64,000 bases of DNA from an uncultured Lachnospiraceae bacterium (GTDB lineage: Bacteria > Bacillota > Clostridia > Lachnospirales > Lachnospiraceae). This document shows, in pieces, positions 1 through 64,000 of the stretch (position 1 is the stretch's first letter; the number at the start of each line of letters is the position of its first letter). A program made the translations under genes and the position numbers. Location: assembly GCA_902779395.1 (NCBI GenBank), contig CACZBK010000012.1:62001-126000 (forward strand), given 5' to 3'. The notes below the pieces were generated by a model. The model had not been told where the DNA came from and made no database searches. It saw only the letters and a program-made list of their open reading frames with translations.

Positions 1-1
1 T

Positions 2-757
2 GCAAGTATGTATATACACAGGCCAATGCCCAGAAAGAGCACAGCAGAGAATCTGCTGCGTATGCTTCGTCCGGACGGGAATTATACCCAGACGGAGGCA
101 GAGGTACTGGATGTGGCGCTGATGCTTCATATGGAGCATGGTGGCGGAAACAATTCAACCTTTACCACTCATGTGGTAACCAGCTCGGGTGCCGATACCT
201 ATGCTACGATGGCTGCGGCTATGAGTTCATTAAAAGGTCCCAGACACGGCGGCGCAAATATTAAGGTTATGGAGATGATGGATGATATACATGAGCATGT
301 CCAGAATTATGAGGATGAGGATGCCATACGCAAATATCTGACCAAGATGGTACGAGGAAAAGCCTTTGACGGAAAAGGACTTATCTATGGTATGGGACAT
401 GCGGTCTATTCCGTTTCCGACCCAAGAGAGCAGGTTTTCAAGAGCTTTGTGACCAGGCTGGCAGAGGAGAAGGGACGCTGCGATGAACTGATGCTCTATA
501 ACAATATCGAGAAGATAGCACCGGAGGTTATCGCCGCCGAACGTAAGATATACAAGGGCGTGAGCCCTAATGTGGATTTCTACAGCGGCTTTGTATACAG
601 CATGCTGGGTATACCGGTCGAACTATATACGCCGCTGTTTGCCATAGCACGTATAGTGGGCTGGAGCGCACACCGTATTGAAGAGCTGGTGGGTAACAGT
701 AAGATAATCCGCCCGGCTTACATGAGTATTATGAAGGAACGCAGGCTGGATAAATAG
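2..757 (+). CDS. Citrate/2-methylcitrate synthase, C-terminal part (5' end outside window)
   Basis: Condenses oxaloacetate with acetyl-CoA to citrate (or propionyl-CoA to methylcitrate). The reading frame is open to the left edge, so the gene starts upstream and only about 251 residues are visible. Three catalytic regions of the family can be read: the first His in GPRHGGAN, the second in GMGHAVY, and the Asp in NVDFYSG. The protein ends in a typical helical tail. The Met at position 8 is internal and not a start. What lies upstream is unknown. Sequence alone does not separate citrate synthase from methylcitrate synthase. Confidence 0.93.
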   Translation, partial: ASMYIHRPMPRKSTAENLLRMLRPDGNYTQTEAEVLDVALMLHMEHGGGNNSTFTTHVVTSSGADTYATMAAAMSSLKGPRHGGANIKVMEMMDDIHEHVQNYEDEDAIRKYLTKMVRGKAFDGKGLIYGMGHAVYSVSDPREQVFKSFVTRLAEEKGRCDELMLYNNIEKIAPEVIAAERKIYKGVSPNVDFYSGFVYSMLGIPVELYTPLFAIARIVGWSAHRIEELVGNSKIIRPAYMSIMKERRLDK

Positions 758-860
758 ATGTAGTATTATTATCAGTGGTGTGATATAATATAAAAGCGGT
801 ATTTTCCGCAAACAATGTCTCCGGGATATTACCGATGCCATTTATTTAAGGAGGAATAAT

Positions 861-2081
861 ATGTTAGCTACGCTTATACCCTTATTTGATCATACGATGA
901 CTGTCTGTGCATATTCGGTATTTGCGCAGAAAGAGAATTTCCTCTTGAATCCCCGTTATCTGGGCGTAGGGCGTTATGACGGAGCTGCAAATGTAGTGGG
1001 GTTTGAGATAATAGAGAGCATGGGCCTTGAGAATATGGCCGGTGATAAGTTCGTATTCATTGAAATGAACAATATCTCTATTTTCGCGGATATCGCCACA
1101 CAGTGTAATGCGCCTCACGAAAGGATAGTCCTTCTTGTTGATAATGAGCTTCCGCCTGATGAACGTTATACACGCAGGCTTAAGGAATTAAAGGAAGAAA
1201 GATATAAGCTGGCTATCTGCAAGCTTCCGGTTGTGCGCTTTGAGGAATATCGTCAGGTACTTAGCCTGATGGATTATATTCTTCTCGACCATAAAAAGAT
1301 AGATATCAGTAAAGCCAAGGTTTATTTTTCAAAGGTTTATCCCAATGTTAAACTGATAGCAGTCAATGTGGATTCGCAGGAAGAATACGACCGTCTTAAG
1401 GAAGGCGGCGGATACGATCTGTATGAAGGTGATTTTTTCCGGACTCCTGTTAAGAAAGGTACCGATACCTTAACACCCATCAAGGCGAATTACCTTGAGC
1501 TGCTTAAAGTGGTCAATGATGTGGACTTTGACCTTACCGATGCGGCGGCTGTTATCGAGCGTGACCCTGCGTTGGTAGTATCTTTGCTTGAGATGGTAAA
1601 CCGCATGACGATAAATTCCGGCATCACATCCGTAAAGCATGCGGCTGCGATGCTGGGTCAGAAAGAATTAAAGCGCTGGATCAATACGGCAGCTACAAAG
1701 GAACTGTGTGTAGACAGACCTGGCGAGATACTCCGCCTGTCTCTGATACGTGCAAGATTTGCAGAGAATCTGGCGCCGGTGTTCAAGCTCGCAAGCCAGT
1801 CATCGGAACTCTTCCTTATGGGACTCTTCTCTATGCTGGATGTGATCATAGAAAAGCCGATGTCCATAGCGCTTGATATGGTAAAGGTATCTAATGAGAT
1901 ACAAAGGGCCCTGCTTAAGAAAGATGGTGCTTTTGCTGCTGTATATGATTTCATGCTTCAGTATGAATATGCATCCTGGCAGGAAGTGTCGCGGCAGATG
2001 GTTGTCGGGGATATCGATATGGATACGGTATACAGGGCATATATAGATGCATTGTGCTGGTACAGGGATCTGTTTAAATAA
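861..2081 (+). CDS. HDOD-domain signalling protein with degenerate EAL-like N-terminus (YuxH-like)
   Basis: 406 residues. The N-terminal ~200 residues resemble the EAL fold of YuxH-type proteins, but the signature position reads AYSVF where an active phosphodiesterase would have its EAL glutamate, so c-di-GMP hydrolysis is unlikely. The C-terminal half, from about residue 215, fits the HDOD domain (helical, including a CAAMLG-like stretch read here as AAAMLGQKELKRW). Such proteins are regulatory and often linked to motility or stress signalling; the next gene is cheV, which fits. The start has a clear AAGGAGG ribosome binding site seven bases upstream. The role is inferred from family only. 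Confidence 0.8.
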   Translation: MLATLIPLFDHTMTVCAYSVFAQKENFLLNPRYLGVGRYDGAANVVGFEIIESMGLENMAGDKFVFIEMNNISIFADIATQCNAPHERIVLLVDNELPPDERYTRRLKELKEERYKLAICKLPVVRFEEYRQVLSLMDYILLDHKKIDISKAKVYFSKVYPNVKLIAVNVDSQEEYDRLKEGGGYDLYEGDFFRTPVKKGTDTLTPIKANYLELLKVVNDVDFDLTDAAAVIERDPALVVSLLEMVNRMTINSGITSVKHAAAMLGQKELKRWINTAATKELCVDRPGEILRLSLIRARFAENLAPVFKLASQSSELFLMGLFSMLDVIIEKPMSIALDMVKVSNEIQRALLKKDGAFAAVYDFMLQYEYASWQEVSRQMVVGDIDMDTVYRAYIDALCWYRDLFK

Positions 2082-2118
2082 GCATTCACGATCGTAAATT
2101 GCAGCTGTAAACGTATAA

Positions 2119-2143
2119 TATCCCCTGCCTCAGGCGGGGGATA
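2119..2143 (+). other. Hairpin in the cheV leader
   Basis: An 11-bp stem (one G-U pair) with a three-base loop lies between the HDOD gene and cheV, ending about 10 bases before the cheV ribosome binding site. A TATAAT hexamer overlaps its left edge (2114-2119), but no convincing -35 was found. There is no T-run, so it is not a standard terminator. It may stabilise the mRNA 5' end or act as a processing site. Confidence 0.4.
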
Positions 2144-2165
2144 ATGCTAAGAAAAGGAGAGTACA

Positions 2166-3071
2166 TTGGATACCAATATTTTGCTTGAAAACGGAACTAA
2201 TGAACTTGAAGTGCTTGAGTTTAAGCTGGGAAACCGCCACTATGGTATAAATGTGGCTAAGGTTAGAGAGATAATCCCCTATCAGGAGGTTACTCCGGTT
2301 CCGCATTCCCATCCCAGTATAGAGGGTATTTTTATGCCCAGAGGAACGATGATATCCGCTGTGGATCTTAAGAGCTGCCTTCAGATGGGGGAATCCGGAC
2401 AAGGCGGGCTTTTTATCATAACGAATTTCAACTCGCTGGACCTTGCATTTCATGTTGATACGGTTCTGGGTATCCACAGAGTTTCCTGGGCTGATATCAT
2501 GAAGCCCTCATCTACAGTTGCAAATGTTGAGGACGGAGTATCTACAGGTATCATCAAGAAGGGTGACAAGCTCGTGATCATTCTTGATTTTGAGAAGATA
2601 ATTGCGGATATCAATCCCGAGGTTGCCATTAAAGTTCAGGATGTTCAGGCTCTTTCGACGAGAAGCCGTATAGATATTCCCATGCTCATAGCCGAGGATT
2701 CGGCTCTTCTCAATAAGCTTATAGTGCAGTCTCTGGAAACAGCGGGGTATACAAACCTCACGCATACGGAGAACGGACAGCAGGCCTGGGATCTGATCTG
2801 TAAATGGAAGGATGAGGGCATACTTAACGAGAAGGTTCAGTGTGTTATCACCGATATAGAGATGCCTATCATGGACGGGCATCGTCTTACCAAGCTGATC
2901 AAGACCGATGAGAAGCTTAAGGATCTGAAAGTTGTGATATTCTCATCCATGATCAATGATGATCTCAGACGTAAGGGAGAAGCGCTTGGAGCCGACGCAC
3001 AGCTTACCAAACCTGAGATAGGAAGTCTCGTTAATGCAGTTGATAAGCTTCTTGGAGTTACAGCTAAATGA
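2166..3071 (+). CDS. cheV: Chemotaxis coupling protein CheV (CheW-receiver fusion)
   Basis: 301 residues that couple chemoreceptors to the CheA kinase and adapt the signal through phosphorylation. A CheW-like domain covers about residues 14-160 and a response-regulator receiver domain about 172-300, with the phospho-acceptor Asp in TDIEMPIMDG. The start is TTG, chosen because an AAAAGGAGA ribosome binding site stands 5-6 bases upstream and no better ATG precedes the conserved domain. Its stop overlaps the next start by four bases (ATGA), implying translational coupling. Together with the YjfB-like gene nearby it argues for a motile organism. Confidence 0.93.
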   Translation: MDTNILLENGTNELEVLEFKLGNRHYGINVAKVREIIPYQEVTPVPHSHPSIEGIFMPRGTMISAVDLKSCLQMGESGQGGLFIITNFNSLDLAFHVDTVLGIHRVSWADIMKPSSTVANVEDGVSTGIIKKGDKLVIILDFEKIIADINPEVAIKVQDVQALSTRSRIDIPMLIAEDSALLNKLIVQSLETAGYTNLTHTENGQQAWDLICKWKDEGILNEKVQCVITDIEMPIMDGHRLTKLIKTDEKLKDLKVVIFSSMINDDLRRKGEALGADAQLTKPEIGSLVNAVDKLLGVTAK

Positions 3072-3916
3072 TAAAGCTTGGGGAAAAACAAAAACTTATA
3101 GTCATTAAACAGGTTGACTTCGGTGTCTATCTTGCCGAGAGTGCAGAAAGTGCTGATGAAAGGGTGCTTCTGCCTAAAGCTCAGGTTCCGGAGGGGTGTA
3201 AGACCGGTGATGAGATCGAAGTCTTTATATACAGGGATTCCCGGGACAGACTGATCTCTACAGTAAAGAGCCCTATGATCTCGCTGGATAAGGTTGCGGC
3301 GCTTAAGGTTGTGAGCGTCGGAAAGCAGGGAGCCTTTCTTGACTGGGGGCTGGAAAAGGATCTTTTTCTTCCTTATGCTCAGCAGAGCAGGAAGCTTTCT
3401 GCCGGCGATGAAGTTCTGGTATATCTTTATATAGATAAGAGCGACAGGCTATGTGCCAGTATGAAGGTCTATGATCATCTGAGAACCGACTCTCCGTATA
3501 AAGCGGGGGATGATGTGAACGGCCTGGTATTCCAGGAAAATGAAAATTACGGTATGTTCGTGGCGGTGGATGATATATACAGTGCTGCCATACTGAAACA
3601 GGAACTCTATAAGGATGTTAAGCCCGGAGACCGTATCAGGGCCAGGGTTAGCCGCGTTCGTGAGGACGGAAGGCTGAATTTAAGCGTGCGTGATAAAGCG
3701 CATGTTCAGATATACCCTGATATGGAGTGCATCATTAAGCTTTTGGAAGAATACGGCGGAGTCCTTCCTTTTACCGAGAAAGCTACGCCTGAGGTGATAA
3801 AGCGTGAAACAGGAATGAGCAAGAATGAATTCAAACGTGCTGTCGGACATCTGTATAAAGAGAGAAAGATCAGTATCGAAGAAGGAAGGATCAGGCTGAT
3901 AAGCGATGGACAGTAA
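3068..3916 (+). CDS. cvfB: S1-domain RNA-binding protein, CvfB/YitL family
   Basis: 282 residues with tandem S1-like OB-fold repeats: about residues 1-65, 70-130 and 145-215 (VNGLVFQENENYGMFVAVDD is a typical S1 start). A winged-helix-like C-terminus follows, about 225-280 (TGMSKNEFKRAVGHLYKERK). This order matches CvfB, a conserved virulence and RNA-binding factor of Firmicutes. The four-base overlap with cheV and the 11-base overlap with the next gene place it in one transcription unit. The exact RNA targets are not known for this family. Confidence 0.86.
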   Translation: MIKLGEKQKLIVIKQVDFGVYLAESAESADERVLLPKAQVPEGCKTGDEIEVFIYRDSRDRLISTVKSPMISLDKVAALKVVSVGKQGAFLDWGLEKDLFLPYAQQSRKLSAGDEVLVYLYIDKSDRLCASMKVYDHLRTDSPYKAGDDVNGLVFQENENYGMFVAVDDIYSAAILKQELYKDVKPGDRIRARVSRVREDGRLNLSVRDKAHVQIYPDMECIIKLLEEYGGVLPFTEKATPEVIKRETGMSKNEFKRAVGHLYKERKISIEEGRIRLISDGQ

Positions 3917-4844
3917 AAAGAGCGGTCTGCTTTTTCTTACGATCACAATGGTTTTTGTTGCGATAGAGCTTTTGCTGGGTTTTACTCCGGTGGGGGAAAG
4001 CCTGAATGAAACAGCTCTTATGATAGTCAGCGAGCTGGCTTTTATGGTGCCGGTCGCTGTTTTTTTTGTTATGTGCAGGGAACCTGCTTCAAAAACATTT
4101 GCGCTAAAAGGTGTAAAGATATCCGCGCTGATACTCTGTATCCCCTTTACCTGGACTATTCTTCCGCTTACCCTGCTGCTTAATGTCTTCAGTATGATAT
4201 TTACCGATAACCGCGCAACAAAGATATTTGATAGCCTTTCGGGAGGCGGTTTCCTTAAAATGGCTCTGTTTGCCGCAGTGATCGCTCCGATATGCGAAGA
4301 GCTTACATTCAGGGGCATCATCTTTTCGGGCTTCAGGAAAAACGGCTCGGCTTTGCAGGCTATTCTGATCAGCGCTCTGCTATTCGGACTTTTTCATATG
4401 AATATCAATCAGGCGCTGTATGCTTTTGCACTGGGAGTATTCTTTGGCGCTGTCAGGGAAGTGAGCGGTTCCGTGATACCGACCATAGTATGCCATGTAA
4501 CGGTCAATGGCGGAAGTATGCTGTCGATGTATCTGGAGAAGGATCAGCTTATGGATAAAGAGGTGCTTAAGCAATCGGAGGCATTGTTAAGGGATCCCCG
4601 GACTACTTCGCTTCTCCTGGCGGTTTTTACAGTGGTTTCATTTATAGGAGTGGCATTTGCACTGTGCATGCTTGTACTGATCGCTAAAAAACAGCATGCA
4701 CTTGAGCGGCTGAGAGGGATAATAGACAACGCAAAAACCGGCAACGGAAAGGTATGGAGTATACCTCTTATTGCCGGCATGATACTCGCTGTTGCTTATA
4801 TGATATTTGCTCTGATACTTGAGATCGTATCAAAAAAAGCATAA
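3906..4844 (+). CDS. CPBP-family intramembrane metalloprotease (CAAX protease-like)
   Basis: 312 residues, about eight hydrophobic segments. The family signature is present: CEELTFRG around residue 130 (EExxxR) and a second metal-site motif FGLFHMN about 25 residues later. These proteins are predicted membrane glutamic- or metallo-type proteases related to eukaryotic CAAX prenyl endopeptidases; bacterial members take part in bacteriocin self-immunity or peptide maturation, but most have no known substrate. It overlaps the end of the S1 protein gene and closes this operon. No bacteriocin gene was seen beside it. Confidence 0.87.
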   Translation: MDSKKSGLLFLTITMVFVAIELLLGFTPVGESLNETALMIVSELAFMVPVAVFFVMCREPASKTFALKGVKISALILCIPFTWTILPLTLLLNVFSMIFTDNRATKIFDSLSGGGFLKMALFAAVIAPICEELTFRGIIFSGFRKNGSALQAILISALLFGLFHMNINQALYAFALGVFFGAVREVSGSVIPTIVCHVTVNGGSMLSMYLEKDQLMDKEVLKQSEALLRDPRTTSLLLAVFTVVSFIGVAFALCMLVLIAKKQHALERLRGIIDNAKTGNGKVWSIPLIAGMILAVAYMIFALILEIVSKKA

Positions 4845-4847
4845 GGA

Positions 4848-5051
4848 TCAGACGCTTACGTCAAAATTACCTCCCACTGCAGGGTTGACAGAACGTTCCA
4901 TGGCAGCTGCGTCAAGCATCTTGATGATCCCGTCGCCTTCAGAAGCCTGCTGATCAAGTGCCTTACTCAGCATAACTGTTCCTATATCGCCCATTCTTCC
5001 CTGTTTTACAGCCATCAGTGCAACATCTGTATTAATACCGCCGATACTCAT
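4848..5051 (-). CDS. YjfB-like putative motility protein
   Basis: 67 residues, small and soluble. The pattern (short N-terminus, DVALMAVKQG, conserved MLSKALDQQ helix, Pro/Gly-rich tail) matches the YjfB family of small proteins that are annotated as motility-associated and are usually under flagellar control. Here the best upstream promoter is a sigma-A type (see 5086-5114). A strong ribosome binding site (GAAAGGAGG) lies about seven bases before the ATG on the reverse strand. It is convergent with the CPBP gene, with only three bases between the stops. Confidence 0.8.
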   Translation of the reverse strand: MSIGGINTDVALMAVKQGRMGDIGTVMLSKALDQQASEGDGIIKMLDAAAMERSVNPAVGGNFDVSV

Positions 5052-5085
5052 GATCCGGGCCTCCTTTCAGCATTTATTTGATGTT

Positions 5086-5114
5086 ATTATCCGCCATTTA
5101 CGCTGTTTTGTCAA
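5086..5114 (-). promoter_or_regulatory. Sigma-A-type promoter of the yjfB-like gene
   Basis: On the reverse strand a perfect -35 (TTGACA) and a GATAAT -10 are separated by 17 bases, about 30 bases upstream of the yjfB-like start. This is among the best vegetative promoters in the window. It suggests constitutive rather than sigma-D control of this motility-linked gene. Confidence 0.75.
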
Positions 5115-5295
5115 TAAAAAGCAGAAATTGTAAACTTTTTATGAAAAATGCGAGGTTTGCTATGGATTTTTTTGTAGAATTGTATTAAAATGGCTTTCGG
5201 GTATATGAAAACTACAAAATAAATCTTGAATGGGATTGTAGAAAATGACTATTAATGGGGAAAACAGAGTTAATTGGGGGAAGGAGTAATAATAT

Positions 5296-6387
5296 ATGAT
5301 ATCTAATCAGATCTTGCAAAATACCATTGACGGGATGACAGCGATCGCGCATGTGGAATTTACCGTGACCGATACCGAAGGACGTGCCGTGGTCTCTACC
5401 ATGCAGGAGCGGAAGAATTTTGAAAAAGCCGTTCTGGACTTTGTGCGCTCGTCTGCTGAAAGTCAGGAACAGCAGAATTATCATTTCTTTAAGATCTTTG
5501 ATGAGCAGCAGCTTGAATATGTGCTTATCGTAAACGGCAGCAATGAAAATGCATATCTTGCGGGAAAGATGGCCGCATTCCAGCTGCAGAACCTTCTGGT
5601 TGCCTATAAAGAGAGGTTTGATAAGGATAATTTCATTAAGAATCTGCTTCTTGATAATATGCTGCTGGTAGATATCTACGGCAGAGCCAAGAAGCTGCAC
5701 ATGCCTCTGGATGCAAGGCGTATAGTCATGATCGTCGAAGCTGCAGCCGGCAAGGACAGTAATGCCATTGAACAGGTGAAAGAATGTCTTTCGGCATCAG
5801 GCGGTAAAGATATAGTCACTGCCGTAGATGAAAAGAATGTAGTGGTAGTCAGGGAACTGACGGAAGATGTCACGGCTAAGGATATTGAAAAATCGGCCAA
5901 AAATATCGTCAGCTTTTTGAGCAAGGATAAGACTGAAGGTGTAAAGGTTGCTTACGGAACGGTAGTAAATGAGATAAAAGAAGTAAGCCGTTCCTATAAA
6001 GAAGCAAAGATGGCTCTGGATGTAGGTAAGATCTTCTTCTCGGAAAAAGATGTCATACCTTATAATGAGCTGGGTATAGGCCGTCTTATCTATCAGCTCC
6101 CGCTGCCTCTTTGCAAGATGTTCATACAGGAGATATTTGACGGAAAGAATCCGGAAGAGTTTGATGAGGAGACGCTTACCACCATACATAAATTCTTTGA
6201 AAACAGTCTGAATGTGTCGGAAACCTCAAGACAGCTTTTTATTCACAGGAATACACTGGTGTATCGTCTGGATAAGCTGCAGAAGAGCACCAATCTGGAT
6301 CTTCGGATATTCGAAGATGCCATTACTTTCCGTATAGCTCTGATGGTGGTAGAATACATGAAGTATATGGAAGAACAGAATTATTAA
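5296..6387 (+). CDS. CdaR/PucR-type transcriptional regulator with C-terminal HTH
   Basis: 363 residues. The C-terminal ~60 residues are the PucR-type helix-turn-helix (NSLNVSETSRQLFIHRNTLVYRL read in part), and the middle has a GGDEF-like fold common in this family. The N-terminal ~130 residues resemble the ligand-binding region of CdaR (sugar-diacid regulator). The ATG is preceded by an AAGGAG site. It ends 16 bases before ftsE and probably shares its transcript, so it may control the division and wall-hydrolase genes that follow rather than a catabolic pathway. The ligand is unknown. Confidence 0.78.
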   Translation: MISNQILQNTIDGMTAIAHVEFTVTDTEGRAVVSTMQERKNFEKAVLDFVRSSAESQEQQNYHFFKIFDEQQLEYVLIVNGSNENAYLAGKMAAFQLQNLLVAYKERFDKDNFIKNLLLDNMLLVDIYGRAKKLHMPLDARRIVMIVEAAAGKDSNAIEQVKECLSASGGKDIVTAVDEKNVVVVRELTEDVTAKDIEKSAKNIVSFLSKDKTEGVKVAYGTVVNEIKEVSRSYKEAKMALDVGKIFFSEKDVIPYNELGIGRLIYQLPLPLCKMFIQEIFDGKNPEEFDEETLTTIHKFFENSLNVSETSRQLFIHRNTLVYRLDKLQKSTNLDLRIFEDAITFRIALMVVEYMKYMEEQNY

Positions 6388-6403
6388 AGAAAGGAAGATC
6401 GTT

Positions 6404-7387
6404 TTGGCTAAGAAAGATTTAAACGAGCCCTCCGATGATATAGCGGTTAAGAATTTTGAGGACAGGATAAATGATACTGTCCGTCTTGGCAACGTCGGAG
6501 ATCTTTTAAGGGAGCCGGAGGAAGCTTACGAGGAACAGCAGAAATATGACGAAGAAATAGCGGCGGAAGAAAGAAGACAGCGGCGGGAGATGCGCCGCAG
6601 GGCAAGAATAGAGAATCTTCGTGAAGAAGGTGTGCAGGCAGAGGAATCTGTAACAGGACCTAAAAAACGAGGTAAAAAATATAAGCCTGCAGATGATGTG
6701 ATAATAGAGTTATCCGGAGTCAGCAAATCCTATGTTAAGGGTGTGCCGGCTCTTAATGACGTAAATCTCACGATCAGAAAAGGCGAGTTCGTATTTATAG
6801 TAGGCGACAGCGGTTCGGGAAAGTCCACGCTGATACGTCTGCTTTTGCGTGAGCTTAAACCCACTACCGGAAGTATCTGGGTAAACGGATATCAGGTTGA
6901 GAAGCTCCGCCGCGGAAAAGTACCCAAGCTCCGCCGCAGCATGGGCGTGGTATTTCAGGATTTCCGTCTTTTAAAGGATCGTAACGTATATGAGAATGTG
7001 GCTTTTGCCCAGAGGATCATCCAGACTCCCTTAAGGGAGATGAAGAGGAATGTGCCCAATATACTGGCAACCGTAGGGCTTGCAGGTAAGTATAAAGCAC
7101 GTCCGGATGAGCTTTCCGGAGGTGAACAGCAGAGAGTGGCGCTGGCCAGGGCTCTGGTCAACAAGCCGCCTATTCTGCTCGCGGATGAGCCTACGGGTAA
7201 TCTCGATCCGAAGAATACGATAGAGATCATGACTCTTCTGGATACCATTAATAAAAACGGTACCACGGTCGTGGTCGTTACCCATAATGATAAGATAGTA
7301 AATGATATGCAGAAGCGCGTTATCACGATAAAGAACGGTGTGATAGTGAGCGATGAAGAGATGGGTGGATATATAGATGAGGATTAG
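6404..7387 (+). CDS. ftsE: Cell-division ATPase FtsE with long charged N-terminal extension
   Basis: ATPase partner of FtsX, controlling a septal peptidoglycan hydrolase. 327 residues, about 100 longer than usual FtsE. Residues 1-97 are a highly charged, probably coiled region rich in Glu, Arg and Lys. The ABC domain starts near residue 98, with Walker A GDSGSGKS, signature LSGGEQQR and Walker [10 protein letters not shown]. The start is TTG with an AAAGGAAG site eight bases upstream. The extension is in frame, has normal codon use and carries the only good ribosome binding site, so it appears real. It overlaps ftsX by 11 bases. Confidence 0.93.
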
Positions 7388-8276
7388 AACATTCTTTTAT
7401 GTGATAAAACAGGGTATAAAAAGTACCTTTAAAAATAAATGGTTCACGCTGGCATCTATAGCTACAATAGGAGCATGTCTGTTCCTTTTCGGTATAGGTT
7501 ATTCGATCGTGATGAACCTTCAGTATATGGTTAAGGCGGCGGAAGAAGGAGTATCCATAACTGTTTTCTTTAATGATGATATCACGGATGAGCGGATAGC
7601 CGAGATAGGAAATATAGTTACCAATCATCCTGCGGTCTCAAAGGTAGTATATGTTTCTGCGGATGAAGCATGGGAACGCTACAAGGCCAAGTATCTGGGT
7701 GAGGAATTCCAGGACGGCTTTACGGAAAATCCACTGGAACATTCAATGAACTATGAGATATATTTAAAGGATGTGGAACGTCAGGCTGAGCTGGTTTCAT
7801 ACCTTAGCGGTCTTTCCGGGGTGAGGCGTGTAAACCGTTCGGATGTTACGGCCAATATGTTAAGCGGTATGAACTCCCTGATAGCATATGTTTCGGTTGG
7901 TATCATCGTCATCCTGCTGGCAGTATCCATCTTCCTTATTTCCAATACCGTAATGATAGGTATCTCGGTGAGAAAGGAAGAAATAGCCATAATGAAATAC
8001 ATAGGCGCTACTGACTTTTTCGTACGCAGTCCGTTCGTTATAGAAGGTCTTTTGATAGGAGCTGTCGGAGCACTTCTGCCTCTTGGAGTGATCTGGGTCC
8101 TTTATGATAAGACCATTGCTTATGTTATGGGGCGTTTCCCTATATTATCGGGAGTGCTCACATTTATGGCTAAAGAACAGATCTATGAGAAGCTGTTCCC
8201 CGTATCCATGGCAGTCGGTGTGGGAATAGGATTTCTGGGAAGCTTTGTAACCGTACGCAGACATTTGAAGGTATAA
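7377..8276 (+). CDS. ftsX: Cell-division protein FtsX
   Basis: 299 residues. One membrane segment near residues 20-42, an extracellular domain of about 120 residues, then three segments (about 170-195, 220-245 and 270-290), as in the FtsX permease fold. It forms a complex with FtsE that does not transport but transmits ATPase motion to an extracellular murein hydrolase through the outer loop. The next gene, one base overlapping, encodes exactly such a coiled-coil hydrolase. Overlap with ftsE at the 5' end supports stoichiometric synthesis. Confidence 0.93.
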
Positions 8277-9523
8277 TGCTTATGAAGGATCTAAAAGGAA
8301 AAAAATATATATTGCTTATAGTTTTTATCTGGCTTTTGGGCCTGCCTTTCTTTTTGCCGGCTATCTCCAGCAATGCGGGAGATAAGGATAATATCGATGA
8401 TATAAAAAAACGTATCAGCGAGAAGGAGCAGGAAAAGAAGAACCTGGAGAATGAAAAAAAGCAGATCCAGCAGGGAAAGCGTAATGTGCAGGGCTTTATC
8501 GCATCTCTTGAGGGCAAGCAGAATGAGCTTTATTCGATGATCGGTGAGCTGGATGCGGAAGTTGCCGATATCCAGGCAAATATCGAGGCGCTTGACGGAC
8601 AGATAGGTATAAAGGAAGAGGAGATAGAGATCACCAGGCAGGAGCTTATTGCAGCTGAGGAGACCGCTCTTGAGCAGTATAACGCGATGAAGATCCGCAT
8701 ACGCTATATGTATGAACGCGGTGAGAATTATTACGCGGAGATCCTTCTTGGAGCTGAGTCTTTCGGTGATTTCCTGAATAAGTCCGAATACGTGCAGATG
8801 CTCAATGAGTACGACAGGAAGAAGCTGAATGAGTATCAGTATGTGGTTGATAACGTGCGGGCTACCAAGGATGTGCTGGAAGAGGAAGAAGCGGTACTTG
8901 AGGAAACGAAACAGGCTGCACAGGATGAACAGGATAATCTTAATACACTGATCGATGAGAAAAAAAAGCAGATCGATGAATATAAGCAGCAGATCGCCGA
9001 TCAGGAGGAACTGATCGCACAGTATGAAGCTGAAGAGGCTGCACAGGCAGCTGTTATAGCAGCTGTGGAAGCCCAGCTGGCTGCTGAGCGTAACGCGCTT
9101 GCCGAGGCTGAACGTATTCATTATAACGGCGGAAAATTCTGCTGGCCGGCACCGGATTATACCCGTATCTCCAGTCCATACGGGTATCGTATACATCCTA
9201 TATCCGGTGTGTCAAAGCTTCATGCCGGCGTGGATCTGGCATCGGGGATGGGAACAAGGATACTGGCCGCATATGACGGTAAGGTGATAGCAGCAGGATA
9301 TAACGGAAGCATGGGCAATTATGTTATGATAGATCATGGTGACGGCCTGGTAACGGTGTATATGCATGCATCAGCATTACTGGTATCGACGGGACAAAAG
9401 GTAAGCAGAGGTCAGCGGATCGCGAATGTCGGTTCCACCGGCAATTCCACAGGACCTCACCTGCATTTTGCAGTTCGTTTAAACGGAGCTTATGTGGATC
9501 CCATGCCATATCTGCGGGGATAA
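8276..9523 (+). CDS. M23-family peptidoglycan hydrolase with coiled coil (FtsEX effector)
   Basis: 415 residues. A signal or anchor segment lies at about residues 10-30 and a long coiled coil at 35-270, with Glu/Gln/Lys heptads and an Ala-rich end. A LytM/M23 endopeptidase domain occupies about 285-412, with zinc ligands in HAGVD and HLHF and the family His in YMHAS. It cuts peptide cross-links in peptidoglycan. The architecture and position after ftsEX match EnvC/PcsB-like effectors. The ATG at 8276 overlaps the ftsX stop; an in-frame ATG at 8282 is an alternative start. The catalytic residues look intact, unlike EnvC, so it may cut directly. Confidence 0.9.
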   Translation: MLMKDLKGKKYILLIVFIWLLGLPFFLPAISSNAGDKDNIDDIKKRISEKEQEKKNLENEKKQIQQGKRNVQGFIASLEGKQNELYSMIGELDAEVADIQANIEALDGQIGIKEEEIEITRQELIAAEETALEQYNAMKIRIRYMYERGENYYAEILLGAESFGDFLNKSEYVQMLNEYDRKKLNEYQYVVDNVRATKDVLEEEEAVLEETKQAAQDEQDNLNTLIDEKKKQIDEYKQQIADQEELIAQYEAEEAAQAAVIAAVEAQLAAERNALAEAERIHYNGGKFCWPAPDYTRISSPYGYRIHPISGVSKLHAGVDLASGMGTRILAAYDGKVIAAGYNGSMGNYVMIDHGDGLVTVYMHASALLVSTGQKVSRGQRIANVGSTGNSTGPHLHFAVRLNGAYVDPMPYLRG

Positions 9524-9587
9524 ATGATCCGGCCGTTTTCAGAGCGGTAAAGAAATCAGTATTTATTGAAAGAAGGTCTTAAATAAA

Positions 9588-10901
9588 ATGGACAGTAACA
9601 AACGATCATATTTTCTTGGACTTCTTACAGGCTGCATAATAGCAGCCTTTATATTGTGTGTGGTCCTGATAGTCAAGGTTATCACCGGAGGCCCGGCTCC
9701 GGCCGGCAGTGAGCGTGGAAATATAGGTAAAACTGCCATGGGAACAAGCGAAGACGGAGATTCCGGAAAAGAAAACGGCGGAGGCGGTGATGAAAAGCCG
9801 GCTGAAGCTCCCGTAGCGGATGACGGATATGTGCTTGACGATCCCAAGGTAATGAAAAAGATAGATTATCTGGAGGACCTTATTGACAAGGAATATATCG
9901 ACAGTGTAAGTAATGACGCACTTGCAGATGGCATCTATTCGGGAATAATGGAATCGCTTGACGATCCCTATGCCGCATATTATACCCCTGAGGAATGGAT
10001 AGAGATGCAGCAGGATACCCAGGGTATCTATTACGGGATAGGTGCATATCTTCAGAAAGATACGGAAACTCTTTATCCGCGTATCTCAGGCATCATAAAG
10101 AATACTCCTGCAGAGGAGGCAGGTCTTGCAGAAGATGACTATATAGTTGAGGTTGCGGGAGAGGATGTATACGACTGGGATCTGACGGAAGTGGTAAGCC
10201 TGATAAAAGGTGAAGAAGGTACTACGGTAGATCTTGTGATAATACGAGGACAGGGAACAGACCGTGAAGAACTTGATTTTACCGTTGAGCGCCGCAAGGT
10301 TGAGACTCCCACAGTTGAATATGCGCTTAAAGAAAATGATATAGCATATATTGCCATCAGCGAATTTGATGCGGTTACCGTGGACCAGTTTGCTGAAGCT
10401 CTTGCTGAAGCCAAGGCTGATAATATGAAGAGTCTGATAATAGACTTAAGGAGCAATCCGGGCGGGTCGCTTCGCGCGGTGGTGGACATAGCCGGCATGC
10501 TGCTTCCCAAGGGACGTGTGGTCTATACCGAGGATAAGTACGGTAAACAGATAGAGTATACCAGTGACGGAAAGCATGAAATAGATGTACCTATGGTGGT
10601 ACTGGTAAATAAGAACAGTGCGAGTGCCTCGGAGATACTTGCGGGTGCCATAAAGGATTATAAGAAAGGTACACTTATGGGTACCACTACCTTCGGCAAA
10701 GGTATAGTGCAGCAGCTCTTTACACTTACCGACGGTTCAGCCGTTAAGCTTACGGTGAGTCATTATTATACGCCTAACGGTAATGACATACACAAAAAGG
10801 GTATTGAGCCTGACATAGTTGTGGAATTTGATGCTGAGGCATATAGGGCGGATAAAACAGATAATCAGCTTAATGAGGCTATAGAATATTTAAGCAGGTA
10901 A
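9588..10901 (+). CDS. S41-family C-terminal processing peptidase (CtpA-like)
   Basis: 437 residues. An N-terminal membrane segment (about 10-32) is followed by a low-complexity Gly/Glu linker, a PDZ domain (about 145-225) and the S41 protease domain. The catalytic Ser is in NKNSASASEIL and the partner Lys in TTFGKGIVQ. These proteases trim or degrade extracytoplasmic proteins. The gene follows the ftsEX-hydrolase set by 64 bases in the same direction, so it may process the hydrolase or other division proteins. A GAAAGAAGG site stands before the ATG. Confidence 0.92.
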   Translation: MDSNKRSYFLGLLTGCIIAAFILCVVLIVKVITGGPAPAGSERGNIGKTAMGTSEDGDSGKENGGGGDEKPAEAPVADDGYVLDDPKVMKKIDYLEDLIDKEYIDSVSNDALADGIYSGIMESLDDPYAAYYTPEEWIEMQQDTQGIYYGIGAYLQKDTETLYPRISGIIKNTPAEEAGLAEDDYIVEVAGEDVYDWDLTEVVSLIKGEEGTTVDLVIIRGQGTDREELDFTVERRKVETPTVEYALKENDIAYIAISEFDAVTVDQFAEALAEAKADNMKSLIIDLRSNPGGSLRAVVDIAGMLLPKGRVVYTEDKYGKQIEYTSDGKHEIDVPMVVLVNKNSASASEILAGAIKDYKKGTLMGTTTFGKGIVQQLFTLTDGSAVKLTVSHYYTPNGNDIHKKGIEPDIVVEFDAEAYRADKTDNQLNEAIEYLSR

Positions 10902-10947
10902 GAAAAACGGTAGATATGTTTATACAGGGTGTAAGGAGGGTTATGAG

Positions 10948-11298
10948 ATGATAAGAAAAATGCAGGAATGCAAGGTTGAATACAGGGAGCATATGCGTGA
11001 CGGCAACGGTACCGTGGAGATCACAAATTTTATCGATGCCCCGGCTGAGCTTAACGATAAAGGCAGGCTGTTCGCTAAGATCAGCTTAAAAAGCGGATGC
11101 AGCATAGGCTATCATGTTCATGAGAAGGACAGTGAGATATTCTATATCCTTAAAGGAACCGCGCAGTACAATGATAACGGTGAAGTTCATACGGTAGAAG
11201 CCGGAGATGTTACTTTCTGCCCGGCCGGCAGCGGACACGGTATCGCAAATTATTCCGATGAGACTGTAGAGCTTATAGCAGTTATCGTATATGCCTGA
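10948..11298 (+). CDS. Small cupin-domain protein
   Basis: 116 residues forming a single cupin barrel. The first motif is readable as GYHVHEKDSEIFYILKG (metal-ligand His, His and Glu) and the second as FCPAGSGHGIANYSD (His). Such proteins bind a metal and are sugar isomerases, dioxygenases or sensors; the substrate cannot be told from sequence. An AAGGAGG site lies close to the start. It follows the S41 peptidase by 46 bases and may share its transcript, though no functional link is evident. Confidence 0.85.
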   Translation: MIRKMQECKVEYREHMRDGNGTVEITNFIDAPAELNDKGRLFAKISLKSGCSIGYHVHEKDSEIFYILKGTAQYNDNGEVHTVEAGDVTFCPAGSGHGIANYSDETVELIAVIVYA

Positions 11299-11301
11299 TA
11301 T

Positions 11302-11748
11302 TCAATAATCCTCACGGGGCCTGAAAAAAAGATACAGCACCCCGCTCACACCGGCACAGGCGACAGCCGGTACGACAGTAAATATCTGTATGATCATCTG
11401 TCCGTATGAAAGGGCCATCTCCCCCCGTGGGATCAGCTCATAAGGAGGCTCGATCGCAGGTAATACAAACAGCAGTAAGACGATCAGGATCAGTAAGGAA
11501 AAAAAGATGGTACCGCATACCTCTGTCCTGCGGTACCATTTTCCTGCTAAGTTTATCAATATGAATATCCCGATGATCAAAGGAGTTGTCAGCAGGCTAA
11601 ATATGAGCAGGCCGGATATTTCAGACATGTTCACAGTCTTGCCGTCCTGTCCGATGAAGAACAGGTATTCACCATAATTACATGCAAAACAGACCAGGCT
11701 GAGTATCAGCACAGCGGCAATATTTCTCATCCGAATGGAATTTTCCAT
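11302..11748 (-). CDS. Hypothetical four-helix membrane protein
   Basis: 148 residues with four hydrophobic segments (about 8-28, 42-65, 80-102 and 118-140) and a short charged tail. I do not recognise the family. It is convergent with the cupin gene, whose stop is three bases away. The reverse-strand start has a TTGGAGGGGG-like ribosome binding site and an extended -10 upstream (11790-11795). Nothing in it suggests enzymatic activity. Confidence 0.7.
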   Translation of the reverse strand: MENSIRMRNIAAVLILSLVCFACNYGEYLFFIGQDGKTVNMSEISGLLIFSLLTTPLIIGIFILINLAGKWYRRTEVCGTIFFSLLILIVLLLFVLPAIEPPYELIPRGEMALSYGQMIIQIFTVVPAVACAGVSGVLYLFFRPREDY

Positions 11749-11789
11749 TTTGTCTTATCCCCCTCCAATTTTAAGATACCACGCGCACA

Positions 11790-11795
11790 ATTATA
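11790..11795 (-). promoter_or_regulatory. Extended -10 element for the 11.3-kb membrane protein gene
   Basis: On the reverse strand TATAAT is preceded by TGT (extended -10, TGn). The -35 at the right distance (CTGTAC) is poor, as is common for extended -10 promoters. It lies about 40 bases upstream of the start codon. Confidence 0.5.
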
Positions 11796-11910
11796 ACACA
11801 GGATTTATTCAAGTACAGTTTTTTTCATATATTGCGGCAGAAAAAAACTACGAGTAAGCAACCTGCGTGCATTTGAGAATGTCGGCGATTCTTTTAGGGG
11901 GCAGGTTTCC

Positions 11911-12873
11911 TCATTCGGAGAGACCTCTGTAATAGTAATTCTTTTTATAGCACTTTTCTTTCAGGAAGTCTCGAATCTCCACAATATCAGCACTTTCATA
12001 ATACGTGATCAGCTTCTTTTTAAACTCAGAAACACAGTTTTCAGGAATAACTATTAATCCGAGACCATGCGCAATCATATAGTGGTTGGAAAATATTACA
12101 GAGGCACGTTTGTTTCCGTCAATAAATATCTGCGTTCGCATACAGTACATACACAAATCTATTGCGATATCGATTGCTTCTTTATCCGAACCGATAATCT
12201 CATCAATGTTTTCTTTCACTTGAGACTCTATGGGAATAGGCGGAGTATAACTTGTTCCTCCGATCGATACAGGAACTCCGCGAATTCGCCCACCATCGTA
12301 AAAGAAGCCTTCATTGACCAGTTTGGCTATATGACAAAGCAGATAATAATTACTCTCTGCCTGAATTACGTCTTTATCAAGAATGAACTCCCACGCATGC
12401 TTAAGGTTTAGGATCTTTTGCACGTCATCGGCGGTCATTCCGTTAACAGTACCGTTTTCGATGATCTCCTCAGTTTGCGGAAATGTCGTAGCTACGCCTT
12501 CCAGAACTGCCTGGTCATATATGTTGGATTTCATATTGGCTCTGGCAAAATCAAGATTAGTGATGACGTCTGCTGAAAGTTCATTTCCCACATAGCCATT
12601 CTCAGCGAGTTTTCTTTCTACTCTGCGAATCTGTTTTTTTAATTCACGTGCTTCTTTGGCGTTACGAAGCAACAGCTGATACAACTCCTCAGAATATATA
12701 TCAACATAAGTAGAAGTCAGCCTACCACCTACCCTCTTCCTGATATATAAGTACTTTCCGCTGCTGTTCTCTTTTATTTCCGGCGAACCGTCATATGGAA
12801 TAAGATTAAGGCGAGCCTGATAATCAGCTCTTTCCTGCAGTAAATCCTGAATAATATTAAAAGATTCTTTCAT
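11911..12873 (-). CDS. Fic-domain protein with catalytic His replaced by Gln
   Basis: 320 residues. The N-terminal ~95 residues are charged and helical. The Fic fold covers about 120-310, with the core loop QIFIDGNKR near residue 258. Canonical Fic/Doc enzymes have HxFx(D/E)GN(G/K)R and use the His to transfer AMP or phosphate to a protein hydroxyl. Here Gln takes that place while F, D, G, N, K and R are kept, so nucleotide binding is plausible but normal AMPylation is doubtful. A LEGVATTF stretch near 130 resembles the inhibitory helix region, but the usual Ser/Thr four residues before the Glu is Gln. No antitoxin partner gene is adjacent. Its promoter carries an operator-like array. Confidence 0.85.
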   Translation of the reverse strand: MKESFNIIQDLLQERADYQARLNLIPYDGSPEIKENSSGKYLYIRKRVGGRLTSTYVDIYSEELYQLLLRNAKEARELKKQIRRVERKLAENGYVGNELSADVITNLDFARANMKSNIYDQAVLEGVATTFPQTEEIIENGTVNGMTADDVQKILNLKHAWEFILDKDVIQAESNYYLLCHIAKLVNEGFFYDGGRIRGVPVSIGGTSYTPPIPIESQVKENIDEIIGSDKEAIDIAIDLCMYCMRTQIFIDGNKRASVIFSNHYMIAHGLGLIVIPENCVSEFKKKLITYYESADIVEIRDFLKEKCYKKNYYYRGLSE

Positions 12874-12886
12874 ACCAGCGATCTCC

Positions 12887-12987
12887 TTAGGGAACTTTCG
12901 TAGTTGAAAGTATATCGAAAAGTTCCCTAAAGTTCAAGATGTTTTAGGGAACTTTTGACCTGAACGCAGGCCCAAAAGTTCCCTACC
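12887..12987. repeat. Four-copy operator-like motif TAGGGAACTTTT upstream of the Fic gene
   Basis: Four copies of TAGGGAACTTT(T/C) lie at about 12888-12899, 12918-12929, 12945-12956 and 12973-12985, alternating in direction so that they make inverted pairs. One copy sits in the spacer of the Fic promoter and one overlaps the region just before its ribosome binding site. That is the geometry of a repressor array. No regulator gene is next to it, so the protein that binds is unknown and could be the Fic protein itself. Confidence 0.75.
12909..12937 (-). promoter_or_regulatory. Promoter of the Fic gene
   Basis: On the reverse strand TTGAAC and TATACT are separated by 17 bases, about 36 bases before the Fic start codon. 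The spacer contains one full copy of the repeated TAGGGAACTTTT motif, so a bound protein would block RNA polymerase. Confidence 0.72.
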
Positions 12988-13055
12988 GCTTTATACTTCC
13001 TATGCCGTCTATGCTATGAAGCCTATGATGATGGAACAGGATAATCTTTTTTGCA

Positions 13056-13084
13056 TTGCGACAGAAGGGCATTTCTGCTATAAT
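13056..13084 (+). promoter_or_regulatory. Promoter of the phosphoglucomutase gene
   Basis: TTGCGA and TATAAT are separated by 17 bases, with TGC immediately before the -10 (extended -10). The transcript would start near 13091, just before a small GGTGC/GCACC hairpin, leaving a ~55-base leader to the ATG at 13145. Confidence 0.72.
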
Positions 13085-13144
13085 ATAACCCAAATGGTGC
13101 TTAGCACCGGGGGTACATAATACTACAGAGAAGGAGACAAGGAT

Positions 13145-14866
13145 ATGGATTATCGTGAGGCGTATGAATTCTGGCTTAAGGATGACTACTTTGACCAGAA
13201 GACCAAAGATGAACTTAAGGCTATCGAAGGCAATGATAAGGAAATAGAGGACAGATTCTATAAGGATCTGGAATTCGGTACCGGCGGTCTGCGCGGCGTG
13301 ATAGGTGCGGGTACAAACCGCATGAACATCTACACTGTACGCAAGGCTTCCCAGGGACTGGCCAACTATATCAACAAGGCAGGTACAGGCGCTAAGGGCG
13401 TGGCCATAGCTTACGATTCGCGCCGCATGAGCCCTGAATTTGCTGATGAAGCTGCGCTCTGTCTGGCTGCTAACGGTATAAAAGCTTATGTATTTGATGC
13501 ACTCCGTCCCACTCCCGAGCTTTCATTTGCTCTCAGGGAACTTGGCTGCACAGCCGGGATAGTTGTCACCGCAAGCCACAATCCGCCCGAATATAACGGA
13601 TATAAGGTATACTGGGAAGATGGTGCACAGGTAACTCCGCCCCATGACAGCGGTATAATTGCCGAGGTTAATGCGATAAGCGATTTCCGCACCATGAAGA
13701 CCATGGATAAGGCTGATGCCATGGCAAAAGGGCTTTATCAGGTGATCGGAAAAGAGATCGATGATAAATACATGGCAGAGCTTAAAAAACAGATCATTCA
13801 TCCTGAGGTGATCTCTGCTGTGGCAAACGATATCAAGATAGTTTACACGCCTTTCCACGGTACCGGAAATGTACCTGTACGACGTATCCTTAATGAACTT
13901 GGTTTTAAGAATGTATATGTCGTACCGGAACAGGAAGAGCCGGATCCTGATTTCACTACCCTTGATTATCCTAATCCCGAAGATCCGAAGGCCTTTACAC
14001 TTGCACTTAAGCTTGCAAAGGAAAAAGGCGCGGATATCGTAATGGCTACGGATCCCGATGCTGACCGTCTGGGCATCTATGCTCTGGATACAAAGAGCGG
14101 TGAATATATACCTTTCACCGGTAATATGTCCGGTATGCTGATCGCCGAATACATATTACGGGAGCGTCTTGCTAACGGCTCAATGCCTAAGGACCCTGCA
14201 CTGGTGACGACTATAGTTACCACCAATATGGCTCATGCCATTACAAAGGCATACGGGGTAAAGGAAATAGACGTTCTCACCGGCTTTAAGTATATCGGCG
14301 AGCAGATCAAGAAATTCGAAGAGACCGGCTGCAACAATTATGTATTCGGCCTTGAAGAGAGTTACGGCTGCCTTGCAGGTACACATGCAAGGGATAAGGA
14401 TGCTGTTGTGGCAGTTATGTGTCTGTGTGAAGTGGCAAGCTACTGCAAGAAACAGGGTATCACTCTCTGGGATATGATGATAGAGATGTATGAGAAGTAC
14501 GGCTATTATAAAGAGAGCCAGTACGCCATAACCAAGAAGGGCAAGGAAGGTCTGGAAGAGATCGCTGCCATGATGGAGAAGCTGCGTAACGATCCGCCTA
14601 AGGCCTTTGGTGATCTTAAAGTAAAGACCTTCAGGGACTATAAAACCGGAAAGACTGTGGATATGGAGAGCGGTGCAGAGGGTACTACCGGTCTTCCGAA
14701 GAGCAATGTGCTTTACTTTGATCTTGAAAACGACTCATGGTGCTGTGCACGTCCTTCGGGAACAGAACCCAAGATCAAATTCTATATGGGTATCAAGGGT
14801 ACCGGTCTTGATGATGCACAGAAAAAACTGGATGCCCTTACCGAGGCTGTTAAGAGCCATATCTGA
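13145..14866 (+). CDS. pgcA: Phospho-sugar mutase (alpha-phosphoglucomutase, PgcA type)
   Basis: 573 residues, the usual length for the Firmicutes phosphoglucomutase. It interconverts glucose 6-phosphate and glucose 1-phosphate, feeding UDP-glucose and exopolysaccharide synthesis. The phosphoserine loop reads TASHNPPEYNG near residue 142, the metal loop DPDADR near 305, and the phosphate-binding C-terminal motif RPSGTEPKIK. An AGAAGGAGA site precedes the ATG. A strong terminator follows directly, so it is probably transcribed alone, although the glycosyltransferases after it would use its product. Confidence 0.94.
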   Translation: MDYREAYEFWLKDDYFDQKTKDELKAIEGNDKEIEDRFYKDLEFGTGGLRGVIGAGTNRMNIYTVRKASQGLANYINKAGTGAKGVAIAYDSRRMSPEFADEAALCLAANGIKAYVFDALRPTPELSFALRELGCTAGIVVTASHNPPEYNGYKVYWEDGAQVTPPHDSGIIAEVNAISDFRTMKTMDKADAMAKGLYQVIGKEIDDKYMAELKKQIIHPEVISAVANDIKIVYTPFHGTGNVPVRRILNELGFKNVYVVPEQEEPDPDFTTLDYPNPEDPKAFTLALKLAKEKGADIVMATDPDADRLGIYALDTKSGEYIPFTGNMSGMLIAEYILRERLANGSMPKDPALVTTIVTTNMAHAITKAYGVKEIDVLTGFKYIGEQIKKFEETGCNNYVFGLEESYGCLAGTHARDKDAVVAVMCLCEVASYCKKQGITLWDMMIEMYEKYGYYKESQYAITKKGKEGLEEIAAMMEKLRNDPPKAFGDLKVKTFRDYKTGKTVDMESGAEGTTGLPKSNVLYFDLENDSWCCARPSGTEPKIKFYMGIKGTGLDDAQKKLDALTEAVKSHI

Positions 14867-14888
14867 GCACAAAGTATATAAATCTGTA

Positions 14889-14919
14889 CGCCCTGCCCGT
14901 ATAGGCGGGGCGTTTTTTT
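14889..14919 (+). terminator. Intrinsic terminator after the phosphoglucomutase gene
   Basis: A nine-base-pair GC-rich stem (one G-U) with a six-base loop is followed by seven T residues. The T-run ends only 10 bases before the ATG of the next gene, so that glycosyltransferase either needs read-through or uses a promoter inside the mutase gene. Confidence 0.9.
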
Positions 14920-14929
14920 GGGAATACAT

Positions 14930-16252
14930 ATGTTTGGAAACATAAAAAAAACCATCAGTTATTATAAACGAAACGGCTTCACTGCTACCTGGTATGCGGT
15001 GCAGGAGAGACTATGGGAAAAAAAGCATATAAAGTATGATTATGTACCGCCTTCTGAAGAGGAACTGGATAAACAGCGTTCCGTGAAATATGAAAAACCG
15101 CTTAAATTTTCAGTGGTGGTACCGGCTTTTGAGACCCCGGAAGTATTTCTTCAGGATCTGATACTGTCGGTAACAGAGCAGAGTTATGACAATTACGAAC
15201 TTATAATCGCCGATGCTTCGGAAAGCAGTGCTGTAAAGAATGTGGTTAGCAGTTTCATGGAACAGTATAATGGTATAGTGTACCATAAACTTAACTCAAA
15301 CGAAGGGATATCGGATAACACCAATGAAGCGTTAAAGCTTGCAACGGGGGATTATATAGTTCTCCTGGATCATGATGACTTTATAACTCCCGATGCTTTT
15401 TATCATATAAGACAGGCGGTGGATAAGGGAAATTCACCGGTACTTGTATACAGTGACGAGGACAAGACCAACCGTTATGTTGAGGGATTTTTTGAACAGC
15501 ATAAAAAAAGGGATTTCGACAGGGAGATACTGCTTTCCAATAATTATATCTGCCATCTGAGCGCCTTCAGGGCGGATGTGATAAAGGAGCTTAAGCTCCG
15601 CAGAGAGTATGACGGTGCTCAGGATCATGACCTTATACTCCGTACTGTGCAGTATTGCCGGGATAAGTACGGGGAGAAAGCCGTTAAAGATAAGATCATA
15701 CATGTTCCGAAAGTGCTGTATCACTGGCGCTGCCATGATGCTTCCACAGCCGGTGATCCCAATCATAAGCGGTATGCTTTTGACGCCGGAAGACATGCCA
15801 TAGAGGAAGCTTTAAAAGAAGAAGGCATAAGTGCAAAGGTCAGTGAGATGAAGCATCTTGGCTTTTTCCGTGTTGATTACGAAGGCGGGATATTTAACCA
15901 GCGCCCTAACGTCGGCATAGTAGGCGGGGCACTGGTCAAAAATGAAAAAATATACGGCGGAGCCATGGAAGCTGACGGGAAGGTAATATTTGACGGTATG
16001 TGGGCCGGTTTTTCAGGCCCTATGCATATAGCAGCACTGCGTCAGACAGTACCGGCTGTCGATCTCAGAAACTGTATCATAAGAGATGAACTGATAGATC
16101 TGTATAAAGAAGTTACCGGATACGAATATCCGTTTCCCGGAGATGAAGATGCGGAAAGAGTTAAAGGAAAAAGTCTTAAATTCTGCAATAAACTGCGTGA
16201 TAAAGGCATTGAAGTAATATATGATCCGGAGCTTAAGCAGGATCCAGAATAA
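14930..16252 (+). CDS. Family 2 glycosyltransferase
   Basis: 440 residues. The GT2 (GT-A fold) domain begins near residue 55 with FSVVVPAFETPEVFL. Nucleotide-sugar and metal-binding acidic motifs are LLDHDDF and YSDEDK, and a later motif AQDHDLILR fits the catalytic base region. It transfers a sugar from an NDP-donor, probably onto a lipid-linked polysaccharide. I chose the ATG at 14930; an in-frame TTG at 14918 lies inside the terminator T-run and is unlikely. The next gene is another GT2 with one base between them. The acceptor and sugar are unknown. Confidence 0.87.
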   Translation: MFGNIKKTISYYKRNGFTATWYAVQERLWEKKHIKYDYVPPSEEELDKQRSVKYEKPLKFSVVVPAFETPEVFLQDLILSVTEQSYDNYELIIADASESSAVKNVVSSFMEQYNGIVYHKLNSNEGISDNTNEALKLATGDYIVLLDHDDFITPDAFYHIRQAVDKGNSPVLVYSDEDKTNRYVEGFFEQHKKRDFDREILLSNNYICHLSAFRADVIKELKLRREYDGAQDHDLILRTVQYCRDKYGEKAVKDKIIHVPKVLYHWRCHDASTAGDPNHKRYAFDAGRHAIEEALKEEGISAKVSEMKHLGFFRVDYEGGIFNQRPNVGIVGGALVKNEKIYGGAMEADGKVIFDGMWAGFSGPMHIAALRQTVPAVDLRNCIIRDELIDLYKEVTGYEYPFPGDEDAERVKGKSLKFCNKLRDKGIEVIYDPELKQDPE

Positions 16253-16253
16253 A

Positions 16254-17234
16254 ATGGCCATAAAAATATCGGTGATCATACCGAATTACAACGGTAAACA
16301 GTATTTAAAGAAATGCGTGGACTCTCTTTTTAAGCAGAGTGTACGTTCTTTTGAGATTGTGATCGTGGATGATGCTTCTACCGACAATTCTGCCGAAGAT
16401 CTTGAAAAAGTATATCCGCAAAACTCCGGCTTTCCCATCGTCCGTTACCTCTGTCATAGCGAAAATAAAGGCTTTGCGGCATCGGTAAATGACGGGATAA
16501 AAGCAGCCGTTTCAGATTACGTGATACTGCTTAATAACGATACTGTAGCGGATAAAGAGTTTGTGAGATCATTATGGAAAGATATACGCAGAGCGGAAGA
16601 TGTCTTTTCTGTTTCGGCTAAGATGCTCAATATGCATGAACCCGGAAAGATGGATGATGCAGGCGATCTTTTCTGTGCTATGGGCTGGGCTTTTTCGGAT
16701 GCCAGGGATAAGGCGGCAGAAAGCTTTAACAGATACAGGGAGGTTTTCAGCGCCTGCGGAGGTGCTGCCATCTACCGGAAAGATGCGCTCATCAGGCTTG
16801 GAGGCTTTGATGAGGCTCATTTTGCCTACCTTGAGGATGTTGATCTGGGATATCGCGCCAAATGGCAGGGATATCGTAATATATATTCACCCAAAGCGGT
16901 GGTATTGCATGCCGGCAGCGGGAGCAGCGGATCCCGTTATAATGAATTCAAACTGAGGCTGACTGTACGGAATCAGGTTTATCTAATTTATAAAAACATG
17001 CCCGGATGGCAGATAGCATTTAATTTTCCGCTGCTGCTTGCCGGCTGGATGATAAAACTGGTCTTTTTTGCTAAAAAAGGCATGGGAAGCGCATATATCA
17101 GGGCATTTATGGAAGGCATCAGGCTTTGCCGGGAAAATAAAGATAAGAGACTCTGCTTTTCGAAGCTGTCATTTAAAAGACAGCTATTGATGGAGGCTGA
17201 GCTGATCGCCAACACATTCAGAAGGGTCATGTGA
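16254..17234 (+). CDS. Family 2 glycosyltransferase (rhamnosyltransferase-like)
   Basis: 326 residues from the ATG at 16254, one base after the previous stop. The protein opens with the GT2 strand KISVIIPNYNGKQYL, followed by DDASTDNS and the donor-binding NNDTV. LEDVDLGYR is the ED catalytic-base motif typical of bacterial cell-wall and O-antigen rhamnosyl- or galactosyltransferases. A hydrophobic stretch near the C-terminus may associate with the membrane. An in-frame ATG at 16221 would add 11 residues and overlap the previous gene; it is less likely because the fold begins right after 16254. Confidence 0.87.
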   Translation: MAIKISVIIPNYNGKQYLKKCVDSLFKQSVRSFEIVIVDDASTDNSAEDLEKVYPQNSGFPIVRYLCHSENKGFAASVNDGIKAAVSDYVILLNNDTVADKEFVRSLWKDIRRAEDVFSVSAKMLNMHEPGKMDDAGDLFCAMGWAFSDARDKAAESFNRYREVFSACGGAAIYRKDALIRLGGFDEAHFAYLEDVDLGYRAKWQGYRNIYSPKAVVLHAGSGSSGSRYNEFKLRLTVRNQVYLIYKNMPGWQIAFNFPLLLAGWMIKLVFFAKKGMGSAYIRAFMEGIRLCRENKDKRLCFSKLSFKRQLLMEAELIANTFRRVM

Positions 17235-17259
17235 CAGTTCTGACAGTATTTGCTATAAT
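17231..17259 (+). promoter_or_regulatory. Promoter of the sugar-transferase gene
   Basis: GTGACA and TATAAT are separated by 17 bases with TGC before the -10 (extended -10). It lies 28 bases upstream of the ATG at 17287 and overlaps the stop codon of the preceding glycosyltransferase. Confidence 0.62.
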
Positions 17260-17286
17260 ACACAGGAGTGAACCCGGGGAAACAGT

Positions 17287-18696
17287 ATGATACGAGATAA
17301 CCAGAAAGTATTAAACCGCATACATGTATTACTGGACGCTATGCTGGTGGCCGGTTCATATATTCTTGCGTGGTATATCAAATTCGTTCTTCTTAAATCG
17401 GAGAATGATGCACTTGTAGGTCACCATTCGATGGAGACTTATTTTTCGTTATTGTATTTTATAATCCCGGGATACCTTGTTATATATTATCTGAGCAATC
17501 TTTATATCTCAAAACGCTACTCCAGTGTGGAGAGGGAGATTTTCAACGTATTAAAGGCAAACGTGCTGGGTCTGGGCGTAGTCATCGTTATCATGTATAT
17601 CAGGCATCTGCAGGATTTCTCCCGTGCGATGATGTTCTATTTCTTCCTGCTTTCGACCTTCGGTACGGTCATTGAGAGGCAGGTTATCAGAAAGATCCTG
17701 CGTACACTGCGTAAACGCGGTTATAACTTAAAACATGTAGTTTTGGTAGGTTATTCCAGAGCCGCAGAGTCCTATATCGACAGGATACTGGAAAATCCTC
17801 AGTGGGGTTATGTTGTTTGCGGGGTTTTGGATGATCATATACCGGCAGGTACCGAATACCGCGGTGTAAAGGTTCTAGGCCGCATCGCAAATCTAGATGT
17901 GATACTTCCCGAAAACAAGCTTGATGAGATAGGAATAACCCTTTCCCTTCAGGATTACGGCCAGCTTGAGGAGCTTGTCAGACAATGCGAAAAATCCGGT
18001 GTGCATACGAAATTTATCCCCGATTACAACAGCGTGATCTCGTCAAATCCGTATATAGAGGATCTTTCCGGGCTCTCTGTAGTTAATATACGTTATGTTC
18101 CGCTTACAAATACCATCAATATGGTAATAAAACGTATAATGGATCTTATAGGTTCGTTTATACTCATAATCTTTTTTTCACCGGTCATGCTCATTTCTGC
18201 GGTCCTTATCAAACTGACAGATGGAGGAAAGGTTATATTTAAACAGGAACGCGTGGGACTGCATAACAAAACTTTTATGATGTATAAGTTCCGCAGTATG
18301 CGCCAGCAAAAAGATGAAGAGGAGAAGGAAGGCTGGACTAAAAAAGGAGATCCCCGTATCACTGGTATTGGAAGATTCTTAAGAAAGACAAGCTTAGATG
18401 AACTTCCCCAGCTCTTTAACGTATTGTTCGGGCAGATGAGTCTTGTGGGTCCCCGCCCTGAGAGACCTCAGTTTGTGGAAAAGTTCAAGGAAGAAATACC
18501 CGGTTATATGATCAAGCATCAGGTCCGCCCCGGTATGACCGGATGGGCACAGATAAAAGGCTTCCGCGGGGATACTTCCATCCGCCGCAGGATAGAATGC
18601 GACCTTTATTATATCGAAAACTGGAGTCTTATGATGGATATAAAGATCCTTTTCCTTACCATTTTCAAGGGCTTTGTCAATAAGAATGCTTATTAA
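17287..18696 (+). CDS. Polyprenyl-phosphate sugar phosphotransferase (EPS initiating enzyme)
   Basis: 469 residues. It starts exopolysaccharide repeat-unit assembly by transferring a sugar-1-phosphate (often glucose or galactose) from UDP-sugar to undecaprenyl phosphate. Four membrane segments fall within residues 10-125, a nucleotide-binding-like cytoplasmic domain (CoA_binding_3 type) at about 145-255, a fifth hydrophobic segment at about 285-308, and the catalytic bacterial sugar transferase domain to the end. Motifs include MYKFRSM, KTSLDELPQLFNVL and GPRPERP. Length and order match WcaJ/CpsE-type enzymes. The substrate sugar is not predictable. Confidence 0.93.
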   Translation: MIRDNQKVLNRIHVLLDAMLVAGSYILAWYIKFVLLKSENDALVGHHSMETYFSLLYFIIPGYLVIYYLSNLYISKRYSSVEREIFNVLKANVLGLGVVIVIMYIRHLQDFSRAMMFYFFLLSTFGTVIERQVIRKILRTLRKRGYNLKHVVLVGYSRAAESYIDRILENPQWGYVVCGVLDDHIPAGTEYRGVKVLGRIANLDVILPENKLDEIGITLSLQDYGQLEELVRQCEKSGVHTKFIPDYNSVISSNPYIEDLSGLSVVNIRYVPLTNTINMVIKRIMDLIGSFILIIFFSPVMLISAVLIKLTDGGKVIFKQERVGLHNKTFMMYKFRSMRQQKDEEEKEGWTKKGDPRITGIGRFLRKTSLDELPQLFNVLFGQMSLVGPRPERPQFVEKFKEEIPGYMIKHQVRPGMTGWAQIKGFRGDTSIRRRIECDLYYIENWSLMMDIKILFLTIFKGFVNKNAY

Positions 18697-18847
18697 TTCC
18701 CAATCCGTATATTCTTAATCCGTTCATATTTTATACCGCATTTTAATACTATATGTCTGGAAATTATGATATTATATACTGAAGCAGGGGGAGCCCTGTT
18801 GTACAGTGTATTTACTTAATAAAATATACTTTAAGTGAGGTGTGCTT

Positions 18848-21800
18848 ATGAAAAAAAAGATCTTTGCGGCTATGCTTTCATTAGTCATGCTGGTAAGCAA
18901 TATCATGCCGGCGTATGCTGTGGACGGGCCTTCGGATGCTGTCAGCTCTGAAGATACCGTTGCGGAAGAGAGTGCGGATGAAGAAGAGTATGCGGATATC
19001 ATGTCTCCGGTTTCGATTGATGACAGGGAAAGTATCTGTTGTGAAAATGAAGATCAGGATGCGCCTGAAGCGTTTGATGATAAGTCAACGATCGCCGAAG
19101 ACCTTCTTGCCATGGATATACATGCCATTGATGGAGATGTTTATAAGATCGGCGATTTTTCCGAGGATTATGTCGCTGTATTCTTTGGCAGATCATACTG
19201 TGGCAATACCAGGAGCATGGTCGCTAAAGCAGCTTCGATAAGAGACAGCGGCAAGTCGCTGAAGATCGTGATAATGGATATTGAAAATACCGATGACGGA
19301 CTATCGGATTTTGCAGCGGATTACTCTGCGCTTGCATCATTATACAGCAGCAATAACACGATGATGTGGAGTCTTTACAGGAAGCTTACGGGCAGCAGCG
19401 GAAGTATGACGCTTCCCCTGTCATTCGTTCTTGACTCTGACAGAAATGTGATATACGGAAATTCCGGCAGGGATACTTCAGGGCTGTCTATGTTGTTTAA
19501 GAGCGCAGATGATTATGTCAGCTACAGTTTTGAAATGACATACGGACAGACAGAGGCAAGGACCATTCTGGATATGGTCAATTCCTTCAGAACGGGTGAT
19601 GATGCCTGGGCATGGAACAGTGATGATACCGAAAAAGTTGATTACAGCGGCCTTCAGGAGCTGGAGTATGATTACGGCCTTGAACAGGTGGCCATGAAAA
19701 GAGCAGCGGAGATAGCAGTCTATTATTCTCATGAAAGACCTGATGGTTCGGACTGTGATTCTGCCTATATCGTAAAAGGAGCATGTGGTGAAAATATCGC
19801 TGCAGGGCAAAAGAGTGCCGAACAGGTGTTTACATCATGGCGCGAGGATGATAAAAAGTACATAGGACAGGGACACAGAAGGAATATGCTGGGTAACCGG
19901 TATAAGTATATCGGTATAGGTCATGTGTGCCTGGACGGAGTAAACTATTGGGTACAGGAGTTTAATTCGGAACCTACATCTCTTGAAAAGACCGATGCTG
20001 ATGATTCCAAGCGTGTTGAAGATATAAAGATCGATAAGGAATATATATATGAAAAGACCTTACAGACGGAATATAAGACTTTGAACCTGCAGGTTGGTGA
20101 CAGGAAGAAACTGCCGTCGGTCCACGAGAAGCTTACCCTTATCGAAAGCTGGCCCGACGGGCATTATGTGTACGGGACCGTCCCGTCATGGAGCGGCTAC
20201 GATAATACAGTGATAGCTGTAGATACATCTGATAATACGATAGAAGCGTTAAGCGCCGGCAGTACGAAACTGAAAGCAACTGTGGACGGCATATCTGCGG
20301 AAGTGCAGGTAAGCGTAAAGGCCGGATCGGGAAATAATGAGCCTTCAACGGATAAAAAGACTATGATCCTGACGGCGGATATATATTATGAGATATGTTC
20401 GGATGTTCTGGAAATGATCCGCGATTATGCTGAAGAAAATAATATCAGCGGAGAGTTTACCATGACTGAAAGCCTGCAGCAGAAGGCAGTTGATGCGGCG
20501 TACCAAAAACTGCTGGCGGATGGTGTGATACAGCCCGATGGAGAAGTTATTCCTATAGGATGTGTGGGATGGACCAATGAATCTTATCGTGAGGATATAT
20601 ATAAAATCTTCAGGGATGAGATGGCTAAAGAGATGTTTGAAGGCTTTAAGCGTACATATGTCAGTATCCGTGAAAACGGCTGTGAGATCATCAATTCCTG
20701 CCGGCAGCTTGGGATAGCTATGGTAAATGCAGACGGATTCGGCAGGGCGTACTGTATAGCACTTGGTGATGATAAAAACGGAACAGCAGTTTCAGAACGA
20801 AAAGACAGTTTAAAAGAAAGCAGGGAAGTAAAATTCGTTTCAGACAGAATAGATTTCGGCATAGAAGGATATGCTTCAAAGCTGAAAGTCGGTGGTACGA
20901 GTAAAGGTTATATTGTAGCTAAATGCAAGAAAGACGATGCGTATAAGGCTCCCGCAACATTTAAGGATCTGACATTTTCGTCCGATGCGCCCGCTGTGGT
21001 ATCGGTGGATAAAGACGGAACGATAAAGGCATTATCTGCCGGGAAAGCGGTTATCACCGCAAAAGCATCGGATCTTGGAAGCTTAAGCTTTACTGTTACC
21101 GTGGAAGGAAATACCCCCGGACCTGATCCTGACCCCGATCCTGACCCTGATCCCGATCCCGACCCCGATCCTGATCCCGATCCTGACCCGCAGACTATTC
21201 TCGAGCTTGATGCAAGGACGCTGGTGGTAAATCAGAAGCTTTATGTTTCGGATATTTTGAGAGAAACAGACTCATCTGTTACTGTTTCAAAATATGTATC
21301 ATCCGATCCTAAGGTAGCAAAGGTAAATAAGAAAGGAATGGTGACTGCTAAAAAGAAAGGCGCTGTTACCATATCCGCATTAAAGGGAAACGGTGAAAAA
21401 GCGGCAACGATAGAGCTTACTGTTGTAAAGCCACAGATCAGTTTTCCCCGGGATCTTACATATACAGGCGATGAGATAGACCTGGACGGATGTCTTGAGA
21501 ATGTGGCTGATGATATGGTATGGAACTGGTCGGTAAAAGCGTCTTCCAAGCCGGTTATCAGTATTGACGGGTATATGGCGAAAGCTCTCAGAAACGGAAA
21601 GGCAAAAGTGAGCTGCAGTTTTTCCGGAGATCATGCAAGTACAGTCAGGATCAGTAAAAATCTTAGCGTAAAGTTTCCGAAGCTTGCTGCTGCGGTCAAG
21701 CTTAAAGCCGGAAAGACAAAGACTGTATCCGTAAAAAATGTAAGTAAAAACACGATCGTGGTATGGTCGGCAGATCCCGGACTTGATCTGATAAGCGTAT

Positions 21801-21904
21801 CAGCCGGATCAAAGATAAAGATAAGATCCTCCGCACCGGGTACATACACACTTACAGCGACTATCAATGGGCAGGAGTATAAAACAGCGGTGACCGTGAA
21901 ATAA
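18848..21904 (+). CDS. Large secreted protein: thioredoxin-like, CAP/SCP and Ig-like (Big2) domains
   Basis: 1018 residues from the ATG at 18848 (GAGG site seven bases upstream; the GTG at 18842 is less likely). A signal peptide ends at about residue 27 (AYAVDG). An acidic linker is followed by a thioredoxin-like region (about 85-225, FFGRSYCGNT, one Cys only). A CAP/SCP domain covers about 235-380 (SHERPDG, GENIAAG, GHRRNMLG). Next come a Big2-like repeat, a degenerate CAP-like stretch (about 510-640) and another Big2 repeat, then an Asp-Pro repeat and two more Ig-like modules. There is no sortase motif or C-terminal membrane anchor. It lies among exopolysaccharide genes; the substrate is unknown. 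Confidence 0.8.
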   Translation: MKKKIFAAMLSLVMLVSNIMPAYAVDGPSDAVSSEDTVAEESADEEEYADIMSPVSIDDRESICCENEDQDAPEAFDDKSTIAEDLLAMDIHAIDGDVYKIGDFSEDYVAVFFGRSYCGNTRSMVAKAASIRDSGKSLKIVIMDIENTDDGLSDFAADYSALASLYSSNNTMMWSLYRKLTGSSGSMTLPLSFVLDSDRNVIYGNSGRDTSGLSMLFKSADDYVSYSFEMTYGQTEARTILDMVNSFRTGDDAWAWNSDDTEKVDYSGLQELEYDYGLEQVAMKRAAEIAVYYSHERPDGSDCDSAYIVKGACGENIAAGQKSAEQVFTSWREDDKKYIGQGHRRNMLGNRYKYIGIGHVCLDGVNYWVQEFNSEPTSLEKTDADDSKRVEDIKIDKEYIYEKTLQTEYKTLNLQVGDRKKLPSVHEKLTLIESWPDGHYVYGTVPSWSGYDNTVIAVDTSDNTIEALSAGSTKLKATVDGISAEVQVSVKAGSGNNEPSTDKKTMILTADIYYEICSDVLEMIRDYAEENNISGEFTMTESLQQKAVDAAYQKLLADGVIQPDGEVIPIGCVGWTNESYREDIYKIFRDEMAKEMFEGFKRTYVSIRENGCEIINSCRQLGIAMVNADGFGRAYCIALGDDKNGTAVSERKDSLKESREVKFVSDRIDFGIEGYASKLKVGGTSKGYIVAKCKKDDAYKAPATFKDLTFSSDAPAVVSVDKDGTIKALSAGKAVITAKASDLGSLSFTVTVEGNTPGPDPDPDPDPDPDPDPDPDPDPDPQTILELDARTLVVNQKLYVSDILRETDSSVTVSKYVSSDPKVAKVNKKGMVTAKKKGAVTISALKGNGEKAATIELTVVKPQISFPRDLTYTGDEIDLDGCLENVADDMVWNWSVKASSKPVISIDGYMAKALRNGKAKVSCSFSGDHASTVRISKNLSVKFPKLAAAVKLKAGKTKTVSVKNVSKNTIVVWSADPGLDLISVSAGSKIKIRSSAPGTYTLTATINGQEYKTAVTVK
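21118..21187 (+). repeat. Asp-Pro dipeptide repeat tract in the CAP/Big2 protein
   Basis: About 70 bases of GA(T/C)CC(T/C) repeats encode a (Pro-Asp)n linker between two Ig-like modules. The third-base variation shows selection for the peptide rather than simple slippage, though the tract could still change length. Such linkers are stiff spacers in wall proteins. Confidence 0.9.
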
Positions 21905-21944
21905 CGGCTGCTGCATCAGGATTATTAAACAAGGATCGTTTGTG

Positions 21945-23012
21945 ATGAAAAAGATCATTCTGGCAGAGTACCAGGGCAGACAGGATATCAGCGGTAAGGC
22001 AGTGGGGCATGGGCCTAAGGTGCTGGGCGAATACGCCGGGCTTATTAAAGATGAGTATGAGCTTACGATACTTGCACCACGCTGTATACTAAAGGCCACA
22101 GCTCCCGATGGAAGAGCAGGGAGCAAGGTCCTGCCCCACAGCATTGTGATGAAGTCGGATAACAGTGTTTTCGAAAAGATCTTTAATAAAATAAAAATGT
22201 TTGCCAATATCAATATGGTATTAAAGAATAATGCGGCCGATACGGTGTGGTTTTTTAATACCGAGTTCTACCTTATGCTGTATCTGGCTGTATTTGGCAA
22301 TAATAAAAAAAATATCATATGTACGCTGTTTATGGAGAATTTCGGCGGAGGTCTGAGAGGTTCCGTCAAGCAGCGTATATTTGAAGCTGCCCAGAAGAAG
22401 ATGCGTCTTATAATCTCAACAGGACCGGGATTTTGTTTTAAAAACGTTCCATATAAATTTATTCCCGATTACTATTGCGATGAGGCGGAATATGCCCCTT
22501 ACAGGAGACCGGTAAGAAAAGAGCAGGCAGTATGTCTCGGAACAATGGGTGCGGAGAAACAGCTGGAGGAGCTGGTTGAAGGCTTTAACCGTACGGGATA
22601 TCCGCTTGTGATAGCAGGGTGTTTTTATGACAGGGACAGGCTTGCCCGGCTTAAGGAGGCTGCAGCGGATAATATCACGATCCGTGATGAATATCTCTCC
22701 CGTGAGGAATACCTGAAGCTTCTTGGTGAGAGCAGCTTTGTTGTGCTTCCGTATAGTGCATCACAGTATGCGACCCAGACATCCGGGGTTCTTCAGGAAG
22801 CTGTGTTCATGGATACCGTAGCCGTCAGTCACAGGGCAGTCCTTGAGGGAAACAGGATAGCCGGTATAGCTTATGATGAGCTGAAAAATATTGACCGGTC
22901 TTTGCTTGAAAAAGATACAGCCGGGTGTAAAAAGGAATACGCCCGGCTGAGAAAAGAACTGTATTCAAAGGAAGCTATGGCAAAGGAACTGTGTAAAAAC
23001 CTGAGCCTGTAA
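21945..23012 (+). CDS. Glycosyltransferase, GT4-like
   Basis: 355 residues. The C-terminal half has the GT-B donor domain pattern: VCLGTMGAEKQLEELVEGF, a VIAGCFYDR strand, and YLSREEYLKLLGESSFVVLPY followed by QTSGVLQEAVFM, where the usual Glu of family 4 enzymes lies. The N-terminus is less typical. It probably adds a sugar to the polysaccharide made by the neighbouring enzymes. ATG at 21945 is preferred; a GTG one codon earlier shares the same AAGGA site. Acceptor and donor are unknown. Confidence 0.75.
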   Translation: MKKIILAEYQGRQDISGKAVGHGPKVLGEYAGLIKDEYELTILAPRCILKATAPDGRAGSKVLPHSIVMKSDNSVFEKIFNKIKMFANINMVLKNNAADTVWFFNTEFYLMLYLAVFGNNKKNIICTLFMENFGGGLRGSVKQRIFEAAQKKMRLIISTGPGFCFKNVPYKFIPDYYCDEAEYAPYRRPVRKEQAVCLGTMGAEKQLEELVEGFNRTGYPLVIAGCFYDRDRLARLKEAAADNITIRDEYLSREEYLKLLGESSFVVLPYSASQYATQTSGVLQEAVFMDTVAVSHRAVLEGNRIAGIAYDELKNIDRSLLEKDTAGCKKEYARLRKELYSKEAMAKELCKNLSL

Positions 23013-23028
23013 TGATAAATGAAAATTT

Positions 23029-24426
23029 TTATACCCTGCGTGTTATATCAGGGTTTTCATTATAGTAATCGTCTTTTTCTTTATACATCATCTGATCTGC
23101 CTCATGCAGGGCTTTGCGTACATCCGTGCCTTTTTCACCGTAACAGCTTCCGATGGCAAAGCTTAAAGGGGTCTCACCTTCGTTCTCTTCCGAAAGGAGC
23201 TTCAGGGCATTTATACGTGATATGAAATCCACTTCACTGATACCGGGGGCATAGATCATGAACTCATCGCCTCCGGCGCGGTACACCTCATATCCGTCAA
23301 AGTGTTTACGGAGAGCTTCGGCAGCAGATTTAAGCAGTTCATCTCCGGAAGCGTGTCCCTGCGTATCATTGGTATGTTTGAGTCCGTTCAGATCTGCAAA
23401 GACAACACCGAATGCTTCGTGATCGGGATCATCATAAGCCAGGGAATCTATACGGTTGTTCATGGCATTGCGGTTATATACTCCTGTCAGAAGATCTGTC
23501 CTGCTGAGCTTTTCCAGCTCTTCAAACATCTGGTGGTTAGCCACTTCTGCAGAGAGGATAAAAGTTGTTTCTTCCAGTATTTCTTTGATCTCGTTAGTTC
23601 TTTCCGTGTTGAAATTTATCGCCCAGATGTAACCGATGATATCACCATGGGACATCATAGGATACAGCGCAACCGTCTTTACGCCGGCCATTTCCAGGGA
23701 TGAGGCCCAGAGAGGATTTTTTTCCTTAAGATAATCACGGCTCATTTCATCGCAGATGACTATACTGCCGCTTTCGCTGATGGTAGCCTTCCAGGTATCG
23801 ATGATGTCAAAAAAGTCATCGTCCAGATATGTTTCCATAGGAAGCATTCCGCTGCCGCCGCGTATGGATTCGCACATTACGGAGCATTCACGCCTGTCAT
23901 GATCCACAAGGAGCATGCAGCAGTAGTCCGCATCACACAGGCCGCGTATATCATCAATGATGGATTCCATGGCGGAATCGAAATCGTCCGAACCCCATAG
24001 TCTTATACAGGTTTTAAGAACCTGTTCCGGAGTATCGGCATGGGTATCCGCCAGCTTTTCCGGATCTACGGTCTCATCCAGATCATAAGAGAACAGACAA
24101 TAACTTAAGCCTTCCTCATCCGAACGGAGAGGAAGCATAAATAACGAAAGCCAGGCATTAAATGCCGGAGCATTAACATATGAATGAATGGGACGTTTTT
24201 CTACAATGCACTGTAAACACAGGTTTTCAAAACTTGGATTACGTTCCATTGTTTCGGTATAGAGCATACCGGGTACGAACTCGGCGCCGTTAGAACGGAC
24301 GGCAGAACGATATGGTTCATTGGCAGCAACAAGTCTTAGCTTGCCGTAATCTGCCCCTTCTCTAAAGTCGATGGAGACTACCACCGCCAGTTGTTCATAA
24401 CTGTCCGCAATAAGCTGATAATCCAT
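23029..24426 (-). CDS. Diguanylate cyclase with PAS- and GAF-like sensor domains
   Basis: 465 residues that should make cyclic di-GMP. A PAS-like region covers about 1-125 and a GAF-like domain about 145-300. The GGDEF domain runs from about 320 to the end, with an intact active site GGDEF near 385. The product-inhibition I-site (RxxD five residues upstream) is not present. The reverse-strand ATG at 24426 is chosen because GGAGG lies seven bases before it; an in-frame ATG at 24462 has no such site. It is convergent with the GT4-like gene and divergent from the TIR gene, so it is probably monocistronic and soluble. Confidence 0.88.
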   Translation of the reverse strand: MDYQLIADSYEQLAVVVSIDFREGADYGKLRLVAANEPYRSAVRSNGAEFVPGMLYTETMERNPSFENLCLQCIVEKRPIHSYVNAPAFNAWLSLFMLPLRSDEEGLSYCLFSYDLDETVDPEKLADTHADTPEQVLKTCIRLWGSDDFDSAMESIIDDIRGLCDADYCCMLLVDHDRRECSVMCESIRGGSGMLPMETYLDDDFFDIIDTWKATISESGSIVICDEMSRDYLKEKNPLWASSLEMAGVKTVALYPMMSHGDIIGYIWAINFNTERTNEIKEILEETTFILSAEVANHQMFEELEKLSRTDLLTGVYNRNAMNNRIDSLAYDDPDHEAFGVVFADLNGLKHTNDTQGHASGDELLKSAAEALRKHFDGYEVYRAGGDEFMIYAPGISEVDFISRINALKLLSEENEGETPLSFAIGSCYGEKGTDVRKALHEADQMMYKEKDDYYNENPDITRRV

Positions 24427-24537
24427 ACCGTACCCTCCAAGATGTTCAGGCAGACCATTCATCGTATCCTATATATTGTGCCTTTAAACAGCTGATTTGT
24501 CAACCTATTTAAATAGTAGTGAAATAGAGGAAAGGTG

Positions 24538-27003
24538 ATGGCTTGCAGTAGAGACTTGTTTAGGGGTATAATGATCAGTATGGAAGATCTAAGAGACGTA
24601 CATTATGATGCTTTTATCAGTTATAAGCACAGTGAGCTCGATTCTTTCGTGGCGGAGAACCTCCATAAGAAGCTGGAGGCTTTTAAGCTGCCAAAGTCCG
24701 TACTTCCGAAAGTCAAAAACGGAAAGACCAGGATAGAAAGGGTCTTCCATGATGTTGATGAACTTAACCTCTCTGAAAATCTTGCGGATCCCATAAATAA
24801 CGCACTAAGGAATTCGGATTATCTTATAGCGGTCTGTACTCCAAGGTATCCGGGATCCGAGTGGTGTATCAAAGAGATAGAGGTGTTCTTACAGACTCAT
24901 GATCATGAGCACGTTCTGGTGGTTTTGGCAGAAGATGAACCCTGCAATTCCTTTCCGGAAATACTCACATATGAAGAATATACCCGGATAGATGAAAACG
25001 GTAAAAAAATAACTGAGAGAAGAGAGCTGGAGCCTCTTGCGGCTGACACCAGGGGGGCGGATAAAAAAGAGATCATGAGGGCGATCGATAATGCCGTGAT
25101 AAAGCTCTGTTCGGTGATCTTTGACCTTAATTACGACGATCTTAAACAGCGGCATCGTGAACGGAAGATAAAGCAGATGATATCCGTCTTTTCCGTGGCT
25201 GCTGCGATGATCCTGCTGTTCGCAGTATCGGCTATGGCCATGCTCATAAGGATAAGTTCGCAAAATACCACAATACAGCAGCAGTATGCTGTCCTTCAGG
25301 ACAAGTACGCAGGCACTATGGCAGATGCGAGCCGGAGGCTTCTGGGTGAAGGAAGGAGGAAGGATGCGGTTTATGCTGCAAGATCGGTCCTGCCGGATGA
25401 TCCGGCCCGGCCCCGTAACAGCAGTGCGGTCAGCAGCCTTTATTCTGCGCTTGCTGTATATGGTACGGGGGATAGATACGAGCCGGTGTGTGTTTATGAT
25501 ACAGGCAGGGAGATCGTTACGTATGAGATATCCTGTGACGGCCGTTACGTTATGCTATACGATACGGTGAGCGTATCGGTATTTGACAGGGATACGGCCG
25601 AGCTTATCATCTCGGTTAAGACGGGTGATGACGGGCATTCCGGAGATATGACAGGAGGAGTATTCTGCGGTCCTGACGGATTTATCGTGTGCTCCGATGG
25701 CGGAACGGAATACATTTCCCTTAAGGGAATGGGAAGAAAGAGACTGACGGATATCGATCCGTATTCATCTTTTTTCAGCTCTGCCGACGGGATCATCACG
25801 ATCGCATATTCTGATGATGTACTGAAAGGGATAGACCCATCCGGAAACATCGCTTATGTGATAGATCTGGCTCAGGAATTCGATGCCGGGTTTATGGATG
25901 TTCAGGATGTGAGCTTTGACAACGGAAATTTCTGCATCAGCCTGATCAGCGGAAATGAATATCATATTCTGGCTGCGGATGAGCAGCTTGGCAGAAAGTT
26001 CACATCATTTTCCGGAGAAGGCAATGTGATGATCAGGACAGCTATTGACGGAGATATTCTGTATTACAGTATTTTTGATTATTCGGATTACGGAAGCGAT
26101 ATGTGGACTACGGTATTCGCTTTCAACCGTCTGTCCGGCCAAAAGCTGTGGGAAAAAGATATACCGGATATGAACTGTATGGATATCTGTACTTCGGAAG
26201 AGTATGTATTTATTTATGATAAGTATTCGGCAGTCGTTCTGGATAAGAAAACAGGAAGGCCTCAAAATGTCATTACTACGGAAAATCCGGTGGTAAACGG
26301 ATGGATCGAAGGAGAGAGTCTGTTTCTCGCAAAGTCAAACGGAGAGTTTTTTATCTGTGATGAGGCATTGAAATATGCTGCTGTTGATGATATCCGGAAA
26401 GTGCAGTCAAAGCTGGTATCAGAGTATACTTATAACGGTGACCGTTACCTTCTGTTTGACGGAGCGGCTTATCTGGTACGCTACAGCAGAGAGGATAAGC
26501 TGTACATAGAAGACCTTGAAGATATTTATAACGTGAAGAGATATGATGCTTCTGATGCGACAGAGGCTTTTACGCAGGAAGATATGACCGCCGTGGATAA
26601 AGCCTTCTTTTCGGATGATGAAAAGTATATTTATGCACAGTTTCACGATCACAGTTGCGGTATTTATGACGCTCTTACCATGGAACTCATTGCTTCCCCG
26701 GATATTCCGGAATCTTATTTATGCAGGCTCGAGTATTCGGATATAGCGGAATGCTATATACTCAGCAGTTTTTATAAGTCGTATTTTCTGGATGATGAGT
26801 TTAATGTATTCTGCATCACAGACTGCATAGCCGGCAGTGAGAAAGACCGTTTTATCATGGTGGATTCTTCAAATGATGCTGTGAGTGTACCTTATGTTTC
26901 CTATGAGCAGCTGCTTAAGACAGCAGATGCTTATCTTGACGGATATATCCCGCCTGAGCGTATCAGGCAGAAATATAACATCATGGCGCAGGAGGACCGG
27001 TGA
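24538..27003 (+). CDS. TIR-domain protein with membrane segment and propeller-like C-terminus
   Basis: 821 residues. The TIR domain (about 16-170) starts with YDAFISYKH and contains SEWCIKEIE. The Glu of this WCxxE motif is the catalytic residue of NAD-cleaving TIR enzymes. A charged helix is followed by one membrane segment (about 215-238). The remaining ~540 residues show repeated beta-strand patterns like a WD40 or quinoprotein propeller, but no strict repeat motif. The layout suggests a cytoplasmic TIR anchored to an extracellular beta-rich domain. ATG 24538 has a GAGGAAAGG site; ATG 24571 or 24580 would also keep the whole TIR fold. Function, including any role in defence, is unproven. 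Confidence 0.82.
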   Translation: MACSRDLFRGIMISMEDLRDVHYDAFISYKHSELDSFVAENLHKKLEAFKLPKSVLPKVKNGKTRIERVFHDVDELNLSENLADPINNALRNSDYLIAVCTPRYPGSEWCIKEIEVFLQTHDHEHVLVVLAEDEPCNSFPEILTYEEYTRIDENGKKITERRELEPLAADTRGADKKEIMRAIDNAVIKLCSVIFDLNYDDLKQRHRERKIKQMISVFSVAAAMILLFAVSAMAMLIRISSQNTTIQQQYAVLQDKYAGTMADASRRLLGEGRRKDAVYAARSVLPDDPARPRNSSAVSSLYSALAVYGTGDRYEPVCVYDTGREIVTYEISCDGRYVMLYDTVSVSVFDRDTAELIISVKTGDDGHSGDMTGGVFCGPDGFIVCSDGGTEYISLKGMGRKRLTDIDPYSSFFSSADGIITIAYSDDVLKGIDPSGNIAYVIDLAQEFDAGFMDVQDVSFDNGNFCISLISGNEYHILAADEQLGRKFTSFSGEGNVMIRTAIDGDILYYSIFDYSDYGSDMWTTVFAFNRLSGQKLWEKDIPDMNCMDICTSEEYVFIYDKYSAVVLDKKTGRPQNVITTENPVVNGWIEGESLFLAKSNGEFFICDEALKYAAVDDIRKVQSKLVSEYTYNGDRYLLFDGAAYLVRYSREDKLYIEDLEDIYNVKRYDASDATEAFTQEDMTAVDKAFFSDDEKYIYAQFHDHSCGIYDALTMELIASPDIPESYLCRLEYSDIAECYILSSFYKSYFLDDEFNVFCITDCIAGSEKDRFIMVDSSNDAVSVPYVSYEQLLKTADAYLDGYIPPERIRQKYNIMAQEDR

Positions 27004-27045
27004 TTTCCGGCAGCAGGAGTTTAAGGACATTCAAGGAGAAGATAA

Positions 27046-29004
27046 ATGAAAGCATATGATCATGAATATTTAAAATTATTGTCGAAGCAGTATCCTACGA
27101 TAGCGGCGGCGTCGACGGAGATCGTCAATCTTCAGTCGATACTTAATCTTCCTGCGGCTACCGAACATTTCATCTCGGATGTGCATGGTGAATTTGAACA
27201 GTTCAATCATGTGCTCAGAAACGGATCCGGAGCCATAAGAAGAAAGATAGATGAGGGTTTTGGCAATACCCTGACCCAGAAGGATAAGAGGGATCTGGCA
27301 GCGCTTATCTATTATCCGGAAGAACGCCTCCAGCTGATCATAGAGGAAGAGGAAAATCTGGATGACTGGTACAGGATCATGCTCCATCGTCTGGTACAGG
27401 TGACCAAACGTGCGGCTTCCAAATATACCAGGTCAAAAGTACGTAAGGCTTTGCCCAGGGATTTTGCCTATATCATAGAGGAACTTATCACCGAAAAGGA
27501 AGAGATCGAGGATAAGGAACGTTATTATAATGAGATAATCCATACGATCATCCGTATAGGCAGGGCAAAGGAATTTATCATAGCCCTGTCCGAACTTATC
27601 CAAAGGCTGGTGGTCGATCATCTCCATATAGTCGGCGACATATATGACAGGGGCCCCGGTCCGCATATGATCATGGACATGCTGATGGAACATCATTCCG
27701 TTGATATACAATGGGGCAATCACGATATCAGCTGGATAGGCGCGGCTGCGGGGTCTGCGGCATGTATCGCGACGGTACTCAGGATATCTGCCCGTTACGG
27801 TAATCTGAACATACTTGAGGAAGGGTATGGTATCAATCTGGTCCCGCTGGCTAAATTTGCGCTTGAGACCTACGGAGATGATCCCTGTGAAGTGTTTTCC
27901 ATACGCGGCGGAAAGGATTACGATACCCGTGACATGGCTCTGGACATGAAGATGCATAAGGCTATAACAATACTTCAGCTCAAACTGGAAGGACAGCTTA
28001 TAAAACGCTGTCCCTGCTTTGGGATGGAGGACCGTCTTTTACTGGATAAGATCGATCTGAAAAAAGGCTGCATCACTCTGGACGGAAAGACATATACTCT
28101 TAAGGACAAGAGCTTTCCGACCATCGATCCTGCCGATCCTTATGACCTTTCGGCCGAGGAATATGTGGTGATGGGCAAGCTCAAACAGGCCTTTCTGCAC
28201 AGCGAAAAGCTGCAGAAGCATGTGCGTTTTCTTCTGGCTAAGGGAGGGCTGTATAAGGTACATAACGGGAATCTTCTATATCACGGCTGTGTACCGCTGA
28301 ATGCGGACGGCTCATTTAAGAGTGTAAACCTTTTCGGGAAGAAGCTTTCGGGACGGGCTTTGTATGATGCCCTGGAAAGCTATGTCCGTAAAGGCTATTA
28401 CTCTAAGGAAGAAAGGCAGGAGCGGCGCAGGGGCCTGGATGTTATGTGGTATATCTGGGCCGGGCCCGGTTCACCTGTGTTCGGGAAAGACAAGATGGCT
28501 ACTTTCGAATCCTATTTTATAGAAGATAAAAAAGCATCCTCTGAAATAAAAAACAGTTATTACAGATTATATGAACAGGAGGAGGTGCTGGATAAGATCC
28601 TGGCAGAATTCGGTCTTGATCCTAAGGGAGCACATATAATAAACGGACATGTGCCGGTACAGGTAAAGAAAGGGGATACACCCTTAAAATGCGGAGGAAA
28701 GCTCCTTATAATCGACGGAGGGTTTTCAAAGGCATATCATTCAAAGACCGGTATATCGGGCTATACGCTGATAGTAAATTCTCACGGGATGTGGCTTGTT
28801 GCCCATGAACTATTTGAATCAAAAGAGGCATCGGTTCTCAAAGGGACGGATATCATATCGGATTCGTTTGCGGTTGAAGAGTATGGCAGGAGGCATTTTG
28901 TGGCCGATACGGATATAGGTGCGGAGCTTAAGCGGAGCATTGCCGGACTGGAGGCTCTCCTGGATGCGTACAGAGAGGGTGAGCTTAAGGAGAAAGGGGA
29001 CTGA
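27046..29004 (+). CDS. fbp: Fructose-1,6-bisphosphatase, class III
   Basis: 652 residues, the full length of the Firmicutes class III enzyme, which dephosphorylates fructose 1,6-bisphosphate in gluconeogenesis. The metallophosphoesterase signature is readable as SDVHGEF near residue 44, GDIYDRGPG near 197, and WGNHDISW near 225, with further His ligands downstream (INGHVPV). An AAGGAGA site precedes the ATG. It makes fructose 6-phosphate, the precursor of the amino-sugar pathway encoded directly after it, but a separate promoter and ribozyme divide the two units. Confidence 0.95.
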   Translation: MKAYDHEYLKLLSKQYPTIAAASTEIVNLQSILNLPAATEHFISDVHGEFEQFNHVLRNGSGAIRRKIDEGFGNTLTQKDKRDLAALIYYPEERLQLIIEEEENLDDWYRIMLHRLVQVTKRAASKYTRSKVRKALPRDFAYIIEELITEKEEIEDKERYYNEIIHTIIRIGRAKEFIIALSELIQRLVVDHLHIVGDIYDRGPGPHMIMDMLMEHHSVDIQWGNHDISWIGAAAGSAACIATVLRISARYGNLNILEEGYGINLVPLAKFALETYGDDPCEVFSIRGGKDYDTRDMALDMKMHKAITILQLKLEGQLIKRCPCFGMEDRLLLDKIDLKKGCITLDGKTYTLKDKSFPTIDPADPYDLSAEEYVVMGKLKQAFLHSEKLQKHVRFLLAKGGLYKVHNGNLLYHGCVPLNADGSFKSVNLFGKKLSGRALYDALESYVRKGYYSKEERQERRRGLDVMWYIWAGPGSPVFGKDKMATFESYFIEDKKASSEIKNSYYRLYEQEEVLDKILAEFGLDPKGAHIINGHVPVQVKKGDTPLKCGGKLLIIDGGFSKAYHSKTGISGYTLIVNSHGMWLVAHELFESKEASVLKGTDIISDSFAVEEYGRRHFVADTDIGAELKRSIAGLEALLDAYREGELKEKGD

Positions 29005-29007
29005 TAC

Positions 29008-29036
29008 TTGCAATATATAGTGTATTAGTATATACT
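29008..29036 (+). promoter_or_regulatory. Promoter of the glmS-ribozyme / nagB transcript
   Basis: TTGCAA and TATACT are separated by exactly 17 bases, starting four bases after the fbp stop codon. Transcription would begin near 29043, about 44 bases before the ribozyme cleavage site, which leaves a short leader as expected for this riboswitch class. Confidence 0.78.
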
Positions 29037-29074
29037 TTTGATGTTTAAAACACAATTTGTGCGTGGAGGGCATC

Positions 29075-29246
29075 ACGATTGTGTTAGCGCCGGGACCATG
29101 ATCGGTTGACGAGGTCAGCAGCTATCGAAAGATTCGGCGGGTGCTGCTGCGGCCTTCGCAGGGGTCGAGAGAAAGAGGGTAAAAAGCAGAATCAAAACTG
29201 TAACAGAGACTCTTTCATTACTGCGCTACACTACAAAAGAGGAGAT
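29075..29246 (+). ncRNA. glmS ribozyme (glucosamine-6-phosphate-activated self-cleaving riboswitch)
   Basis: The conserved core is readable in order. The cleavage site A|GCGCC falls between 29086 and 29087. GGACC pairs with GGUU of helix P1, then come GUUGACGAGG (29105-29114), the AGCAGC/GCUGCU helix, UAUCGA (29123-29128) and UUCGGCGGGUGC (29133-29144). A CUGCG/CGCAG hairpin and an A-rich 3' domain follow, ending at the AAAAGAGGAG ribosome binding site of nagB. Known ribozymes of this class use glucosamine 6-phosphate as a cofactor, cleave their mRNA and trigger its decay. Here the gene directly controlled is nagB, not glmS. A translated frame over the ribozyme in front of nagB is spurious. 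Confidence 0.95.
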
Positions 29247-29255
29247 TTTTTATAT

Positions 29256-30047
29256 ATGAGAGTTGTTATTCAGGATGATTACGATAAGATGTGTAAATGG
29301 GCAGCGAACTATATCGCTGCAAAGATAAACGGACATAAAGAAGCACGTCCCTTTGTGCTGGGGCTTCCTACAGGATCCTCGCCCATAGGGGTATATAAGG
29401 AACTGGTACGCATGAACAAGGCAGGGGAACTTTCCTTTGCCAATGTTGTGACCTTCAATATGGACGAATATCTGGGACTGCCCCGTGAGCATGATCAGAG
29501 TTACTGGTATTTCATGCACGATAATCTGTTCAACCATCTGGTGGACATGAAGCCGGAGAATATAAATATTTTAAACGGTATGACAGACGATCCCGAAGGG
29601 GAGTGCGCAAGGTACGAGGAGAAGATAGCTTCCTATGGCGGCATAGACCTGTTCATGGGCGGTATCGGCGTAGACGGACATCTTGCATTCAATGAGCCTT
29701 ATACCAGCCTGACTTCCCGCACAGGTGTGCGTGATCTTACCACCGACACAAGGATAGTCAACAGCAGATTTTTCGGCAATGATCCGGAGAAGGTCCCTGC
29801 TAAAGCGCTTTCCGTAGGCATAGGTACCGTTACAGATTCAAAAGAGGTGCTGGTGCTCATTTCCGGTCATAATAAGGCGCGTGCACTGGCGGCTACCGTG
29901 GAAGGCGGCGTAAGCCAGAAATGGACCTGCTCTGCGCTGCAGATGCATAACGGAGCCATCATCGCCTGCGATGAAGAAGCCTGCGGCGAGCTTACCGTAG
30001 ATACATATAAGTACTTCCTGGATATCGAGAAGAAAGAGAGGTTATAA
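29256..30047 (+). CDS. nagB: Glucosamine-6-phosphate deaminase
   Basis: 263 residues. It catalyses the reversible conversion of glucosamine 6-phosphate to fructose 6-phosphate and ammonia. Motifs fit NagB: GLPTGSSPIGVYKEL (phosphate loop), FNMDEYLGL (catalytic Asp), GGIGVDGHLAFNEP (catalytic His and Glu). The start is the ATG at 29256 after an AAAGAGGAG site; an in-frame ATG at 29106 lies inside the ribozyme and is rejected. The next start is one base after the stop. Its place behind a glmS ribozyme and before glmM suggests that it may run in the synthetic direction, or that its level is tuned against glucosamine 6-phosphate. Confidence 0.95.
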   Translation: MRVVIQDDYDKMCKWAANYIAAKINGHKEARPFVLGLPTGSSPIGVYKELVRMNKAGELSFANVVTFNMDEYLGLPREHDQSYWYFMHDNLFNHLVDMKPENINILNGMTDDPEGECARYEEKIASYGGIDLFMGGIGVDGHLAFNEPYTSLTSRTGVRDLTTDTRIVNSRFFGNDPEKVPAKALSVGIGTVTDSKEVLVLISGHNKARALAATVEGGVSQKWTCSALQMHNGAIIACDEEACGELTVDTYKYFLDIEKKERL

Positions 30048-30048
30048 G

Positions 30049-30714
30049 ATGTATACGATCAAAGATCTGTATGACCTGGATCATACATTGGCTAAAGATT
30101 ACCTGCTTCAGTTCACTTATCCCTGGGAAGCACTTAAAGGTATTAAGGAGTTTATACTTGAACTGGGCCCCACGCTGGGAGATGAATATGAAGAGCGTGA
30201 GGAGCATGTATGGGTGCACAAGACTGCTAAGGTTTTTCCAAGCGCTTATCTGGGTGCTCCCTGCATCATAGGACCGAATACCGAGGTGCGCCACTGTGCA
30301 TTTATCCGTGGTTCGGCTCTGGTAGGTGCAGACTGTGTTGTGGGTAATTCCGTGGAGCTTAAGAACGTGATACTCTTTGATCATGTTCAGACTCCTCATT
30401 ATAATTATGTCGGAGATTCGATACTTGGCTACTATTCACATATGGGAGCAGGATCCATCACTTCCAATGTGAAGTCCGATAAGAAGCTGGTAGTGGTCCA
30501 TAACGGTACCGAAGAGATGGAGACAGGTATCAAGAAGTTCGGCGCCATGCTGGGCGATCATGTGGAAGTAGGATGCAACAGTGTCTGCAATCCCGGTACC
30601 GTAGTGGGAAGGAATTCCAATGTATATCCCACTTCCTGCGTACGCGGGGTGGTACCTGAGAATTCCATCTGGAAAAATAACGGAGAGATTGTGAGGAAAA
30701 GAGATAATGGGTAA
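30049..30714 (+). CDS. Left-handed beta-helix protein, GlmU acyltransferase-like
   Basis: 221 residues. From about residue 60 the sequence shows hexapeptide repeats of a left-handed parallel beta-helix (for example IIGPNTEVRH, ALVGADCVVGNSVEL, GAGSITSNVKS). The short loop with HYNYVGDS resembles the C-terminal acetyltransferase half of GlmU. The pyrophosphorylase half is missing. It may acetylate glucosamine 1-phosphate or make a related nucleotide-sugar precursor; similar proteins are annotated as UDP-N-acetylglucosamine pyrophosphorylase-like. It sits one base after nagB and overlaps glmM by eight bases, which supports an amino-sugar role. Confidence 0.82.
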   Translation: MYTIKDLYDLDHTLAKDYLLQFTYPWEALKGIKEFILELGPTLGDEYEEREEHVWVHKTAKVFPSAYLGAPCIIGPNTEVRHCAFIRGSALVGADCVVGNSVELKNVILFDHVQTPHYNYVGDSILGYYSHMGAGSITSNVKSDKKLVVVHNGTEEMETGIKKFGAMLGDHVEVGCNSVCNPGTVVGRNSNVYPTSCVRGVVPENSIWKNNGEIVRKRDNG

Positions 30715-32056
30715 ATATTTCGGAACTGACGGCTTTCGTGGCGAAGCTAACAAGAATTTGACATTTGATCATGCCATAAAGATCGGCCGTTTCCTGGGCT
30801 GGTACTACGGGGCGAAGGAAGGCAAGAAGGCCAAGATCGTCATAGGCAAGGATACCAGACGTTCAAGCTATATGTTTGAATATGCGCTGTGCACCGGGCT
30901 TATGGCATCCGGAGCCGATGCATATATCATGCACGTTACCACTACTCCTTCAGTGGCTTATATCACGCGTGTTGATGATTTTGACTGCGGTATAATGATA
31001 TCCGCATCACATAACCCTTACTATGATAACGGCATCAAGCTTTTGAACGGCAAGGGCGAGAAGATGGACGAAGAGACCATCTTAAAGGTAGAGGATTATA
31101 TCGACGGAAAGCTTGATATACCGGTAGCGGAGCGTGACAGCATAGGACGCACCGTTGATTATGTGGCAGGACGTAACCGTTATATCGGTTATCTGATATC
31201 CATGTCAAAGTACAGCTTTAAGGATGTAAAGGTTGGACTGGATGTGGCAAACGGCGCCGCATGGCAGATAGCAAAGGGCGTGTTTGATGCACTGGGCGCA
31301 AAGACTTATGTGATGAATGACAGCCCCGACGGATACAATATCAATACGGACTGTGGGTCCACACATATCGAGCATCTTCAGAAGTTTGTGGTGGAGAAAG
31401 GCCTGGATGTGGGCTTTGCCTACGACGGAGATGCAGACCGCTGCCTCTGCGTGGATGAAAAGGGCAATGTGATCACAGGCGATCATATCCTTTATATCTA
31501 CGGTCTGTATATGAAGGAGCGCGGAAAGCTCCTGAATAACAAGGTGGTAACCACCATCATGAGCAATTTCGGCCTGTACAAGGCACTTGATAAAGTGGGC
31601 ATCGAATATGAGAAGACCAAGGTGGGCGATAAATATGTATATGAGAATATGGTGACTAACGGACACCGTATCGGCGGCGAGCAGAGCGGACATATCATAT
31701 TTACCAAATATGCTACCACCGGAGACGGCATACTTACTTCACTTAAGATGATGGAAGTAATGCTGGCAAAGGAAAAGCCCATGAGCGAGCTGGCAGCTCC
31801 CGTAGTCTTCTATCCCCAGGTGCTCAAGAACGTGAGGGTAAAGAGCAAACCCGATGCGCAGAACGATCCCAAGGTTCAGGAGGCTGTTTCAAAAGTTGCA
31901 GCAGAGCTGGGAGATGACGGACGCATACTGGTGCGTGAGAGCGGAACCGAGCCTGTTATCCGCGTAATGGTTGAAGCAGGAAGTGATGAGATCTGCGAAA
32001 AATATGTAGACAGCGTGATAGATGTGATACGCGCGCAGGGACATATAGCAGAATAA
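30707..32056 (+). CDS. glmM: Phosphoglucosamine mutase
   Basis: 449 residues, normal for GlmM, converting glucosamine 6-phosphate to glucosamine 1-phosphate for peptidoglycan precursors. Motifs: N-terminal KYFGTDGFRGEAN, phosphoserine loop SASHNPYYDNG near residue 101, metal loop DGDADR near 242, and RESGTEPVIRVM near 410. It overlaps the preceding gene, so the nagB / beta-helix / glmM set is one operon. A strong terminator follows. Because GlmM is essential in most bacteria, its placement under the ribozyme is notable. Confidence 0.95.
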   Translation: MGKYFGTDGFRGEANKNLTFDHAIKIGRFLGWYYGAKEGKKAKIVIGKDTRRSSYMFEYALCTGLMASGADAYIMHVTTTPSVAYITRVDDFDCGIMISASHNPYYDNGIKLLNGKGEKMDEETILKVEDYIDGKLDIPVAERDSIGRTVDYVAGRNRYIGYLISMSKYSFKDVKVGLDVANGAAWQIAKGVFDALGAKTYVMNDSPDGYNINTDCGSTHIEHLQKFVVEKGLDVGFAYDGDADRCLCVDEKGNVITGDHILYIYGLYMKERGKLLNNKVVTTIMSNFGLYKALDKVGIEYEKTKVGDKYVYENMVTNGHRIGGEQSGHIIFTKYATTGDGILTSLKMMEVMLAKEKPMSELAAPVVFYPQVLKNVRVKSKPDAQNDPKVQEAVSKVAAELGDDGRILVRESGTEPVIRVMVEAGSDEICEKYVDSVIDVIRAQGHIAE

Positions 32057-32069
32057 AGCAAGCAGGAAG

Positions 32070-32109
32070 GACTGCCGCATTCCGGGATAGGAGTGGGCAG
32101 TCTTTTTTT
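32070..32109 (+). terminator. Intrinsic terminator after glmM
   Basis: A seven-base-pair stem (GACTGCC / GGCAGTC), extended by weaker inner pairing, is followed by seven T residues. It ends the ribozyme-controlled operon before the glycosyltransferase and glmS genes. Confidence 0.85.
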
Positions 32110-32119
32110 AGGATAGTTT

Positions 32120-33046
32120 ATGAAGACTGTGGATGTGATCATTCCGGTATATAAACCGGATATAAGACTTAAAAAGATCATAAGCAGATTACGGCAGCAG
32201 ACTTATCCCGTAAACAGGATAATACTGATAAACACCGGGCGTGTTTATTTTGAACAGGCCTTCGGGGAGGATATGTCATTTTTTGAGACTGATGATATAG
32301 TGCTGCGACATATAAGCGAGGAGCAGTTTGATCACGGTTCTACCAGGCGAATGGCTGTATCGATATCAAAGGCGGATTATTTTGTATGCATGACCGATGA
32401 TGCACTGCCGGCAGACAGGCATCTTATAAAGGAGCTTACTGCTCCGCTTATGGAGGGGAAGGCTTCCGCGGCATATGCCAGGCAGCTTGCGGGAAAAGAT
32501 GCCGATATAGTGGAGAAGTTCTCAAGGCGGTTTAATTATCCGGCAGTGTCGAGGATAAAGAACAGTCAGGATTTTGATGAGCTGGGCATAAAAACATTTT
32601 TCTGCTCAAACGCCTGCGCCGCTTACGAGCGGAAAACCTATGATAAGCTGGGCGGATTCGAAAAGCATATGATATTTAATGAAGACATGGTCTACGCAGG
32701 CAGACTGGTGGACTCCGGTGCATCCATAGCTTATGTTGCAGAAGCAAGGGTGCTCCATACCCATCATTATACCGCCATGCAGCAGCTCAAGCGCAATTTT
32801 GATCTGGGCGTGTCACAGGCGCAGTTTCCCGAGCTCTTTAACAGGGTATCTTCGCAGTCGGAAGGCATACGTATGATAAGGGGAATGCTTGGAACGCTGC
32901 TTAAAAAGAATGAGTACAATAAAATACCCTCAGTCATTATAAACTCCGCATTTAAATTGGCCGGATACAAACTGGGGAAGGCTTATAAAAAGCTTCCGCA
33001 GTGGCTTATCATGAAGCTCACGATGAACAGAAACTACTGGAGGTAA
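32120..33046 (+). CDS. Family 2 glycosyltransferase, rhamnosyltransferase-like
   Basis: 308 residues with a GT-A fold: VDVIIPVYKPD at the N-terminus, FDHGSTRRMA typical of bacterial rhamnosyltransferases, the MTDDALP donor site, and FNEDMVYAGR as the catalytic base region. The C-terminus is basic, with weak hydrophobic patches. It lies between the terminator of the glmM operon and glmS; the start is only 11 bases after the T-run, with an AGGAT site. It may be transcribed by read-through or from a promoter within glmM. The acceptor is unknown, perhaps a wall polysaccharide. Confidence 0.85.
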   Translation: MKTVDVIIPVYKPDIRLKKIISRLRQQTYPVNRIILINTGRVYFEQAFGEDMSFFETDDIVLRHISEEQFDHGSTRRMAVSISKADYFVCMTDDALPADRHLIKELTAPLMEGKASAAYARQLAGKDADIVEKFSRRFNYPAVSRIKNSQDFDELGIKTFFCSNACAAYERKTYDKLGGFEKHMIFNEDMVYAGRLVDSGASIAYVAEARVLHTHHYTAMQQLKRNFDLGVSQAQFPELFNRVSSQSEGIRMIRGMLGTLLKKNEYNKIPSVIINSAFKLAGYKLGKAYKKLPQWLIMKLTMNRNYWR

Positions 33047-33049
33047 TAT

Positions 33050-33074
33050 GAGCTTAGCGACCCCAGGAGGCGAA
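33050..33074 (+). repeat. Partial copy of an intergenic repeat upstream of glmS
   Basis: Twenty-five bases match 53188-53212 with two differences (GAGCTTAGCGACC shared at the left end). It is a remnant of the structured intergenic repeat described at 53076-53220 and lies in the short leader before glmS. Confidence 0.6.
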
Positions 33075-33132
33075 AAAGTGAGGCAGATAAGAAAGTTTCC
33101 GGTGTGCATAGAAAAGTTAGGAGGAACGCATT

Positions 33133-34974
33133 ATGTGCGGAATAGTAGGATATATAGGTAAAAACCAGGCGGCGCCCATCATACTGGGCGGTCTGGAAAA
33201 ACTGGAATACAGAGGCTATGACTCTGCAGGCATGGCCATAATAAATGAAGACGGAAAACTTACATATGAGAAATCGGTTGGAAGGCTTAAGGTACTTGAT
33301 GAGCTTACTCATGGCGGAAGCCTCCTGCCGGGGCATGCCGGTATAGGCCATACACGCTGGGCTACACACGGTGTTCCCAGCAACGAGAATGCCCACCCTC
33401 ATTTTAATGAGGCAGAGACTATTGCGGTAGTACATAACGGTATCATAGAAAACTATATACAGCTTCGTGACAAGCTTATAAAGAAGGGCTATAAATTTCA
33501 CTCGGAAACGGACACGGAAGTACTTGCCCACATGCTTGACCGTTATTATAAAGGGAATCCTCTGGAGACCATAACGCGTGTTATGCACCGTGTGGAAGGC
33601 TCATATGCACTGGGGATAATTTTTTCCGATCATCCCGATGAGATATATGCTGTCCGCAAGGATTCACCGCTGGTAGTCGGGCGTAATGACGAAGGCTGCT
33701 TTATAGCATCCGATGTGCCTGCCATGCTTAAACATACCCGTACAGTATATTATGTTGAAAATCAGGAGATAGCATGTCTCAGGGCAGATGAGCTTCATTT
33801 TTATTCTATTGATGAAGAGGAACTTGAGAAAGAACCCACGCAGATCGACTGGGATACTAATGCAGCTGAAAAAGGCGGCTATGAACATTTTATGTTAAAG
33901 GAGATGTATGAGCAGCCAAAAGCGATAAGGGAGACTCTGATACCCCAGAACAATCCACGCATCAAAAATAACGATATCGTTATAGATGAACTTAATATGA
34001 GCGATGATGAGATAAAGGCCATCAGAAAGATACATATAGTGGCATGCGGATCGGCATATCATGCCGGTATGAGCGGTAAGCATGTGATAGAAGGCCTTGC
34101 AAGGATCCCTGTTGAAGTTGATCTGGCTTCGGAATTCCGCTATCGTGATCCGATTATAGAAGAGGGTGCACTGGTCATTGTAATAAGCCAGTCCGGAGAG
34201 ACCGCGGATACCAAGGAAGCCTTGCATCTGGCCCAGAATAAGGGATTTCCCGTGCTGGGTATTGTGAATGTGGTAGGCAGTGCCATAGCCCGTGAAGCTG
34301 ATAAGGTAATGTATACCTGGGCAGGGCCGGAGATAGCAGTGGCAACTACAAAAGCCTATAGTGCCCAGCTGATAGCTCTTTATCTGTTAGCCATGAAATT
34401 CGCAAGGGTAAGGGGAACGGTTACCGATGATTATTTTAAAACCCTGCTTGAAGATATACAGCGCCTGCCGGATCAGGTTGAGCTGCTTCTTGAGAGCAGG
34501 AAAAGGATACAGCGTTTTGCAAACCGTTATATAGGTGCAAAGGATGTTTTCTATATAGGCCGCGGAGCTGATTATGCCACTGCACTTGAGAGTGCACTCA
34601 AGCTTAAGGAAATATCCTATGTGCATTCGGAGGCTTATGCTGCGGGAGAGCTTAAGCACGGTACCATATCTCTTATAGAAGAAGGTACGCTTGTTACGGC
34701 ACTTGCTACCCAGGAAGCGCTGTATCAGAAGACGATCAGTAATATGGTGGAAGTAAAGAGCCGCGGAGCTTTTGTGCTGGCAGTGACCAATGAAGGAAAC
34801 AAGGATATAGAAAAAGCTGCCGATTATGTGATACATATACCTACAACGAATCAGTGGATGGCTAACAGTCTGGCGATAGTACCCATGCAGCTTTTTGCAT
34901 ACTATGTGGCGCTTGGTAAAGGCTGTGATATCGACAAGCCCAGAAATCTTGCAAAGTCGGTTACCGTAGAGTGA
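33133..34974 (+). CDS. glmS: Glutamine-fructose-6-phosphate aminotransferase (isomerising)
   Basis: 613 residues. It makes glucosamine 6-phosphate from fructose 6-phosphate and glutamine, the committed step to UDP-GlcNAc. The N-terminal MCGIVGYIG carries the catalytic Cys2 of the glutaminase domain (about 1-225). Two SIS sugar-isomerase domains follow (about 290-425 and 460-595), with SQSGETADT as the sugar-phosphate loop and the conserved KSVTVE end. An AGGAGG site lies before the ATG. Unusually, the 86-base upstream gap has no ribozyme; the ribozyme is 4 kb upstream at nagB. Confidence 0.96.
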   Translation: MCGIVGYIGKNQAAPIILGGLEKLEYRGYDSAGMAIINEDGKLTYEKSVGRLKVLDELTHGGSLLPGHAGIGHTRWATHGVPSNENAHPHFNEAETIAVVHNGIIENYIQLRDKLIKKGYKFHSETDTEVLAHMLDRYYKGNPLETITRVMHRVEGSYALGIIFSDHPDEIYAVRKDSPLVVGRNDEGCFIASDVPAMLKHTRTVYYVENQEIACLRADELHFYSIDEEELEKEPTQIDWDTNAAEKGGYEHFMLKEMYEQPKAIRETLIPQNNPRIKNNDIVIDELNMSDDEIKAIRKIHIVACGSAYHAGMSGKHVIEGLARIPVEVDLASEFRYRDPIIEEGALVIVISQSGETADTKEALHLAQNKGFPVLGIVNVVGSAIAREADKVMYTWAGPEIAVATTKAYSAQLIALYLLAMKFARVRGTVTDDYFKTLLEDIQRLPDQVELLLESRKRIQRFANRYIGAKDVFYIGRGADYATALESALKLKEISYVHSEAYAAGELKHGTISLIEEGTLVTALATQEALYQKTISNMVEVKSRGAFVLAVTNEGNKDIEKAADYVIHIPTTNQWMANSLAIVPMQLFAYYVALGKGCDIDKPRNLAKSVTVE

Positions 34975-35008
34975 TATCAAAGCAATGACCGATAGAAAAA
35001 CTTAGAAT

Positions 35009-35623
35009 ATGGAAAGTGAAAACACAGTATTCTATCTTGGGAAAAAGGAAGAGAGTGCCGGTGATAATGCTGATGCGGGAACCGGAAAAAAATACCGCAC
35101 AGCTCTCAGCGGCGATCTTCCTTTTGCCCTGGAAACATATAACGATAAGTGGCACAGTGAGTCAAATCTGGAAAGGGTAGAAGAGCTTTCAAAAAAATGC
35201 GAGCGCCGGTCTATGGTGGTAAGGAGGATGATATACCTTGAACGCAGGCAGACCGAGATAATATCCGCAATGATGGGAAACGGCAAACGTTTCTACAAAG
35301 CGAAGCAGCCTTTTGTGATCTCCGGTCCGCTGCTGATCACTGCACCGGTACTTATCCCTTTTCTTGTATGGTCGGCTACATTTACCCTTGTGATCCCAAT
35401 TATCGCGATCATTATTTTTATCACGATCATCATAACATGCTTTACGATAGATAAAAGGGTTCATGAAAGAAAGGAAGAAGAGCTTTCCTGGAAGCTTAAG
35501 GGAATAGAGATCGAGCATGAAGAGCTTGAAACAGAGAAAGCAGAACTTGATATAGAGATAAGTAAACTGAGAAAGATCGATGAAGACAGCCGGGTGAAGA
35601 AAAATGAACGGAATCAGGAATGA
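35009..35623 (+). CDS. Hypothetical membrane protein with C-terminal coiled coil
   Basis: 204 residues, not assigned to a family. A charged N-terminal ~105 residues precede two closely spaced hydrophobic segments (about 110-130 and 132-155), then a Glu/Lys-rich helix (about 156-204) with coiled-coil character. The ribosome binding site is weak. It overlaps the next gene by 20 bases, so it belongs with the DUF3021-like and LytTR genes. A role in anchoring or sensing is possible but not shown. Confidence 0.68.
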   Translation: MESENTVFYLGKKEESAGDNADAGTGKKYRTALSGDLPFALETYNDKWHSESNLERVEELSKKCERRSMVVRRMIYLERRQTEIISAMMGNGKRFYKAKQPFVISGPLLITAPVLIPFLVWSATFTLVIPIIAIIIFITIIITCFTIDKRVHERKEEELSWKLKGIEIEHEELETEKAELDIEISKLRKIDEDSRVKKNERNQE

Positions 35624-36047
35624 TCTTATAATAAAAACATTAGCCGGTGCGCTTATAGGAATGGTGATCTGGATAATACTGTTTCTTACAGGCGGATATC
35701 CCGATGAAATGGTACTTGACAGACCGGCGCTGGCAGCCCAGCTTACCGGGTCGGTTATCTTTGGGGCGGTCTGTATGGGCGGATCGGTGGTATACGGGAT
35801 AGAGAGCATGGGAGTTACAAGAGCCACGCTGTTTCATTTTGTCCTGTGTACGGGAAGTTTCCTTATCGTCAGTCATATACTTGGATGGTTTCCGGCATCG
35901 TGGATGCCTATAGTGCTTGCGATCTTTGTGCTGGCATATTTTATTATATGGCTTATTAATTATATCTATTGGATCAATTCCGTAAAAGATCTTAACAGGG
36001 ACCTCGAACAGATGCGCAGCTCCCGTGAAAAGGGGGACAGAGAATGA
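35604..36047 (+). CDS. DUF3021-like four-helix membrane protein
   Basis: 147 residues with four membrane segments (about 10-30, 45-65, 75-98 and 103-128) and a charged C-terminal helix. This size and the adjacent LytTR gene match the DUF3021/LytTR pairs common in Firmicutes, where the membrane protein is thought to hold the LytTR regulator inactive. It overlaps the LytTR start by four bases (ATGA). The signal sensed is unknown. Confidence 0.78.
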   Translation: MNGIRNDLIIKTLAGALIGMVIWIILFLTGGYPDEMVLDRPALAAQLTGSVIFGAVCMGGSVVYGIESMGVTRATLFHFVLCTGSFLIVSHILGWFPASWMPIVLAIFVLAYFIIWLINYIYWINSVKDLNRDLEQMRSSREKGDRE

Positions 36048-36511
36048 GGCGTATGGCAGATATTGAGGTGATCCTGGATGACAGTTATACGGATCCGAAG
36101 ATAACGATACGTACGAAGTCAAGAACACCACAGATAGAAAGTATAATAACCGCTGTGGAAGAAGTGACAGAGAGCGCATATCCCATGATACAGGGGGAGA
36201 ATAACGGAAACGTGGAATTGATCTCCCAGCGTGATATCATGAGGATATATACGGAGGGACGCAAGGTGGTCATCAGGACAGAAGAAGTCCTGTATTCCAG
36301 CGGAAAGACTCTTCTTGCACTGGAGGAAGTGCTTAATCCTGACCGCTTTTTAAGGATATCACAGTCGGAGATAATCAATTTTCATAAAGTGAAATGCTTT
36401 GATTTTAATATTTCGGGTACTATAGGAATATTGTTTGATAACGGGGAAAGAACCTGGGTTGCCAGAAGCAGGATGAAGGCTATAAAGGCTATGATCAGGG
36501 AGAATACATAA
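36044..36511 (+). CDS. LytTR-domain DNA-binding regulator
   Basis: 155 residues. The C-terminal ~100 residues are a LytTR domain (SQRDIMRIYTEGRKVVIRT, then EEVLNPDRFLRISQSEIIN), which binds direct repeats through beta-strands. There is no receiver domain, so control probably comes from the membrane protein encoded just before it. The start may be 36044 or the in-frame ATG at 36053. The htrA gene follows after a hairpin and could be a target, though no repeated LytTR box was identified. Confidence 0.85.
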   Translation: MRRMADIEVILDDSYTDPKITIRTKSRTPQIESIITAVEEVTESAYPMIQGENNGNVELISQRDIMRIYTEGRKVVIRTEEVLYSSGKTLLALEEVLNPDRFLRISQSEIINFHKVKCFDFNISGTIGILFDNGERTWVARSRMKAIKAMIRENT

Positions 36512-36581
36512 AACCATCAACAGCTTTTAACATTTTTTGTACAGAATGAACACAATTTCGTCACAAAGCAGTCTTAGAATG

Positions 36582-36614
36582 GGGATCATCAAAGGAAGAT
36601 ACTTTGATGATCCC
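36582..36614. other. 13-bp perfect inverted repeat before the htrA gene
   Basis: GGGATCATCAAAG and its exact complement are separated by seven bases, 28 bases before the htrA start. It is followed by GATTTT rather than a clean T-run, so it may be a weak terminator of the LytTR operon, an operator, or a leader hairpin. Confidence 0.55.
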
Positions 36615-36642
36615 GATTTTAAATGGAAGGAAGTGTTGTATT

Positions 36643-38067
36643 ATGTATGATGATCTTTCAAAAACAAACGGAAACGAGACTACTGAAGGGATGAGCGGGA
36701 ACAGTATATACAGGATCAATTACCGCACACAGGGAACATATGCCCAGGCGCATCCCGGGAGCGGCTACGGTGTTTACGGGAATCAATATCAGACAGGAAC
36801 TGTCAATGCAGCCGAAAGTGTAAAGAAAAAGAAGATGAGCCCATTTGGGAAGATCTGCTTCGGTGCGGTGATAGGACTGGTATTCGGTATATTTGCCGGT
36901 GTAGGCATATTTGCTGTTTCAAAGGGAGCGGGATATCTTGGACTGGATAACAGCAGCAGGATCAGTACGACAGCCCGGAGCAGTTACAGCGAGGCAAAGG
37001 GCAATCAGGCTAAAATGGCGATAGAGCAGGTCAATTCGGTTCAGTCGGAGCCTGTAACGGCTACTGCGACAACAGTAGTAACAGATGTTACAAAAGTTGT
37101 GGATGAGGTGATGCCATCGATCGTTTCGATAACTAATAAAGGGAGCTACAGCTATTATTTTTACACCGTTCCAAGTGAATCGAGCGGAAGCGGCATCATA
37201 ATAGGATCAAATGATGAGGAACTGCTGATAGTAACAAACTATCATGTGGTTGTTAATAATGACAGCCTTGCAGTTGCTTTTGCCGACGGATCGGAAGCGG
37301 AGGCACTGGTAAAGGGCAGTGATGCAGCCAGGGATCTTGCAGTTATAGCGGTAAGGCTTGATGATATAGATGATTCGACCATCAATAATATCAAGATAGC
37401 CAAGATGGGCGATTCCGAAGCTCTTAAGGTCGGAGAACCTGCGATAGCCATAGGAAATGCCCTTGGATACGGCCAGTCGGTAACGACAGGTGTGATAAGC
37501 GCATTAAACCGTCAGATGGATATGGAAAATACAAGCGGTACCTTTATCCAGACCGATGCAGCTATCAACCCCGGAAATTCAGGTGGTGCGCTTTTGAACA
37601 TCAGCGGTGAAGTGGTAGGTATCAATTCCAACAAGATAGGCGGATCTACAGTAGAAGGCATGGGATATGCGATCCCCATCTCCGCAGCAAAGCCTATAAT
37701 AGAAGAACTTATGTTAAAGACTACCCGCACCCTTGTTGATGAAGATGAGAGAGGATATCTCGGGATCACGGGAGCTACGGTAACACAGCAGGAGATAATG
37801 GTATACGGATATCCCGAAGGGGTTTATGTGGCTAATGTGAACGACGGATCTGCGGCTGATCAGGCAGGACTTCAGAGAGGTGATTACATCACGGCTTTTG
37901 ACGGAGAGAGCGTCACTTCAATGGAAGGATTGCAGAGACTGCTAATGTACTACAGTGTCGGTGACGAGATCGAAGTAGAGGTCATGAGACCTACGGAATC
38001 CGGTTATACGCAGCTGACGCTTAGTATAACCCTTGCAGATAAGAGTGTGCTTGGAAGGACGAACTGA
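36643..38067 (+). CDS. HtrA/DegP-type membrane-anchored serine protease
   Basis: 474 residues. A Ser/Tyr/Gly-rich cytoplasmic N-terminus (1-75) leads to one membrane segment (about 82-105). The trypsin-like domain follows, with His in TNYHVV (near 198), Asp in AARDLAV (near 230) and Ser in NPGNSGGAL (near 311). A C-terminal PDZ domain covers about 385-465. It degrades misfolded exported proteins. The ATG at 36643 is preferred for its GGAAGG site; an in-frame ATG at 36604 falls inside the upstream hairpin. A terminator follows. Confidence 0.93.
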   Translation: MYDDLSKTNGNETTEGMSGNSIYRINYRTQGTYAQAHPGSGYGVYGNQYQTGTVNAAESVKKKKMSPFGKICFGAVIGLVFGIFAGVGIFAVSKGAGYLGLDNSSRISTTARSSYSEAKGNQAKMAIEQVNSVQSEPVTATATTVVTDVTKVVDEVMPSIVSITNKGSYSYYFYTVPSESSGSGIIIGSNDEELLIVTNYHVVVNNDSLAVAFADGSEAEALVKGSDAARDLAVIAVRLDDIDDSTINNIKIAKMGDSEALKVGEPAIAIGNALGYGQSVTTGVISALNRQMDMENTSGTFIQTDAAINPGNSGGALLNISGEVVGINSNKIGGSTVEGMGYAIPISAAKPIIEELMLKTTRTLVDEDERGYLGITGATVTQQEIMVYGYPEGVYVANVNDGSAADQAGLQRGDYITAFDGESVTSMEGLQRLLMYYSVGDEIEVEVMRPTESGYTQLTLSITLADKSVLGRTN

Positions 38068-38118
38068 AACGATCGGCTTGAGGATAGCCGCCCCTGAGGG
38101 GTGGAAGAGATGAACACC

Positions 38119-38155
38119 GGGCCTGCCTGTGTACCCTATACAGACAGGCCCTTTT
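38119..38155 (+). terminator. Intrinsic terminator after the htrA gene
   Basis: A 12-base-pair GC-rich stem with one mismatch (GGGCCTGCCTGT / ACAGACAGGCCC) is followed by TTTTAT. It separates htrA from clpX. Confidence 0.85.
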
Positions 38156-38193
38156 ATGTTAAAATGTACCCATTATCTTAAGGAGGAGCATAA

Positions 38194-39705
38194 ATGGATC
38201 AGGATGCTTATGAGAAAATCTGCAGCGTATGCGGACGGCCGGAAAGCGTAGCCGGAAAGCTGATGAGGCTGCCTATGAATATGTACCTTTGTCCGGAATG
38301 TATGGATAAGACAGCAGATATGATAGAATCACAGATGGGTAATATGAACGGGGCGGGTGCCATAGACTGGAAAAAGGTTATGGGGATGTACGGCGGCCCT
38401 ATGGCAAATGCAGAAAAAACAAATCAGGAATTAATAAAGCCTGAGGATGATAACAACAGAGGTGATGCGGAAAAGTCAGATAAGGATCTGAAAGAATCCG
38501 GAGATGAGAAGGAAGAGAATAAAAAAGCTTCACAGACCGGCCCCAAGGTGAATTTTATCGATCTGACCGGCCTGCCTTTCGATTTCGGATTTGGCGGAAG
38601 ACCTAAGGTCAAAAAGAAAAAAGAAGGAGAGTACACGCCTCTGCTTAAGCTGAAAGATATACCTGCACCGCATAAGATAAAGGAGATGCTGGACGAATAT
38701 GTGGTGGGGCAGGAGCAGGCGAAGAAGGTAATGAGCGTTGCCGTTTACAATCATTATAAACGTGTAGCGACCAGGACAATGGATGAGATAGAGATAGAGA
38801 AATCCAATATGCTCATGCTGGGACCTACCGGCTGCGGAAAGACTTACCTGGTGAGGACACTGGCAAGGATACTCAAGGTTCCGCTGGCTGTTACGGATGC
38901 TACTACTCTTACGGAAGCCGGTTATATAGGTGATGATATAGAAAGTGTCCTCAGCAAGCTTTTAGCTGCTGCCGATAATGATGTAGAAAAAGCGGAACAG
39001 GGTATAGTCTATATTGATGAAATTGATAAGATCGCCAAGAAGCAGAATACCAATTCAAGGGATGTGAGCGGTGAATCCGTACAGCAGGGGCTGCTTAAGC
39101 TTCTGGAAGGAGCGGATATAGAAGTACCTGTCGGATCTTCTTCAAAAAATGCGATGGTCCCCACTACTTCCGTCAATACCAGGAATATCCTTTTTATCTG
39201 CGGAGGGGCTTTCCCCGGAATAGAAGAGATAATAAAGAAAAGACTAAACAGAAGCAGCTCAATAGGTTTTCACGGCGAAGTGAGGGATCCGGAGGAAAAA
39301 GACCTTACCATCCTTAAGGAAGTGGAAACAGAGGATATCAGAAAATTCGGTATGATACCTGAATTTGTGGGACGCCTTCCAATGGTATTTGCACTTGAAG
39401 GGCTGGATAAGGATATGATGATACGTATCCTGAAGGAGCCTAAGAATGCGATCCTCAAACAGTATCAGAAGCTTCTTGAACTTGATGAGGTCAGGCTTAT
39501 ATTTGATGATGATGCTCTTGAGCTTATAGCCGAAAAAGCGCTGAAAAAAGAAACCGGAGCCAGAGCACTCCGCTCTATCCTGGATGAATATATGGTGGAT
39601 ATAATGTATGAGATACCGAAGGATAAAAATATCGGTACCGTGACCATCACCAGAGAGTACCTTGAGAAGACAGGCGGTCCCAAGATAGAATTGAGAACTC
39701 TGTGA
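38194..39705 (+). CDS. clpX: ATP-dependent Clp protease unfoldase ClpX with extended linker
   Basis: 503 residues, about 80 longer than typical ClpX. It unfolds proteins and feeds them to ClpP. The N-terminal zinc finger has Cys10, 13, 33 and 36. An acidic low-complexity linker covers about 65-125. The AAA+ module has Walker A GPTGCGKT (near 210), pore loop AGYIGDD (near 243), Walker B YIDEIDK (near 273), the ClpP-contact IGF loop in SSSIGFHGE, and sensor 2 GARALRS. All residues for an active ClpXP partner are present. It is not beside clpP, and two ClpX-like genes follow, so it could be a second copy. A TAAGGAGGA site precedes the ATG. Confidence 0.92.
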   Translation: MDQDAYEKICSVCGRPESVAGKLMRLPMNMYLCPECMDKTADMIESQMGNMNGAGAIDWKKVMGMYGGPMANAEKTNQELIKPEDDNNRGDAEKSDKDLKESGDEKEENKKASQTGPKVNFIDLTGLPFDFGFGGRPKVKKKKEGEYTPLLKLKDIPAPHKIKEMLDEYVVGQEQAKKVMSVAVYNHYKRVATRTMDEIEIEKSNMLMLGPTGCGKTYLVRTLARILKVPLAVTDATTLTEAGYIGDDIESVLSKLLAAADNDVEKAEQGIVYIDEIDKIAKKQNTNSRDVSGESVQQGLLKLLEGADIEVPVGSSSKNAMVPTTSVNTRNILFICGGAFPGIEEIIKKRLNRSSSIGFHGEVRDPEEKDLTILKEVETEDIRKFGMIPEFVGRLPMVFALEGLDKDMMIRILKEPKNAILKQYQKLLELDEVRLIFDDDALELIAEKALKKETGARALRSILDEYMVDIMYEIPKDKNIGTVTITREYLEKTGGPKIELRTL

Positions 39706-39729
39706 TCACCGGAGAAACTATGTGTTTTT

Positions 39730-39754
39730 AAGAGGCCTTCGGGCCTCTTTTTTT
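39730..39754 (+). terminator. Intrinsic terminator after clpX
   Basis: An eight-base-pair stem AAGAGGCC / GGCCTCTT closed by a TTCG tetraloop runs into a T-run of about eight. It is a textbook terminator and shows that the following surface-protein gene has its own promoter. Confidence 0.93.
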
Positions 39755-39786
39755 GATCCCGTTTTCCGTTTTTGCGAAAAAGGGTA

Positions 39787-39815
39787 TAGACATCCTTTGG
39801 AATATGGTATATACT
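39787..39815 (+). promoter_or_regulatory. Promoter of the Glu-rich surface protein gene
   Basis: TAGACA and TATACT are separated by 17 bases, giving a predicted leader of about 77 bases before the GTG start at 39899. Confidence 0.65.
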
Positions 39816-39898
39816 CCTCAACACAAATAAAGCAGACACACATATTTAAGGAATACCTGAGCGGCTATCCTCCATCAACGGTAAAAGGAGGATTTGTT

Positions 39899-41536
39899 GT
39901 GAAAGGAAAAATCAAAAAAGGGTCTTTGTGTCTGATCCTGACCATCTGTATTCTGATGTTGAATGCCTATGATCATCTGTCTGTTTCGGCAGCCGGTACG
40001 GAACAGAGCGGAGTGGTGGCGAGGCAGGCGATCCGTCATGTTCACGGGGATGAAAACAGTTTCTGTTATAACGATGTGATGTTTATCTGCGGGGGTAGTT
40101 TGATACCTTCGTATGATGAAAAAGGAAAAAAGGTCTATACATGCCAGAAATGCGGAAGGACCTGGCTGATGGAAGGGGAAACCTGCCATGGTATCAGTCA
40201 GGAACTCAGGCTTGTCTGTACTACGGATATTCTCGGGATCCTGTATATCGAAAGATCATTTACGGGTGATGATATCATCCTCTCTGCCGGTCTGGAAGAA
40301 CGATCAATCTATATGGATGAATATGATCTGTCGTGGGGAACATCCGGATCGGGTGCGGATATTGTTATTCCTGCCGGTTCCGGAGGAACGTATACGCTTA
40401 CATTGAATTATCATGATTATCTTCGGGAATCATGGTATAGCACGACTCTTTCATATACCGTAAGCGGCAGGGAAGAAAATGAAGAAAAAAAGGAGCCGGA
40501 GAATAAGGAAGAAAACGGGGAAGAGACGCCGGAAGAAGAGAAAGAGGAAGAAGGCGGGGAAGAGACGCCCGAAGAAGAGAAAGAGGAAGAGGGCGGGGAA
40601 GAGACGCCCGAAGAAGAGAAAGAGGAAGAGGGCGGGGAAGAGACGCCGGAAGAAGAGAAAGAGGAAGAAGGCGGGGAAGAGACACCCGAAGAAGAGAAAA
40701 AAGATGAGGAAAAGAAAGATAATGAAAAAAAGAAGGCTGTGGTAAAGAAAAAGACTGAAGAAGAAAAAGCTCCGGAAAACAAAGAAGAATCCCCGGGTGA
40801 GGAAGAAAACGGCGGCGATGAGGAACAGGAGTCTTCCGAAGACGGATCTTCGGACGAAGGGGCTGAGGAGGACAGATCGGTCAGTGCCGATTCAGCAAGT
40901 GACAATTCGGTGAGTAACAATACTGCCGTTAAAAAGACCGTCATTAGAGAAACGAAGATAGATGATGGCGGCATATCACCGGATGGATCAAAAAACGAAA
41001 CAGATAATGAAGCCGATATGATGCCGGTAACAGAAGCTTTGGAAGCTGCCGGGGAAGATGATAAGGAAACAGAGCCGGAAGAAGAAACGAGCATATCAGT
41101 AAATGAGGTGGCGACAGTGATGAACCTTTCATCCGGGAGAGGTGAAGATCCGGGAAAAGTTCAGAGCAAAATGCCTCAGCTTAAGCCGGGGCTTCCTAAA
41201 GCGGCTAAGGCAGGCGTTGCTGCTGCGGGAGGAATCGGAAGTGTTCTTGCCATTTATGCCGGTTTTGTATATCTGATGGCTATGGCAGAGGTAGATTCGA
41301 TCCGTCCGGACGGAAGCAAAAAGAGACTGTGCAAGCTCAGTATACAGTCAGAAAAAGGAAAGGCATTTATGATAAGGCTTGATAAGGCTGTTCAGGAGCG
41401 GTGTGAGACTGACAGGATCAGGCTTAAGCTTCCTCTTCTGTTTGTCCTGTGTTATAAGGATCATGCCATTATAGTACAGAGCAGGGGAAAGCTTCAGGAG
41501 AAGCGTATAGGCAGGGAAATCTATGTAAATATATGA
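39899..41536 (+). CDS. Secreted or membrane-anchored protein with Glu-rich tandem repeats
   Basis: 545 residues from a GTG start six bases after an AAAAGGAGGA site; upstream in-frame codons cross the clpX terminator and are rejected. A signal peptide covers about 1-35. An N-terminal domain of about 150 residues includes HVHGDEN and a CQKCGRTW pair. A highly acidic stretch (about 195-400) contains five 13-residue repeats (GEETPEEEKEEEG), then a Ser/Asp/Asn-rich region. One membrane segment lies near 440-462, and a basic 80-residue C-terminal tail is probably cytoplasmic. Family unknown. It sits between clpX and the ClpX-like pair. Confidence 0.72.
   Translation: MKGKIKKGSLCLILTICILMLNAYDHLSVSAAGTEQSGVVARQAIRHVHGDENSFCYNDVMFICGGSLIPSYDEKGKKVYTCQKCGRTWLMEGETCHGISQELRLVCTTDILGILYIERSFTGDDIILSAGLEERSIYMDEYDLSWGTSGSGADIVIPAGSGGTYTLTLNYHDYLRESWYSTTLSYTVSGREENEEKKEPENKEENGEETPEEEKEEEGGEETPEEEKEEEGGEETPEEEKEEEGGEETPEEEKEEEGGEETPEEEKKDEEKKDNEKKKAVVKKKTEEEKAPENKEESPGEEENGGDEEQESSEDGSSDEGAEEDRSVSADSASDNSVSNNTAVKKTVIRETKIDDGGISPDGSKNETDNEADMMPVTEALEAAGEDDKETEPEEETSISVNEVATVMNLSSGRGEDPGKVQSKMPQLKPGLPKAAKAGVAAAGGIGSVLAIYAGFVYLMAMAEVDSIRPDGSKKRLCKLSIQSEKGKAFMIRLDKAVQERCETDRIRLKLPLLFVLCYKDHAIIVQSRGKLQEKRIGREIYVNI
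40517..40702 (+). repeat. 39-bp in-frame tandem repeats in the surface protein
   Basis: Four complete 39-base units (starting at 40517, 40556, 40595 and 40634) and one partial unit (40673) are nearly identical, differing mostly at single third positions. Each encodes GEETPEEEKEEEG. Such near-identity predicts copy-number variation between strains. Confidence 0.9.
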
Positions 41537-41545
41537 TATTTTTAA

Positions 41546-41575
41546 TACAGGCAGGGTTATGTCACCCTGCCTGTA
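41546..41575. other. 12-bp perfect hairpin between the surface protein and the ClpX-like genes
   Basis: TACAGGCAGGGT and its exact complement flank a six-base loop, nine bases after the surface-protein stop. No T-run follows on the + strand, so it is at most an atypical terminator; it may protect the 3' end of the mRNA. Confidence 0.55.
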
Positions 41576-41591
41576 CACAGGGCGGCTGTAC

Positions 41592-41620
41592 TTGAAACTT
41601 GCTGTCAAACAGAGTAAAAT
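41592..41620 (+). promoter_or_regulatory. Promoter of the first ClpX-like gene
   Basis: TTGAAA and TAAAAT are separated by 17 bases. The predicted start site, about seven bases on, is nearly at the ATG at 41630, and no ribosome binding site precedes that ATG, so the transcript may be leaderless. Confidence 0.6.
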
Positions 41621-41629
41621 ACAGATGTT

Positions 41630-43117
41630 ATGATCAATATTTTCAGGGAGATGGACAAAAAGAAACAGCCGGTACAGACACCGTTATGGAAGCAGGCGGA
41701 GCAGGAGACCATGACGGTATCCGAATACATATTATCAAGGCTTATGCTTGTGAACGATGATATCCGTAATGCAGATGTGGATGCATTAGGGTATCTTGAA
41801 ATGCTGTTTTTCAGAGTGAAGGATGATACCCGTATTCCGGTACAGAGCAGATCCCTGATGCATATCCTGGATAAACTTAACGAAGATCTTGAGTACTCTG
41901 TTGAGATATTCGGACAGAGGGCGGCATATATACTCGACTTTCTGGAAGCTGATACTCTCAGACACGCGGTTGATAAAAGCGCAAATGAACCGGAGCGTCT
42001 TATTCTCGGCAGGATCTTAAGGCTTCGATATCTGTATATACATACTGATGAAGAAAAAAGCAAAACAGCGTATAAGCCCAGGGAGATCAAGGAATATCTT
42101 GACAGATTTGTTATAGGTCAGAGAGACGCAAAACTTGCCGTGAGTACTGCCGTATATGGTCATGGGAAAAGGGTGAGACATCCCGAAGAGCGTTTTGCTC
42201 CGGATGTTGTTCTTCTTATCGGGCCGTCCGGATGTGGAAAGACAGAGATAATGCGCAGGATAAGAGAGATCACGGATTATCCCATTGTCTTTACGGATGT
42301 TTCATCTCTGGGGGCCAGCCAATACAGGGGCCGGCATAAAGAGGATATACTCCTGGAACTGTACGAAGCATCAGGCAGGAAAAAGAACCTTGCCGAAAAG
42401 GGTATAATATTCATGGACGAGTTCGACAAACTGATGCTCCCTGCTGTCAGTGAAAGGGGGGTTAATGTTCATGATGATGTACAGTCACAGCTTCTCACAA
42501 TGCTGGAAGGGGCAGAGGTAGAACTTAAATGTGATGGACAGCAGCTGCTCCTGGATACTTCAAGGATGCTTTTTGTTCTGGCGGGGGCATTTCAGGGCCT
42601 TGACGAGTATATAAGGACAGATAAACGGGAAAAAAGCAATATACCGGGAAGTATAGGGTTTAAGGCCGTTCTTGAGAAGGATATGAATCTTGATTATATA
42701 AGGGATAATATCAATCACGAAGTGCTCATGAAGTACGGGATGAAAAGAGAACTGGCAGGCCGTATATCAAGTATTGCAGTGCTTGAGAAGCTGGATATTG
42801 ACGATATGATCCGTATCCTGACCGAGCCTGAAGACAGTCTGGTACAGAGGTATGAAAGGGAGCTTAAGCTTTCTTCTGGCGCGGAACTGATCATTACTGA
42901 CGATGCGCTTAATGCAATAGCTGAAGAGGCTTTAAAGTCGGCTGTGGGTGCCAGAGCATTACAGAGTGTTCTGGGAAGAGTACTTGGAAGAGTTATGTAT
43001 AAAGCGCCCGGAATAAAAGGGCTTAAGCGGGTAATAATAAATGAAGCGGTTGTTAAAGAGGGAGAAGAACCTCTTATAGAGGCAGAAGGGCAGGATGTAC
43101 CGGGTATTTACATGTAA
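41630..43117 (+). CDS. Divergent ClpX-like AAA+ unfoldase, paralogue A
   Basis: 495 residues. Residues 1-145 are helical and have no ClpX zinc finger; I do not recognise them. The AAA+ module begins with IKEYLDRFVIGQ. It has Walker A GPSGCGKT (near 198), Walker B IIFMDEFDK (near 260), sensor 1, an arginine-finger region ELAGRIS, and sensor 2 GARALQS, so it should hydrolyse ATP. The pore loop reads SQYRGRHKED where ClpX has GYVGED: the aromatic is kept but followed by a basic residue. GSIGF near 340 resembles the ClpP-docking IGF loop. ATG 41651 is an alternative start. It overlaps paralogue B by 23 bases. Confidence 0.82.
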   Translation: MINIFREMDKKKQPVQTPLWKQAEQETMTVSEYILSRLMLVNDDIRNADVDALGYLEMLFFRVKDDTRIPVQSRSLMHILDKLNEDLEYSVEIFGQRAAYILDFLEADTLRHAVDKSANEPERLILGRILRLRYLYIHTDEEKSKTAYKPREIKEYLDRFVIGQRDAKLAVSTAVYGHGKRVRHPEERFAPDVVLLIGPSGCGKTEIMRRIREITDYPIVFTDVSSLGASQYRGRHKEDILLELYEASGRKKNLAEKGIIFMDEFDKLMLPAVSERGVNVHDDVQSQLLTMLEGAEVELKCDGQQLLLDTSRMLFVLAGAFQGLDEYIRTDKREKSNIPGSIGFKAVLEKDMNLDYIRDNINHEVLMKYGMKRELAGRISSIAVLEKLDIDDMIRILTEPEDSLVQRYERELKLSSGAELIITDDALNAIAEEALKSAVGARALQSVLGRVLGRVMYKAPGIKGLKRVIINEAVVKEGEEPLIEAEGQDVPGIYM

Positions 43118-44645
43118 AAGTGCTGCGAAGACTGCAGTGTATATAGAGCAGAAAATGGCTGAATATCAGGAATATGGTGGCAGTTTTTCATCTCCGGCCA
43201 CGGTATATGATTATCTGCGTGTTTTGATACATTATATCACTGTGATCCGTCCGCTTCCCGAGCATAATATAGACAGTATATTGAAGCTTATGGGAGCCAG
43301 TTATAAGGAAAGAGGGTACCGTACTCCTTTCTGGGCTATCATCAGGGATGCGGCAGCATCTCATCCGGATGACGAGATCTTCTATAAAGCCCGCTCCCTG
43401 GAGAGTATAGTTACAAACGAAGATATTGACGAGATGTTTTCCTTTATGGAATATGAACTCCTCAAAGAGCCCTATGATGAGGAAAACGAGAAGAATCTCG
43501 GGACTCTTGCCGTATGCAGGGTTAAATATCAGCAAAGTAAGGTGCGCAGTATCCGTATGAAGGAAAGCGGGAGGCTTATACATGATAAAGAGCAGGCCCC
43601 GTTTCTTGAAGACTGCAGAAAGTTTGTGGAGGAATATACCCCCGAACGCATCAAGGAATATCTTGACCGTTTTGTCCTTGGGCAGGATGACTCTAAAGAG
43701 GTTCTGAGTACAGCGATATATAATCATATGCTGCGTATCCTTTATCCTGAGGAAAAACTGTTAAAGACAAATGTTCTGATGGTCGGTCCTTCAGGCTGCG
43801 GCAAGACAGAGATGATAAGACGCCTTTCCGAACTTTTGCCGCTGCCAGTAGTGATAACGGATTTCAGCGGTATAGTGGCCACACCATGGAAAGGAAGAAA
43901 TAAGGAAGAGTCCCTGTTAAATCTTTATATAAAAGCGGGAAAGGACCTTCAGCTTACGGAGTGCGGGATAGTATTCTGTGACGAATTTGATAAGATCATT
44001 CCGGAAAAGCTTTATTCAAGAGGCGGCGATATTAATCAGGAACTGCAGGGACAGCTTCTGGGAATGTTTGAAGGTACCGAGATAGATGTTCCTCTTCAGG
44101 ATAAATCCGGTGCGGACAGCCTGATCATGGATACGTCAAACATCCTATTTATCTGCGCCGGAGCATTTGAGGGACTGGAACGCATAGTAAAAAGAGATTA
44201 TGTGAAGAGCGGTATAGGTTTCGGAAGCGATGTGGAAAAGGATGAGAGTTTTGAGATGAAAGGTTATCATCTTAAGACCGAGCATCTTATGAAATATGGA
44301 ATGAAACCCGAGCTTGCAGGCCGGCTTTCGGCAGTAACGGTGCTTAAGAAGCTCGACCGCCAGATGATGAGAAGGATACTTACCGAGCCTGAAGACAGTA
44401 TAATATCCCGTTATGAAAGAGAACTTATGATAGAGGACGGAGTAAGACTGAATCTTTCTGACGGTGCACTCGATGTTATCACGGACAGGGTCATGGAGAT
44501 GAGCATAGGAGCACGGGGATTGAACTCCGTCGTAAGGGAGATATTATCCGAAGTAATGTTTGAAGTACCGTCGATGATGGGGGTAAAAGAAGTACTTATA
44601 ACTGAAGGGGCTGCCAGACTTGAAGAGAAGGCAACGTATATGTAA
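43095..44645 (+). CDS. Divergent ClpX-like AAA+ unfoldase, paralogue B
   Basis: 516 residues. The N-terminal ~185 residues are unassigned, predicted mostly helical, and differ from those of paralogue A. The AAA+ part has Walker A GPSGCGKT (near 231), Walker B IVFCDEFDK (near 294), sensor 1, ELAGRLS, and sensor 2 GARGLNS. The pore loop reads ATPWKGRNKEE, with Trp and Lys in place of Tyr-Val of ClpX. SGIGF near 372 is IGF-like. The two paralogues share TEPEDS(L/I) and other stretches absent from ClpX, so they probably arose by duplication and may form a mixed hexamer. A GGG-rich site lies just before the ATG. Confidence 0.82.
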   Translation: MYRVFTCKSAAKTAVYIEQKMAEYQEYGGSFSSPATVYDYLRVLIHYITVIRPLPEHNIDSILKLMGASYKERGYRTPFWAIIRDAAASHPDDEIFYKARSLESIVTNEDIDEMFSFMEYELLKEPYDEENEKNLGTLAVCRVKYQQSKVRSIRMKESGRLIHDKEQAPFLEDCRKFVEEYTPERIKEYLDRFVLGQDDSKEVLSTAIYNHMLRILYPEEKLLKTNVLMVGPSGCGKTEMIRRLSELLPLPVVITDFSGIVATPWKGRNKEESLLNLYIKAGKDLQLTECGIVFCDEFDKIIPEKLYSRGGDINQELQGQLLGMFEGTEIDVPLQDKSGADSLIMDTSNILFICAGAFEGLERIVKRDYVKSGIGFGSDVEKDESFEMKGYHLKTEHLMKYGMKPELAGRLSAVTVLKKLDRQMMRRILTEPEDSIISRYERELMIEDGVRLNLSDGALDVITDRVMEMSIGARGLNSVVREILSEVMFEVPSMMGVKEVLITEGAARLEEKATYM

Positions 44646-44660
44646 TGGGGCATGTATGTT

Positions 44661-46178
44661 ATGAGTGTAGAGAAGGCTTTAATTGAAAAGAAAGAAAATA
44701 CCGGAAAGCTTCAAAAGGCTGTATTGATACGTACGATACTGCCGGAACTCTTAATGTGCGTAGTAATACTGATCACTATCATACTTCGTACAAGAAGCTC
44801 TCTTGAGGAAGAAGTATACAGATCACTTGAAGCGGTGGCTAATTCTGTTGTTAATGCATATAATGTCATGTACCCGGGGGATTATGAGCTCGTCGGTGAT
44901 AAAGTGGTATCACTGTATAAAGGCGATAAGGAGCTTACGGGAGACCATGATTATCTTGATAAGGTGCGTGTCGGCAGTGGTATGGATCTGACTCTTTTTT
45001 ATAAAGATGCCAGGATACTCACAACTTTAAAGGACAGCGAGGGCGTGCGTTATATAGGCAGCGGAGTGCATACTACCATAATGGATGCTATGGAAAAGCA
45101 GAAGAGCCCGCTGCATTATAAGACGGAAATAGAATCCGGAAAGCTGTATTATGTCTGTTATGTTCCTTTGATCAACAGTGACGGAAGTCTTGTGGGAATG
45201 GTCGGTACCGCTATTACGGCCAGGGAAGTAAGGCGTGAGGAAGATGTTGCGGTTGCACCCATACTGCTTATAGCCGCTGCGGGACTTATCGCTGCCAGCC
45301 TTATAAGCAGAAGTTACACCACCTCTGTAGTAGCTGCGGTAGAAAGTATGCACAGCTTCCTTACCAGGATGGTAGCCGGTAAGCTGAATAATGAGATGCC
45401 ACAGGAAATATTAAAGCGCGGTGATGAAATTGGAGCCATGGGAGCCAGTATAGTACGGATGCAGAATGCCGTAAGGATACTGGTTGAGTGTGATCCGCTT
45501 ACGACACTTTACAACAGACGCTGCGGTGATGCCAAGATGAAGGCGATACAGAAGAAAGCTGCGGAATCCGGTGAACCGTTCTGCATAGCGATAGCTGATA
45601 TCGATTTCTTTAAAAAAGTAAACGATACTTACGGGCATGATGCAGGTGATCTTGTACTTAAACATGTGGCAGCAGAGCTTAAGGACCTGATGGCCGGACG
45701 CGGACATGCGGTCAGATGGGGCGGTGAGGAATTTCTTCTTATCTTTGAAGATATGCGCCTTGTATCGGCTGCGGCTTCTATAGAGACACTGATAGATAAG
45801 ATAAGAGCAGCTCATATTGCTTACGGAGTGAAGGATATAAGGATAACCATGACCATCGGTCTTGTTGAAGGCAGTGCTGATAAGACTCTTGAAGATATGG
45901 TGAAGGAAGCGGATGACAAGCTGTATTATGGTAAGGAAAACGGAAGAAACCAGCTTGTGGTACATCCCGGAGAACCCGAACCCTGCTACCGTCTCCTGCT
46001 TGTGGAAGAGATGGATATGATGCGGTCGGATACGGTTGTGACTTTCTCTGAGGATATGCTTGAATCTGAAAAACTGATGAAGCTTTTATCGGATAATGCT
46101 TATAAAGAAATAGAGAGTGGCGAGGAACATCCGGAGGATGGAAATGACGACGCCGGGGAAGAGGAGAATGATGAGTAA
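44661..46178 (+). CDS. Membrane-bound diguanylate cyclase with extracellular Cache-like sensor
   Basis: 505 residues from the ATG at 44661. A membrane segment (about 20-40) and an extracellular domain of about 145 residues resembling single Cache precede a second membrane segment (about 192-212). A HAMP-like linker and the GGDEF domain follow (active site GGEEF near 353). The autoinhibitory RxxD is absent. A long acidic tail (about 430-505) follows the catalytic domain. The gene starts 15 bases after paralogue B and overlaps the MATE gene by eight bases, tying c-di-GMP signalling to the ClpX-like operon. An in-frame ATG at 44652 is less well spaced from its G-rich site. Confidence 0.87.
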   Translation: MSVEKALIEKKENTGKLQKAVLIRTILPELLMCVVILITIILRTRSSLEEEVYRSLEAVANSVVNAYNVMYPGDYELVGDKVVSLYKGDKELTGDHDYLDKVRVGSGMDLTLFYKDARILTTLKDSEGVRYIGSGVHTTIMDAMEKQKSPLHYKTEIESGKLYYVCYVPLINSDGSLVGMVGTAITAREVRREEDVAVAPILLIAAAGLIAASLISRSYTTSVVAAVESMHSFLTRMVAGKLNNEMPQEILKRGDEIGAMGASIVRMQNAVRILVECDPLTTLYNRRCGDAKMKAIQKKAAESGEPFCIAIADIDFFKKVNDTYGHDAGDLVLKHVAAELKDLMAGRGHAVRWGGEEFLLIFEDMRLVSAAASIETLIDKIRAAHIAYGVKDIRITMTIGLVEGSADKTLEDMVKEADDKLYYGKENGRNQLVVHPGEPEPCYRLLLVEEMDMMRSDTVVTFSEDMLESEKLMKLLSDNAYKEIESGEEHPEDGNDDAGEEENDE

Positions 46179-47580
46179 TAAGGAAGTAACTGCAGACTTT
46201 AAGGAAAATAAGATGGGCTATATGCCCATGAACAGACTGCTGATCGGTATGGCCGCGCCAATGATCATTTCCATGCTGGTGACGGCTTTTTATAATATAG
46301 TAGATTCTATCTTTGTAGCACGTATAGTTGATGAAGGAGGGGATGCGGCATCCGCGGGGACTGCAGCTCTTTCGGCTCTTGGAATGGCTTTTCCATTTCA
46401 GACTTTGCTGATCGCATTTGCGACCGGTACATGTGTGGGTGTGAATGCCATACTTTCAAAGGCACTTGGTGAAAAGGATAAAGTAACTGCGCAGAAAGCA
46501 GCGAATAACGGAGTGTTCCTTTCCTTCTGTAATTATCTGCTTTTTCTTTTTATAGGTGTATTCCTGGCGCCGGTGCTGATAGCATCACAAAAGGGAGCCG
46601 GACTGACTCTTGAATACGGAAGCCAGTATCTTCGCATCGTATGTATAGGTTCTCTGGGTATATACATGGAATTTATATTTGAGCGTCTGCTGCAGTCTAC
46701 GGGAAAAACGATCTTTACAATGGTAACCCAGGGCGTGGGCGCAATAGTTAATATCATTCTGGATCCTATTCTGATCTTCGGACTTTTGGGCTTCCCGCAG
46801 ATGAGGGTTGCCGGTGCAGCCATTGCCACCATAACGGGACAGATAGTAGCCGGTATACTTGCCTTTATCCTTAACCGCAGGTTCAATGAGGATGTACAGG
46901 TAGATCTTAAGGGATTCAAGCCGGATCTTACCATCATTAAAAGGATATATTCGGTAGGGTTTCCTTCCATTATCATGCAGGCGATAGGTTCTGTAATGAC
47001 ATATTCGATGAACCGCATACTCGGAGGATTGAATGAGGCAGCGGTAGCTGTATTTACTGTATATTTCAAATTACAGAGCATCTTCTTCATGCCTATATTC
47101 GGGCTTAATAACGGCATGGTGCCTATACTGGCTTTTAATTACGGAGCAAGGAAGCGCAAGCGCATGATGCAGGTCATAAGGCTTTCCATGGTTTATGCTC
47201 TGTGTTTTATGGCAATAGGTTTTATACTGTTCCAGTTTATGCCCAAGCAGCTTCTCATGATATTTGATACCGGAGATGACAGTCTGATCACTTACGGCGT
47301 TCCCGCACTGCGCATCATAGCCTGGCATTATCTTCTGGCATGGTTTTGTATAATAGGCGGTACAGTATTCCAGGCGCTTGGAAACGGTCTTTACAGTCTG
47401 ATAGTATCTGTTGCAAGACAGCTTGTGGTGCTTGTACCTGTTGCATATATCCTTTCTAAGATAGGCGGACTGTCACTTATATGGTGGTGTTTCCCGATAG
47501 CGGAACTCATGTCGCTCGCCGTTACCAGCTTTTTCCTCATACGTATATATAAAAGGATCATCGCACCTATCCCGGAATAA
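46171..47580 (+). CDS. MATE-family efflux transporter
   Basis: 469 residues with 12 hydrophobic segments in two similar halves. It is a sodium- or proton-driven exporter of drugs or metabolites. The N-terminus GMAAPMIISMLVTAFYNIVD is typical of the DinF/NorM-like MATE class of Clostridia. The start at 46171 overlaps the cyclase stop by eight bases and has a GAGGAG site; in-frame upstream codons from 46117 lie within the cyclase gene and are not used. It ends the operon. Substrate unknown. Confidence 0.88.
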   Translation: MSNKEVTADFKENKMGYMPMNRLLIGMAAPMIISMLVTAFYNIVDSIFVARIVDEGGDAASAGTAALSALGMAFPFQTLLIAFATGTCVGVNAILSKALGEKDKVTAQKAANNGVFLSFCNYLLFLFIGVFLAPVLIASQKGAGLTLEYGSQYLRIVCIGSLGIYMEFIFERLLQSTGKTIFTMVTQGVGAIVNIILDPILIFGLLGFPQMRVAGAAIATITGQIVAGILAFILNRRFNEDVQVDLKGFKPDLTIIKRIYSVGFPSIIMQAIGSVMTYSMNRILGGLNEAAVAVFTVYFKLQSIFFMPIFGLNNGMVPILAFNYGARKRKRMMQVIRLSMVYALCFMAIGFILFQFMPKQLLMIFDTGDDSLITYGVPALRIIAWHYLLAWFCIIGGTVFQALGNGLYSLIVSVARQLVVLVPVAYILSKIGGLSLIWWCFPIAELMSLAVTSFFLIRIYKRIIAPIPE

Positions 47581-47650
47581 AACAAAAGCTGATACTGTGG
47601 ATAACAAATAATAAGAACCTTTGCTATGGAAATGGCCGGGATGGAAAGAT

Positions 47651-47671
47651 ACCGCGAAAGCGGTTTTTTTT
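47651..47671 (+). terminator. Intrinsic terminator after the MATE gene
   Basis: A five-base-pair stem ACCGC / GCGGT with a GAAA tetraloop and eight T residues. The remaining ~150 bases up to the M13 gene hold only a TATAAT hexamer at 47764-47769 with a poor -35 (TTATCC, 19 bases upstream). Confidence 0.85.
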
Positions 47672-47821
47672 GTGCTGGTAAGCCTTGGACCGGAACTTAT
47701 ATGCAATTCGCCACAAAAGAATGACAGCTCACCACATTTTATCCGTTTTCTTTTATCATGATATATAATTACAATGACCCTAAGCTAAGGATCTTATCAT
47801 TACAGAAAGGACCTGTGATCA

Positions 47822-49843
47822 ATGAAGAAAAAAACGATAGCAGCACTGCTCATACCTATGATGCTGCTTAACGGCTGCGCAAGCGTAAGCCAGCCAGCGG
47901 AGGATCAGCCTGCAGCGGAAAAAGAGGAAGCAAGCTTTGATCCGGACAGCATCCGCGCACAGGATGATTTTAACGGTTATGTAAATGCGGCGTATCTCTG
48001 CGAAGCGGATCTGGATGAGTATAAAGGCAGTTACGGATCCTTTGCCCTGATCCAAAAGAAGGTGGACGAAGAGCTGGATGCGATCATAAAAGAGATAGCA
48101 GAAGGCGACAGGGCATCTTATAAAGCTGGCAGTAATGAGCAGCTGATCTATGATGCCTATTACCAGCTGCTTGATGCATCCACAGGCGGCGCCTTTATGA
48201 ATGAGGAAGACATAAAAGATATGCTCTCTATGGTGGATGAGATACAAAACGCCGCAACCATGGACGAATACATTGACATCTGCGGAAAGCTGTATACGCA
48301 GTGGGGAGCGGATCCCATCATGGGTGTTGATATCAGTACGGATCTTAAGGATGCATCATCCGCGAGCATTTCAATAAGACCTTTTTCCGATCCTACCGGA
48401 CACAGGCTTAAGGAAGTATGTATGGCAGGAGAATACGGACAGGCTGTTGCCTCCTGCTTTAAAAAGGTATTGAACGACACAGGCATGGACGGCGAAGAGA
48501 GTAAGCAGCGCAGCGTAGATGATGCCCGACTGGTAATAGATATAGCTACGGCCACCGACATCGAGCTGGTGGAGCTGATATCCAAAGACTGGGGTGAATC
48601 CATGAAACTGGCAAAATATAAAACGAAAGAAGAGATAGATGCTTTGTGTCCCAATATAGGAATGGACGGGATACTGCGGAGCATGGGCCTTGGGCAGGTT
48701 AAGGCAGAGGGTATCTACCTTTGGGATGAGGGGCAGCTTTCTTTCATTGATTCCGTTCTTTCCGATGAATACCTTAAGCAGTGGAAGGATATCGCAGTTT
48801 ATGATTATATGTGCAGTATCGGCGATTATCTTCCGAAAGAATACGGAGGACGCCCGGTTCTGTTTTCAAATGATAAATATGCCAGAGACGGACTCAAATA
48901 CGCTTTCGGCAGGGAACTGGGTGAAGAATACGCTAAGCGCTATTATGATGAAAAAGCGGTAGAGGAAGTAAAGCAGATCACGGATGCCATCGTAGATGAA
49001 TATGTATATATGATCGATGACTGCGAATGGCTCAGCGATAAAGGTAAAAGCGCGATAAAGACGAAGCTTGATAATATGCTTTATTTCATAGGAGCAGATG
49101 AGCCGCATACGGTCGATCCGGAAGATGCTGCGCTTATCGGACATTCGGTCTTTGATACAAAGCATAAGCTGAATATAAGGGATCATAAAGACAGAGTTGA
49201 TATGTTGAACACTAAAGTGGAGCGGAACGGATTTGATAATATGGCTCCGCAGGCTGTAAATGCCTGCTATGCGCCTGATATCAATTCAATAAATATCACA
49301 TTAGCCATAATGAATGAACCTTTCTACAGTCATGAGCAGAGCTACTGGCAGAATCTGGGCGGGATAGGTGCTGTCGTGGGTCATGAGATCTCTCATGCTT
49401 TTGATGATCACGGCATGCTCTTTGACATGAACGGAAATTATAACCCGGAGTGGATACCGGAGGAGGACCGCGAAGCTTTTGAAAAAATGGCTGAGCATAT
49501 TAAGGATTATTATTCGGAAAAAAAGATACTTGATGTACATCCTGTGGACGGAGAACTTACGCTTGGAGAAAACCTGGCAGATATAAGCGGCGTGGACTGT
49601 ATACTGCGGCTTACACAGAACAACGATCAGAGAAAAGAGCTGTTCGAAAACTATGCAAGGATATGGGCAAGCATTACACCTAAGGACAGTGTGCTTAATC
49701 AGCTTTATTCGGACGAGCACTCACCGGCGATCATCCGCGTAAATGCAGTGGTACCGCTCTTTGACCAATTTTATGAGATTTATGATGTCAAAGAAGGCGA
49801 CGCAATGTATGTCGCTCCTCAAGACAGAGTAACGCGCTGGTAG
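47822..49843 (+). CDS. M13-family metallopeptidase, lipoprotein (PepO/neprilysin-like)
   Basis: 673 residues. A lipoprotein signal peptide ends at LLNGC (Cys19), so the enzyme is probably anchored outside the membrane. The zinc site reads GHEISHAFDDHG near residue 520, with the third ligand in ENLADISG near 582, and the N-terminal M13 domain precedes it. It cuts oligopeptides. Lys and Arg positions near the C-terminus (VPLFDQFYEIYDV...) follow the family. It lies 16 bases before the first ABC permease gene, so both may share a transcript; a peptide that is both exported and degraded is possible but unproven. Confidence 0.92.
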   Translation: MKKKTIAALLIPMMLLNGCASVSQPAEDQPAAEKEEASFDPDSIRAQDDFNGYVNAAYLCEADLDEYKGSYGSFALIQKKVDEELDAIIKEIAEGDRASYKAGSNEQLIYDAYYQLLDASTGGAFMNEEDIKDMLSMVDEIQNAATMDEYIDICGKLYTQWGADPIMGVDISTDLKDASSASISIRPFSDPTGHRLKEVCMAGEYGQAVASCFKKVLNDTGMDGEESKQRSVDDARLVIDIATATDIELVELISKDWGESMKLAKYKTKEEIDALCPNIGMDGILRSMGLGQVKAEGIYLWDEGQLSFIDSVLSDEYLKQWKDIAVYDYMCSIGDYLPKEYGGRPVLFSNDKYARDGLKYAFGRELGEEYAKRYYDEKAVEEVKQITDAIVDEYVYMIDDCEWLSDKGKSAIKTKLDNMLYFIGADEPHTVDPEDAALIGHSVFDTKHKLNIRDHKDRVDMLNTKVERNGFDNMAPQAVNACYAPDINSINITLAIMNEPFYSHEQSYWQNLGGIGAVVGHEISHAFDDHGMLFDMNGNYNPEWIPEEDREAFEKMAEHIKDYYSEKKILDVHPVDGELTLGENLADISGVDCILRLTQNNDQRKELFENYARIWASITPKDSVLNQLYSDEHSPAIIRVNAVVPLFDQFYEIYDVKEGDAMYVAPQDRVTRW

Positions 49844-49859
49844 GAAGGAGATTATAACA

Positions 49860-52343
49860 ATGAACCTGATCATTAAACACTCACTAAAAAACATATTTTC
49901 CAAACCTTTGCGCCTTCTGCTTCTGGTTTTCTGCATCACCTTTGCCTCCTTTGCGGCATTGCTGGCAGTGGATATGAGGAACAATATAGAAGGCCTCATG
50001 AAGGGATATATGATGGATATGATCGGAAAGATGGATATCATCATCATGAATGCATCCCCTGAGGCGCTGGAGGAAGTTGAGGATATCGCAGATATCCGTA
50101 AGGTCGGTATCAGTCAGGCCGGGCTGTATGAGTATGAAAGAGATACCACCGGATATGAGTATTCATTTGAGAAATATATAGATGTAACAGCCATATCCGA
50201 TATGAAGGCTGCATACGATATGGCATTTATTACCGAAGAGTTGGAAATTGACGACGGTACTGCCGTGATAAGTAAAGAATATGCCGAGCATTACGGTTAT
50301 GGGGTGGGAGATACGATCGAACTTGAGACAAGAGATGAAGAGATACTTAAGCTTAAAGTAATTAAGCTTATCGATATTAAAAATATCATCTGGAGTGGAG
50401 AATATATCATCGTTTCAAACGAAAATCTGAGAAGGATAAGCTGTCTGGCGGATAATGACTATGATGTATGGCTGATCGATGTAGCAGATGACAGCCGTAT
50501 CTCTGAGATAGCCGATCATATCAGAAGCAATGATCCCGGCGCTATGCTCGAGGTCATAAGCGAGATGGAGGATGATGGGGATATCGAACAGCTCTATAAT
50601 CTGTTTTATCTGCTCTTTCTTATCTCATTTCTTCTGGTGATATTCGTAACGATCTCAATAGCAGAGAAGATCGTTAATGAGAGGATGTCGGTGATAGGTA
50701 CTTTAAGGAGTCTTGGTGTTACACAGGGGAAAACGGCATTTGTGCTGCTGATAGAAAATATACTCTATGCAGTTTTGGGAACAGTTTTGGGAATATGGCT
50801 GTATTCTGTCTTAAAGCCTGTATTCCTTGAATCGATGCTCAATGTAAGCGTATATACCGGCAAAGCTATATCGCATTATATAACGCCTACACCTTTCTGG
50901 GTATATATGCTGGTGCTTTTGGGAGCAGTGATCATAGAGTGCGCATATCCACTGTATGAGCTGACCAAAGCCGTAAAGACGCCTATAAGGGATATTATAT
51001 TTGAGAATAAGGATACGGAATTCAGATATAAATGGAGCAGGCTCTATACAGGCATCGTTCTGGGTGTGGTGGCTATAGTTGCAGGGCTTCTGGTTAAAAA
51101 CTTTTTTACGCTGGCAGTATCATTTGCATGCGGAGTAGTAGCTACGGCAGTACTGATCCCCTTTTTCATCAGGATCATATCCCGGCTTATAAGCGGGCTT
51201 TGCCGTAAGTTTTCGCTTCCCGTAGCACAGCTGGCCGCAGAGAATATGTCCAGGAACAGGATCATAATGGGAACAGCGGTATTGTGTGTTACATCGCTTA
51301 CGCTTTCACTGCTTATCGGCGGAGTAGGGGCATCCATGTTGAGCGATCTTGATTCGGTGAATTACGATTGTGATGTGATCGTTAATATACAAAGAAGCGA
51401 TGACGATCATACATACCGATATATCAGGTCGATCGAAGGCGTTGAGGAGACGGATTATGTATATGTTACTCCTGTGGTACAGGGAGCAATAAATGATGAA
51501 AAGAGCAGAGAATTCACGATCCTTTCAGATACAGAGCACAGTATAATTACCGAACTTCCGGCAGAGGGATATGATCTTAAAGATGACGAGATCGTTATAA
51601 GCAAAGAGCTTGCAAAGCGTTATAAGCTTAATGCGGGGGATGAGATCAGATTTGTATTCAATCCTGACGGTGATTTTCCTACGGAAAGACATTTTACTGT
51701 AAGGGATACCATGGAGTTGAAGAACAGTTTGTTTAGCGGCATCGCCACGGTAGTTATAAGCAGAGACCTTTATGATCATGCATACGCCAGAAGGCTGGGG
51801 GATATACTTATCAGAACCTCCGATCCGGATGGCTTAAAGGACAAGATCGAAAAGAGTTCGGAGACAGAGGCGCTTTCTGTAGAGACCATGGCAGAGCGTG
51901 AGGAAGAAAAAAAGAAGAATGCATCCGGACTGACTACTGTCATCAGGCTGATCGTAGCGGGAAGCACGGCTCTTACCCTGATAGGTATAGCGGGTAACCA
52001 GTCCCTGGGCTTTATAACACGCAAGCGTGAAACGGCGCTGCTTTATTCGGTGGCGCTTCCCAGACATAAATTAAAGAGACTGATCTTTCTGGAAAGTTTC
52101 TTTTCCATGGGCATATCCGCAGTTGTTGCGGGACTTGCGGCACCTTTTCTATACCGGGTATTGGCGCATCTGTTTGATGTGATCGGTGACGGGAACATGG
52201 ACATCATGACAAACGGAGGCATAGGCTTTTCGAACAGCCTGACATATATGGCGGTGATACTTATCGTATATCTGCTGACCACGCTGATACCTTCAGGATA
52301 TCTAAGGAAGATGAATATTGCGGAAGAATTAAAGTACGAATAA
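49860..52343 (+). CDS. ABC-exporter permease, FtsX/MacB type (first system)
   Basis: 827 residues. A membrane segment at about 15-38, an extracellular domain (to about 240), three segments (about 248-275, 295-325 and 345-370), then a second set with an extracellular domain of about 190 residues (about 490-685) and three more segments near the C-terminus. This is a double FtsX fold, as in BceB-like and LolCE-like exporters. The ATPase gene follows after 15 bases and an AgrA/AgrC-like pair after that. Its cargo may be a peptide or lipoprotein. An AGGAAGGAG site precedes the ATG. Confidence 0.88.
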   Translation: MNLIIKHSLKNIFSKPLRLLLLVFCITFASFAALLAVDMRNNIEGLMKGYMMDMIGKMDIIIMNASPEALEEVEDIADIRKVGISQAGLYEYERDTTGYEYSFEKYIDVTAISDMKAAYDMAFITEELEIDDGTAVISKEYAEHYGYGVGDTIELETRDEEILKLKVIKLIDIKNIIWSGEYIIVSNENLRRISCLADNDYDVWLIDVADDSRISEIADHIRSNDPGAMLEVISEMEDDGDIEQLYNLFYLLFLISFLLVIFVTISIAEKIVNERMSVIGTLRSLGVTQGKTAFVLLIENILYAVLGTVLGIWLYSVLKPVFLESMLNVSVYTGKAISHYITPTPFWVYMLVLLGAVIIECAYPLYELTKAVKTPIRDIIFENKDTEFRYKWSRLYTGIVLGVVAIVAGLLVKNFFTLAVSFACGVVATAVLIPFFIRIISRLISGLCRKFSLPVAQLAAENMSRNRIIMGTAVLCVTSLTLSLLIGGVGASMLSDLDSVNYDCDVIVNIQRSDDDHTYRYIRSIEGVEETDYVYVTPVVQGAINDEKSREFTILSDTEHSIITELPAEGYDLKDDEIVISKELAKRYKLNAGDEIRFVFNPDGDFPTERHFTVRDTMELKNSLFSGIATVVISRDLYDHAYARRLGDILIRTSDPDGLKDKIEKSSETEALSVETMAEREEEKKKNASGLTTVIRLIVAGSTALTLIGIAGNQSLGFITRKRETALLYSVALPRHKLKRLIFLESFFSMGISAVVAGLAAPFLYRVLAHLFDVIGDGNMDIMTNGGIGFSNSLTYMAVILIVYLLTTLIPSGYLRKMNIAEELKYE

Positions 52344-52358
52344 AAGGAGAGTCATAAA

Positions 52359-53030
52359 ATGGACACAATAATCACGGTAGATAATGTATACAAATCATTC
52401 GGTAAAGACGAGTTGGAAGTAAAAGTGTTGCAGGGCGCGGATATGACGGTAAAGAGAGGAGAATTTGTTTCACTCATGGGACCCTCCGGTTCCGGCAAAT
52501 CAACGCTGCTGTACCTGATCGGAGGGCTGGACCGCAACTATACGGGCGATATAGTGGTATGCGGCGAGAATATCGGAAAGATAAAGGAAAAGAAGCTTTC
52601 GCAGCTGAGGCTTTCAAAGATAGGTTTTATCTTCCAGTTTTATAATCTGGTCCAGAATCTTTCGGTAGAAGATAACATCCTTCTGCCGCTTAAGGTTTCG
52701 AAGCGTTATGATGGCGCCGCAGCAAAAAGGCTTACGGAGATACTGGATATAACCGGTATTGCGGATAAACGCAAGGTAATGCCGGCCAAGCTTTCCGGCG
52801 GACAGCAGCAGCGTGTGGCTATAGCAAGAGCTTTGATGGGCGAGCCCGAGATAATACTCGCGGATGAGCCTACCGGAAATCTGGATAAGGAATCCGGCGA
52901 GACCATAATGGAGCTGTTTAAAAAGATCAATGAGGAGAGGAATATGACGATACTTCAGGTAACCCACTCCGAGCATAACAGCCGTTACGGCAGCCGCGTC
53001 GTACAGCTCGACAACGGAAAGCTGGTCTGA
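52359..53030 (+). CDS. ABC-exporter ATP-binding protein (first system)
   Basis: 223 residues, the usual MacB/LolD-type length. Walker [10 protein letters not shown]-loop IFQFYNLV, signature LSGGQQQR, Walker [10 protein letters not shown] and the switch His in VTHSEH are all intact. It powers the permease encoded just before it. An AAAAGGAGA site precedes the ATG. Confidence 0.94.
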
Positions 53031-53075
53031 TAAAATAGAAACAGATCTGTGATCATAAGGAGCGCAGAGACTACC

Positions 53076-53220
53076 CTGTCATCCTGAGCGTGGGTGAAGT
53101 ACTTAATGAGTGCAAGCGATAGCGCAGCACGAATATAGTACTCACCTACCTGCGAAGCTTAGCGAAAGCAAGGCATAGCCGCAGCTTGAGCTTAGCGACC
53201 TCAGGAAGCGAAGGATCCTT
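53076..53220. repeat. Structured intergenic repeat before the LytTR response-regulator gene
   Basis: About 145 bases that fold back on themselves: TCCTGAG at the left pairs with CTCAGGA at the right, and GTGGGTGAAGTACT nearly pairs with AGTACTCACCTACC. It opens with GTCATCCTGAGCG and closes with GCGAAGGATCC, ends typical of a widespread class of short intergenic repeats. A 25-base part recurs near glmS and a related form near 60.84 kb. There is no coding potential. Confidence 0.7.
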
Positions 53221-53237
53221 ATCGAGTGGAGAAGAAC

Positions 53238-53939
53238 ATGCGGATCGCCATATGCGATGATGAAAAAGTATTTCTAAATGACCTTGAGCAGAAGATCTAC
53301 GGGATCATATCACGGCTTGACTGTGATGTGATCTCGTTTTCATGCGCGGAGGATCTGCTCGCTTCGAAAGATGTATTTGATCTGATCTTTCTGGATATAG
53401 AGATGGGCGGCATGGATGGGATGAGCGCTGCCAGGCAGATGCGATCAAAAAACAATGGCACGCCGATAGTATTCCTTACCAGTCATACAGAGATGGCAAT
53501 TGACGGTTATGAGGTAGGGGCTTTCCGTTTCCTGAAAAAGCCCGTAGAGGATGAAAAGCTTAAGCAGACCCTGCAGGATATAAAGCTTATGAAAGCCAGT
53601 ATGCAGGGAGTGATGATCAAGTCTGCCGGGGAAGAGATAGTAGTGGTGCCGTCGGAAGTTTTATTCCTGGAATCGGATAATAATAATGTAAGGATAATAA
53701 CCGGATCCGGTTCGTTTACCACCAGGATGAAACTTACGGAAGCCATAGATATATTTAATAAGATCAATGATACTATCAGAAAAGTTCATCGTTGCAGCGC
53801 GGTAAATCTTGATCATGTTGCAAGGCTAAGGGATAAAGAGGTTGTTTTGGATGACGGGAGCATAGTAGGTATAAGCCGGTCCGCTTATAACGAATTTAAA
53901 AAAGCGCTCTATGAACATGTTAAGAAAACGGTGAGATAG
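53238..53939 (+). CDS. Response regulator, LytTR (AgrA/VirR) type
   Basis: 233 residues. The receiver domain (about 1-120) carries the phospho-acceptor Asp in IFLDIEMGGMDG. The LytTR DNA-binding domain covers about 130-230. ATG 53238 is chosen with a TGGAGAAG site; an in-frame GTG at 53226 is weaker. The histidine kinase gene starts two bases after its stop. The pair probably regulates the ABC exporter encoded upstream. Confidence 0.9.
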   Translation: MRIAICDDEKVFLNDLEQKIYGIISRLDCDVISFSCAEDLLASKDVFDLIFLDIEMGGMDGMSAARQMRSKNNGTPIVFLTSHTEMAIDGYEVGAFRFLKKPVEDEKLKQTLQDIKLMKASMQGVMIKSAGEEIVVVPSEVLFLESDNNNVRIITGSGSFTTRMKLTEAIDIFNKINDTIRKVHRCSAVNLDHVARLRDKEVVLDDGSIVGISRSAYNEFKKALYEHVKKTVR

Positions 53940-53941
53940 GA

Positions 53942-55108
53942 ATGACTGTATTATGTTATGCTCTTACTTTGATATTGATACCGGCAGCCGCATTTTTGAT
54001 GTGGTTTTTTATATTGGGAAGAAGAGGCATTAGCAGACAGAGTCTTAACGTAGCGGCGGTAAAAGCAGACTATATCATATCTGCAGGTCTTTGCATACTT
54101 ATGAGCCTTATCATGACATTTGATGTAAGACGCGCGCTGGTATATCTGGAATCATACGGAGAAAAGGAAATACTGAATGCGGTTTTTTTTCCGGTAAGCG
54201 CATTAACCGTTCTTTTGATAATGATCCCGGGAAGTGTGATAAATGATAAAAAAGAAAATCTCATACCGGGTGTGACAGCAGTCTTTTTATCTTTCCTTTA
54301 TATGGTACTGATCAATCTTTTGAGTCTCTGCGTGATAGGTGATCATTCTGATCTGTACGGAGCGCTGAGCTTTCTGGTTTCTGCAGTTATCTGCAGCATA
54401 ATAGTATATTCTGCGCCTTTGCGCTCCCGGGACCGTTACAGGGCGGAGCTTCAAAAGATAGATGATATGGTTTCGGAAGCGCGCAATGCCCATTATGAAG
54501 CCGTAAAAAAAAGCAGCATGGAAACCAGACGCTTAAGACATGATATGAAGAATCATCTGATAGCTTTAAAAGAACTGGCGTCGCAGTCACGAAGCGAAGA
54601 ACTCCTTGCTTATATAGATTCCATAGCCGAGCAGATAGAGGCTGCAGCGCCTCCGTACAGGAGCGGTAATGACATAGCAGATGTGATAATAGCAGATAAG
54701 TATGCAAAGGCAGAAAAACGCGGGCTTAAATTATGCATATCGGGTGATCTGGCCGGACTTGATATAGAGAGCGCCGATCTGGTTACGATACTGTCCAATT
54801 TATTGGACAATGCCATAGAAGCATTAAGCAGGGCATACGGAAGAGATCTTTCCGATGAAGACAAGAAGATAATTCTGGAATTTAAGAAGAATGCTAATTT
54901 TATACTTATCACTGAGAAAAATAAAAGCGTCAGCAGACTGACGCCGGGCAATTTAGTTTCTTCCAAGAATTCTCCGGATCACGGCTTTGGTATCTTAAAC
55001 ATCAGGCGCGCCGTTAAAAAATACGGCGGAGAGTTTAATATAAACTGCAGCGAAGAAGGGGATATCTACCGGGTGGAGGCTGAGATACTCATGCCCCTGA
55101 AAGAGTGA
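53942..55108 (+). CDS. Sensor histidine kinase, GHKL (AgrC-like) type
   Basis: 388 residues. Six hydrophobic segments (about 1-180) form a membrane sensor without a large outer domain, as in peptide-pheromone receptors. The phospho-acceptor His is in RRLRHDMKNHL, followed by the GHKL ATPase with NLLDNAIEAL (N box) and DHGFGILNIR (G box). No gene for a small peptide signal was recognised nearby. It ends the first ABC/two-component module. Confidence 0.88.
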   Translation: MTVLCYALTLILIPAAAFLMWFFILGRRGISRQSLNVAAVKADYIISAGLCILMSLIMTFDVRRALVYLESYGEKEILNAVFFPVSALTVLLIMIPGSVINDKKENLIPGVTAVFLSFLYMVLINLLSLCVIGDHSDLYGALSFLVSAVICSIIVYSAPLRSRDRYRAELQKIDDMVSEARNAHYEAVKKSSMETRRLRHDMKNHLIALKELASQSRSEELLAYIDSIAEQIEAAAPPYRSGNDIADVIIADKYAKAEKRGLKLCISGDLAGLDIESADLVTILSNLLDNAIEALSRAYGRDLSDEDKKIILEFKKNANFILITEKNKSVSRLTPGNLVSSKNSPDHGFGILNIRRAVKKYGGEFNINCSEEGDIYRVEAEILMPLKE

Positions 55109-55144
55109 CCGCCTCAGTAGCGGCGACATCCGGACAGCATTTTT

Positions 55145-55173
55145 TTGCCGCTATCCCATTTTTTTGATATAAT
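55145..55173 (+). promoter_or_regulatory. Promoter upstream of the HD-GYP remnant and OmpR-type operon
   Basis: TTGCCG and TATAAT are separated by 17 bases, just before the remnant reading frame at 55185. It is the likely promoter of the regulator-kinase pair downstream. Confidence 0.6.
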
Positions 55174-55184
55174 GATAGGATGCC

Positions 55185-55397
55185 ATGACATCAAACAGGA
55201 GTTACCGAAAACATATGAAGCAGGAAGATGTCCGGCGCGAGATCGAAAAGAACACCGGAACACAGTTTGATGCGGATATTGCGAAATGTATGCTGAAGAT
55301 AATCGACGAAGATAAGGATTATGAACTGCATGAAAACAGCTTTGAAACCGATGGGAACGGAGGTCATGGAGGCAGATGGAACAATACAAAGTACTGA
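55185..55397 (+). pseudogene. C-terminal remnant of an HD-GYP-type phosphodiesterase
   Basis: 70 residues. The first ~45 (MTSNRSYRKHM, then GTQFDADIAKCMLKIIDED) match the end of HD or HD-GYP domains, where the preceding residues are normally Asp-Ala. The two codons just before the ATG are indeed GAT GCC, with a stop codon before them, so the frame is a cut-off tail of a larger gene. The catalytic HD residues are lost. It overlaps the next gene by 22 bases and may now serve only as a leader for it. Confidence 0.7.
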
Positions 55398-56128
55398 TCA
55401 TTGATGACGACGAAGTGATCGCCCAGTCAACTGCGGAATACTTTAATATGTTTGATGTTAAGAGCGCATACGTGACGGGATATGATGAAGCGGTCGCTTT
55501 CCTTGAGAAAAATCTGGTCTCACTTCTGCTGCTGGATATCAATCTGGGCGAACGCTCGGGTTTTGATCTGTGCAGGAAGGTGCGGGAGAACTATGACATG
55601 CCGATCCTTTTCATCAGTGCGCGAAGCAGTGATGATGATGTTTTGATAGCTCTTAATATCGGCGGCGACGATTATATAAAAAAGCCTTTTACCCTGAGTA
55701 TTCTGCTGGCAAAAGTCAAAGCGATACTGGAGCGCTATGAAAAGGCGAAAGAGGCCCTGCTGCAGGCGGAAGCTGCAAATAATATAAAAGTGGCTCATTC
55801 GGATAATAAGGGGGTGGATAACACGCAGATCGCCCTTACGGAAACTATCATCATGGATACCGCTAAACATAAGCTTCGCAAAGGAACAGAAGAGATCGGC
55901 TTAAAGGCCATGGAGTATAAGCTGCTTAAGTATCTTTATGATCATTCGGGCAGGGTGGTAACCAAAGATGAACTTTTAAAAGAAGTCTGGGATGATGAAT
56001 TCATCGGTGAAGGCACACTGGCTGTGCATATAAGACATCTGCGCGAAAAGATAGAGGAAGATCCCAAGGTCCCGCGCCTTATAAAAACCATATGGGGCGT
56101 AGGCTATATACTTGAACGTATATTATGA
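55376..56128 (+). CDS. Response regulator, OmpR/PhoB type
   Basis: 250 residues. The receiver domain (about 1-120) has Asp in LLLDINLGERSG; the winged-helix domain covers about 155-248 (LLKYLYDHSGRVVTKDELL, HIRHLREKIEED). A GGAGG site inside the HD-GYP remnant precedes the ATG. The stop overlaps the kinase start by four bases. It probably controls the ABC exporter that follows, as in BceRS-like systems. Confidence 0.93.
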   Translation: MEQYKVLIIDDDEVIAQSTAEYFNMFDVKSAYVTGYDEAVAFLEKNLVSLLLLDINLGERSGFDLCRKVRENYDMPILFISARSSDDDVLIALNIGGDDYIKKPFTLSILLAKVKAILERYEKAKEALLQAEAANNIKVAHSDNKGVDNTQIALTETIIMDTAKHKLRKGTEEIGLKAMEYKLLKYLYDHSGRVVTKDELLKEVWDDEFIGEGTLAVHIRHLREKIEEDPKVPRLIKTIWGVGYILERIL

Positions 56129-57420
56129 AAAAATACAGGAATGTGGTAATTGCATGCGGTGCATTATATTTTCTGGCGGTATTGATCTTTGCCGTTTTTA
56201 CTTTGTGTGTCAGGGAAGACCCGGGCAAAGAGGCGCTGGTGCTGAAACTTAATGAGATAGCGCATAAGGTCGAAGCAGATCTCACAGATACCGGCAGCAT
56301 CAGCAATGCACAGTACGGAGTTGATATAATCGTAACAGATACGATCGGAGAGGTATTGTTCAGTACCGTGCCTGTAGAGAACGGCAGGCTTTCCGTTGAA
56401 ACGGCGATCAAAAAAGGATATCCGTACCGCTATATCTTTGTGAACGGACAAACATCCGGTTATGTGATCATTCCGGATGACGGCATGGGACAGACCTTGC
56501 AGCTGCGTATAAGGATCATCATAGGACTTTGTATTACCGGTGTGGCGCTTTTCATAGCTGCAGGTGTGTTTGGAATGTATGTAACAAAGCGGATCTATCG
56601 TCCCTTCAGGGAGCTTAATGATTTTGCCGGAAGGGTTGCAGAGGGAAAACTTGACGAGCCTCTTTCCATGGACCGGAATAATATGTTTGGGGCATTTTCC
56701 GAAAGCTTTGATATCATGCGTGAAGAACTCCGCTCATCCCGTTTGCGTGAAGCTGATCTGCAGAAGCGCGAAAAAGAACTGGTGGCATCCTTGAGCCATG
56801 ATCTGAAAACGCCCATTACAGGGATCAAAGTGACATGCGAATTACTGACTGCAAAGTTTGATGCTTTAGACGCCATGGAGGATTATAAGGAAAAGATAGC
56901 CAATATCTATAAAAAGGCAGACCAGATAGATGTGCTGGTAAGTGATCTCTTTTCCGCAACACTGGAAGAACTGGGTGAGTTTAAGGTGAACTGTACGGAT
57001 GAGAGTTCACTTATCCTTACAGATATTGTACATAGATATGATGATAAGGGACTGGTGAAGGCGCAGGATGTGCCGGAAGTGCTGATACATATAGATCCAA
57101 AGCGCATGAATCAGGTGATCGGCAATATCATTTCCAATTCCTATAAATATGCAGGTACTGCGATCGATGTAAGCTACCGCATAGTGGAAGAATATCTTGA
57201 AATGAGCATACGCGATCACGGACCGGGAGTGCCTGAAGAAGAGCTGGGAATGATCCTGGGCAAATTCTACCGTGGAAAGAAATGGGCGGAAAGTAAGGAA
57301 GAAGGCAGCGGACTGGGACTTTATATCGCGAGCACCCTGATGGAAAAAATGGACGGGGAGCTGGTGCCTTCCAATGAAGACAAGGGTTTTAAGATCACTT
57401 TGATGATCCCGCTCAGTTAA
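56125..57420 (+). CDS. Sensor histidine kinase with HAMP domain
   Basis: 431 residues. Membrane segments near 6-28 and 130-155 flank an outer domain of about 100 residues. HAMP covers about 155-205, the dimerisation domain has the phospho-acceptor His in SLSHDLKTP, and the ATPase shows N box NIISNSYKY, DHGPGVPEE and GSGLGLYI. It pairs with the OmpR-type regulator. The outer domain is longer than in BceS-type kinases (which have almost none), so it may sense its ligand directly. Confidence 0.93.
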   Translation: MKKYRNVVIACGALYFLAVLIFAVFTLCVREDPGKEALVLKLNEIAHKVEADLTDTGSISNAQYGVDIIVTDTIGEVLFSTVPVENGRLSVETAIKKGYPYRYIFVNGQTSGYVIIPDDGMGQTLQLRIRIIIGLCITGVALFIAAGVFGMYVTKRIYRPFRELNDFAGRVAEGKLDEPLSMDRNNMFGAFSESFDIMREELRSSRLREADLQKREKELVASLSHDLKTPITGIKVTCELLTAKFDALDAMEDYKEKIANIYKKADQIDVLVSDLFSATLEELGEFKVNCTDESSLILTDIVHRYDDKGLVKAQDVPEVLIHIDPKRMNQVIGNIISNSYKYAGTAIDVSYRIVEEYLEMSIRDHGPGVPEEELGMILGKFYRGKKWAESKEEGSGLGLYIASTLMEKMDGELVPSNEDKGFKITLMIPLS

Positions 57421-57426
57421 GAATCT

Positions 57427-57442
57427 GATAAGAATTCGATAA
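57427..57442 (+). promoter_or_regulatory. GATAA direct repeat, possible OmpR-type binding site
   Basis: Two GATAA boxes 11 bases apart (57427-57431, 57438-57442) lie about 35 bases upstream of a TATAAT at 57476-57481, in front of the ABC genes. One-turn spacing fits a winged-helix dimer, but the motif is short and AT-rich. Confidence 0.35.
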
Positions 57443-57525
57443 TAGTTTAACAAAGAACAAATAACAAAAGCCATATATAATACAAATCGTAACATGGTGA
57501 ACATGAACGAAAGGATGTATTATAT

Positions 57526-58287
57526 ATGGCTTCTTCTATTTTAAAAACAGAAAAACTCTGTAAATCGTTTTCAAACGGCGGCGTGCAGCAGCACGTCATA
57601 AAGAATCTCGATCTGGAGATCATAGAGGGTGACTTTACCGTGATCATGGGAGCATCCGGATCCGGTAAGTCGACCCTTTTGTACGCGCTGTCCGGAATGG
57701 ATAAACCCAGCATGGGAAAGATCCGTTTTGGGGAGAAGGAGATCCAGGATTATTCCAACGATGAGCTGGCGGTATTCCGTCGCGGCAATTGCGGCTTTGT
57801 ATTCCAGAGCGTTTATCTTCTGGATAATCAGACCGTGCTGGATAATGTTCTGACCGGAGCGCTCATCGTGCAGAAGAATTCACCGGAGCTGGTAAAAAAG
57901 GCAAAAGAGTTGCTGACGAAAGTAGGGATCGGGGAAGGATTGTGGAATAAATATCCCAACCAGCTTTCCGGCGGTGAAGCGCAGCGTGTCGGTATCGTGA
58001 GGGCCATCATCAATGATCCGAAGATATTATTTGCCGATGAACCTACAGGACAGCTGAACAGTGCTTCGGGAAAGGATGTGCTGGATGTCTTTACCGAGGT
58101 CCACAAAAACGGACAGTCTATCGTTCTGGTGACACATGATCTTAAAACTGCGCTGCGCGGAACAAGAGTATTGTATCTTCGTGACGGTGGTGTGGTCGGT
58201 GATCACAGGATGCCGGTATTTGGAGAAGATGATGAAAAGGACAGACGCGCTTCTCTCACGGCTTTCCTGGAAGAAATGGGGTGGTAG
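57526..58287 (+). CDS. ABC-exporter ATP-binding protein (second system)
   Basis: 253 residues. Walker A GASGSGKS, Q-loop FVFQSVYL, signature LSGGEAQR, Walker B ILFADEPTG and switch His in VTHDL are all intact. It belongs to the MacB/BceA group that energises FtsX-type exporters for peptide resistance. An AAAGGATG site precedes the ATG. The permease follows after three bases. Confidence 0.94.
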   Translation: MASSILKTEKLCKSFSNGGVQQHVIKNLDLEIIEGDFTVIMGASGSGKSTLLYALSGMDKPSMGKIRFGEKEIQDYSNDELAVFRRGNCGFVFQSVYLLDNQTVLDNVLTGALIVQKNSPELVKKAKELLTKVGIGEGLWNKYPNQLSGGEAQRVGIVRAIINDPKILFADEPTGQLNSASGKDVLDVFTEVHKNGQSIVLVTHDLKTALRGTRVLYLRDGGVVGDHRMPVFGEDDEKDRRASLTAFLEEMGW

Positions 58288-58290
58288 TCT

Positions 58291-60810
58291 ATGAATAACA
58301 AGATACTTCGATTATCTCTGTTTAATCTGAAAAAGAACAGGCGTGAAGTCCTGGGCATCATCTTTATGACCTTAGTTACGGTGCTGATGCTGTCCGTTGT
58401 TCTGATCAACCAGAAGAAGATCGATACGTCTTTTGATGAGAGCTTTGAAAGATCTGGATGTGTAAAGCAGACGGTTTTATTTAAGGTCGATAAATACCGT
58501 AATGCCTTTGCAGACATCCTTAAGGAAGAGTACGGGATCGAAAAAGTAAGCGAAGGACGTATGATCCACTGCACCATGGTTGATGTTTTGAGCAAGGGCG
58601 GAGATACGGTCGCCTATAATCTGATCTATGCGACCGAAAAAACGGAACGCAAGATGGAAGCGTTCCGCAAACTTAAGCAGCTGCCGGAGGAAGAGATCGC
58701 GGCGATCGAGCATCCCATATGGCTTCCGGAATCGTTCAGGATCAAGAAGGACTATGAAGCCGGTGATGACTTTGTGATCCTTAAGAACGGTAAGGAATAT
58801 CCCTTCACCATTGCCGGCTTTTATGAGACAGGACTGTTCACAAATGACGGGTATTCCCATAAAGTGATCCTGTCAGAGGATGATTACGCGCTCTTTGCAA
58901 TGCTCTTTGATTCATCTTCGGATCGTGAGTGCATAGGTCTGTTTTTTGACGGTGAGGAGATCAATTTTGATAAATACCTTGAAGACTGTAATGCTGTAGC
59001 AGCGGAGAATCTGAGTTTTACAACGGATTATAATTGCTACAGGTGGGAAAAGCTTAATGAGACAAGCTTCCTGGAGATCTTTATGATGATGATCATAGGG
59101 ATATCTGTGGTAACACTCATTGCGTCTTTATTTATGATACGACATAAGATCAGCGGCGACATTGAGGACCAGATGCAGCAGATCGGTGTGCTGGAAGCAT
59201 TGGGATACCGTTCGTCTGAGATATCCTTATCCTATCTGTATGAATATGTGATCGCGGGTGGGATTGGCTCGGTACTGGGAGCAGTGATCGCCTGTCTGAT
59301 CACACCCTTTGTGAATATCGGGATCGGCAAGCTGCTGGGACGGGCCGTGTCCGGTAACAGCGGATTGAGCGGGGCGCTTGTGGCTGCATTTGCCGTACTG
59401 ATCTTTGTGGTCATGTTTGCGCTGATCAAGGCAAGGCAGGTAAAAAACTATCCTCCCGTAGTTGCATTGAGGAAAGGGATAAAGACGCATCATTTCAGCA
59501 AAAATATCCTTCCCCTTGATAAGATACGCGGGAATATCAATGTGGGACTTGCATTCAAGGGCTTCCTTGGTAATCTGAAGGCATCTGCGGGGATCCTGAT
59601 CTGTATCGTTACTGCGGGGACGGCGATCATGTTTGGAGCGCTTACCTATGATTTTTCCAGGAACGGTCCTTATGGATTTGCTGCAACGATGGGAACGGAT
59701 TGGGAAGTGTTAATGGTATACACCTTAAGTGATACAGATATCGACGCATTCAGGCAGGAACTGCTGACTCTGCCGGAAGTAAGAAAGGCGATCAAGGGCT
59801 TTCACGGAGAACATGTTTCCGTCAAAGGATCTTCAGATTCGGCAGAGGTGATCAGCTTTGGGGATTTTGCGGATGCGGAAAACATACATCCATATGAGGG
59901 CAGGCTGCCGCAGTATGATAACGAAGTGATGGTAGGACTGAGAAGGAGCAGGGCGGAAAACATTAAAGTCGGTGACAGCATCGTGCTGGAATATAACGGG
60001 CTGGAAAAAACATTTATCGTAAGCGGCATCGTCGGAACCATGCAGAATGGCGGAACGGTCGTGTATCTGACAAATGACGGATATAAACGCTTAAACATCT
60101 TTGCGGCTGAAAACGTTGTGCAGATATATCCGGCAGAAGGTGTAAGCATATCAAAGCTTCAGGCTGCTATCGATGCACATTTCGGTGGCACGGCAAAGCA
60201 GGCAGCGGAAGGCGGATCGAACGGGCAAAGCAGGGAAGAGAGGATACGCGCGGCTGCGGAGGAAAAGATAGCTGCAATGCTGAACCAATATGGTGTTACG
60301 GATGTGGATTATGCCGTGCAGATCGGGGATGAACTGATAACGGGAAACAGCAGGAACTTTGTGATAAAAGAATTCTTCTCCTACGAAGGTATCATAAAAA
60401 CACAGATGGTGCCCATTGCGGAGACGACAAAAAACTTCTGCTTTTACGCATTGATCCTTGTTTCGGGGATCGTAGCGGTACTGATCACGATCATCACTTC
60501 AAATGATGTGAGAAGACAGAGGCATGCGCTGGGTATCATGAAAGGTCTGGGATACTCATCAAAAGATCTGATGCTGCAGCTGGCGCTGAAATATATGCCG
60601 GTGATTCTGGCAGGTACGGTGATCGCAATGCTGTGCGGGCTTTGGGTAAATAACATGTTCTGGGGACTGCTCTTTGCGTCATTTGCCAAGGTCAATATTT
60701 CGACGGTCGTTATCACAGATATCTTTATGCTGATCTTCTGCTTCGCAGTAGCCTATCTGAACGCGGGAAGGATAAGGAAGATATCAGTGACAGAGCTGAT
60801 GACGGAATAA
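58291..60810 (+). CDS. ABC-exporter permease, FtsX type (second system)
   Basis: 839 residues with two FtsX units. Membrane segments lie near 20-40, 260-285, 310-340 and 355-380, then 430-455 and three at about 705-835. Two large extracellular domains (about 45-255 and 465-700) are expected. The gene belongs to the regulator-kinase-ATPase cluster. By analogy with BceAB/VraDE it could remove antimicrobial peptides from lipid targets, though those permeases have a single large loop, so a peptide or lipoprotein exporter is equally possible. Confidence 0.88.
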   Translation: MNNKILRLSLFNLKKNRREVLGIIFMTLVTVLMLSVVLINQKKIDTSFDESFERSGCVKQTVLFKVDKYRNAFADILKEEYGIEKVSEGRMIHCTMVDVLSKGGDTVAYNLIYATEKTERKMEAFRKLKQLPEEEIAAIEHPIWLPESFRIKKDYEAGDDFVILKNGKEYPFTIAGFYETGLFTNDGYSHKVILSEDDYALFAMLFDSSSDRECIGLFFDGEEINFDKYLEDCNAVAAENLSFTTDYNCYRWEKLNETSFLEIFMMMIIGISVVTLIASLFMIRHKISGDIEDQMQQIGVLEALGYRSSEISLSYLYEYVIAGGIGSVLGAVIACLITPFVNIGIGKLLGRAVSGNSGLSGALVAAFAVLIFVVMFALIKARQVKNYPPVVALRKGIKTHHFSKNILPLDKIRGNINVGLAFKGFLGNLKASAGILICIVTAGTAIMFGALTYDFSRNGPYGFAATMGTDWEVLMVYTLSDTDIDAFRQELLTLPEVRKAIKGFHGEHVSVKGSSDSAEVISFGDFADAENIHPYEGRLPQYDNEVMVGLRRSRAENIKVGDSIVLEYNGLEKTFIVSGIVGTMQNGGTVVYLTNDGYKRLNIFAAENVVQIYPAEGVSISKLQAAIDAHFGGTAKQAAEGGSNGQSREERIRAAAEEKIAAMLNQYGVTDVDYAVQIGDELITGNSRNFVIKEFFSYEGIIKTQMVPIAETTKNFCFYALILVSGIVAVLITIITSNDVRRQRHALGIMKGLGYSSKDLMLQLALKYMPVILAGTVIAMLCGLWVNNMFWGLLFASFAKVNISTVVITDIFMLIFCFAVAYLNAGRIRKISVTELMTE

Positions 60811-60838
60811 AGTGATCGTAAAAGGATCAAGCAACCAT

Positions 60839-60900
60839 GTCATTCCGAACTTTTGACATAGTAAACACAGTTGTCATTCCGAACGAATGTGAGGAATCTT
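60839..60900. repeat. Short intergenic repeats with GTCATTCCGAAC ends
   Basis: GTCATTCCGAAC occurs at 60839-60850 and again at 60873-60884, and the block ends in GAGGAATCTT. The start and end resemble those of the 53.1-kb repeat (GTCATCCTGAGC ... GAAGGATCC), so it looks like a decayed member of the same class. Confidence 0.5.
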
Positions 60901-60916
60901 GATAAAGGAGAAGGAA

Positions 60917-62986
60917 ATGAAAAAGAAAACTGATAGAAAAACAATAATCGGCAGCAGTATTTTCGGCTGTGCTGCAGCAATAGGCATTGCAGGCATCCTG
61001 GGCTTTAACGCCCTTTCCGGAAACAGCGGGAAAGCATTTGCGGAAGGCGCTGAAAGCGGACAGAGCGGTGCTAAAGAGCAGCGCGAAAACGGCTGGGAAG
61101 CTGCGAACAGGGATACGGAGTATGTCTACTGTGTGGGATCCGTCAGCAAGATCTATTCAACAGCTGCGGTAATGCGCCTGGCAGAGGAAGGAAAGGTGGT
61201 GCTTGATGCGCCGGTGACGGACTATATTCCGGAGTTTCGCATGGCGGATCCGAGGTATAAGGATATCACTGTGCGGATGCTGATGGATCATACTTCCGGA
61301 CTGATGGGATCCTGCTATGCGGGAGCGCATCTGTATGGAGACACGAATGAAGAGTTTTTGGACCGTCTGCCGGAATATCTGGCGAAGCAGCGGCTGAAGG
61401 CGGATCCCGGAGAATATGCGGCATACTGTAACGACGGATTCGATCTGCTGGCGATCATAACGGAGCGTGTATCCGGTATGGATTTTACGGAATATGTGCA
61501 AAAGAATCTGTGTGCTCCTACCGGTGGGGACCGGACCGGATCCGGTGTAACATATCTTTCGATGGAAGATCTTGCACCGGCATATACAGCGGGACACAGT
61601 CTTTATGATGAGGGCGGCACGCAGGTGCTGGGAGCCGGAGGTATCTATGCAACGGCTTCCGATACAGCAAGATTCGGCGCGGGATTTTTTGCAGGAAATA
61701 ACAGTATTCTTTCGGAAAGCGCCAAGAAAGCAATGGCTGCGCGCTGGTCAGACAAAGATATGTATATGGATGAGAACGGACTGGGCTGGGACTTAGTATC
61801 GATAAACAGATATGAGGACGCCGGTATCACGGTGCTGGGAAAAGGCGGAGATTCTTTGATGAATCATGCATTTCTCATGGTTGCACCTGAAGAAAGGATA
61901 AGTGTATCCGTGCTTTCAAACGGCGGAAGCAGTACATTAAACGCTCTTATGGCAGAGGCCATACTGGATGCGTGTCTGGAGGAAGAGGGAATACAGGTAA
62001 CGGATCCCGAGTGGCCGGCTGCAGTAAATATATGCGATATCCCTGAAGAATATGATGCTCTGGCCGGAGCTTATGCTGTTTCGGGAATGGAAGGAGCCGC
62101 GATCAATAAGATCACATTTCCGGAGCATAAGTATATGCATGTGGAGAGCATAGGACCTTATAAAACTACATACATGGATTATGCGCTGACAGAGGATGGC
62201 AGGTTTGCGGAACTGGCGTATGAAGTGGAAGACAGTGGGATCGATCAGATGAGGTTTGCTTTAAATCCTGTGTATATTTCATTTCAAACGTATGCTGACG
62301 GAAGGAACTTTCTGGCTGCCGATCAGAATACACGACTTCCCGGGATAGGAGAACAGGCTCAGCACTTTTATATAGGCGAAAAGCTGAATGAAGATCCTGT
62401 GAGTGCCGATGCGATGGCTTTCGTACAGAAGGCAGGCGGCAGGGAGTTTCTTCTTGTAAGTGAAAGAAATTCTTCGAGCATTTATGATATGCCTTTTATG
62501 GGAGTTGTTCCGGCAGCAGAGTATCCGGGGTATGTCTTTGTTACCAACAGCGGGCTGGGAACACGTCTGTTAAAGATCGCGGATGCCACGCATGCGGTAT
62601 CTTTTACGACTATCCCTTCCAGCAGAAACCGTGATCTGCTGGATGTCACGCTGAAAGAAGATGAGAGCGGACTTAAGCTGGTAACAAGCAACGGTCTGGA
62701 ATTTATTTCGGAAGAGAACATACCGTACTTTGATGCTTCCTTAAGTGAGATCGCTCTTTCATCTGATGCACCGGCATGGTTTAAGATAGGAAAAGAAATG
62801 GCGAATGCAGAGATCGCGATCACGGATAGGCCTGAACACAGCGTGGTTTATGTATATAACAAATTCGGTGAGGTAGTCTATACGACCCACGTGATCGGTA
62901 TGACCAATGTTCTGCCTATGCCGGAAGGCGGCCGTATCGTATTTCTGGGCCGGGACGGTGAGAGCATAAAGCTTACCGGCTTCTGA
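60917..62986 (+). CDS. Secreted serine hydrolase, beta-lactamase class C / esterase family
   Basis: 689 residues. A signal or anchor segment lies at about 10-35. The catalytic SxxK motif is SVSK near residue 78, and YCN (YAAYCNDG) near 173 is the second motif. A Gly-rich GKGGDSLMNHAF near 320 may fill the KTG position. A C-terminal beta-rich region of about 300 residues follows. The segment before SVSK is short, lacking the two or three strands that usually start this fold. An AAAGGAGAAGG site precedes ATG 60917. It ends the second ABC module; it may cut a peptide or cell-wall substrate. Confidence 0.8.
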   Translation: MKKKTDRKTIIGSSIFGCAAAIGIAGILGFNALSGNSGKAFAEGAESGQSGAKEQRENGWEAANRDTEYVYCVGSVSKIYSTAAVMRLAEEGKVVLDAPVTDYIPEFRMADPRYKDITVRMLMDHTSGLMGSCYAGAHLYGDTNEEFLDRLPEYLAKQRLKADPGEYAAYCNDGFDLLAIITERVSGMDFTEYVQKNLCAPTGGDRTGSGVTYLSMEDLAPAYTAGHSLYDEGGTQVLGAGGIYATASDTARFGAGFFAGNNSILSESAKKAMAARWSDKDMYMDENGLGWDLVSINRYEDAGITVLGKGGDSLMNHAFLMVAPEERISVSVLSNGGSSTLNALMAEAILDACLEEEGIQVTDPEWPAAVNICDIPEEYDALAGAYAVSGMEGAAINKITFPEHKYMHVESIGPYKTTYMDYALTEDGRFAELAYEVEDSGIDQMRFALNPVYISFQTYADGRNFLAADQNTRLPGIGEQAQHFYIGEKLNEDPVSADAMAFVQKAGGREFLLVSERNSSSIYDMPFMGVVPAAEYPGYVFVTNSGLGTRLLKIADATHAVSFTTIPSSRNRDLLDVTLKEDESGLKLVTSNGLEFISEENIPYFDASLSEIALSSDAPAWFKIGKEMANAEIAITDRPEHSVVYVYNKFGEVVYTTHVIGMTNVLPMPEGGRIVFLGRDGESIKLTGF

Positions 62987-62989
62987 ATC

Positions 62990-63122
62990 AAAAAACCACG
63001 GGTCACAAGACGATCTTCCCACCTTTTAAGCGGCATCAGGTACCTCCCGCGATGCGGGTCCCTCCTAATGCCAAAAGGTGGGCCCCTTCTTGTGACTTGG
63101 ACGGACCTCGTGGTTGTTTACA
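62990..63122 (-). ncRNA. Candidate structured small RNA (unassigned); may also act as a bidirectional terminator
   Basis: A ~125-base region folds into one long hairpin of nested stems: AACCACG/CGTGGTT, GTCACAAGA/TCTTGTGAC, CCCACCTTTT/AAAAGGTGGG, GGCATTAGG/CCTGATGCC and a CCCGC/GCGGG cap, with small internal loops. Read on the reverse strand it ends in a run of six T residues. A TATACT hexamer lies at the right place upstream (63134-63129, reverse strand), though the -35 is poor (TTGTCA, 21 bases away). On the + strand the 3' flank is only TTGTTT. I cannot match it to tmRNA, SRP RNA, 6S RNA or RNase P RNA by eye. Confidence 0.55.
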
Positions 63123-63186
63123 GAAAAAAGTATATCGCTTAACAAAATCCTCACCTGACAAATGATCAGCCCCTCTCCTGTCGGAT

Positions 63187-63215
63187 TTGACATAAATCCT
63201 GCTTAGGGGTAATAT
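63187..63215 (+). promoter_or_regulatory. Promoter of tRNA-Leu
   Basis: A perfect TTGACA and TAATAT are separated by 17 bases, ending 10 bases before the tRNA 5' end. Confidence 0.78.
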
Positions 63216-63224
63216 ATACAGCAT

Positions 63225-63304
63225 GCGGCTATGGCGGAACTGGCAGACGCGCCAGGTTTAGGTCCTGGTCCGAGAGGGTGCAGGTTCGAGTCCTGTTAGC
63301 CGCA
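63225..63304 (+). tRNA. tRNA-Leu (anticodon UAG)
   Basis: The cloverleaf can be built completely. The acceptor stem is GCGGCTA / TAGCCGC. The anticodon stem CCAGG/CCTGG encloses the loop TTTAGGT, giving anticodon TAG. The T-arm is GCAGG-TTCGAGT-CCTGT, and A is the discriminator base. The variable arm is short for a leucine tRNA. The CCA end is not encoded. Confidence 0.95.
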
Positions 63305-63310
63305 TTTTCA

Positions 63311-63376
63311 TTAACAGCACTTTTCCCGTTCTTAGGTATACTAAGGAGTTCTGTATCAGGGATCAGTTGCTGTTAA
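63311..63376. other. Long-range inverted repeat between tRNA-Leu and the next gene
   Basis: TTAACAGCA (63311-63319) is the exact complement of TGCTGTTAA (63368-63376), and a CTTAG/CTAAG stem lies inside. It could be a tRNA 3' processing hairpin or a leader of the downstream gene. There is no T-run. Confidence 0.35.
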
Positions 63377-63397
63377 ATCTCATTTAAGGAGGTTTTT

Positions 63398-63877
63398 ATG
63401 ACCGATAATAAAATCAAGATACCGCAGATAATAGCCCTGATACTTCAGGGGCTGGCTTTGGCTGCCGCAGTGTTGTGCGTGCTGTCTCAGCAGAGTATAG
63501 TGGCAGGGATGAGTTCCATACAATATAGCGGGCCTGCGATCGTACCGGTGACGCTGTATTTAATCGGTATAGGCTTTCTGATACAGCTTATATTTCTGTT
63601 CATTACATTGAAATATGAAGGACGTAACAGAAGGGTGATAGCGGGCATTGTGGCTGCACTTTATTGCCTTTTCAACATGTCAACGCAATGGCTGGCTATG
63701 CTTTCCAATATGGTAATGGCCCGTCAGGGTCAGGAGAGGCTTGTTGCGAACGGTCTTGTGACTTCAGCGATAAGTAACAGTACCGGACCATTCCTTGTCA
63801 TAGCTTCTGCACTGTTCTTTATAACCATAGGCCGATACGGCATCAGTAAAAATCCCGATGAGGAAATGTATGAATAA
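63398..63877 (+). CDS. Hypothetical four-helix membrane protein
   Basis: 159 residues with four hydrophobic segments (about 10-32, 45-68, 78-105 and 122-145) and a short acidic tail. I do not recognise the family. A TTAAGGAGG site stands seven bases before the ATG. It appears to be monocistronic, after tRNA-Leu, and is possibly convergent with a reverse-strand gene at the window end. Confidence 0.72.
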   Translation: MTDNKIKIPQIIALILQGLALAAAVLCVLSQQSIVAGMSSIQYSGPAIVPVTLYLIGIGFLIQLIFLFITLKYEGRNRRVIAGIVAALYCLFNMSTQWLAMLSNMVMARQGQERLVANGLVTSAISNSTGPFLVIASALFFITIGRYGISKNPDEEMYE

Positions 63878-63894
63878 GGGAAGCATAATAAGTG

Positions 63895-64000
63895 CTATTT
63901 TTTCCGGGATGCGATTACTTTCTGGGGCTTTACCGATCTGGCATCCTGGGGGAGTGAGTTCACGATAAGCCCGGGTTTTTCGTTATGTAATTCAAGAACT
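63895..64000 (-). CDS. Possible C-terminal end of a reverse-strand gene
   Basis: On the reverse strand a frame is open from the window edge for 34 codons to a TAG, with a Lys/Arg-rich end (KVIASRKK). Composition and convergent placement 17 bases from the previous stop are compatible with a real gene tail, but 34 codons could be open by chance. No family is recognised. Confidence 0.35.
   Translation of the reverse strand, partial: VLELHNEKPGLIVNSLPQDARSVKPQKVIASRKK

Follow-up and report, generated by a model that had tools for sequence, protein, structure and literature searches.

The glmS ribozyme is the textbook example of a single RNA switch acting on a single gene; it is typically located in the 5' leader of glmS, and this placement is not part of the definition of the RNA class. 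In the window (the whole stretch of 64,000 nucleotides analysed here, from an uncultured Lachnospiraceae bacterium), an element of this kind is followed by nagB, a gene for a left-handed beta-helix protein (LbH) and glmM. The locus raises the question whether the ribozyme belongs to this gene set, and what it would regulate there. The features are reported in Table 1.

Table 1. Features at and around the ribozyme-nagB locus, in coordinates of the window.
Feature	Position	Strand	Evidence
Class III fructose-1,6-bisphosphatase, upstream neighbour	27046..29004	+	PF06874, 999.7 bits
Candidate promoter, TTGCAA-17-TATACT	29008..29036	+	consensus scan, not above chance
Leader hairpin P0 (name given here)	29049..29085	+	folding in window, z -2.5
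glmS ribozyme RF00234	29075..29226	+	67.6 bits, gathering 37; covariation over 53 nagB-linked copies
nagB, glucosamine-6-phosphate deaminase, E. coli type, altered activator site	29256..30047	+	TIGR00502, 374.8 bits, cut-off 236.9
LbH, left-handed beta-helix protein, GlmU C-terminal-like	30049..30714	+	under every NCBIfam cut-off, above that of Pfam Hexapep
glmM, phosphoglucosamine mutase	30707..32056	+	TIGR01455, 541.5 bits, cut-off 447.55
Terminator-like hairpin and U tract, closing the operon	32064..32108	+	-27.8 kcal/mol, z -6.5
Family 2 glycosyltransferase, next unit	32120..33046	+	PF00535, 48 bits, cut-off 23.3
glmS, GlcN6P synthase (glutamine-dependent), no ribozyme attached	33133..34974	+	TIGR01135, 785.5 bits

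The presence of a complete ribozyme core ahead of nagB, claimed in a preliminary description of the locus, was confirmed by the Rfam covariance model: cmscan matched the window to RF00234 over model positions 1-167 of 167 (E 2.1e-13), and this is the single match in the whole 3.58 Mb genome. The core is made of AGCGCC ... GACGAGG ... UCGA ... UCGGCGG, with P2 and P2.1 paired; P3 folds as a 7-bp helix, while P4 has four pairs only and fits the model poorly. Cleavage is expected, from the sequence, between A29086 and G29087, the dinucleotide already proposed; with P0 included, the RNA element extends upstream of the core as first delimited. The ribozyme ends 29 nt before nagB, its first downstream gene. 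Covariation was evaluated on 53 of the 57 nagB-linked ribozymes, leaving out three near copies (L073, L137, L172) and one decayed copy (L068). In P2/P2.1, 99.9% of the cells are paired and 54 are changed on both sides, versus 12.4 expected from shuffles; further pair types show no excess in these helices (13 versus 13.1 in shuffles). A chance match is ruled out by the RF00234 score together with the covariation.

Core, P2/P2.1 and expected cleavage site are those of the B. subtilis-type glmS ribozyme, a predicted P3 helix is present, and the genome contains a TIGR00649 match (598.8 bits), a family which we take to be that of RNase J. Unlike glmS-linked ribozymes, the element would control nagB-LbH-glmM, has a short P4 and abuts a leader hairpin often carrying GGAGG. 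The loop UCGAAAGAYUCGGCGG is found in most nagB-linked copies, as well as in two glmS-type ones (L048 and L054). That the ribozyme heads nagB-LbH-glmM rather than glmS had been correctly described; glmS itself is present, and lies on the same strand 1.1 kb downstream of the module, past the terminator-like hairpin and the glycosyltransferase gene. The hairpin was not among the terminators returned by the consensus scan. The upstream neighbour is an enzyme that makes fructose 6-phosphate.

The LbH product (221 aa) resembles the half of GlmU that acts as acetyltransferase, and the corresponding half of archaeal bifunctional sugar-1-phosphate enzymes (PDB 5z09, 2ggo; known as ST0452). Its match is confined to GlmU 314-434 of TIGR01173, the beta-helix part, and the nucleotidyltransferase half is absent; judged by its sequence, the protein is therefore not a bifunctional GlmU, and may be regarded as a putative GlcN1P acetyltransferase. 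A predicted structure (mean pLDDT 56) was left unused. LbH has one copy in its own genome, and glmM is the sole copy over cut-off.

In order to establish which gene follows the ribozyme in relatives, a survey proposed earlier was carried out in family and genus: the module follows at 19 of 68 loci, glmS at 49. Taken separately, the module is headed by the ribozyme at 11 of 60 loci in the family search and at 9 of 9 in the genus search, the window being included in both. A search of genome contigs for NagB found the ribozyme at 38 of the best 80 loci, where the model R1 scored 64.6-92.3 bits, versus at most 12.8 elsewhere; R1, built on an RNAalifold structure with only a rough P2.1, served as a finder, its scores are bimodal, and two rows on which it was trained share, or nearly share, their genomes with loci L137 and L172. 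The first gene after these 38 ribozymes is nagB, LbH or glmM. Among 21 of 35 genus genomes examined, this type of nagB is present in 9 of 9 with the ribozyme and in 0 of 12 without it. At class level, 147 further ribozyme loci were found, and all but 17 were taken in. Recurrence, shuffled gene order and covariation strongly support the tie of the ribozyme to nagB-LbH-glmM, and a gene order that varies around a covarying core indicates that the link is selected.

No ribozyme was found at the other 42 of the best 80 NagB loci, 19 of which still have LbH and/or GlmM near nagB. Another regulatory RNA ahead of such copies was sought by an Rfam scan at 11 of the 42 loci, and none fitted: the scan returned an SRP RNA immediately ahead of nagB in L173, a tRNA, and a TPP riboswitch more than 4 kb past nagB. 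In MAGs, binning errors are possible; one carrier of the operon, Ruminococcaceae bacterium P7 (L167), is presumably an isolate, as its title makes no mention of MAG. Titles of the best 80 loci name a ruminant in 32 cases, and 27 more bear RUG codes, presumably denoting rumen genomes, counts to be read with no background set for comparison.

Loci with the ribozyme cluster on the NagB tree, whose branches are mostly unsupported (15 label changes, versus 34.9 with shuffled labels); the link may have had a single origin, or several. A comparison bearing on possible horizontal transfer used GlmS as the sole reference: in L042, L146, L169, L185 and L192, identity to the window is 84-95% for NagB and 54-56% for GlmS; the corresponding values are 77% and 54% in L202, and 94% and 69% in L071. 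In the closest relatives (L069, L070, L073) both proteins are 97-100% identical.

NagB of the window is of the E. coli type (the E. coli enzyme presumably being that called eGNPDA), and the Asp, Asp, His and Glu positions which we take to be catalytic are intact in 97 of 97 rows. The activator contacts checked were Tyr121, Asp141, Glu148, Ser151, Arg158, Lys160 and Tyr254; PMC4281351 lists Arg158 and Lys160 among those of E. coli NagB. In all 97 rows Arg158 is replaced by Gly, Lys160 by Arg and Ser151 by Thr, so the full E. coli-type set of GlcNAc6P contacts predicted from sequence is not retained. The argument from activator loss is tempered, since the Lys to Arg and Ser to Thr changes are conservative and the remaining four contacts are kept, bar one Tyr121 change. 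We know of no such ribozyme in Giardia, a eukaryote, whereas the bacterial operon described here has one. According to PMC4281351, the Giardia enzyme GlmNagB, also of the NagB family, efficiently aminates fructose 6-phosphate with ammonia to GlcN6P and is insensitive to GlcNAc6P, a precedent within the family; it keeps the counterpart of Arg158 and has lost other contacts, whereas here both Arg158 and Lys160 are changed.

Genomic context was evaluated by family cut-offs. The reading in which NagB simply replaces GlmS is weakened: all 19 module genomes have glmS over cut-off, which rules out substitution for a lost glmS and means that NagB is not the sole route to GlcN6P. Among 42 genomes a single one, G009, has no glmS over cut-off; it has no ribozyme either, and its nagB is of the B. 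subtilis type. In contrast to nagA-nagB catabolic operons, no nagA lies beside the nagB of the window, and none is over cut-off in its genome. Across genomes nagA is over cut-off in 4 of 19 with the module, versus 6 of 7 with B. subtilis-type nagB (Fisher p 0.005, treating genomes as independent); nagA alone tells little, as three genus genomes (G001, G026, G033) have it with no nagB match. GlmU is over cut-off in 0 of 42 genomes.

The explanation considered best, and rather probable, is that a GlcN6P-sensing, self-cleaving ribozyme acts as the feedback brake of an ammonia-using hexosamine-synthesis operon. NagB would convert fructose 6-phosphate and NH4+ to GlcN6P, GlmM would convert this to GlcN1P, and LbH would acetylate the latter to GlcNAc1P. 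Abundant GlcN6P would activate the ribozyme, the leader would be cut at 29086/29087, and the resulting 5'-OH mRNA would be degraded by RNase J, so that the levels of NagB, LbH and GlmM would fall. The biosynthetic character of the operon, envisaged in the preliminary description, is indirectly favoured by the sole copies of glmM and LbH, the lack of GlmU over cut-off, the scarcity of nagA, the activator-site changes and the co-occurrence of ribozyme and nagB. Against this explanation stand glmS, kept in every one of the 19 module genomes, nagA in four of them, the ribozyme-free loci that keep LbH and/or GlmM nearby, the usual direction of NagB enzymes, which is catabolic at cell concentrations (PMC4281351), and their Km for NH4+, which can be high (31.4 mM for eGNPDA, PMC11593775). 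Co-repression of glmM would, in addition, hold back the consumption of GlcN6P.

The ribozyme might instead mainly set GlmM and LbH in a general hexosamine unit, with NagB carried along as a safety valve burning surplus GlcN6P. The single copies of glmM and LbH and the constant presence of glmS would fit, as would the 8 of 38 ribozyme loci where LbH or GlmM comes first and a locus (L334) with nagB absent from the stretch read; yet a valve that shuts off as GlcN6P rises would work backwards, and a genome of the same genus (G030) lacks nagB together with the ribozyme while keeping LbH (95% identical) and GlmM (90%), which makes this reading unlikely. It is very improbable that NagB serves in catabolism, as an ordinary deaminase acting on glucosamine taken up by the cell, with the ribozyme a relic of an older ribozyme-glmS locus. 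The strong family match of NagB, the few nagA genes and the proximity of glmS to the module (in L042, L146, L169, L185, L192, L202 and, among relatives of the window, L069-L071 and L073) would agree with it, but a relic should decay, whereas the core is kept with covariation; the only decayed ribozyme found (G290) accompanies a truncated nagB, and the eight B. subtilis-type NagBs examined in family and genus, four of them beside nagA, are of a different type (37-42% identical).

A further question is what cleavage removes. The promoter, previously rated as good, scores at chance level, 12 such sites being found in 28900-35200 versus 10.9 +/- 3.3 expected; TTGCAA-17-TATAAT at equal distance from the cleavage site in L069, L070 and L073 lends weak support, because these are closely related to the window. 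P0 ends one nucleotide before the scissile phosphate, adjoining the cleavage site, with GGAGG (29065-29069) in its upper loop. The 5-nt 3' arm has an upstream complement in 42 of 54 distinct nagB-type leaders, versus at most 30 with swapped arms; in 43 of 56 leaders (shuffle mean 4.1), GGAGG lies no more than 50 nt ahead of the cleavage site, and in 34 of 42 distinct leaders it falls inside the loop of the hairpin. Bacillus mRNAs are stabilised independently of translation by leaders that have a strong SD or whose 5' end is occluded (PMC3997798), and P0 with its GGAGG is perhaps a 5' stabiliser removed by cleavage. That the ribozyme chiefly serves to remove it, so that regulation acts on how long the mRNA lives and not by opening a new entry site for decay, is more doubtful: GGAGG is absent from 13 of 56 leaders, it is not peculiar to nagB, as it is also found in glmS-type leaders (16 of 48 in the family, 7 of 30 in the class), and a possible start codon follows it in 13 of 42, so that a leader peptide is an alternative for some. 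Removal of a stabiliser would be compatible with ammonia-using synthesis.

The wider picture is offered tentatively, as a possibility: gut anaerobes of several bacterial groups, mainly from ruminants, may share a portable ribozyme-nagB-LbH-glmM operon making UDP-GlcNAc precursors from ammonia beside GlmS, with a GlcN6P-triggered ribozyme clipping off a 5' stabiliser (a hairpin with an SD-like loop). The recurrent second home of the ribozyme, before nagB-LbH-glmM, means that the switch has been redeployed to a different set of enzymes handling the same metabolite. It predicts that a "catabolic" enzyme would work synthetically where ammonia is high, and suggests leaders built so that cutting may strip off a stabiliser. 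Biosynthetic NagB in bacteria thus becomes a directly testable question.

A full glmS ribozyme ahead of nagB, as claimed in the preliminary description, was recovered in the window by the Rfam covariance model RF00234 (67.6 bits; gathering score 37), and this copy is the only match in the whole genome. The three genes of the unit that it heads, nagB, LbH (encoding a left-handed beta-helix protein that resembles the acetyltransferase half of GlmU) and glmM, are separated by one base or overlap by a few. The hairpin at the 3' end of the unit is absent from the list produced by the consensus scan. The promoter described as good is present as a site in front of the ribozyme, but sites of this kind are equally frequent in shuffled sequence.

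Features of the window, with positions where available
Feature	Position	Strand	Remarks
Protein with TIR-domain-like N-terminal part	24535-27003		Putative, judged by eye (DAFISYKHSE...)
Class III fructose-1,6-bisphosphatase gene			Upstream neighbour of the ribozyme
Leader hairpin	29049-29085		Abuts the ribozyme cleavage site
glmS ribozyme (RF00234)	29075-29226	+	Complete; E 2.1e-13
nagB	29256-30047		First gene after the ribozyme
LbH	30049-30714		After nagB
glmM	30707-32056		After LbH
Terminator-like hairpin	32064-32108		-27.8 kcal/mol, z -6.5; 3' end of the nagB-LbH-glmM unit
Glycosyltransferase gene			Past the terminator-like hairpin, ahead of glmS
glmS	33133-34974		No ribozyme of its own
tRNA gene	63225-63304		54.5 bits

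Of the genomes searched with RF00234, 9 of 35 in the genus and 60 of 299 in the family had a match. In the 68 distinct loci so obtained, the first of nagB, LbH, glmM and glmS to follow the ribozyme is glmS in 49, nagB in 13 and LbH in 6. One of the 13 nagB cases (L068, genome G290) carries a decayed ribozyme, scoring 30.1 bits, below the gathering score, and lacking the AGCGCC start, ahead of a truncated nagB: an apparent joint loss of both. In a class-level sample, 148 of 391 genomes had a match, 150 matches in all; three were known before (G000, G213 and G290), and 130 of the other 147 loci were read. The ribozyme is directly followed by glmS in 124 of the 130 (111 by script, 13 by reading its list), and in L320 glmS lies about 1.5 kb past it. 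It heads nagB-LbH-glmM in one locus (L339) and LbH-glmM in another (L334), while none of glmS, nagB, LbH and glmM was found within about 2.5 kb downstream in L279 (G366), L309 (G421) and L328 (G502); the ribozyme core of the last deviates from the consensus. These counts make glmS the usual follower of the ribozyme and the nagB module its clear second home, one that is rare in the sample outside the family of the window's bacterium.

Some loci showed further arrangements. In L294 (G623) and L311 (G396), an LbH gene (62-68% identical) comes directly after ribozyme and glmS, an arrangement that links LbH with hexosamine synthesis in a further family. Two glmS ribozymes occur in G484, on one strand and about 1.3 kb apart (C39:2273-2521 and 3851-4098), and in G624, on contigs 1 and 2. 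The abstract of McCown 2011 reportedly places all but two of 463 ribozymes in glmS mRNAs, so that rare placements outside glmS were already known. A glmS ribozyme before nagB is not mentioned in the titles and abstract openings of the glmS-ribozyme papers surveyed, nor in the available passages of PMC10668854, PMC7967978 and PMC7525490.

The module was followed beyond the family by running a NagB profile, built from 15 sequences, all ribozyme-linked, on genome_contigs (84,980 species). At least 579 relatives were confirmed, and the best 80 were kept. A covariance model built from 32 ribozymes (18 nagB-linked) found a ribozyme at 38 of these 80 loci (64.6-92.3 bits; next match 12.8), at least two of which (L137 and L172) repeat genomes of the genus and family survey. 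The first gene after it is nagB (30 loci), LbH (7) or glmM (1), and the run ends with glmS in L169 and L202. Among the 42 ribozyme-free loci, LbH and/or GlmM lie near nagB in 19 and neither does in 23; in L173, a ribozyme-free locus, an SRP RNA gene (5827-5926) lies just upstream of a nagB-glmM pair. Within the best 80, ribozyme carriers include, by record title, Lachnospiraceae, Oscillospiraceae or Ruminococcaceae, and Erysipelotrichaceae, and Chloroflexota and Spirochaetota contribute ribozyme-free loci only. Titles name a ruminant for 32 of the 80 loci, carry a RUG code (presumably for rumen uncultured genomes) for 27 more and indicate another or no source for 21; for the 38 ribozyme loci the figures are 9, 16 and 13, all counts being without a background rate.

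Selection on the RNA was evaluated on 53 distinct nagB-linked ribozymes. Helices P2 and P2.1 are paired in 99.9% of 742 cells, against 27-61% in a control with slid structures. Changes on both sides affect 7 of the 14 pairs (shuffle mean 4.1) and 54 cells (12.4 in shuffles); further pair types show no excess (13 vs 13.1). In the window ribozyme P3 folds and P4 is short; by folding energy alone, the whole element is little better than its shuffles (z -1.2).

The hairpin preceding nagB-type ribozymes has its 3' end one nucleotide before the scissile bond. A 5-nt 3' arm finds an upstream complement in 42 of 54 distinct nagB-type leaders (mean 21.4, maximum 30 when arms are swapped among loci), and a 6-nt arm in 29 of 54 (at most 16 with swapped arms); glmS-type leaders show no excess for the 5-nt arm (10/48 and 9/29, swapped means 9.0 and 8.0). 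GGAGG occurs within 50 nt upstream of the cleavage site in 43 of 56 nagB-type leaders (mean 4.1 in shuffles, which preserve base composition only), and also in glmS-type leaders of the family (16/48, shuffle 0.9) and class (7/30, 0.8). In 60-nt stretches, it falls inside a hairpin loop in 34 of the 42 distinct nagB-type leaders that bear GGAGG and in 10 of 17 glmS-type ones of the family. A leader peptide is not general, since only 13 of 42 leaders have a suitably spaced start codon past GGAGG (ATG in 8). The genome of the window's bacterium contains a gene of the TIGR00649 family, which we take to be that of RNase J. According to PMC3997798, a strong SD or an occluded 5' end in the leader makes Bacillus mRNAs more stable even when they are not translated, and cleavage of the B. 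subtilis glmS mRNA leaves a 5'-OH product that RNase J1 degrades. Cleavage in nagB-type leaders may remove a stabilising 5' end.

Gene content was compared in 42 genomes. The genus supplied 21 of them, 9 with the ribozyme and 12 lacking it. The rest of the family supplied 11 (10 module carriers and G293, which has ribozyme-glmS) and another 10, of which 9 have ribozyme-glmS and one, G078, has no listed ribozyme. Over the family-model cut-off, glmS was found in 41 of the 42, including all 19 module genomes; G009, a 96% complete ribozyme-free member of the genus where it did not pass, carries LbH and a nagB of the B. subtilis type. Module-type nagB is present in all 9 ribozyme genomes of the genus, and 11 of the 12 ribozyme-free ones gave no nagB match, G009 being the twelfth. 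Of the 19 module genomes, 4 (G072, G086, G244 and G267) have nagA over cut-off, vs 6 of the 7 genomes whose B. subtilis-type nagB is over cut-off (Fisher p 0.005, genomes treated as independent); G001, G026 and G033 have nagA and no nagB match. GlmU passed in none of the 42 genomes and in 9 of 14 control genomes; in G103, G177 and G213 the N-terminal half of GlmU exists separately. Among 18 genomes, 17 have a single glmM over cut-off (G331 has two), and 17 have a single LbH, G024 showing an extra, distant match (24%). LbH of 64-69% identity is found in 11 of the 12 ribozyme-free genus genomes, beside GlmM in G003, and G030 keeps LbH (95%) and GlmM (90%) without nagB or ribozyme.

In GlmU and in archaeal bifunctional enzymes, LbH matches the acetyltransferase part only. 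The window NagB belongs to the long type known from E. coli (7lqm, 3hn6 and 5hj5 are the best solved matches). With eight B. subtilis-type NagBs from family and genus, four of which are encoded next to nagA, it shares 37-42% identity. In 97 aligned rows, a few of them identical, Asp70, Glu71, Asp140, His142 and Glu147, which correspond to the E. coli catalytic region, are always kept. For the E. coli enzyme, seven contacts with the activator GlcNAc6P are listed in the available part of PMC4281351. Three are replaced in all 97 rows (Arg158 by Gly, Lys160 by Arg, Ser151 by Thr), and four are kept, save one exception at Tyr121; five solved sequences have Arg and Lys at positions 158 and 160. The replacements are shared by the 42 ribozyme-free rows and so are not confined to ribozyme-linked NagBs.

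For a catabolic deaminase, being switched off when GlcN6P is high would make no sense; for a synthase, the switch would be simple feedback by the end product. The rumen is an ammonia-rich habitat. The Km for NH4+ of eGNPDA, presumably the enzyme of E. coli, is 31.4 mM (PMC11593775), and Giardia NagB, a precedent for a synthetic NagB, has a Km for NH4Cl of 19-23 mM and an activity that GlcNAc6P does not modify (PMC4281351). The changed activator site, the scarcity of nagA, the location of the only glmM and LbH copies in the nagB unit and the ammonia-rich habitat point to a NagB that would work in the synthetic direction. The retention of glmS argues for a glutamine-dependent and an ammonia-dependent route side by side rather than for a replacement of glmS.
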